Translations under genes and position numbers: made by a program
Notes under the pieces: generated by a model
Told to the model about the DNA's origin: nothing
What the model saw: the letters and a program-made list of their open reading frames with translations, nothing else
Database searches by the model: none
Source of the DNA: a virus
DNA length: 24,255 bases
IMG/VR virus record: IMGVR_UViG_3300025647_000267
Span: 1 to 24,255 of that record
Reading direction: 5' to 3' (one strand)
In this document: one piece after another, positions 1 to 24,255 of the stretch
Numbering within the stretch: position 1 is the first letter of the stretch
Layout of the letters: each line of letters begins with the position of its first letter

Positions 1-1
1 G

Positions 2-631
2 CTGTGGAACAATGGCACCGATGCTGGTAAAGATCAGGCACGTAAGCAGAAGCGTAAACTCACCTACATCAGCAACATCTATGTGGTGAAAGATCCTGCT
101 AACCCCGAGAACGAAGGTAAAGTCTTCCTGTATAAGTTCGGTAAGAAGATCTTTGACAAGATCACTGCCGCAATGCAACCTGAGTTTGAAGATGAAGAAG
201 CAATCGATCCGTTTGACTTCTGGCAAGGTGCCAACTTCAAACTGAAGGCAAAGAACGTTGCTGGTTATCGCAACTATGACTCTTCAGAGTTTGCCCGTCA
301 AGAAGCACTGCTTGATGATGACGATGCAATGGAAGCGATTTGGAAGAAAGAGTATTCTCTCCAAGACTTTGTTGCTGCCGACCAGTTCAAGTCATATGAT
401 GATCTGAAGAAGCGTCTTGATTATGTGCTCGGTAACAAGGGCACTCCTCGTTTCCAGGATCAAGAAACTATTGAGGAAGAAGAAGAGTTTCGTCAGCAGA
501 ATCGTGGAGATGTAGCACCTTCTGTTCCCCAATCACTCAAAGATGAACTTGATAGTCTGAGTTCTTCTAAGACGACTGATGATGACGATGATGATGCAAT
601 GTCTTACTTTGCCCGTCTTGCTGAAGATTGA
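2..631 (+). CDS. 32: gp32 single-stranded DNA-binding protein (3' part)
   Basis: Partial gene: the reading frame is open from the window edge, so the N-terminus lies outside. The visible 209 residues correspond to the end of the core DNA-binding domain and the acidic tail of T4 gp32, the replication and recombination protein that coats single-stranded DNA and recruits replisome partners. Recognisable stretches are YVVKDPANPENEGKVFLYKFGKKI, given here in part as KVFLYKFGKKIFDKI, and DPFDFWQGANFKLK. The protein ends in a run of Asp followed by AMSYFARLAED, as expected for the gp32 C-terminal protein-interaction tail. Base composition is more GC-rich than the structural genes that follow, as in other replication genes of this window. 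The stop codon directly abuts the antiparallel gp53 stop, and a strong terminator lies just beyond. The family call is confident. Confidence 0.92.
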   Translation: MWNNGTDAGKDQARKQKRKLTYISNIYVVKDPANPENEGKVFLYKFGKKIFDKITAAMQPEFEDEEAIDPFDFWQGANFKLKAKNVAGYRNYDSSEFARQEALLDDDDAMEAIWKKEYSLQDFVAADQFKSYDDLKKRLDYVLGNKGTPRFQDQETIEEEEEFRQQNRGDVAPSVPQSLKDELDSLSSSKTTDDDDDDAMSYFARLAED

Positions 632-1279
632 TTAAGGATTAATTTTACGAGTATTCTCAGTTTTTATTAATCTATTATTAATATATTGCGATGATCTGTC
701 ATAGATCATCGCTTTTTTTATGTCAACCAAAGCATTTTGCAAATATCTTGGTTTAAGAATATAAATTCCTCTTTTTTCATTATTTTTTCTTACTTCATAC
801 TCATAATTTGTAATACCAGTTACTGGATTTTTAGTTAAACCATCTACATCAGGATCTGGTATGGTAAAATTAGAATCGACAATTTTACCTGCTGGCATAA
901 TAAGTCTGCCATCTTCGTCTTTGACTTCAGTAGTTTCGTAATGATGAATATTATTCAACTGATCGCCATAAACATTTAATGAATAATCATATACTTGCCT
1001 ATCTGAAAGAGGCCACTCATCTCTAACATTGGTGATTCCGGAACTAATAATTACTATCCAATCATATTCTTCACTTCCATAAATTTCATTTGCTACAGTT
1101 TCTGGTCTAGCACCATCAACAATTTGATACTTATCGAAAAGTGTAAACACATTTTGCAAATCGTCACGTAATTTAATTCTTTTGAATAAATTTTTTACAA
1201 GTAAATACCTATCAGATCCATTAGAGTCTGATAAAAATGATTGATATTCCAAATTAGGAATTTCTCTGAAGTAAGACAT
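632..1279 (-). CDS. 53: gp53 baseplate wedge protein
   Basis: 215 aa, close to the roughly 200 aa of T4 gp53, the wedge subunit added late in baseplate wedge assembly. The N-terminus MSYFREIPNLEYQ and the central segment with YGSEEYDWIVIISSGI and NVRDEWPLSDRQ match the gp53 family pattern (short N-terminal wedge-binding part followed by a domain rich in YDW/WPL motifs). It is last in a four-gene minus-strand cassette. Its ATG overlaps the gp48 stop by one base (TAATG), indicating translational coupling. Its own stop is adjacent to the gp32 stop on the other strand, and its 3' end carries the gp32 terminator. The family call is from recognition of the sequence, not from a search. Confidence 0.85.
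   Translation of the reverse strand: MSYFREIPNLEYQSFLSDSNGSDRYLLVKNLFKRIKLRDDLQNVFTLFDKYQIVDGARPETVANEIYGSEEYDWIVIISSGITNVRDEWPLSDRQVYDYSLNVYGDQLNNIHHYETTEVKDEDGRLIMPAGKIVDSNFTIPDPDVDGLTKNPVTGITNYEYEVRKNNEKRGIYILKPRYLQNALVDIKKAMIYDRSSQYINNRLIKTENTRKINP
688..719 (+). terminator. Rho-independent terminator of gene 32, inside gp53
   Basis: A perfect 9-bp stem (GCGATGATC at 688-696 with GATCATCGC at 704-712), a 7-nt loop and seven T residues (713-719) lie about 57 nt after the gp32 stop codon. On the plus strand this is a textbook intrinsic terminator. It sits within the antisense of the last codons of gp53, so the same bases also code for the C-terminus of gp53. Confidence 0.9.
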
Positions 1280-2199
1280 TAGTAACCAGTTCCTCCCTTA
1301 CCTTGACCGTTGTTATAATCTTCAGAAAATATTGGAGATAGTTCTTGGAATTGAAGTTGTAAACTCAAATTAACTGGTGCAGAATCTGAATATGTAGCAT
1401 AAGTTCCAGATTCTGTATAGTTTACTGCCAATCCTTGCAACGCACATATTTTAAATCTATTCAAATATGGATGAGGTTTCCCCCCACTCATGTATCGGAG
1501 ACGAAATACATTTGGAGATTTAACAAATAAACCAGTTGACTCTTTCAATCCTGAACTTCTTTTTGGCGCCATGTTTGATTTAAATAGTCTAATAATATCT
1601 CTAATTTCATTAGATTCTTTTTGAAATCTTGGAGACATATTAAAATTAAAAGAAAACGCTCCACGAATATTAACTCCACCAAAAAGCATTTCTACATTCG
1701 GATTAAATATTACCCCACCAACTCTACTGAGAGTTGCCGATATATCACTACCTTCACTACCTCCACTCAAAGCATTAATAGCAGCAGATGTGAATACTGA
1801 TTTTAAATTTGCTTGATTTGACGAATTTCCAATTATACTTTTAACTTTGCCAGTTATGTTATTTTTCAATCCTGTCAATCCCTTTTTTGCAGATTCACTA
1901 GTAAGATTTGCTGCTAAAGCATCTAAAGCACCTCTCGTATCTGGTCCCCATTGTGCAGTTTGATTATCCACAATTCCTTCCGGAATTGGTAATATTATAC
2001 TACTTAAAACATCTTTTATTGATCCAGATCCACTCAATAGAGACTCATATGAGTTATCAGATGAGTTAAGAGCAAATTGCCTACCAGGAGCACTTCCAAA
2101 ACCTGGAGGTTTGTATTCAATAATATCAATTTGTAAATAATCGTCAGATGTATCTAATTTTCTTAGAGGATACCTATAAGTTCCCTTATATTCTGGCAT
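1279..2199 (-). CDS. 48: gp48 baseplate tail-tube cap protein
   Basis: 306 aa, somewhat shorter than T4 gp48 (about 364 aa), which sits on the baseplate hub and starts tail-tube polymerisation. The N-terminus MPEYKGTYRYPLRKLD, the segment YLQIDIIEYKPPGFG and the later region with FGGVNIRGAFSFNFNMSPRF followed by ESNEIRDIIRLFKSNMAP are typical of the cyanophage gp48 family, which has a tail-tube fold. The C-terminal half includes LNRFKICALQGLAVNYT and LSLQLQFQELSPI, matching the tube-domain end seen in tail-tube paralogues. Its stop overlaps the gp53 start by one base. The upstream ribosome-binding site is weak (AAAAAAGATA before the ATG), with 9 nt between this start and the stop of the upstream gene. 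Confidence 0.8.
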   Translation of the reverse strand: MPEYKGTYRYPLRKLDTSDDYLQIDIIEYKPPGFGSAPGRQFALNSSDNSYESLLSGSGSIKDVLSSIILPIPEGIVDNQTAQWGPDTRGALDALAANLTSESAKKGLTGLKNNITGKVKSIIGNSSNQANLKSVFTSAAINALSGGSEGSDISATLSRVGGVIFNPNVEMLFGGVNIRGAFSFNFNMSPRFQKESNEIRDIIRLFKSNMAPKRSSGLKESTGLFVKSPNVFRLRYMSGGKPHPYLNRFKICALQGLAVNYTESGTYATYSDSAPVNLSLQLQFQELSPIFSEDYNNGQGKGGTGY

Positions 2200-2208
2200 T
2201 TATCTTTT

Positions 2209-2718
2209 TTAATTATTTAGTCTGAACTTTCCATAAGGAATGGTTCTTAAATCTCTTAGTTCTTCTGGTCTTACAATATGCAGTTGCCCAACCACTTCCG
2301 GCCAAGTATATTGACGATGTTTATTCCAGTGATAATTAAATCCACGAAATCCTGTTGCGTATATTTCAGTTACTTGAATAAGAGGATGAATATCATAAAC
2401 AATTCCTGGAGTTTTTGCATTATAAACAAATGTATAAAGATTTCCAACTTCTGGAATGAATTCAGTTTCAGTTAATGCTTCAAGAATTAGTAGCATAAGA
2501 TCATCCGGATCTTCATTACCAATCAAATCTTTCACAATATGATTGACTCTACTATTTGTGCTTATAGATTCTTTTCTTTCCCTAGGATCTTTTCTTATAT
2601 TTTCTTCATAAACATTAGACCCTACTGGAACATTAGGATCCCTGCTGTAAGTTACTTCACCAGTTTCGCTTCTATAAAGATATTTTTTACCAGTTCTTCC
2701 GCCTTGTTTTATTGGCAT
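2209..2718 (-). CDS. Conserved T4-type phage protein of unknown function (baseplate/head cassette)
   Basis: 169 aa. I recognise the type (a gene regularly found beside gp4 and gp48 in cyanomyoviruses) but not a function. Visible features are a basic N-terminus (MPIKQGGRTGKKYLYRSE), a charged helix near residues 45-85 (DPDDLMLLILEALTE), and a compact C-terminal domain with aromatic motifs (VGNLYTFVYNAKTP, DIHPLIQVTEIY, GFRGFNYHWNKHRQYTW). There is no signal peptide or membrane segment. Its ATG overlaps the gp4 stop by one base, so it is probably translated coupled to gp4, and by context it is a structural or assembly protein. No catalytic motif is apparent. Confidence 0.7.
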   Translation of the reverse strand: MPIKQGGRTGKKYLYRSETGEVTYSRDPNVPVGSNVYEENIRKDPRERKESISTNSRVNHIVKDLIGNEDPDDLMLLILEALTETEFIPEVGNLYTFVYNAKTPGIVYDIHPLIQVTEIYATGFRGFNYHWNKHRQYTWPEVVGQLHIVRPEELRDLRTIPYGKFRLNN

Positions 2719-3158
2719 TATTTGATTCCTAATTCATTTTCGGTGATAACTTTAAATTCCCATCCACGATCAGCACAAAACTCTCTTGCTGCTTCCCACT
2801 TGGATTGATTTTTTGCATACTCATATGCTTCACGAATATATCCTGGTGTTTGTCTTCCTGGATTTTTTGGTGGTATTGTTTGTCTTTTTGGTTTAATTTC
2901 AATCAAATATTTTTTAATCGAACCATTTGTTTCCTTAACTTTTATATAAAAATCTGGAAAATATCTATGAACTCTATTATCAACAGGTGAACGATATGGC
3001 AATGCAATCTCTTCACTTCCCCACTCCAATATATTTTCATTTCTATCGCAATACGCCATAAACTTTCGTTCCCAAAGAGAACGATAGATTATATTCATAT
3101 GATTTCCCCTATACTTTTGTGGGAATGATGGTTGATATTTTCCTTTATATGATGGCAT
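2718..3158 (-). CDS. 4: gp4 head completion protein
   Basis: 146 aa, matching T4 gp4 (about 150 aa), a protein needed to finish DNA-filled heads before tail joining. The N-terminus MPSYKGKYQP, the block ITYRSLWE-like IIYRSLWERKFMAYCDRN, and the later FPDFYIKV plus KYLIEIKPKRQT are diagnostic. The D of FPDF and the E-x-K of IEIKP give a PD-(D/E)xK nuclease-like arrangement, which the family is known to resemble. The C-terminal SKWEAAREFCADRGWEFKVITE also matches. It is first in the minus-strand cassette, behind a TCTAAATA late-promoter-like box, and its stop overlaps the next gene's start. Confidence 0.87.
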   Translation of the reverse strand: MPSYKGKYQPSFPQKYRGNHMNIIYRSLWERKFMAYCDRNENILEWGSEEIALPYRSPVDNRVHRYFPDFYIKVKETNGSIKKYLIEIKPKRQTIPPKNPGRQTPGYIREAYEYAKNQSKWEAAREFCADRGWEFKVITENELGIK

Positions 3159-3165
3159 CTAAATA
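3158..3165 (+). promoter_or_regulatory. Late promoter-like box TCTAAATA (plus strand)
   Basis: TCTAAATA resembles the T4 late consensus TATAAATA (NATAAATA in cyanophages) with one change. If the box is -13 to -6, transcription starts near 3171, 27 nt before the GTG of the tail-tube-fold gene. It forms the mirror image of the minus-strand box at 3190-3197. Confidence 0.55.
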
Positions 3166-3189
3166 CTTATAACTAAAATTCATATAAGG

Positions 3190-3197
3190 TATTTAGA
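3190..3197 (-). promoter_or_regulatory. Late promoter-like box TCTAAATA (minus strand)
   Basis: On the minus strand this reads TCTAAATA, identical to the divergent plus-strand box at 3158-3165. The predicted start near 3184 gives a 25-26 nt leader for gp4. The spacing and identity of the two boxes make a divergent late promoter pair likely. Confidence 0.55.
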
Positions 3198-3974
3198 GTG
3201 GCAGTAAGACCTCGTAGGATATCTGATATTAAATCATTACTTACAAACGTTGCTCAGACTTCTCATTACTTAGTTAAATTTGGTGGATTGCCATCTCCAT
3301 TGGTACAATTCATCGGAAAAAAAGGAGTTGGTCGCAGATTTGCTATCGAAGATGCTGGTCTTCTTTGCTTTTCAGCATCTCTACCAACTCCAAGACTTGC
3401 AACTGCAGATATAATGGGAAATTATACTGGAGTTATGGAACATGTTGCTCATAGTGTTCAATATAACCAAATTTCATTAGAGTTTTATGTTGATAGTCGT
3501 TATAGAAGTCTAAAATTCTTTGAAGGATGGATTGAATTTATTTCATCAGGATCTTATAATCCAGCAAGAATTGCAAATGAAAACTCCCCTGTTAGTCAGA
3601 ATCAATTGAATTATTTTGTTAGGATGCAATATCCAGAAGAATATAAAAGTAATCGAACAACAATTACTAAATTTGATCGTGACTATAACACTGAAATTGA
3701 TTATACTTTTATTGGATTATTTCCATTTGAAATTAGCGAAACTCCAGTATCATATGGATCATCAGATGTAATGAAAATTCAAGTTTCATTTTACTATGAT
3801 CGATTTGTAAGTGAGAAAGTTGATCGTATTAATAATGTCATAACTGGTAGTCGTTTTGATAACTTAATTAATCCTTGGTCTCTGGAAGACTTATTTGCAA
3901 CTACAAATAAAAGCACGTTACTTGACGATATTATAAATGAACCATATGATCCATTAAAAGGATCCAAATATTAG
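3198..3974 (+). CDS. Tail-tube-fold baseplate protein, gp54-like
   Basis: 258 aa starting with GTG. The start is supported by AAGG about 8 nt upstream, and no nearby ATG gives the MAVRPRRISDIKS N-terminus. The body (ATADIMGNYTGVMEHVAHSV, then LEFYVDSRYRSLKFFEGWIEFI, then YTFIGLFPFEISETPVSY with IQVSFYYDRF) is the pattern of contractile-phage tail-tube domains. With gp48 already present, the best fit is the tube initiator gp54, which binds the hub and nucleates the gp19 tube. T4 gp54 is longer (about 320 aa), and tail-tube gp19 is usually shorter and in the capsid/tail-sheath block, so gp54-like is an inference from fold and context. It begins the plus-strand tail-hub operon. Confidence 0.6.
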   Translation: MAVRPRRISDIKSLLTNVAQTSHYLVKFGGLPSPLVQFIGKKGVGRRFAIEDAGLLCFSASLPTPRLATADIMGNYTGVMEHVAHSVQYNQISLEFYVDSRYRSLKFFEGWIEFISSGSYNPARIANENSPVSQNQLNYFVRMQYPEEYKSNRTTITKFDRDYNTEIDYTFIGLFPFEISETPVSYGSSDVMKIQVSFYYDRFVSEKVDRINNVITGSRFDNLINPWSLEDLFATTNKSTLLDDIINEPYDPLKGSKY

Positions 3975-3976
3975 TT

Positions 3977-3984
3977 AATAAATA
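3977..3984 (+). promoter_or_regulatory. Late promoter-like box AATAAATA
   Basis: AATAAATA fits NATAAATA and lies in the 37-nt gap before gp26, about 28 nt upstream of its ATG. The predicted start is near 3990. Confidence 0.55.
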
Positions 3985-4011
3985 ATCATAACTGAAATGC
4001 TATAGGATATT

Positions 4012-4731
4012 ATGCCTTTACCAAAGATTGCGACACCAACATATGAATTGGAAATTCCATCAACAAAAAAGAAGATAAAGTATCGACCATTTCTTGTTAA
4101 AGAAGAAAAAGTTCTTATCTTAGCGATGGAAAGTAATGATACAAAGCAAATTGCAGAATCTGTTAAAAATGTAATTTCTGATTGTATAATTACGAGAGGA
4201 ATAAAAATAGATCAACTATCAACATTTGATATTGAATATATTTTCTTAAATATTCGTGGGAAATCTGTTGGTGAAGATGTAGATATCTTGATAACTTGCC
4301 CAGATGATGGTCAAACACAAGTTCCTTTAAGTATTAACCTAGATGATATTGAGGTTAAAATAGATAATAATCATAGCAGAGATATTAAACTTGATGATAA
4401 TTTAATTCTTCGTATGAAGTATCCTTCTCTTGATCAATTTATTAAAAATAATTTTTCAGATCAGGATAATATGAGTGTTGATGATACTTTTGATGTTATT
4501 GCATCTTGCATTGAACAAATTTATAATGAAGAGGAGTCATGGTCTGCCAAAGATTCCACAAAAAAAGAACTCAATGAGTTTCTAGAACAACTGACAACAA
4601 ATCAGTTTAAAGAAATTGAGAATTTTTTCAACACTATGCCAAAACTTTCTCATACTGTGACAGTTAAAAATCCAAATACTGGAATTGAAAGTGACGTTAC
4701 TTTGGAAGGATTAACATCTTTTTTCGCCTAA
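4012..4731 (+). CDS. 26: gp26 baseplate hub assembly protein / tape-measure chaperone
   Basis: 239 aa, near T4 gp26 (208 aa) and of the T4 gp26/gp51 baseplate-protein family. The opening MPLPKIATPTYELEIPST followed by KIKYRPFLVKEEKVLILAME and the later FDIEYIFLNIRGKSVGE with the CPDDG motif is typical. These proteins act in hub assembly and are thought to chaperone the tape measure. The gene lies immediately before a small reading frame in the -1 phase and the tape-measure-like genes, exactly where lambda-type tail chaperones sit. The last sense codons TCT TTT TTC GCC contain a T TTT TTC slippery heptamer just before the stop, so a second, longer product (4012-4904) is likely. The gp26 call is confident; the frameshift is inferred. 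Confidence 0.82.
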   Translation: MPLPKIATPTYELEIPSTKKKIKYRPFLVKEEKVLILAMESNDTKQIAESVKNVISDCIITRGIKIDQLSTFDIEYIFLNIRGKSVGEDVDILITCPDDGQTQVPLSINLDDIEVKIDNNHSRDIKLDDNLILRMKYPSLDQFIKNNFSDQDNMSVDDTFDVIASCIEQIYNEEESWSAKDSTKKELNEFLEQLTTNQFKEIENFFNTMPKLSHTVTVKNPNTGIESDVTLEGLTSFFA

Positions 4732-4758
4732 GCATGGCTCATGAAAGTCTTGAGTCAT
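4719..4758 (+). promoter_or_regulatory. Candidate programmed -1 ribosomal frameshift signal
   Basis: A slippery heptamer T TTT TTC (4719-4725) is in exact X XXY YYZ phase with the gp26 frame. It is followed by an 8-nt spacer and then an 8-bp stem: ATGGCTCA (4734-4741) with TGAGTCAT (4751-4758), one G-U pair and a 9-nt loop. The zero-frame stop TAA is at 4729-4731. The -1 frame stays open from the slip site to 4904. The stem also buries the only ATG of the small downstream frame. Confidence 0.75.
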
Positions 4759-4904
4759 ACTATAAAACAAACTTTGCCTTAATTCAGCATCATAAATATT
4801 CATTGACTGAGCTAGAAAACATGATTCCCTGGGAAAGGGAAATTTATATCGGTCTTCTTCAGCAGTATATTGAGGAAGAAAATTTAAAGAACCAGAATGG
4901 CTAG
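4734..4904 (+). CDS. T-domain-like small frame, probably the -1 frameshift extension of gp26
   Basis: 56 residues from its ATG, starting MAHESLESYYKTNFALIQHHKYSL; as the frameshift tail it would add Arg-Leu-Ser plus these 56 residues to 238 residues of gp26 (297 aa in all). It contains YSLTELENMIPWEREIYIGLL followed by QQYIEEE. A segment of the form PWEREIY...LL...EE is characteristic of the T part of pre-tape-measure chaperones (lambda GT and its myophage counterparts), which recruit the tape measure. No Shine-Dalgarno is placed before the ATG, and the ATG is in the stem described above, which argues for expression by frameshift rather than independent initiation. It overlaps the next gene by 8 nt. 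It is too small to assign by itself; context supports the role. Confidence 0.75.
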   Translation: MAHESLESYYKTNFALIQHHKYSLTELENMIPWEREIYIGLLQQYIEEENLKNQNG

Positions 4905-6135
4905 ATCTTTTTTAAATCTTGGAGGATTATTTGGTAGTCGTAGAGAAGCGGCTGCGTCTTCTACTATAAGACCACAACAAACAATATTTGATAGAAATCA
5001 GAATATATTAATTAAAGATAATGAGAAATCAATTTCATATCTTCAGGAACAAATTCAGTCATTGCAACTGCAAATAGTTTCTATTAATGCAGGATTAAAT
5101 CAAATATCAAATCTTATTGTTAGAGATGGTAATCAAGATAGAGCTCAACTTTTAGAGGATCAGGAAAGGCAGAGAAGATTAAATCAATCAAAATTAAGAG
5201 AAGGTCAAGAAAATCAACTTGAACAAAAGATAAGAAGTGCAATCGCTGCTCCTTTGGAAACAGTTCAAAAAAATATGAAAGGATTGTTCTCTAGAATTAG
5301 TAGAGCAATTGGATATCTTTTTATGGGATGGTTGACAGACGCTGCATTCAGTTTTATTGATGAAGCATCTCAAAGAAACATGACTTTGGGAGATTTATTA
5401 AAAGAAAAAATTAAAGATAATCTTGACTCAATTTTAAATATTACGAGGTTGACATTTAATGGATTTGGTCGAATTGCAACAAGATTGTTAAGAGCTCCAC
5501 TTTCAGTTGCCGGACTTGGGGTTAGAGTATTTACTTCACCTTTTAGATTAGCATCTAAAATTTTTAGACCTGTTTTAAGACCTCTTAGTAAAGTTCCACT
5601 TTTATCAAAGTTGTTTAGAGGAGCAGGAAAGGTACCAAACGTAATTGCAAATATTACAAAAAAAATAATTCCAGGTATTAATTTGGGATTGGGATCTGCA
5701 GAAATATATGAAAGACTTAAAAATAAAGACATCTTTGGAGCAGCAGTAACTGGTGCATCTCTTTTACCTGGTTTCGGACTTCCGTTTATAGGATTGAATC
5801 TTATGAGAGACTTTGGATTGATTGATACTACTTACTTTGATGAAACGTTTTCTAAACTTGCAGAAAAAATTAATATTCCAGAAGTAAGTAAAGATATTAA
5901 GATTCCAAATCTTGGAGAGTATTTTAAAAACTTTGATGTTAAAAAAACATTTATTGATATACCAGAATTATCCAGTCTAGAACCAGAAGTTTCTGTCATA
6001 AAATCCAGTTCAAATCAAGTTGCTCCTCAAGAAGAAAAATTGGTAGTGAATGAAATACCAATTTATCCGTCATCAAATTCTGATAATTATCATACAGTTA
6101 TGACTCAAAGATTGTTTAATCTATTAGCAACATAA
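4897..6135 (+). CDS. Tape-measure-like tail protein (first of two)
   Basis: 412 aa. Residues about 38-115 are a predicted long coiled coil (LQEQIQSLQLQIVSINAGL, later Gln/Arg/Glu-rich QERQRRLNQSKLREG), followed near 130-165 by an amphipathic hydrophobic segment (ISRAIGYLFMGWLTDAAF), a basic region with many RP/PL motifs (220-250), and a hydrophobic stretch near 285-305 (AAVTGASLLPGFGLPFIGL). This layout, and its place directly after the gp26 chaperone and T-like frame, are those of a tape measure (T4 gp29 role: sets tail length and holds the hub). It is shorter than T4 gp29 (590 aa), so the function may be shared with the next gene, with which it has a common central motif and a similar C-terminus. 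There is no lytic domain. The start overlaps the upstream frame. Confidence 0.6.
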   Translation: MARSFLNLGGLFGSRREAAASSTIRPQQTIFDRNQNILIKDNEKSISYLQEQIQSLQLQIVSINAGLNQISNLIVRDGNQDRAQLLEDQERQRRLNQSKLREGQENQLEQKIRSAIAAPLETVQKNMKGLFSRISRAIGYLFMGWLTDAAFSFIDEASQRNMTLGDLLKEKIKDNLDSILNITRLTFNGFGRIATRLLRAPLSVAGLGVRVFTSPFRLASKIFRPVLRPLSKVPLLSKLFRGAGKVPNVIANITKKIIPGINLGLGSAEIYERLKNKDIFGAAVTGASLLPGFGLPFIGLNLMRDFGLIDTTYFDETFSKLAEKINIPEVSKDIKIPNLGEYFKNFDVKKTFIDIPELSSLEPEVSVIKSSSNQVAPQEEKLVVNEIPIYPSSNSDNYHTVMTQRLFNLLAT

Positions 6136-6136
6136 C

Positions 6137-7630
6137 ATGGCAATTCCATTAAGTAGTATTCAAAGAAATAAGAATAAATCTAAAAAAATATTTCTGAACA
6201 CAACTCAATCAATTACTAATATTAAAAATTCTTTAGTTAAAAATACTAGAGAAAAGAAGATAATATTTAATCGTTCAAATATCTTAAAAAGAAGAGGAGT
6301 TGAATCTCAGAAAAGAAGATATCAGGAAACTATGTTAGAATTGCCAAATATTTCTAATTCTGCAGCAAGAGGAAGGATTATTTCAAAGGCATCTGCCAAT
6401 TCTACTAAGGGATTTTTTGAAAGAATTATTGAATCTATTGCATATCTTGGTGCTGGTTGGATGTTGGATAATCTTCCCATGTGGTTGCAGGCAGGGGAAA
6501 ATTTCATAAAAAGAGTAGAGGCATTTACTAGCAAAAGTTCACAATTCTTTAATGATATAAAAAATATTTTTGTTGATATTGGAGGCATTATCAACGCTGG
6601 TCGAAAAAATTTACTTGAATTTGATTTTAATGATCAAACTGGGAGAATGGAAGCAGCAATTGAGTCATTTCAAACTGATGTAAATATTATGATAAAACGT
6701 ATTCAAGATTCCTTAAGAAGTCAAGAAGAAGAACAACAACAACCAGAAACACCAGAAACACCAGAAACACCGGAAGCACCGGAAGCACCGAAATTGCCAG
6801 GAGAATCAAGTAGTGAGCAAGAAGAAACTCCACAAACTCCACAAACTACATCTGGCGAATATACTGAAGAGGATTATCGTATAGCAGCAGGGATTTACAC
6901 TGAAGGTGGAGAAGGTCAATCTGCTGTCGATGTAATGCAAGTTTTAGCTAATCGAGTTCAATCTCCTAGATATCCTAATAATTATACTGATGTTTTAACT
7001 GCAGGAAGTGGTGGTAATAATGTCGCATTTGCTGGTATATGGCATAGACCTGGCGGCCCGAAAGAATTTAGAAAAATTAAAACTCTTAAAGATGCTGCAA
7101 GATGGGCAGGAACTTCTGAGAGCGTTATCTTACGTTATTTAAAAGATCTATCTAATCAAGGTTATATTAATAATTCTAGAAAATTTGTTAAAGGTGCTTT
7201 TGAGTTTAGAGCAGCACCAGGATATTATTTAAAAAACGGTTTAGTTCCTGGAGAAATGGGCCCAGATGGTAGATTTTATGGATCTTCATGGAGAGGTGGT
7301 CCTGGTGATAATCAATTTCTTATGGATCCTGTTCGTGATAAAAACAGAATCAATCCACAAAATAAAGCAGCACCAATTAAACCTATAGGAAAATCATCAG
7401 CATCTTCTAATCTTTCTACCAGTTCATTGATAAATCCAGTCTCTAGCGGACAGCAACCATCTACACTTTTAGCATCTACAAGAAGAAGACAAAAAATAGT
7501 TGTTATAGATGATTCTCAGACAACAATTGCATCTAATTATAGTAATGGTGGTGGAGATACAATTATTATCGAAGATGGCTTAAATAGTTATAATAAAGCA
7601 TTTATTCTTACCCAGCTAGCGTATACATAA
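6137..7630 (+). CDS. Tape-measure-like tail protein with SleB-type cell-wall hydrolase domain
   Basis: 497 aa. A basic N-terminus (1-70) precedes a segment FFERIIESIAYLGAGWMLDNL that parallels RISRAIGYLFMGWLTDAAF in the preceding protein. Then come a helical part, a Pro/Glu linker (PETPETPETPEAPEAP, about 203-218) and, at about 242-350, a domain starting YRIAAGIYTEGGEGQSAVDV with MQVLANRVQSPRYP. This resembles the SleB/Hydrolase_2 family pattern of a catalytic Glu in EGGEGQ followed by VxQVLxNRV. The likely role is local peptidoglycan cleavage during DNA injection, replacing the lysozyme found in T4 gp5. One base separates it from the upstream stop, and its TAA overlaps the next ATG. The lytic domain call is good; the tape-measure role is inferred. 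Confidence 0.68.
   Translation: MAIPLSSIQRNKNKSKKIFLNTTQSITNIKNSLVKNTREKKIIFNRSNILKRRGVESQKRRYQETMLELPNISNSAARGRIISKASANSTKGFFERIIESIAYLGAGWMLDNLPMWLQAGENFIKRVEAFTSKSSQFFNDIKNIFVDIGGIINAGRKNLLEFDFNDQTGRMEAAIESFQTDVNIMIKRIQDSLRSQEEEQQQPETPETPETPEAPEAPKLPGESSSEQEETPQTPQTTSGEYTEEDYRIAAGIYTEGGEGQSAVDVMQVLANRVQSPRYPNNYTDVLTAGSGGNNVAFAGIWHRPGGPKEFRKIKTLKDAARWAGTSESVILRYLKDLSNQGYINNSRKFVKGAFEFRAAPGYYLKNGLVPGEMGPDGRFYGSSWRGGPGDNQFLMDPVRDKNRINPQNKAAPIKPIGKSSASSNLSTSSLINPVSSGQQPSTLLASTRRRQKIVVIDDSQTTIASNYSNGGGDTIIIEDGLNSYNKAFILTQLAYT
6743..6787 (+). repeat. Five 9-bp tandem repeats coding a Pro-Glu linker
   Basis: Three identical CCAGAAACA units are followed by two CCGGAAGCA units, encoding (PET)3(PEA)2 between the tail part and the lytic domain of the preceding entry. 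Repeat-number changes would stay in frame and alter only linker length. Confidence 0.85.
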
Positions 7631-8934
7631 TGGCAGCATCAGATAGATCCAATTTTCAAATAGCAGATTTAACTTCAAATGATGGATTAAGAACAGTAGA
7701 TATTAGAGGAGGAATTATAGGATTTGATTATTATGAAGATATTTTATCTCCAACAATAACTGCAAAAGTTAAAGTTGTTAGTTCTGGTGGAGTTATAGCA
7801 AAAAAAGGTGATGATGGTGGTCAAAAACAATCAATTTATAGTGGTCTACCTCTTCGTGGTGGCGAAGCATTAAGTTTAAAAATAGAAGGTAATTCAGAAA
7901 ATAATAAAGAATCCGAAATTGATTTTTCTTCTAATTTTAGAAATTATCTTTACGTTTCTGGAATATCTGACATTGATATTGGATCAAGGTCAGAAACTTT
8001 TACACTTAATTTAGTTTCTAGAGAAGCAGTTTCGAATGAAACATCGAGAGTAGGTAAAAAATATACAAGTTCTATAAGTGATTCAGTAAAAAATATTTTA
8101 AGAGATATTATAGATACAGATGAAAATAGAATTGATGTTGACCCAACTTCAAATAAGTATGATTTTATTGGTAATCTTAGAAAACCATTTACAGTTATAA
8201 CATGGTTGGCATCAAAATCGGTTCCAAATACTTCTGGATCAAATGATGCCGGATTCTTTTTCTATCAAACTAAAGAAGGATTTAAATTTAAATCCATTTT
8301 AAATATTATTCAAAATATAGATAAAAATAAAAAAGCAACTTATATCTATTCAGAAACTTCAGGATCATATGATAATCAAGAAGTAGAAATAAACAATGAT
8401 TTTAGAATTCAAAATTATTTGTTTGAAAAAAATCAAAATTTAATGGAAAATTTGAGAATGGGGTCATATTCGAGCAATAGATTTTTCTTTGATCCATTAA
8501 CACATAATACAACAAGTGTTAAGTATACTTACAAAGATGATATTAAAAATGTAGGATCAGGTAATTTAGATATTCCCGAAAGTTTGAAGACGGCGCCTTC
8601 AAGAATAATTACAGGAATTTTTGATCGTGGAACTTTAAAGTTTGGTAAAGATATAAATGCTCTTCCAACAGAATTTCAATCACAATCATTAACAAGATAC
8701 AATTCTTTGTTTACTCAATCACTCAGTATTGTTGTATCTTTAAACACCAAATTACATGCTGGAGATATTGTTGAATGCCTATTTCCATTGAACACATTAT
8801 CAAAAGCAAAAGATTTTGATTCCGAAACAAGTGGTCTATATATCATAAAGGAATTATGCCATCATTTTGATGTTGATGGTTCTTATACATCTATGAAACT
8901 TATCAGAGATAGTTTTGGTTTAGGGAAAAAATGA
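7630..8934 (+). CDS. gp27-like baseplate hub protein
   Basis: 434 aa, comparable with T4 gp27 (391 aa), the trimeric hub ring that adapts the sixfold tail to the threefold spike. The sequence has the features of gp27/gpD-like hubs: an N-terminal tube-like half (VDIRGGIIGFDYYEDIL with SPTITAKVKVV, later FTLNLVSREAVSNET), a central part with SDSVKNILRDIIDT and FTVITWLASKSVPN (the common 'W-L-A' core), FFFYQTKEGFKFKSI, and a C-terminal strand-rich end LHAGDIVECLFPL with SGLYIIKELCHHF. It overlaps the upstream stop (TAATG) and the downstream gp5-like start (ATGA). Gene order gp27-like then gp5-like supports the hub assignment. Confidence 0.72.
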   Translation: MAASDRSNFQIADLTSNDGLRTVDIRGGIIGFDYYEDILSPTITAKVKVVSSGGVIAKKGDDGGQKQSIYSGLPLRGGEALSLKIEGNSENNKESEIDFSSNFRNYLYVSGISDIDIGSRSETFTLNLVSREAVSNETSRVGKKYTSSISDSVKNILRDIIDTDENRIDVDPTSNKYDFIGNLRKPFTVITWLASKSVPNTSGSNDAGFFFYQTKEGFKFKSILNIIQNIDKNKKATYIYSETSGSYDNQEVEINNDFRIQNYLFEKNQNLMENLRMGSYSSNRFFFDPLTHNTTSVKYTYKDDIKNVGSGNLDIPESLKTAPSRIITGIFDRGTLKFGKDINALPTEFQSQSLTRYNSLFTQSLSIVVSLNTKLHAGDIVECLFPLNTLSKAKDFDSETSGLYIIKELCHHFDVDGSYTSMKLIRDSFGLGKK

Positions 8935-10850
8935 TAGATCAAGCAACACTTCAAAGTAACTTTATTGGTAGAGATAATTTTGTATGGTGGATTGGGCAAA
9001 TTCCACCAGAAGAAAGTATGAGTGAAAATTTTGATGATAATGAGAACTCATTTAGTTATAGGTATAAAGTTAGAATTGTTGGATATCATCCTGATGAATC
9101 AGAATTACCTAATGAAGATCTTCCTTGGGCACAAGTATTACTTCCAACAACTGCAGGATCTGGTGGAGCTCAAGCTTGTACAAGTGTACAAATCCAGCAA
9201 GGTGATATGGTCTTCGGATTTTTTGCAGATGGTGATAATGCACAAATACCTATAATCAGTCAGGTTTTCCCAAGAAATAGTCAAGTTTCTACAGCTTCTT
9301 ATAGTGCTCCATTTCAGGCATTTACTGGATTTGGTCCGAGTAATAAAAAAAATTCCGCAATCGTTACTAATGAAACAAATGAACCTAAAGGTTCGAGTCA
9401 ACCAACACCATTAAATTTACCAAAGGATGTAGCAACATCTAGTGGCAACGTATCTGACAATAATGGGAATGGAGATACAATTCCACTTGCAGATCCTGCA
9501 AAGAATTCAAAAATTGCAAAAATAAAATCAGTTGTTGATGATTTACTAAAACAGTTTAAAAAGTTAAGGAGAGATCTTCAGAGAATTAGAAGTGAGATTA
9601 GAAAAGCAATTGATAAGATTACTACTCTTATGAATGAGTATGTGGGTTCTTTTTTCAAAGAGATTATAAAAATTCTTCGTGATCTTTTAAAGAGTGGATT
9701 AAAAGCTCTTTATGATTTGGTGTATCAATTAGTTTTTGCTGCGACACAAAATCCAGTAGCAGCTCATAAAGCAGGAAAAACTGCTCAAGAAGCAATGGTT
9801 ATTCCTGTTAACGAATTGGAAAAGCAATTTTCTTGCGTTGCTGGAAATATTATTAACCAAATTGTCGGTCAAGTTGAAAATTTAATTTATTCAACACTTC
9901 AGAATGTGGAAAAGTTTGTTACTTGCGCTTCAGACCATTTTGTCGGATCACTTTTAAATATCGTTATTGATAAATTGGAGAATTTAATGAACGGTCCTCT
10001 TGCACTGGTTGATAAATTACTGAATTTGGTTGATGGTAAATTTGATATTGGTAGTCTTGCTAGAGGAGCAATCAGTGGTCTTACTAATGCTGCAGCAGCT
10101 GCATTTGATTGCAATCAAGGAACAAAGAATTTTTCGGGTCTTGTTACTGAATGGGTTATTGGTGGAGGACCATCAAATGAAGTAAAATCAATTTATCAAA
10201 ATATTCAGCAAATTTCTAATTTCGAAAATTCTGGTGTTGATATTAATCAGGTATTTGATTGTTTCTCTGGTCAACCAGCACCAAGACCACCTACAATAAG
10301 AATTTTTGGTGGTGGTCCTGGATCGGGTGCTGAAGCAGTTCCAATCTTTGGCAATTTAACTCCAGCATTTGGAAATACAGAGTGCGTTGCTCTCGGAAGT
10401 GTAATTGGAGTTCAAATTACAAATCCTGGATCTGGATACACTTTTCCACCATTTGTAGAAATTGTTGATGAATCTCAGCAAGGATATGGTGCAATTGCAA
10501 GAACATTAATCGATGATAATGGTCAAGTTAGGGAAATCTACATGGTAACTGAGGGTGAAAACTATTGTGTTGGAGATATACAAAACTATTCAGTTATTGG
10601 TGTTTTAATTGAAGATGGTGGATCTGGATATGAAGATGGTGATATTGTTACTGATGATCTTGGTAATGAGTATAAAACAAGAGTTTTGGATGGAGAGATC
10701 TTTGAAGTTACACCTCTAAATAATGTTGTAAATTCTTTACCATTCTTAACTGTAAATACAAATAGTGGAACTGGTGCGGTCTTAAGACCATTACTTGGAA
10801 ATGTTAAGATAGATGGTGAGATTTTAGAAATTGTCGATTGTCCGAAATAA
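8931..10850 (+). CDS. gp5-like baseplate hub OB-fold protein without lysozyme domain
   Basis: 639 aa. Residues about 15-125 resemble the N-terminal OB domain of T4 gp5: DNFVWWIGQIPPEES, RYKVRIVGYHPDE, NEDLPWAQVLLPTT, VQIQQGDMVFGFFADGDN and QIPIISQVFP. In T4 this is followed by a lysozyme domain and a beta-helical needle; neither is present. Instead there is a long helical region (about 190-410: LLKQFKKLRRDLQRIRSEI, hydrophobic helices, an Ala run) and a C-terminal strand-rich part with two copies of a VIGVxI...GSGY motif (near 490 and 552). The needle seems to be supplied by the next gene and lytic activity by the upstream SleB-type protein. ATG overlaps the gp27-like stop. The OB call is strong; the role of the helical insert is unknown. 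Confidence 0.75.
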   Translation: MIDQATLQSNFIGRDNFVWWIGQIPPEESMSENFDDNENSFSYRYKVRIVGYHPDESELPNEDLPWAQVLLPTTAGSGGAQACTSVQIQQGDMVFGFFADGDNAQIPIISQVFPRNSQVSTASYSAPFQAFTGFGPSNKKNSAIVTNETNEPKGSSQPTPLNLPKDVATSSGNVSDNNGNGDTIPLADPAKNSKIAKIKSVVDDLLKQFKKLRRDLQRIRSEIRKAIDKITTLMNEYVGSFFKEIIKILRDLLKSGLKALYDLVYQLVFAATQNPVAAHKAGKTAQEAMVIPVNELEKQFSCVAGNIINQIVGQVENLIYSTLQNVEKFVTCASDHFVGSLLNIVIDKLENLMNGPLALVDKLLNLVDGKFDIGSLARGAISGLTNAAAAAFDCNQGTKNFSGLVTEWVIGGGPSNEVKSIYQNIQQISNFENSGVDINQVFDCFSGQPAPRPPTIRIFGGGPGSGAEAVPIFGNLTPAFGNTECVALGSVIGVQITNPGSGYTFPPFVEIVDESQQGYGAIARTLIDDNGQVREIYMVTEGENYCVGDIQNYSVIGVLIEDGGSGYEDGDIVTDDLGNEYKTRVLDGEIFEVTPLNNVVNSLPFLTVNTNSGTGAVLRPLLGNVKIDGEILEIVDCPK

Positions 10851-10853
10851 TAA

Positions 10854-11453
10854 ATGGCAAAAAATTATTGGAAAAGACAACTAATCAGTTTCAATTCAAA
10901 CTTTAGAATTGATGCTGGCAATCCTCAAGGAGGTCTTTCAGGACCAGAAGTTTACAAAATTTATGGCGTTACTGATGATGGTGACAATAAGTCATCTATT
11001 TCATTAAGTCAAAGTGGAAAACTTTCGATTAAAAATGAACATTCTATTGAAATTGTTGGTGGCACAAAAAACGGCGAATATGCGGAAGATATTGTTTTAA
11101 TTGGAAGAAAGGGAAATATTTCGTTATCAGCAGCAGAAGGATTTGTTCGCATCAAAGCAGAAAATATTGTTTTAGAAGCAGATGAAGATTTAAATATTAA
11201 AGCAGGCAGAAATGTCAATATTACTTCTGGTGGAGGAAGAGTTTTATTTCAAGGTAATAAGATTGATTATGATGCTCCGACAGGAAATCTTATAAATGAA
11301 ATGGGAAAAGGATTTACTCAAGAAGTTTTTAAAGGAAGTTTTGTTGGAGAAGATTTAGTTAATTCTGTAACTAAAGGATCAAATATTGTGTTGAACACAG
11401 TAACAGGTAGTGGGGGAATTACTGGAGGTATACTTGGCGAAATTTTTGGATAA
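10854..11453 (+). CDS. gp5 C-terminal-like membrane-puncturing needle protein
   Basis: 199 aa. Residues about 84-135 carry short strands repeating every 8 residues or so (GNISLSAAEGFVRIKAENI, then VLEADEDLNIKAGRNVNIT), the pattern of the triple-stranded beta-helix in T4 gp5C and VgrG spikes. The N-terminus (MAKNYWKRQLISFNSNFRID, then GPEVYKIYGVTDDG) looks like an anchoring domain, and the C-terminus is Gly/Val-rich (TGSGGITGGILGEIFG). Three bases separate it from the OB-fold gene. It is most simply the needle half of a gp5 split into two genes. The beta-helix call is from pattern only. Confidence 0.65.
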   Translation: MAKNYWKRQLISFNSNFRIDAGNPQGGLSGPEVYKIYGVTDDGDNKSSISLSQSGKLSIKNEHSIEIVGGTKNGEYAEDIVLIGRKGNISLSAAEGFVRIKAENIVLEADEDLNIKAGRNVNITSGGGRVLFQGNKIDYDAPTGNLINEMGKGFTQEVFKGSFVGEDLVNSVTKGSNIVLNTVTGSGGITGGILGEIFG

Positions 11454-11466
11454 TAGGAGATTTTAA

Positions 11467-11721
11467 ATGACTTCAATAAATGATTTTAAAAAACAAACTC
11501 AATATTTTGGAATGAATTGTGAGTTTGATGGTAATGTTAAATTCAATAGTAGTGTTGAATTTAGTGGAAATATTCCCATCGGAGGAATTATATTATGGTC
11601 AGGAACTACTGCTCAAATTGCTGGATTAAATGGTTGGAAACTTTGTGATGGAACAAATGGAACACCAGATCTAAGGAGCAATTTTGTATCAGATACTTCT
11701 TATATAATGAGAGTCTCTTAG
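11467..11721 (+). CDS. Short tail-collar-domain protein, probably truncated
   Basis: 84 aa, with the best Shine-Dalgarno of the operon (AGGAGA 8 nt before ATG). Residues 34-70 (NIPIGGIILWSGTTAQIAGL, then WKLCDGTNGTPDLRSNFV) are the beginning of the phage tail-collar domain found in short tail fibres such as T4 gp12. In full-length relatives the PDLRxxF motif is followed by more sequence (often VGAG...); here the protein ends 14 residues later with SDTSYIMRVS. The final G of the TAG stop is the first base of a 20-G run. The protein may be a natural minimal version or the remnant of a gene cut at that run. Confidence 0.65.
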   Translation: MTSINDFKKQTQYFGMNCEFDGNVKFNSSVEFSGNIPIGGIILWSGTTAQIAGLNGWKLCDGTNGTPDLRSNFVSDTSYIMRVS

Positions 11722-11740
11722 GGGGGGGGGGGGGGGGGGG
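11721..11740. repeat. Homopolymer of 20 G
   Basis: Twenty consecutive G residues join the collar gene's stop codon (first G is its last base) to the -35 box that starts at 11741. Nothing else in this AT-rich window has a homopolymer of comparable length. It may be length-variable, G-quadruplex-forming, or an assembly or sequencing artefact. Confidence 0.9.
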
Positions 11741-11769
11741 TTGACTCCCCGCCACCCATGCCCTATAAT
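11741..11769 (+). promoter_or_regulatory. Sigma70-type promoter for the accessory island
   Basis: TTGACT (11741-11746), 17-nt spacer, TATAAT (11764-11769). The -10 box lies between the arms of an inverted repeat, CCCAT (11755-11759) and ATGGG (11770-11774). It drives the small gene at 11794. Confidence 0.8.
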
Positions 11770-11793
11770 ATGGGGGTAATCAAAGGAACATAA

Positions 11794-11991
11794 ATGACTG
11801 AAGAGTTCGTTCAAGGCATCGTGATCGACATCTGCTCCCGCTCTTTCCTCCTCCTGAGCAATGAGGGTGATGAGAAGGTTGTTGAGTGTGATACCGTCAA
11901 GCAATTCATGAATGTTCTTGAGATGGTGACTGCCAACATGACCGAAGATCAGATCGAATATGCAGACCTTGCAATTTGCGAAAATATCTGA
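11794..11991 (+). CDS. Small hypothetical protein
   Basis: 65 aa, not recognised. It is preceded by AAAGGAAC 6 nt before the ATG and by a near-consensus sigma70 promoter, so it is very likely expressed early. The sequence is acidic, with an N-terminal hydrophobic strand pair (VQGIVIDICSRSFLLLSNEG) followed by a helix (DTVKQFMNVLEMVTANM) and an acidic end (DQIEYADLAICENI). There is no signal peptide or transmembrane segment. GC content is higher than in the tail operon just upstream, suggesting a different expression class or origin. No function can be given. Confidence 0.7.
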   Translation: MTEEFVQGIVIDICSRSFLLLSNEGDEKVVECDTVKQFMNVLEMVTANMTEDQIEYADLAICENI

Positions 11992-12000
11992 TATACTTAA

Positions 12001-12008
12001 CCTAAATA
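12001..12008 (+). promoter_or_regulatory. Possible late box CCTAAATA
   Basis: CCTAAATA lies 10 nt before the Phd-like ATG and is a two-base variant of TATAAATA. The short distance to the ATG makes it a weak candidate. Confidence 0.25.
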
Positions 12009-12017
12009 TAACCAACG

Positions 12018-12188
12018 ATGAAAGTCTACACTGTGGATCACTGGCAAGAACATTGGGACGAACTGATCTCCAGAGTTGAAGGTGGAGAGCATATAGGGAT
12101 CTCAAACGGAGATAATATAGCAGTCATGATACCAGCAGACGACGAATTATTACGAATATACACCGAGAATAATAACGAAGCATCATAA
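12018..12188 (+). CDS. Orphan Phd/YefM-like antitoxin
   Basis: 56 aa: MKVYTVDHWQEHWDELISRV, then EGGEHIGISNGDNIAVMIPADDE. The pattern of a start strand, an 'xHWDELISRVEGGEHIGIS' helix-strand, and 'N-IAVMIP' matches the N-terminal half of Phd/YefM antitoxins (typically ...LxELLdrVeaGeeviIt..g.pvAvlvp). That half is the DNA-binding and dimerisation part. The protein lacks a longer toxin-binding tail, and no RelE, Doc or similar toxin gene is next to it: downstream is a tRNA array, upstream an unrelated small gene. It could repress a promoter or neutralise a host toxin. The fold assignment is moderately sure, the function inferred. Confidence 0.6.
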   Translation: MKVYTVDHWQEHWDELISRVEGGEHIGISNGDNIAVMIPADDELLRIYTENNNEAS

Positions 12189-12217
12189 TTGACAAAGCAT
12201 CTCAGGTCTGCTATAAT
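12189..12217 (+). promoter_or_regulatory. Consensus sigma70 promoter of the tRNA array
   Basis: TTGACA (12189-12194), 17-nt spacer, TATAAT (12212-12217): both boxes are perfect. An inverted repeat CAGGTC (12203-12208) / GACCTG (12219-12224) straddles the -10 box. Confidence 0.88.
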
Positions 12218-12232
12218 TGACCTGACACTCAC

Positions 12233-12304
12233 GCTTCTGTCGCATAACGGTTAATGCGCCCTGCTTATAACGGGGTCATTCGGGTTCGATTCCCGGCGGA
12301 AGTA
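12233..12304 (+). tRNA. tRNA-Ile (anticodon UAU)
   Basis: 72 nt without encoded CCA. Acceptor GCTTCTG pairs with CGGAAGT, D-stem GCAT/ATGC, anticodon stem CCCTG/CGGGG with loop CTTATAA (anticodon TAT at 12266-12268), and T-stem TCGGG/CCCGG with loop TTCGATT. It would read the AUA codon, common in this AT-rich genome. Discriminator A at 12304. Confidence 0.85.
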
Positions 12305-12371
12305 TTGGTAGTCGCTATGCAGATAGCATAGAAAGATGCCAACCCGATGGTGGTAGCGGGTTATCTACCAC
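12305..12371 (+). ncRNA. Structured spacer RNA between tRNAs, function unknown
   Basis: It contains hairpin CTATGC (12315-12320)/GCATAG (12326-12331), enclosed by TTGGTA (12305-12310)/TGCCAA (12337-12342), and a perfect 7-bp hairpin GTGGTAG (12350-12356)/CTACCAC (12365-12371). The 8-nt loop of the latter begins CGGGTT and could pair with AACCCG (12341-12346). TGGTAG occurs twice (12306, 12351), so two alternative pairings with CTACCA exist. It does not fold as a tRNA. It could be a processing spacer, a degraded tRNA or a small RNA. Confidence 0.4.
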
Positions 12372-12375
12372 TCAT

Positions 12376-12448
12376 GCTCCTTTAGCTCTCTGGTGAAAGC
12401 ACTCTGCTCATAACAGAAGATAGGTCAGTTCGATCCTGACAAGGAGCA
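12376..12448 (+). tRNA. tRNA with CAU anticodon (Met or lysidine-Ile)
   Basis: 73 nt. Acceptor GCTCCTT pairs with AAGGAGC. D-arm is weak (GCT/AGC), anticodon stem TCTG/CAGA with a C-A mismatch at its base, loop CTCATAA (CAT), and T-stem GTCAG/CTGAC with loop TTCGATC. It lacks the three G-C pairs of initiator tRNA, so elongator Met or tRNA-Ile2 is more likely; the sequence alone does not decide. Confidence 0.82.
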
Positions 12449-12449
12449 C

Positions 12450-12478
12450 TTGACAATCAACACCACATTTGGTATGAT
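12450..12478 (+). promoter_or_regulatory. Sigma70-type promoter inside the tRNA array
   Basis: TTGACA (12450-12455), 17-nt spacer, TATGAT (12473-12478). An 8-bp perfect inverted repeat GACAATCA (12452-12459) / TGATTGTC (12475-12482) overlaps both boxes. It precedes the abnormal tRNA-like element. Confidence 0.75.
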
Positions 12479-12486
12479 TGTCTTAT

Positions 12487-12606
12487 CCCAGTGACGCCGT
12501 TGGCAACGGTCATGTGGTCGGGTGGTGCCCCCGCATTCCAGAAGGATTACATTGTAATCTGAGGTAGGTGACTAAAAAACTTAGGGTTCGAATCCCTATA
12601 CTGGGA
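12487..12606 (+). tRNA. tRNA-like element of abnormal length (120 nt), anticodon not identifiable
   Basis: The ends are tRNA: acceptor CCCAGTG (12487-12493) pairs fully with TACTGGG (12599-12605), and T-stem TAGGG/CCCTA (12582-12586, 12594-12598) has loop TTCGAAT. A D-arm GCCG/CGGT with loop TTGGCAA is plausible. Between 12511 and 12581 are 71 nt instead of about 25-45. They contain a hairpin ATGTGG/CCGCAT (12512-12517, 12531-12536) and GATTAC/GTAATC (12545-12550, 12554-12559), but no 5+7+5 anticodon arm with U33. It may be an interrupted tRNA, a pseudo-tRNA or a tRNA-mimicking RNA. Confidence 0.5.
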
Positions 12607-12610
12607 AATT

Positions 12611-12633
12611 GGCAATCAGCACTGCTGATTGTC
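12611..12633 (+). repeat. Inverted repeat before tRNA-Leu
   Basis: GGCAATCAGC (12611-12620), loop ACT, GCTGATTGTC (12624-12633), ten pairs including one G-U. It resembles the inverted repeat at the promoter at 12450 (both have TTGRCAATCA ... TGATTGTC), and may be a decayed promoter/operator copy or an RNA processing hairpin. Confidence 0.6.
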
Positions 12634-12641
12634 GTAAACAC

Positions 12642-12715
12642 GGGAGTGTATTCCAACAGGCAGAGAAAATCGACTTAAAATCGATCCAGTGTGGGTTCGA
12701 ATCCCACCACTCCTA
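12642..12715 (+). tRNA. tRNA-Leu (anticodon UAA), short variable loop
   Basis: 74 nt. Acceptor GGGAGTG pairs with CACTCCT (one G-U), anticodon stem ATCGA/TCGAT with loop CTTAAAA (anticodon TAA), and T-stem GTGGG/CCCAC with loop TTCGAAT. The D-arm is weak, and the variable region is only 5 nt, whereas bacterial tRNA-Leu normally has a long variable arm. Leucine identity rests on the anticodon alone. Confidence 0.78.
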
Positions 12716-12731
12716 TTCATTCAAATAAAAC

Positions 12732-12980
12732 ATGGACGATCTCAAAATCTATTGCGAAACAATGGAAGATCAATCAGAAATGTTTGACTTCATTTTTATT
12801 ACTTGTCCCGATGCACAGATTTGCACATGGGAACCTGATGGTGATGATGAGAATCCTGGAACATGGGGCATGTTTGTAGACAATGCTCCCGAAGACTTGT
12901 GGGATAAGATTATTGAGGAATTTGAAGACTACTTTGACTTTGAGATGGCAATCGGTCCTGGTGATAAAGAGTACCCATAA
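12732..12980 (+). CDS. Small acidic hypothetical protein
   Basis: 82 aa, not recognised. Strongly acidic (MDDLKIYCETMEDQSEMFDF, later PEDLWDKIIEEFEDYFDFEM), with three Cys and no signal peptide or membrane helix. It starts 16 nt after tRNA-Leu and may be read through from the tRNA promoters; no clear Shine-Dalgarno precedes the ATG. The stop codon overlaps a CATAAATA late box belonging to the next gene. A different overlapping frame starting at 12691 begins inside the tRNA and is not favoured. Confidence 0.6.
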   Translation: MDDLKIYCETMEDQSEMFDFIFITCPDAQICTWEPDGDDENPGTWGMFVDNAPEDLWDKIIEEFEDYFDFEMAIGPGDKEYP

Positions 12981-12983
12981 ATA
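12976..12983 (+). promoter_or_regulatory. Late promoter-like box CATAAATA
   Basis: CATAAATA matches NATAAATA exactly and overlaps the stop of the preceding gene. The ATG of the next gene is 19 nt downstream. Confidence 0.55.
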
Positions 12984-13001
12984 TATCTAAACGATAAGCA
13001 T

Positions 13002-13319
13002 ATGTCTTACGAATACAGAATCACTAGCGAATACTGTTGGTATGATTGCGAATCCCACAGTATGATAGTGAAGATGTATTTTATAAATGGAGTTCCATTT
13101 ACGTTTGATGAGTTGGAAGATGGTCAGGGATATGACCAAAAGTTAATCAAAGAAGCAAAGAAACATAATAGAAGTTATACACCAGAAGAACTTTATAGAT
13201 ACTCATTTTATTTGGTGGATGAGGAGGTGCATCCAATGCTATTTCCTGTTCCGTTAGAGAATCCTGAAGATATGCCAGATGACTCTGATTATATTTGTGA
13301 GGAAGATTACCTTCCATAA
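13002..13319 (+). CDS. Hypothetical acidic protein
   Basis: 105 aa, not recognised. It is rich in aromatic and acidic residues (SYEYRITSEYCWYDCES, later FTFDELEDGQGYDQKL and PMLFPVPLENPEDMPDDSD), with four Cys, no signal peptide and no membrane segment. It lies behind a late-type box and shares the small-acidic-protein character of its upstream neighbour, suggesting a cytoplasmic interaction protein. Its own TAA is part of the next late box (13315-13322). No function is assigned. Confidence 0.6.
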   Translation: MSYEYRITSEYCWYDCESHSMIVKMYFINGVPFTFDELEDGQGYDQKLIKEAKKHNRSYTPEELYRYSFYLVDEEVHPMLFPVPLENPEDMPDDSDYICEEDYLP

Positions 13320-13322
13320 ATA
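13315..13322 (+). promoter_or_regulatory. Late promoter-like box CATAAATA
   Basis: CATAAATA, identical to the box at 12976, overlaps the upstream stop codon and lies 34 nt before the ATG of the giant fibre gene. Confidence 0.6.
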
Positions 13323-13355
13323 AATCATAGAAATAACTCAAGAAGTCATAATACG

Positions 13356-16300
13356 ATGCCTCTGAATAAGTTAGACAATTTTATTAAAAATACTGAGGGT
13401 AGAATCTTATATGTAAATCCAGATGATTTAGATTCTACAGATTCGATTTCAAATGAAGGTAATTCTCTTGCAAGACCTTTTAAGACTATTCAAAGAGCTC
13501 TTTTAGAGGCAGCAAGATTCTCTTATGTTAAAGGAGATAATAATGATCTAACAGAGAAGACAACTATTTTACTCTTTCCTGGTGATCATGTAGTTGACAA
13601 TAGACCTGGTTTTGCAATTTATGATAATAGTGGTGTTGCTTATGCAGTTACAAGAGCTGGTGGCGTAGGTCAAAGTGCTAGCTCTTTACTCTCATTAGAT
13701 CTTGATTCTAATTTCGATTTAGAAAGAGAAGATAACATTCTTTATAAATTTAATAGTTACTATGGTGGCGTAATAATTCCAAGAGGAACTTCTCTTGTAG
13801 GTCTTGATTTAAGAAAAACAAAAATTAGACCAAAATATGTTCCAAATCCAACAGATGATGCTCTTGCAAAATCTGCAATTTTTAGAGTAACTGGTGCTTG
13901 TTACTTATGGCAATTTTCACTGTTTGATGGAGATCCTTCAGGAACAGTTTATACTGATCCAGATGATTCTTCTTCTAAAGCAACTCCAAATTTTTCGCAC
14001 CATAAACTTACATGTTTTGAATTCTGCGATGGTGTAAACAATGTCGGAACCTATGGAATAACCGATCTTGACATGTATTATGGAAAGGTATCAAATGCCT
14101 TTAATAATTATCGTGATATTGACCAAAAATTTCCAGAAAAACCACTTGGATTTAAAAAGAGAAATCCTGAATGGGAAATTGTTGGTGCTTTTGCTAGTGA
14201 TCCAATTTTTATCAGTTCAATCATCTCAGGAAATGGATCAACTGCAAATTCAATTGTAACTGTAACTACACAGACTGATCATGGACTTAATGTTGACACT
14301 CCTATTCGCATCAAAGGAGTGTTTGGTTCTGGTCTAACAAATCCTTACAATATTTCAACCAAAGTTCAAAGCGTCACTGGAGCAAGAACTTTTACATATC
14401 TCCTTCCAGACTTTAATTCTATTCCAACTTTAAATCCAAGTCCAACAGCATCTGGAGCAACTGTAACCGTTGAGACTGATACAGTTCAAGGTGCATCTCC
14501 TTATATTTTTAACATCTCTATGCGTTCAGTATGGGGTATGAATGGATTACATGCTGATGGTAGAAAAGCTGCTGGATTTAGAAGCACGGTTGTTGCTCAG
14601 TTTACTGCTATTTCTCTACAAAAAGATGATCGTGCTTTTGTAAAATATGATGAAAGAACAAGAACATATAACAGAATTAATTATACAAAAGTTTCTGGAG
14701 CAGCATTGCCATCTGGTGCTTCTGCGCAAGGTGGAAGTGAAGCAAAAGTTTATCACTTAGACTCTGGAGCAATTTATCGTCAAGGGTGGGAAACAAGCCA
14801 CATCAAAATGTCGAATGATGCGTTCATTCAGGTTGTTTCCGTTTTTGCAATTGGATTTAACAAACACTTTGATGCTGAAAGTGGTGCTGATGCTTCAATC
14901 ACAAACTCAAACTCAAACTTTGGTCAAATCTCTCTTAACTCTGATGGATTTAAGAAAGAATCATTCGCTAAAGACAATAAAGGATTCATAACTTCTATTA
15001 TAACTCCTAGAGAAATCTCTGGTGAAGACGAAAATGTTGATTGGTTATCCTTGGATGTTGGACTGACAACATCTGTTGGTATTTCAAGTCATTTATATAT
15101 TTCTGGATTTTCTTCTCCAGATTCTCCACCAACAGCACTTACACAAGGATTTAGAATTGGTGCAAGAGTAGATGATAAACTTTATGTGAAACTTGGTGCT
15201 GGAACAAGTGAAGCAACTATTTACATGTGTGATAATGAAATCAGTGAATCTGGATTTACAACTGCGATTGGTATTAATAATTCATTTAAAGAATATAGTG
15301 TAACTGATGTAGATGAAAGTATTTTTACGATTGGATCTCACGATTTAATCAGTGGAGAATCTGTCAAAATTATCAGTGATGTAGGTGATCTTCCCGAAAA
15401 TATTACAGCACACCAAACATATTATGTTATCACAGATAGTTTGAATAGTGATCGTGGTGATAATGTTTCTTTAACTTCTTCTCAAATACAATTAGCTTCT
15501 TCATTAAGTAATGCAATTCGTGCATCATTCCTTAATGTTTATAAAGGATCTAATCTTAAAATTTTAAGTAGAGTTTCTGAAAAGGATTCGGGAGAACTTG
15601 GATCTCCGATACAATTTGATGCTCAAAATAGCAACTGGTTTATTCATGTAAATTCTGATAATGACATCTATAATGCTTTTAGTTCCAGTGGATCTTCTGT
15701 ATTGGGAGATAATACCGATTTATCATTTGTAAAAAGAATTTCTGACGAAAGAAGTTTGGATGAAAAAATTTATAAAGTAAGAGTTGTAATACCAAAAGAT
15801 ACTATAAATGCCAAGGATCCAGAATCTGCATTTATTATTCAGGAATCAAGTTCTACTGGTGCTTTAAATTCTGTAGATTTTACTAGAACAAGTATTGGAT
15901 CTACAGATTATGAATGGTTAAAAAATCCAAGATTTATTTCTACATGCTCTGCACTTGGCGATATTGTAACTGTTGAAACAGAAATTCCCCATAATTTACA
16001 ATCAGGTGATATTGTAATTATTAGAAATGTTAAGAGCACCAATAATACTAATGGAACTTTTGATCAAGAGTTTAATGGAAGATTTTCTGTTATTGGAGTA
16101 ACTACTTCCACATTCACTCATTCAACAACTGATGTAAATGGAGTGCCGCATACTTCTGGAACTTTTACAAGTGATACTAATGTTAGAGATCAGAATCTTC
16201 CAAGATATGAAAGAAATGATCTAGGATCGAATCTTTATATTTACAGAAATGAAGTTATTTCTGAATACAAATACAATGAAAGAGATGGAATATATCATTT

Positions 16301-18590
16301 GTATTTACTGAATGCAAGTAATAAAGTGGAGCAAGAATTTACAAATCTAAAGTATAGTCAACTTCCTACTGATCTTTATCCACAATTGGATCGCGATAAT
16401 ATTGATTCAAACCCAAGGGCATCAAAAACTTATGCAAAGTTAAATCCCATTGGTGATGTTGTAACAAATGATTTGAAGAAAAGTGTTACTAGAGAAACTA
16501 TTGATAAATTAATGACTTCAACAGGTGTTGGTCTTAGAATTAGTTCAATAGATTCATCATCTGGTGTTTCTACAATTACATTTTCAAGACAACATCAACT
16601 TTCAGGAATTGTAACATGCTCAATTAACTCTGCTGGAACAAATTATGCAGATAGTGTCGCAGGCGATTACTATAATGTGAAAATTTATAATAATATTGGA
16701 TTAAGTGAGTGGAATGGTGCTACTGCAAAATTCACAGTTTCTGGAGTTGGAGAATTAAGTGATCCAGAAATTATGGCTCATGGTAGTGATTATGTTGCCG
16801 GAACTTATTATGTCGATCAAATTAAAGGTGTAGGTTCTGGTGGAAGTATAGATGTAGTTTCTTCTGGAATTTCATCATCACTTAATAATGTCATTCAAGT
16901 AACTGGTGCAGGAACTACTTCTGATGGATATTATCGCATAACTGATATTCCATCAATAAATTCCATTGCAATTGCAAAAACTGCTGGAGATCCAGAAATA
17001 ACGTCTGATCAATATGTTTTTGTAAATGGCCCAGCAATTCAAATTACAAGTGTTGGAACGTTAAATGCAACAACGGGAATTGTTACCTTTACAACTTCTT
17101 CATCTCATGGTCTTCTTGCAGGAAATAAGTTTAGAGTAACCGATTCCAGTAATAATAATCTTGGCGATTTCATTGTAAAAGATAAAGTAAATGTTACTAC
17201 ATTTACATCTAAAACAAATAAAGAAATTTCTGCAGCAAGTGGATATATTTTAAAACATGGATTGTCATCAAACTCTGCAATTTCGGATAAGAGAAGCGAA
17301 AATTTTGGAGTTCGCCAAATAACATTCTATGAAGATAGATTTACACTTATAGATGCAGTAACTTCTTTTGCAACAACAATTAATATTGAAGATGCTAATA
17401 GATTGCCTATTGGATCTTATATTCAAGTTGATAGTGAGATAATGAGAGTGTTGAGAAATCTTTCATCAACATCAGTTACTGTTTTAAGATCTGCTCTTGG
17501 AACTCTAAGTTCTTCTCATTTAGCAAATTCATTAATTCGTAAAGTAAAACCCATTCCAATTGAATTTAGGAGACCTTCTTACGTTCGTGCTTCTGGTCAT
17601 ACTTTTGAATATCTTGGATATGGTCCTGGAAATTACTCTACTGGATTGCCACAAGTTCAAGATAAAACTTTATCTGAAAGAGAAGAATTTTTAGTTCAAG
17701 CACAAGAAAGACAGTGTGGTGTTGTTGCATACACTGGTATGAATAATGATGGGGATTTCTTTGTTGGAAATCAAAGAAAATCCTCTACAACAGGTGAAGA
17801 AACCACTTTTGATACACCAATTCCTACAGTTACTGGATCAGATCCAAGTAGTTTAAGTGTTGTATTCGATGAAGTTACTGTAAAAGAAAGATTATTAGTT
17901 GAAGGTGGTGATTCTGGTCAAGTTTTATCGCAATTTGATGGTCCAGTAACCTTTAACCAAAATGTAAACTTTAAAAATACATTATTCTCAAGTAATGTAG
18001 TTCGTTTGATTGGTGGAAATGAATCTACGTCAGTCGGAACTGGTGATCTAATTATAGATGGTGGTGCTGGTGTTGCCGGAAATGTGACTATTGGTGGAAC
18101 ACTTAATGCAAATAATGTTACTATTGAAAGAGGAACATTTAAAAATGTTGAGATAGCAGTAAATGACGATAATACAATTTCTGTAATAACTGGAGAACTT
18201 AAATTAACAGGATCTGGAGCAGGATCAACTGTAGCAATTCAAACAAATACTACCATTACAGGTATTTTAAGTGTTACTGATGATATTACTGCTTTCTGGA
18301 GTTCTGATGAAAGATTGAAAAATAATATTAAACCAATCGAAGATCCTTTATCAAAAGTTCTTTCAATTAGCGGAAATACATTTACATGGAATGAAAAATC
18401 AAGAAAAGGTGGGAATGATGTTGGTGTAATTGCACAAGAAATTGAGAAGGTTCTTCCAGAAATTGTTGTTACAAGAGATAATGGTTATCTTGCAGTTGAC
18501 TATCAAAGAATTATACCACTACTAATTGAATCAATTAAAGAACTTTCTTCCAAGATTAATGACTTGGAGCAAAAACTATCAGATAAATAA
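13356..18590 (+). CDS. Giant virion fibre/appendage protein with C-terminal S74 chaperone
   Basis: 1744 aa, the largest gene of the window. The N-terminus has the beta-helix entry motif NEGNSLARPFKTIQRALLEA (about 32-52), followed by beta-helix-like sequence. At about 290-365, 862-930 and 1228-1290 there are related strand-rich modules with a 'VTVxTxxxHGLxxGDxVxI ... F' pattern, suggesting tandem Ig-like or FCCH-like domains. The last 100 residues (SDERLKNNIKPIEDPLSKVL, GVIAQEIEKVLPEIV, DYQRIIPLLIESIKEL) form a peptidase S74 intramolecular chaperone, whose Ser in SDERLK self-cleaves after trimerisation in endosialidase-type fibres. A short coiled coil ends it. By size and context it is a tail fibre or baseplate appendage with receptor-contact function; the exact T4 equivalent is not clear. 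Confidence 0.8.
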   Translation: MPLNKLDNFIKNTEGRILYVNPDDLDSTDSISNEGNSLARPFKTIQRALLEAARFSYVKGDNNDLTEKTTILLFPGDHVVDNRPGFAIYDNSGVAYAVTRAGGVGQSASSLLSLDLDSNFDLEREDNILYKFNSYYGGVIIPRGTSLVGLDLRKTKIRPKYVPNPTDDALAKSAIFRVTGACYLWQFSLFDGDPSGTVYTDPDDSSSKATPNFSHHKLTCFEFCDGVNNVGTYGITDLDMYYGKVSNAFNNYRDIDQKFPEKPLGFKKRNPEWEIVGAFASDPIFISSIISGNGSTANSIVTVTTQTDHGLNVDTPIRIKGVFGSGLTNPYNISTKVQSVTGARTFTYLLPDFNSIPTLNPSPTASGATVTVETDTVQGASPYIFNISMRSVWGMNGLHADGRKAAGFRSTVVAQFTAISLQKDDRAFVKYDERTRTYNRINYTKVSGAALPSGASAQGGSEAKVYHLDSGAIYRQGWETSHIKMSNDAFIQVVSVFAIGFNKHFDAESGADASITNSNSNFGQISLNSDGFKKESFAKDNKGFITSIITPREISGEDENVDWLSLDVGLTTSVGISSHLYISGFSSPDSPPTALTQGFRIGARVDDKLYVKLGAGTSEATIYMCDNEISESGFTTAIGINNSFKEYSVTDVDESIFTIGSHDLISGESVKIISDVGDLPENITAHQTYYVITDSLNSDRGDNVSLTSSQIQLASSLSNAIRASFLNVYKGSNLKILSRVSEKDSGELGSPIQFDAQNSNWFIHVNSDNDIYNAFSSSGSSVLGDNTDLSFVKRISDERSLDEKIYKVRVVIPKDTINAKDPESAFIIQESSSTGALNSVDFTRTSIGSTDYEWLKNPRFISTCSALGDIVTVETEIPHNLQSGDIVIIRNVKSTNNTNGTFDQEFNGRFSVIGVTTSTFTHSTTDVNGVPHTSGTFTSDTNVRDQNLPRYERNDLGSNLYIYRNEVISEYKYNERDGIYHLYLLNASNKVEQEFTNLKYSQLPTDLYPQLDRDNIDSNPRASKTYAKLNPIGDVVTNDLKKSVTRETIDKLMTSTGVGLRISSIDSSSGVSTITFSRQHQLSGIVTCSINSAGTNYADSVAGDYYNVKIYNNIGLSEWNGATAKFTVSGVGELSDPEIMAHGSDYVAGTYYVDQIKGVGSGGSIDVVSSGISSSLNNVIQVTGAGTTSDGYYRITDIPSINSIAIAKTAGDPEITSDQYVFVNGPAIQITSVGTLNATTGIVTFTTSSSHGLLAGNKFRVTDSSNNNLGDFIVKDKVNVTTFTSKTNKEISAASGYILKHGLSSNSAISDKRSENFGVRQITFYEDRFTLIDAVTSFATTINIEDANRLPIGSYIQVDSEIMRVLRNLSSTSVTVLRSALGTLSSSHLANSLIRKVKPIPIEFRRPSYVRASGHTFEYLGYGPGNYSTGLPQVQDKTLSEREEFLVQAQERQCGVVAYTGMNNDGDFFVGNQRKSSTTGEETTFDTPIPTVTGSDPSSLSVVFDEVTVKERLLVEGGDSGQVLSQFDGPVTFNQNVNFKNTLFSSNVVRLIGGNESTSVGTGDLIIDGGAGVAGNVTIGGTLNANNVTIERGTFKNVEIAVNDDNTISVITGELKLTGSGAGSTVAIQTNTTITGILSVTDDITAFWSSDERLKNNIKPIEDPLSKVLSISGNTFTWNEKSRKGGNDVGVIAQEIEKVLPEIVVTRDNGYLAVDYQRIIPLLIESIKELSSKINDLEQKLSDK
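18582..18589 (+). promoter_or_regulatory. Late promoter-like box GATAAATA
   Basis: GATAAATA fits NATAAATA, overlaps the end of the giant fibre gene, and is 18 nt before the next ATG. Confidence 0.5.
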
Positions 18591-18606
18591 CTAAAAACAA
18601 TATAAG

Positions 18607-20463
18607 ATGTCAAGCTTTAAAAAGTCATTTAATCTTAGAAATGGTGTACAAGTTGATAATGACAACTTCGTTGTAAGAGCAACTGGTTTGGTAGGAATAG
18701 GATCAACTACTCCTACCGAATTTCTTGATGTCATTGGAAATGCAAAAGTTTCTGGATTAACGACGACACAAACATTGTATGCAGGAATAGCAACAGTTGG
18801 TGTTCTTACAGCTAGTAGTGCAAATATTAGTGGTGTTTTAACTGCTACTTATTTTTCTGTTGGTGGAGTTACTTTTGACACTATTGTTGGATATTCTACT
18901 GATGCTTGGATTGTTCATCAAGCATCTGGATCTTCAGATCCTCAAAGTGGATTATATGGTGATTACAAAGTTGGAATTGGAACAACAATTTCTAGCAACA
19001 AATACTCACTAATGGTGGGATCTGATCCAGATTCTTCAAATGGGGTATCAATAAACAGCGATGGAAATATAAAATCCTCAGGAATTATTACGGCGCAATC
19101 TTTTTCTGGTCCTGGTGCTGGAATTACTGGAATTAACGCTAGCAATATTGCAACTGGAACAATCAATAATGATAGACTTCCAGACATTAGTGTGGGTATT
19201 ATAACTGCTACCACTCAATTTGAAGGAAATGTAGTTGGTATTGCATCAACTGCAAGAACTCTTACAGGATCCCCAAACATTACAGTTACTGACGTAACTG
19301 CAACAACATTAATTTCATCTGGATCTTCAATTGGGATTGGAACTTTTACTGGAGTTATTCATGTATCTACTGGTGCAAGTATCGGTGTAGGAACTGCATC
19401 CCCAACGACTGATATTCAAGTTCGTAAGTCAACTGGAGCTGATCTTGAGGTAGTGTCTGACAGTGGAAATGCAAAAGTTGCTGTTGGAAATTCTGTTGGT
19501 ATTGGAAAAAGTAGTGGTTACATAGGATTTGGAGAAGAGGTAGGAATATTTGACATTGTAAATAACGATGTCAATGGAATGAGATTCTTCATTGATGCAC
19601 TTGGTAATAGTGGAACTGGCAATTATATTTGGAATTATGGTTCCGGTCCGACAACTTTGATGACACTAACTTATGATGGAAGTTTGGGTATCAACCAAAC
19701 AGTTCCAACCGAAAAATTGCATGTGAGTGGTGGTGCCACATTTACACAAGATTCGTATTTTGGATCAAATGTTTATGTTACTGGAACTTTAGACGCGGCA
19801 ACATTGACAGGAAATATTACTTTTCCTGCTGTAATTTCTGGATCAAATTTGAATGTATCAGCAGGAGTCAGCACAGTAGGGAAACTTATTATTGATTCTG
19901 GTTCACCAGATACTTCTACGATTGGCATTGGAACTGCAACTCCTGTTTTTAATCTTGACGTTGGATTGGGAACAGCAATTATTAGAAGATTAGGGATCAA
20001 TACAAGTGTTTTCCAACTTGATGATTCTGGTCTTCCACGAAATCAAATTGAGTGTGAGGGCACAATTTATGCTTTAAGTGCTTCTATAGGTGGTAAAGTT
20101 GGTATAGGAACAAGTGTTACAGATACAGTAGATGATGCTGCTTTAACATTGCATCGTGGTACTTTACAAATTAATGATGGATCCATTCATTTTAATAGTG
20201 ATGATCCAGAAGATATTCCAACTGTTGGATGGGGAATTACTTCTAAGGGAGTTCCAAGGTCTCAAATTGACATGGGTGTTGGAATTACAACGTTCTCATA
20301 TTTAACACTTCCTGTTCTTACCGATCTTCAAAGAGATGCTTTAAAGAACTATTCTGATAGTGGACAAGTTCCTGCAGGTGCTGTAATATTTAATTCTGAT
20401 AGTGGAGCATTAGAGTTTTTTAATGGTTCGAATTGGAGAAAAGTTACACATACTGCAGTTTAA
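18607..20463 (+). CDS. VGIGT-repeat tail fibre protein
   Basis: 618 aa. A short N-terminus (MSSFKKSFNLRNGVQVDNDN) leads to a shaft with at least seven copies of a VGIGT-type turn (VGIGSTTPTEFLDV, VGIGTTIS, IGVGTASP, LGINQTVPTEKLHV, IGIGTATP and others). This repeat is typical of trimeric beta-structured phage fibres and often precedes sites of receptor contact. The C-terminus (LPVLTDLQRDALKNYSDSG, VIFNSDSGALEFFNGSNW) is a known fibre end motif. There is no S74 domain of its own. It lies between the giant fibre and the Gly-rich adhesin, so it is probably a further segment of the same fibre system or a separate short fibre. The start is set by a late box and AATATAAG before the ATG. Confidence 0.75.
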   Translation: MSSFKKSFNLRNGVQVDNDNFVVRATGLVGIGSTTPTEFLDVIGNAKVSGLTTTQTLYAGIATVGVLTASSANISGVLTATYFSVGGVTFDTIVGYSTDAWIVHQASGSSDPQSGLYGDYKVGIGTTISSNKYSLMVGSDPDSSNGVSINSDGNIKSSGIITAQSFSGPGAGITGINASNIATGTINNDRLPDISVGIITATTQFEGNVVGIASTARTLTGSPNITVTDVTATTLISSGSSIGIGTFTGVIHVSTGASIGVGTASPTTDIQVRKSTGADLEVVSDSGNAKVAVGNSVGIGKSSGYIGFGEEVGIFDIVNNDVNGMRFFIDALGNSGTGNYIWNYGSGPTTLMTLTYDGSLGINQTVPTEKLHVSGGATFTQDSYFGSNVYVTGTLDAATLTGNITFPAVISGSNLNVSAGVSTVGKLIIDSGSPDTSTIGIGTATPVFNLDVGLGTAIIRRLGINTSVFQLDDSGLPRNQIECEGTIYALSASIGGKVGIGTSVTDTVDDAALTLHRGTLQINDGSIHFNSDDPEDIPTVGWGITSKGVPRSQIDMGVGITTFSYLTLPVLTDLQRDALKNYSDSGQVPAGAVIFNSDSGALEFFNGSNWRKVTHTAV

Positions 20464-20466
20464 GAA

Positions 20467-22017
20467 ATGATTTCAACAGACATAGCAAATACAGTAGTTC
20501 CTGTAAGTGGAGAAATTAAATTTTCTCACTTAAGAAAATCATTCTTAAAAATGAGAATACGTGAAAATTTTAGTGATACTGACACTTTCGATGCAGAAAC
20601 TGGATCTGTTAGTGCATCTCAACTTTTAAGAGATACTACTAGCAATCCAAATCCAATTGTTCCTGACTGCACAGAAAATTCTCAGGTGGCGGAAAGTGAA
20701 AATCTAAAAGTTTCTCAATTTAGAAATACTGTAAAGTATTACTATATGAGACATACTGGAACAACTTCAACTTTTACAGACTTTGGAGATGGAACAGAAT
20801 CTAATTGGAATGGAAATCCTGAATGGGATGGCAATTTATTTAAAACAATACAAAAAAAACTGTTTGTTGAAGGAGAATTGCAGTCTGGATTATATGTTAG
20901 CGGAATTAGTATTAAAAATTTAGATGTAGAAATTCGTGGAAATGTTTATGGGTATCGTGGAACTGGAGGATTAACTAGCGGATCCAATGGTAGTGCTGGA
21001 GGTCCTGCAGTTTACATTAGAGATGGAGGAACTAACGTTACAGTAACTGTTAAAAACACTGCGAAACTATATGGTGGAGGTGGTGGAGGTGGTGCTGGAG
21101 CATCGGGTGGAAGAGGTGGAAAAGGTGGATTAGGATATTATAGCATTTATACAGGTACAGTCTGCATACCTACAGGTGGAAGTTGTAGTGGATGTTCCCC
21201 TAGCGTATATTGTGGTGGATTTTGCACAAATTGGCATCGAAAAAATGGTCAGGTTTTTTGTTTATGTTGTCAAAATCATGCTCAATATAATCAAGGATAT
21301 GTTTCCGGTGGAACGGGAGGAACTGCAATATCTGGCGGTGCAGGTGGATCTGGTAGAGGAGCTTCTGATTCTCCTGAAGGAGGAACTTTAGCTGCAGTTC
21401 CTCCTGGAATAGGTGAAACGGATGGAACAAATGTTGGTCCGTCTGCTGGAGGATCCTATGCTGGAGATGGTGGATTAGCTGGAACTGCTGGAAGAGGTGG
21501 AGATGGTGGTGATTGGGGAAAACCTGGAGAAGATGGAGCAACTGCTTTTAATGGTGAAATAGGTAAAAATGGAAATGCTGGATTAGCACCAGCTGGTCTT
21601 GAGCAAGTTTTGCCGTTTGATAGAAGTGCTATAGTGCAATATAATACTGGTAGTGTAGGTGCTTTTTTTGCAGTTTTTGATCCTTCAGGAATTGAAGCAA
21701 ATCAAACAGTAACAATATCTTCTGGTTCAGTAACGTTACCTGCTAACACAAAGGTTCTGCAAATAAATCAAATTGGTTTCAACTTGTGGCAAGTTGAAGT
21801 AGATAAACCTTTTGGGGGATCAGGAGATCCTAACTTCAATGTCAATTTTGGATACCCTGAAGGATCAACAGTGGCTGGTAATAAAGGATTAGGAGGAGCA
21901 GCAGGGCAATCTTTACGTGGAAAAAACTTTAATTATAGAGGAGTTATCAATACAATATCATCTCCGGTTACTATTGCTGGGCCAATTGAAATTACAAATG
22001 GTGGAAAGATTGACTAA
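20467..22017 (+). CDS. Glycine-rich adhesin-like tail protein with Cys cluster
   Basis: 516 aa, 3 nt after the previous stop. Residues 1-185 form a mixed N-terminal part (FSHLRKSFLKMRIRENFSD, LFKTIQKKLFVEGELQSGLY). From about 165 to 380 it is glycine-rich (GGGGGGGAGASGGRGGKGGLG, DGGLAGTAGRGGDGGDWG), the type of sequence that forms polyglycine-II bundles in T4-family gp38 adhesins. It is interrupted at 233-271 by eight Cys (CIPTGGSCSGCSPSVYCGGFC, then FCLCC). The C-terminal part (400-516) is strand-rich. Position at the end of the fibre operon supports a role as distal receptor-binding tip, with variable loops between Gly-rich strands. The function is inferred from architecture; the Cys insert is not typical of gp38 as I know it. 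Confidence 0.7.
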   Translation: MISTDIANTVVPVSGEIKFSHLRKSFLKMRIRENFSDTDTFDAETGSVSASQLLRDTTSNPNPIVPDCTENSQVAESENLKVSQFRNTVKYYYMRHTGTTSTFTDFGDGTESNWNGNPEWDGNLFKTIQKKLFVEGELQSGLYVSGISIKNLDVEIRGNVYGYRGTGGLTSGSNGSAGGPAVYIRDGGTNVTVTVKNTAKLYGGGGGGGAGASGGRGGKGGLGYYSIYTGTVCIPTGGSCSGCSPSVYCGGFCTNWHRKNGQVFCLCCQNHAQYNQGYVSGGTGGTAISGGAGGSGRGASDSPEGGTLAAVPPGIGETDGTNVGPSAGGSYAGDGGLAGTAGRGGDGGDWGKPGEDGATAFNGEIGKNGNAGLAPAGLEQVLPFDRSAIVQYNTGSVGAFFAVFDPSGIEANQTVTISSGSVTLPANTKVLQINQIGFNLWQVEVDKPFGGSGDPNFNVNFGYPEGSTVAGNKGLGGAAGQSLRGKNFNYRGVINTISSPVTIAGPIEITNGGKID

Positions 22018-22020
22018 ATA
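22013..22020 (+). promoter_or_regulatory. Possible late box ACTAAATA
   Basis: ACTAAATA is a one-base variant of NATAAATA like the boxes at 3158 and 3190. It overlaps the adhesin stop and lies 26 nt before the next ATG. Confidence 0.4.
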
Positions 22021-22045
22021 CGGAAGAACTTGAATTATATCACAA

Positions 22046-22423
22046 ATGTCTGAAGAAAAAAACTACCCCTCTTTACCTGAGCAAGGAAAGAATCTTGCAA
22101 AATTTACATGGGATGTAATTAAAAAAGCAATGACTGATGGCGAATCATTGCTTGTTAGTGATTCAACATTTCAGAAAAGAGTAGAAATATGTAAAGGATG
22201 TGATAGATACGATGAAAGTCAAAATAGATGTATCGAGTGTGGGTGTATGTTGGAGGGAAAGGCTAGATTTGCTTTAGACGGATGCCCCTTGGGAAAATGG
22301 TCTCAAGATAGTGATGCGTGGGTTTCTGGAAAATTTGATAAATTGCTCAACAACTTAAACAATGATTATGGAATTGATGTCAATAATTTGAATAAAGATA
22401 ATCAAATTGAATTTAACCCTTGA
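22046..22423 (+). CDS. Small Cys-rich, probably metal-binding protein
   Basis: 125 aa. The central motif C-x2-C-x9-C-x2-C-x-C followed 12 residues later by GCPLGKW (about residues 49-85) is a zinc-ribbon or Fe-S-like Cys arrangement. The N-terminus (MSEEKNYPSLPEQGKNLAKF, then WDVIKKAMTDGESLL) and acidic, Asn-rich C-terminus look like interaction arms. I recognise it as a type of protein often placed behind fibre genes in cyanomyoviruses but know no function; it could be a fibre chaperone or structural protein. The TGA stop is inside the -35 box of the following promoter. Confidence 0.65.
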   Translation: MSEEKNYPSLPEQGKNLAKFTWDVIKKAMTDGESLLVSDSTFQKRVEICKGCDRYDESQNRCIECGCMLEGKARFALDGCPLGKWSQDSDAWVSGKFDKLLNNLNNDYGIDVNNLNKDNQIEFNP

Positions 22424-22448
22424 CATAACACTCAAAACCCAGTAGAAT
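22420..22448 (+). promoter_or_regulatory. Sigma70-type promoter before the YadA-like gene
   Basis: TTGACA (22420-22425), 17-nt spacer, TAGAAT (22443-22448). An inverted repeat AAACCCA (22435-22441) / TGGGTTT (22457-22463) flanks the -10 box. The leader to the ATG at 22524 would be about 70 nt. Confidence 0.7.
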
Positions 22449-22523
22449 ACCTTTGTTGGGTTTGAAGGTCATATTAAGTAAATATTAAATTTGACTATAT
22501 AACTCTGAACTATTGACTCAATA

Positions 22524-23147
22524 ATGAATCGAATTAAATCTTTAGTGGCAGTTGCCTTTCTTGGGGCAACTGCTTTTTCATCAGCAGCACAAGCACAAAT
22601 GGTTGACAATCGTTATCTTGGTGCTGACGAGAATAATACAGCAATCTTTACAGAAGATCTTGTTAAGACTACGAGACAATCAGATTCAAATCTCGTAGAG
22701 ATTAATAAGAATAAAAAAGAAATTGATTCTCTTAAAGGTGTCGAGATTAAAGATTATACCGATGAGATTAATGCGAACACAAAAGCAATCGAGAATCTGA
22801 GACAAGATGTATCTGGAGCAACCGCACTTTCTGTTGCAATGTCTTCTCTTCCTTCGACATCTGCCGATGCTCCTGTATCTTGTGGAGTAGGCGGTGGTAC
22901 GCATAGTTATAAGTATGCTGTTGGTTTAGGTTGTGCCACGAATTTGAACGATAACTTTTCATTGAACTTTGGTGGTTCGATGTTAGTTGGTGAAGAAATG
23001 AAGACCGAAGGATTTGATAAGTTCGCCGGTAAAGTTGGTTTTACTTATAAGTTTGGTCCTGTCCAGAATCATGCCAAACTTGTTAAAAAAATAGAGGATC
23101 AAGAGGCAAGAATCAAGAAACTGGAAGCATTGTTGGACAGTAAGTAA
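22524..23147 (+). CDS. Secreted YadA-anchor-like outer-membrane protein
   Basis: 207 aa. An N-terminal signal peptide is clear: MNRIKSLVAVAFLGATAFSS then AAQAQ, with cleavage expected after Ala-Gln-Ala. A short charged passenger and helical coiled-coil-like part (about 45-95, NKNKKEIDSLKG ... TKAIENLRQDVSG) leads to a region at 95-175 (ATALSVAMSSLP, CGVGGGTHSYKYAVGLGCATN, DNFSLNFGGSM, FAGKVGFTYKFG) that follows the pattern of the YadA C-terminal translocator, which trimerises into an outer-membrane beta-barrel. Unusually, 30 more residues with a coiled coil (HAKLVKKIEDQEARIKKLEALL) come after the barrel-like end. It has its own bacterial promoter, so it is made early and probably exported by the host. 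The role may be surface remodelling or superinfection exclusion; inference only. Confidence 0.68.
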   Translation: MNRIKSLVAVAFLGATAFSSAAQAQMVDNRYLGADENNTAIFTEDLVKTTRQSDSNLVEINKNKKEIDSLKGVEIKDYTDEINANTKAIENLRQDVSGATALSVAMSSLPSTSADAPVSCGVGGGTHSYKYAVGLGCATNLNDNFSLNFGGSMLVGEEMKTEGFDKFAGKVGFTYKFGPVQNHAKLVKKIEDQEARIKKLEALLDSK

Positions 23148-23290
23148 ACCGTCACAATTGTTGCCAGAGGCGTCTGTGAGGTGCTATAATAACCCTATCA
23201 ACGCAAGATGCCCTGATCCCTATGCCGACCACTTTACGCCCCCATCAAGAGCGTGCTGTGAACGCCATGTGGGACAATGCCAAAGGTCAG
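23146..23290 (+). repeat. Duplicated helicase promoter and 5' end, upstream copy
   Basis: This block and 23788-23932 align at a constant offset of 642. It starts with AAACCGTCA, shares TATAAT, the leader ATCAACGCAAG and the first 14 codons of the helicase almost identically, then the similarity fades through mainly third-position changes to codon differences. The HNH gene lies between the two copies. Confidence 0.85.
23161..23190 (+). promoter_or_regulatory. Sigma70-type promoter, upstream copy
   Basis: TTGCCA (23161-23166), 18-nt spacer, TATAAT (23185-23190). It lies exactly 642 nt before the TATAAT of the second copy (23827) and belongs to the duplicated helicase 5' region. Confidence 0.65.
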
Positions 23291-23329
23291 GTTATCATCA
23301 AATGTTTAGGGTCAGTTTATTATAAATAA
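23222..23329 (+). pseudogene. Truncated helicase N-terminus, upstream copy
   Basis: 35 codons: MPTTLRPHQERAVNAMW, then DNAKGQVIIKCLGSVYYK and TAA. The first 17 residues equal those of the full helicase start at 23864. Residues 18-26 (DNAKGQVII) correspond to NNDKGIVLI there, and the reading breaks off exactly where the Walker A motif PTGGGKT should follow. It is therefore a remnant of a helicase gene interrupted just before its ATP-binding loop. The differences from the intact copy suggest it came from a related but non-identical phage rather than from a recent local duplication. Confidence 0.8.
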
Positions 23330-23348
23330 TAGTAGCAACTGACCCTAA
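23306..23348 (+). promoter_or_regulatory. 12-bp hairpin enclosing a late promoter, before the HNH gene
   Basis: TTAGGGTCAGTT (23306-23317) and AACTGACCCTAA (23337-23348) are perfectly complementary, with a 19-nt loop. The loop contains the late promoter TATAAATA (23321-23328). The 3' arm ends 4 nt before the HNH ATG. Confidence 0.85.
23321..23328 (+). promoter_or_regulatory. T4-type late promoter TATAAATA
   Basis: This is the only exact T4 consensus TATAAATA that I noted upstream of a gene in the window. With the box at -13 to -6, transcription starts near 23334, after the 5' arm of the hairpin and 19 nt before the HNH ATG. Confidence 0.75.
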
Positions 23349-23352
23349 TAAG

Positions 23353-23799
23353 ATGCCTTATAAGAATAAAGAGGATAAACTTGCCCGTGCCAGAGCATAT
23401 CATCATGAAAACAAAGAAGCAAAAAATGCGTATCACAGAGAATATGCTAAAAATAATAGAGAAAAAATAAATGAAAGCATAAGAGCTCTCAAAGATAAAA
23501 AGAAAGAAACTCTATTAGAACATCTTGGTGGAAAGTGTGTTGGGTGTGGAACAACAGAAAACTTACAGTTTGACCATATTGATAGAACTAAAAAAAGTTT
23601 TACAATAGGAAAGTGTTTGGGATACACATTAGAGAAACTGATAAAAGAAGCAGATAAATGTCAACTGCTTTGTAAAGAATGTCATCAATATAAGACAACT
23701 ATCAACCACGATATGAGTATGATGGCAGAAGGATATAAAGTAAAGGAAATCAAGCAGGTGGGCAATGAAGTGGTTGTGACACTCTATAAACCGTCATAG
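23353..23799 (+). CDS. HNH homing endonuclease
   Basis: 148 aa. The N-terminal 45 residues are strongly charged and helical (MPYKNKEDKLARARAYHHEN, EYAKNNREKINESIRALKDK), probably a DNA-binding arm. The nuclease core at about 60-115 has C-x2-C (GKCVGCG), then LQFDHIDR with the catalytic His, and later LLCKECHQYKTTINHD, the zinc-binding HNH pattern. Free-standing HNH endonucleases of this size are common in T4-type phages. It is inserted between two copies of a helicase gene start, is preceded by a hairpin with an embedded late promoter, and its stop codon (AAACCGTCATAG) lies inside the start of the second repeat copy. It presumably cuts a related helicase gene lacking the insert; target specificity is inferred. 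Confidence 0.85.
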   Translation: MPYKNKEDKLARARAYHHENKEAKNAYHREYAKNNREKINESIRALKDKKKETLLEHLGGKCVGCGTTENLQFDHIDRTKKSFTIGKCLGYTLEKLIKEADKCQLLCKECHQYKTTINHDMSMMAEGYKVKEIKQVGNEVVVTLYKPS

Positions 23800-23932
23800 A
23801 CCCTTGTTTTCGCTCTCTATGCCTGTTATAATAAGTCCATCAACGCAAGACGCCCTGACCCCTATGCCGACCACTTTACGCCCCCATCAAGAGCGTGCTG
23901 TGAATGCTATGTGGAATAATGACAAGGGTATT
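23788..23932 (+). repeat. Duplicated helicase promoter and 5' end, downstream copy
   Basis: Second copy of the block described at 23146-23290. Its first bases are the last codons of the HNH gene. Confidence 0.85.
23804..23832 (+). promoter_or_regulatory. Sigma70-type promoter, helicase copy
   Basis: TTGTTT (23804-23809), 17-nt spacer, TATAAT (23827-23832), right behind the HNH stop. It should drive the intact helicase gene independently of the HNH transcript. Confidence 0.6.
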
Positions 23933-24255
23933 GTGCTGATACCAACAGGTGGCGGCAAGACCATGTGCATCTTTGAGGACATCTTGTCTTGTATGGAGAT
24001 GACAAGCAAGCGTCACACGTTTGTGATTGTTGCTCCTCGTATTCTCCTGGCAGAGCAACTCTGCTCTGAGTTCAAAGAGTTTACTTCCAAGAGCATCAAT
24101 GTGATGCACGTTCATAGTGGTGAGACCAAGTATTTCAGCACCACCAAAGTCAATCAGATCCAACTTCATCATAACATCTGTAAGACTGCTGGTGAGCATG
24201 AGATCATCTTCACCACTTATCACTCCCTTCATAAACTTGAAGATGCTGGTGTTGA
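23864..24255 (+). CDS. SF2 helicase / type III Res-like protein (5' part)
   Basis: Partial: open to the window edge, 130 codons visible. LRPHQERAVNAM (5-16) is the usual N-terminal Q-like motif, IPTGGGKT (residues 26-33) the Walker A loop, and IVAPRILLAEQL (about 55-66) motif Ia; TTYHSLHKLEDAGV near the end leads toward motif II, which is outside. This is an SF2 helicase of the UvsW / restriction Res-subunit type, for DNA unwinding in recombination or replication; it does not match T4 UvsW at the N-terminus, so the symbol is withheld. It has its own promoter and a second, broken copy of its start upstream. Codon usage is GC-richer than the fibre genes, like gp32. Confidence 0.85.
   Translation, partial: MPTTLRPHQERAVNAMWNNDKGIVLIPTGGGKTMCIFEDILSCMEMTSKRHTFVIVAPRILLAEQLCSEFKEFTSKSINVMHVHSGETKYFSTTKVNQIQLHHNICKTAGEHEIIFTTYHSLHKLEDAGV

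Follow-up and report, generated by a model that had tools for sequence, protein, structure and literature searches.

We propose that the gp26 gene of this virus gives rise to a short and a long form of a tail assembly chaperone by programmed -1 frameshifting, and that the small frame known as gp51 is the C-terminal extension of the long form, a reading that we hold, on comparative evidence, to be very probably correct. The window (i.e., the whole stretch of DNA analyzed, a 24,255-base IMG/VR fragment) contains the following features:

4012–4731, plus strand: gp26 (T4_baseplate family), the zero-frame product of 239 aa and proposed short form of the tail assembly chaperone (TAC-N).
4705–4709, plus strand: Shine-Dalgarno (SD)-like GAAGG, a candidate internal stimulator 9 nt upstream of the slip site.
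4719–4725, plus strand: slippery heptamer T TTT TTC, in phase with gp26 (last base C, T or G across all 244 loci compared).
4725–4904, plus strand: -1 frame T-like extension of 59 codons and a stop, matching phrog_634 (E 7.1e-27) and the C-terminal end of phrog_150.
4729–4731, plus strand: zero-frame stop codon TAA of gp26, with 3 bases between it and the heptamer.
4734–4736, plus strand: first ATG of the -1 frame, inside the stem and without an SD sequence; the usual annotated start of gp51.
4734–4758, plus strand: putative stimulatory stem-loop with arms at 4734–4741 and 4751–4758, separated from the heptamer by an 8-nt spacer.

The zero-frame protein encoded by 4012–4731 is, by its profile matches, a member of the T4 gp26 family (Pfam PF12322, E 4.2e-75; phrog_150, E 3.7e-82). 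Its AlphaFold2 model (pLDDT 86.7) resembles predicted baseplate hub proteins from other phages, and in a Foldseek comparison with the PDB the HK97 tail assembly chaperone 2OB9 had the top probability among the matches listed (0.72, but with an E-value of 1.1–1.4); with E about 1, an HK97-chaperone-like fold of the modelled protein is only suggestive. No match to gp26 was found by profile search among PDB sequences. The gene upstream of gp26 encodes a tail tube protein (phrog_45, E 4.4e-35). On the other side, the initial annotation had placed the cassette ahead of the tape measure gene, which would make the ORF that follows (4897–6135) the putative tape measure; this ORF matches a P-SSM2 gene in the same position, and similarity was detectable neither to T4 gp29 nor to the downstream phiM12 ORF that was tested. 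Further along the window, the ORF at 6137–7630 weakly matches PF07486 (cell wall hydrolase/SleB-like; E 0.00068, short of the curated cut-off), and a small ORF at 12018–12188 (MKVYTVDHWQEHWDELISRVEGG...) looks by eye like a Phd/YefM-type antitoxin.

Inspection at the level of single bases places the heptamer T TTT TTC in the X XXY YYZ phase, gp26 codons 237–238 being TTT TTC, just as the initial annotation had read it, and the zero-frame stop that it described just past the heptamer is the TAA that follows after the three intervening bases. In this A+T-rich window T TTT TTC is by itself common, occurring 16 times with 18.0 expected, so the case for a functional site depends on the comparison between relatives. 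A second in-phase T TTT TTC lies within gp26 at 4623–4629 (in IENFFNTMP). This copy is not conserved as the 3' site is, T TTT TTN being found at its position in 2 of 98 relatives.

The -1 frame is open from 4725 to 4901 and ends with the stop codon TAG at 4902–4904, which bears out both the 180 nt of open frame and the conceptual 297-aa gp26-T fusion proposed earlier (junction ...SFF/RLSMAHE). The small frame belongs to phrog_634, whose cyanophage members (e.g., in P-SSM2) bear the annotation gp51, 'baseplate hub assembly catalyst'. Its further match, to the C-terminal end of phrog_150, suggests that some gp26 relatives have the T-like domain in the same chain; one continuous gp26-T-like ORF, annotated as hypothetical, is found in Campylobacter phage F379 (L086:856–1596). 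For the small frame no Pfam or NCBIfam model scored above its cut-off, Rfam gave no match at the slip site, and the 24,255-base fragment holds no second copy of the T-like domain.

To compare the regions downstream of gp26, viral contigs were scanned four times, using different gp26 queries, and annotated phage records were added, which yielded 247 loci with gp26 and its stop codon, the T-like domain being found in 244 of them. At all 244 loci the domain lies in the -1 frame of gp26 and is preceded by an in-phase T TTT TTN (the last base is C in 197, T in 46 and G in 1), so that heptamer, phase and -1 frame are kept in every relative with a T domain, with the caveat that the relatives share ancestry and the locus counts are non-independent observations. 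Removal of sequences at least 90% alike left a non-redundant set of 110, with 92 TTTTTTC, 17 TTTTTTT and 1 TTTTTTG, and the synonymous positions of the slip site do not vary across this set; of the 124 other Phe-Phe pairs in these genes, taken as an internal control, just 3 form T TTT TT. Judged from these alignments, the conservation of heptamer, phase and downstream domain exceeds chance by far. This slip site is also present in P-SSM2, phiM12, Vibrio PC-Liy1, pf16, syn9 and P-HM1, as well as in Aeromonas phages 65, PX29 and ZPAH1, Stenotrophomonas phage BUCT608 and Ochrobactrum phage OC. The identity of the gp26 stop codon varies among relatives, and so does its distance from the heptamer (3 nt in 182 of the 244 loci, 24 nt in 35, 0 nt in 19 and 6–9 nt in 8). 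The 35 loci, a subgroup among L102–L255 (e.g., L198, L228 and L250), have a gp26 that is 7 codons longer, with the two frames overlapping for 24 nt past the heptamer and the heptamer 31 nt before the later gp26 stop. In Vibrio phage Kuja (Ackermannviridae; L273:880–1823) a similar -1 frame is present and C CTT TTT replaces T TTT TTY; this replacement counts against the frameshift reading, and C CTT TTT is possibly a degenerate slip site.

The same comparison bears on whether gp51 could be a small protein in its own right, translated by termination-reinitiation from the ATG at 4734, 2 nt past the gp26 stop, which we consider quite improbable. An ATG close after the stop is found in the window and in 43 of its 45 close relatives, and databases do annotate gp51 as a separate gene. 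However, the first 12 codons of the -1 frame lack an ATG in 51 of the 110 relatives and lack any ATG, GTG or TTG in 38, and an SD-like sequence precedes just one of the 59 such ATGs, leaving 58 without a ribosome-binding site of this kind. Reinitiation would also leave the invariant, synonymously fixed T TTT TTN unexplained, is difficult to square with the 35 loci in which the gp26 stop lies 24 nt past the heptamer, and does not account for the conserved residues (FFRxxLxH) that precede several annotated gp51 starts. The initial annotation had argued that the stem hides the only ATG of the frame and that no SD is present; the ATG at 4734 is indeed inside the stem and has no SD before it, but it is not the only one, as a second ATG occurs further in (the Met of ENMIPWERE). 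Within the clade of the window, where 43 of 45 sequences retain the 4734 ATG, coupled re-initiation may contribute as a minor extra route. Annotation of the small frame is uneven: in syn9 and S-RIM8 the annotated gp51 start lies ~50 nt past the gp26 stop, inside the conserved domain, S-CAM1 has no gp51 annotation at the -1 frame, and Aeromonas phage 65 has a full -1 T-like frame in a region where the annotation consists of one 26-aa hypothetical ORF.

Frameshifting would probably be aided by elements on both sides of the heptamer. Downstream, the 8-nt spacer (4726–4733) and the 8-bp stem with one G-U pair that had been described initially were found again, the predicted arms being ATGGCTCA (4734–4741) and TGAGTCAT (4751–4758) around a 9-nt loop. 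Covariation was computed on 45 non-redundant close relatives, in which the stem is kept: 94% of cells are paired, compared with 27–45% after sliding the partner, and there is one compensated pair (alignment positions 21/35, window positions 4739/4753), which is U-A in 28 sequences, G-C in 15 and unpaired in 1. At this pair the wobble base of an Ala codon in the first arm changes along with a Glu/Ala codon in the second. Covariation is seen at this one pair only, four pairs are invariant and the sequences are related, so the support that it lends to the stem is good but not overwhelming. Distant relatives have other predicted stems (e.g., GCCCTC/GAGGGC in P-HM1 and S-RIM8), and in some relatives (loci L191 and L091) the predicted downstream structure is weak or absent. 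Across the 110 sequences, the mean folding energy of the 48 nt past the heptamer was -10.1 kcal/mol, versus -5.4 kcal/mol in control windows (median z -2.1).

Upstream of the heptamer there is an SD-like element that the initial annotation did not describe. An SD-like AGG ends 9–10 nt 5' of the heptamer in 97 of the 110 relatives, and at this site the Glu codon is GAG in 55 and GAA in 18, compared with 759 GAG and 1787 GAA elsewhere in the gp26 genes. By analogy with known systems, this sequence probably stimulates slippage. In E. coli dnaX the heptamer is A AAA AAG and the longer product is the zero-frame one. The gp26 cassette resembles dnaX in its combination of an upstream SD-like sequence, a slippery heptamer and a downstream stem, and the spacing of its SD-like sequence resembles that of the dnaX stimulator, whereas the gene, the heptamer and the frame of the longer product are different. 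Transcriptional slippage, in which RNA polymerase would slip on the run of six or seven T that makes up the site and some mRNAs, one base shorter or longer, would encode the fusion, is highly improbable, since on established knowledge six T are short for such slippage, which would require neither a conserved codon phase nor a downstream stem and would leave the SD-like element without a role.

Comparison with T4 provides a further line of evidence for programmed frameshifting. In hhalign searches T4 gp51 aligned to the conceptual gp26-T fusion over 243 columns that span the junction (prob 99.5, E 5.6e-23), whereas T4 gp26 aligned to the gp26 part only (prob 99.8, E 1e-27), its end falling at the slip site. 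T4 gp26 is also homologous to the N-terminal part of gp51 (prob 99.3, E 2.6e-20). With gp51 corresponding to the whole fusion and gp26 to the part before the slip, T4 has both forms as separate genes, which accounts for the separate gp26 and gp51 of T4 that the initial annotation had pointed out; the T4 clade has two genes and no frameshift where the window has a putative frameshift cassette. In an unrooted tree with long branches, T4-type gp26 and gp51 each cluster, and jointly they stand opposite all frameshift-type proteins (98/94). This topology would fit a duplication in the T4 lineage, a direction that we infer.

Taken with the conservation among relatives and the absence of start codons in many of them, the T4 gp51 homology supports the original proposal that gp26 is a G/GT-type chaperone with a -1 frameshift into a T-like extension. 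A fraction of ribosomes would reach the 3' end of gp26 with tRNA-Phe in the P and A sites on TTT TTC and would then slip back by one base within the heptamer, so that the tRNAs pair with TTT TTT, with the stem 8 nt downstream and probably the SD-like sequence 9 nt upstream as aids. The gp26 stop would thereby be bypassed and 59 residues, the so-called gp51, would be added to give a long form of 297 aa. If the two forms act as in lambda G/GT, the short one would be expected in excess and would coat the tape measure, and the T-like extension would recruit tail tube subunits.

The likeness to lambda gpG/gpGT lies in a small chaperone gene 3' of the tail tube gene, a -1 slip near its 3' end and a short T-like extension encoded in an open -1 frame. 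The slip sequence of lambda is G GGA AAG, in contrast to the T TTT TTY of the window family. The frameshift of lambda gpG/gpGT, and of tail assembly chaperones in general, was reportedly described by Levin in 1993 and by Xu, Hendrix and Duda in 2004.

Chaperone genes of T4-like phages were identified by Vladimirov, Gautam & Davidson 2022 (Virology 566:9), to judge from the parts of the literature that cite it. The paper on phage Adele (PMC12846349) refers to this work for slippery poly-T signals within T4-like TAC-N genes, and the PRFect paper (PMC10885494) cites it for some T4-like phages having two copies, one short and one a longer fusion, in place of frameshifting. As cited in these papers, the T4-like tail assembly chaperones involve the same genes and the same short/long logic as the cassette in the window. 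The statement in the initial annotation that no frameshift had been described for gp26 in T4-type phages is therefore probably wrong, given the poly-T signals cited in PMC12846349; as far as these citations go, frameshifting in T4-like chaperone genes is already published and the novelty of our observation is limited. Sullivan et al. 2010 (PMC3037559) reported that the gp51 of cyanophages and of marine vibriophage lacks ~200 N-terminal residues and is similar only to the C-terminus of T4 gp51, a shortness that programmed frameshifting would explain.

We consider it rather likely that the arrangement of an SD-like sequence, T TTT TTY and a lineage-variable stem occurs broadly among T4-type phages (cyanophages and phages of Sinorhizobium, Rhizobium, Pseudomonas, Stenotrophomonas, Vibrio and Aeromonas) and may be ancestral to them, with the T4/RB49 clade being the exception that exchanged frameshifting for two duplicated genes, and that many annotated gp51 are not genes in their own right. 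On the frameshift reading itself, the gp51 'baseplate hub assembly catalyst' of hundreds of cyanophage records would change from a separate gene to a C-terminal extension of gp26, which would explain the very small size of gp51, or its lack of a start codon or of any annotation, in many genomes. The T4 hub-assembly puzzle, that is, the roles of gp26 and gp51, would become testable with the logic of lambda G/GT.
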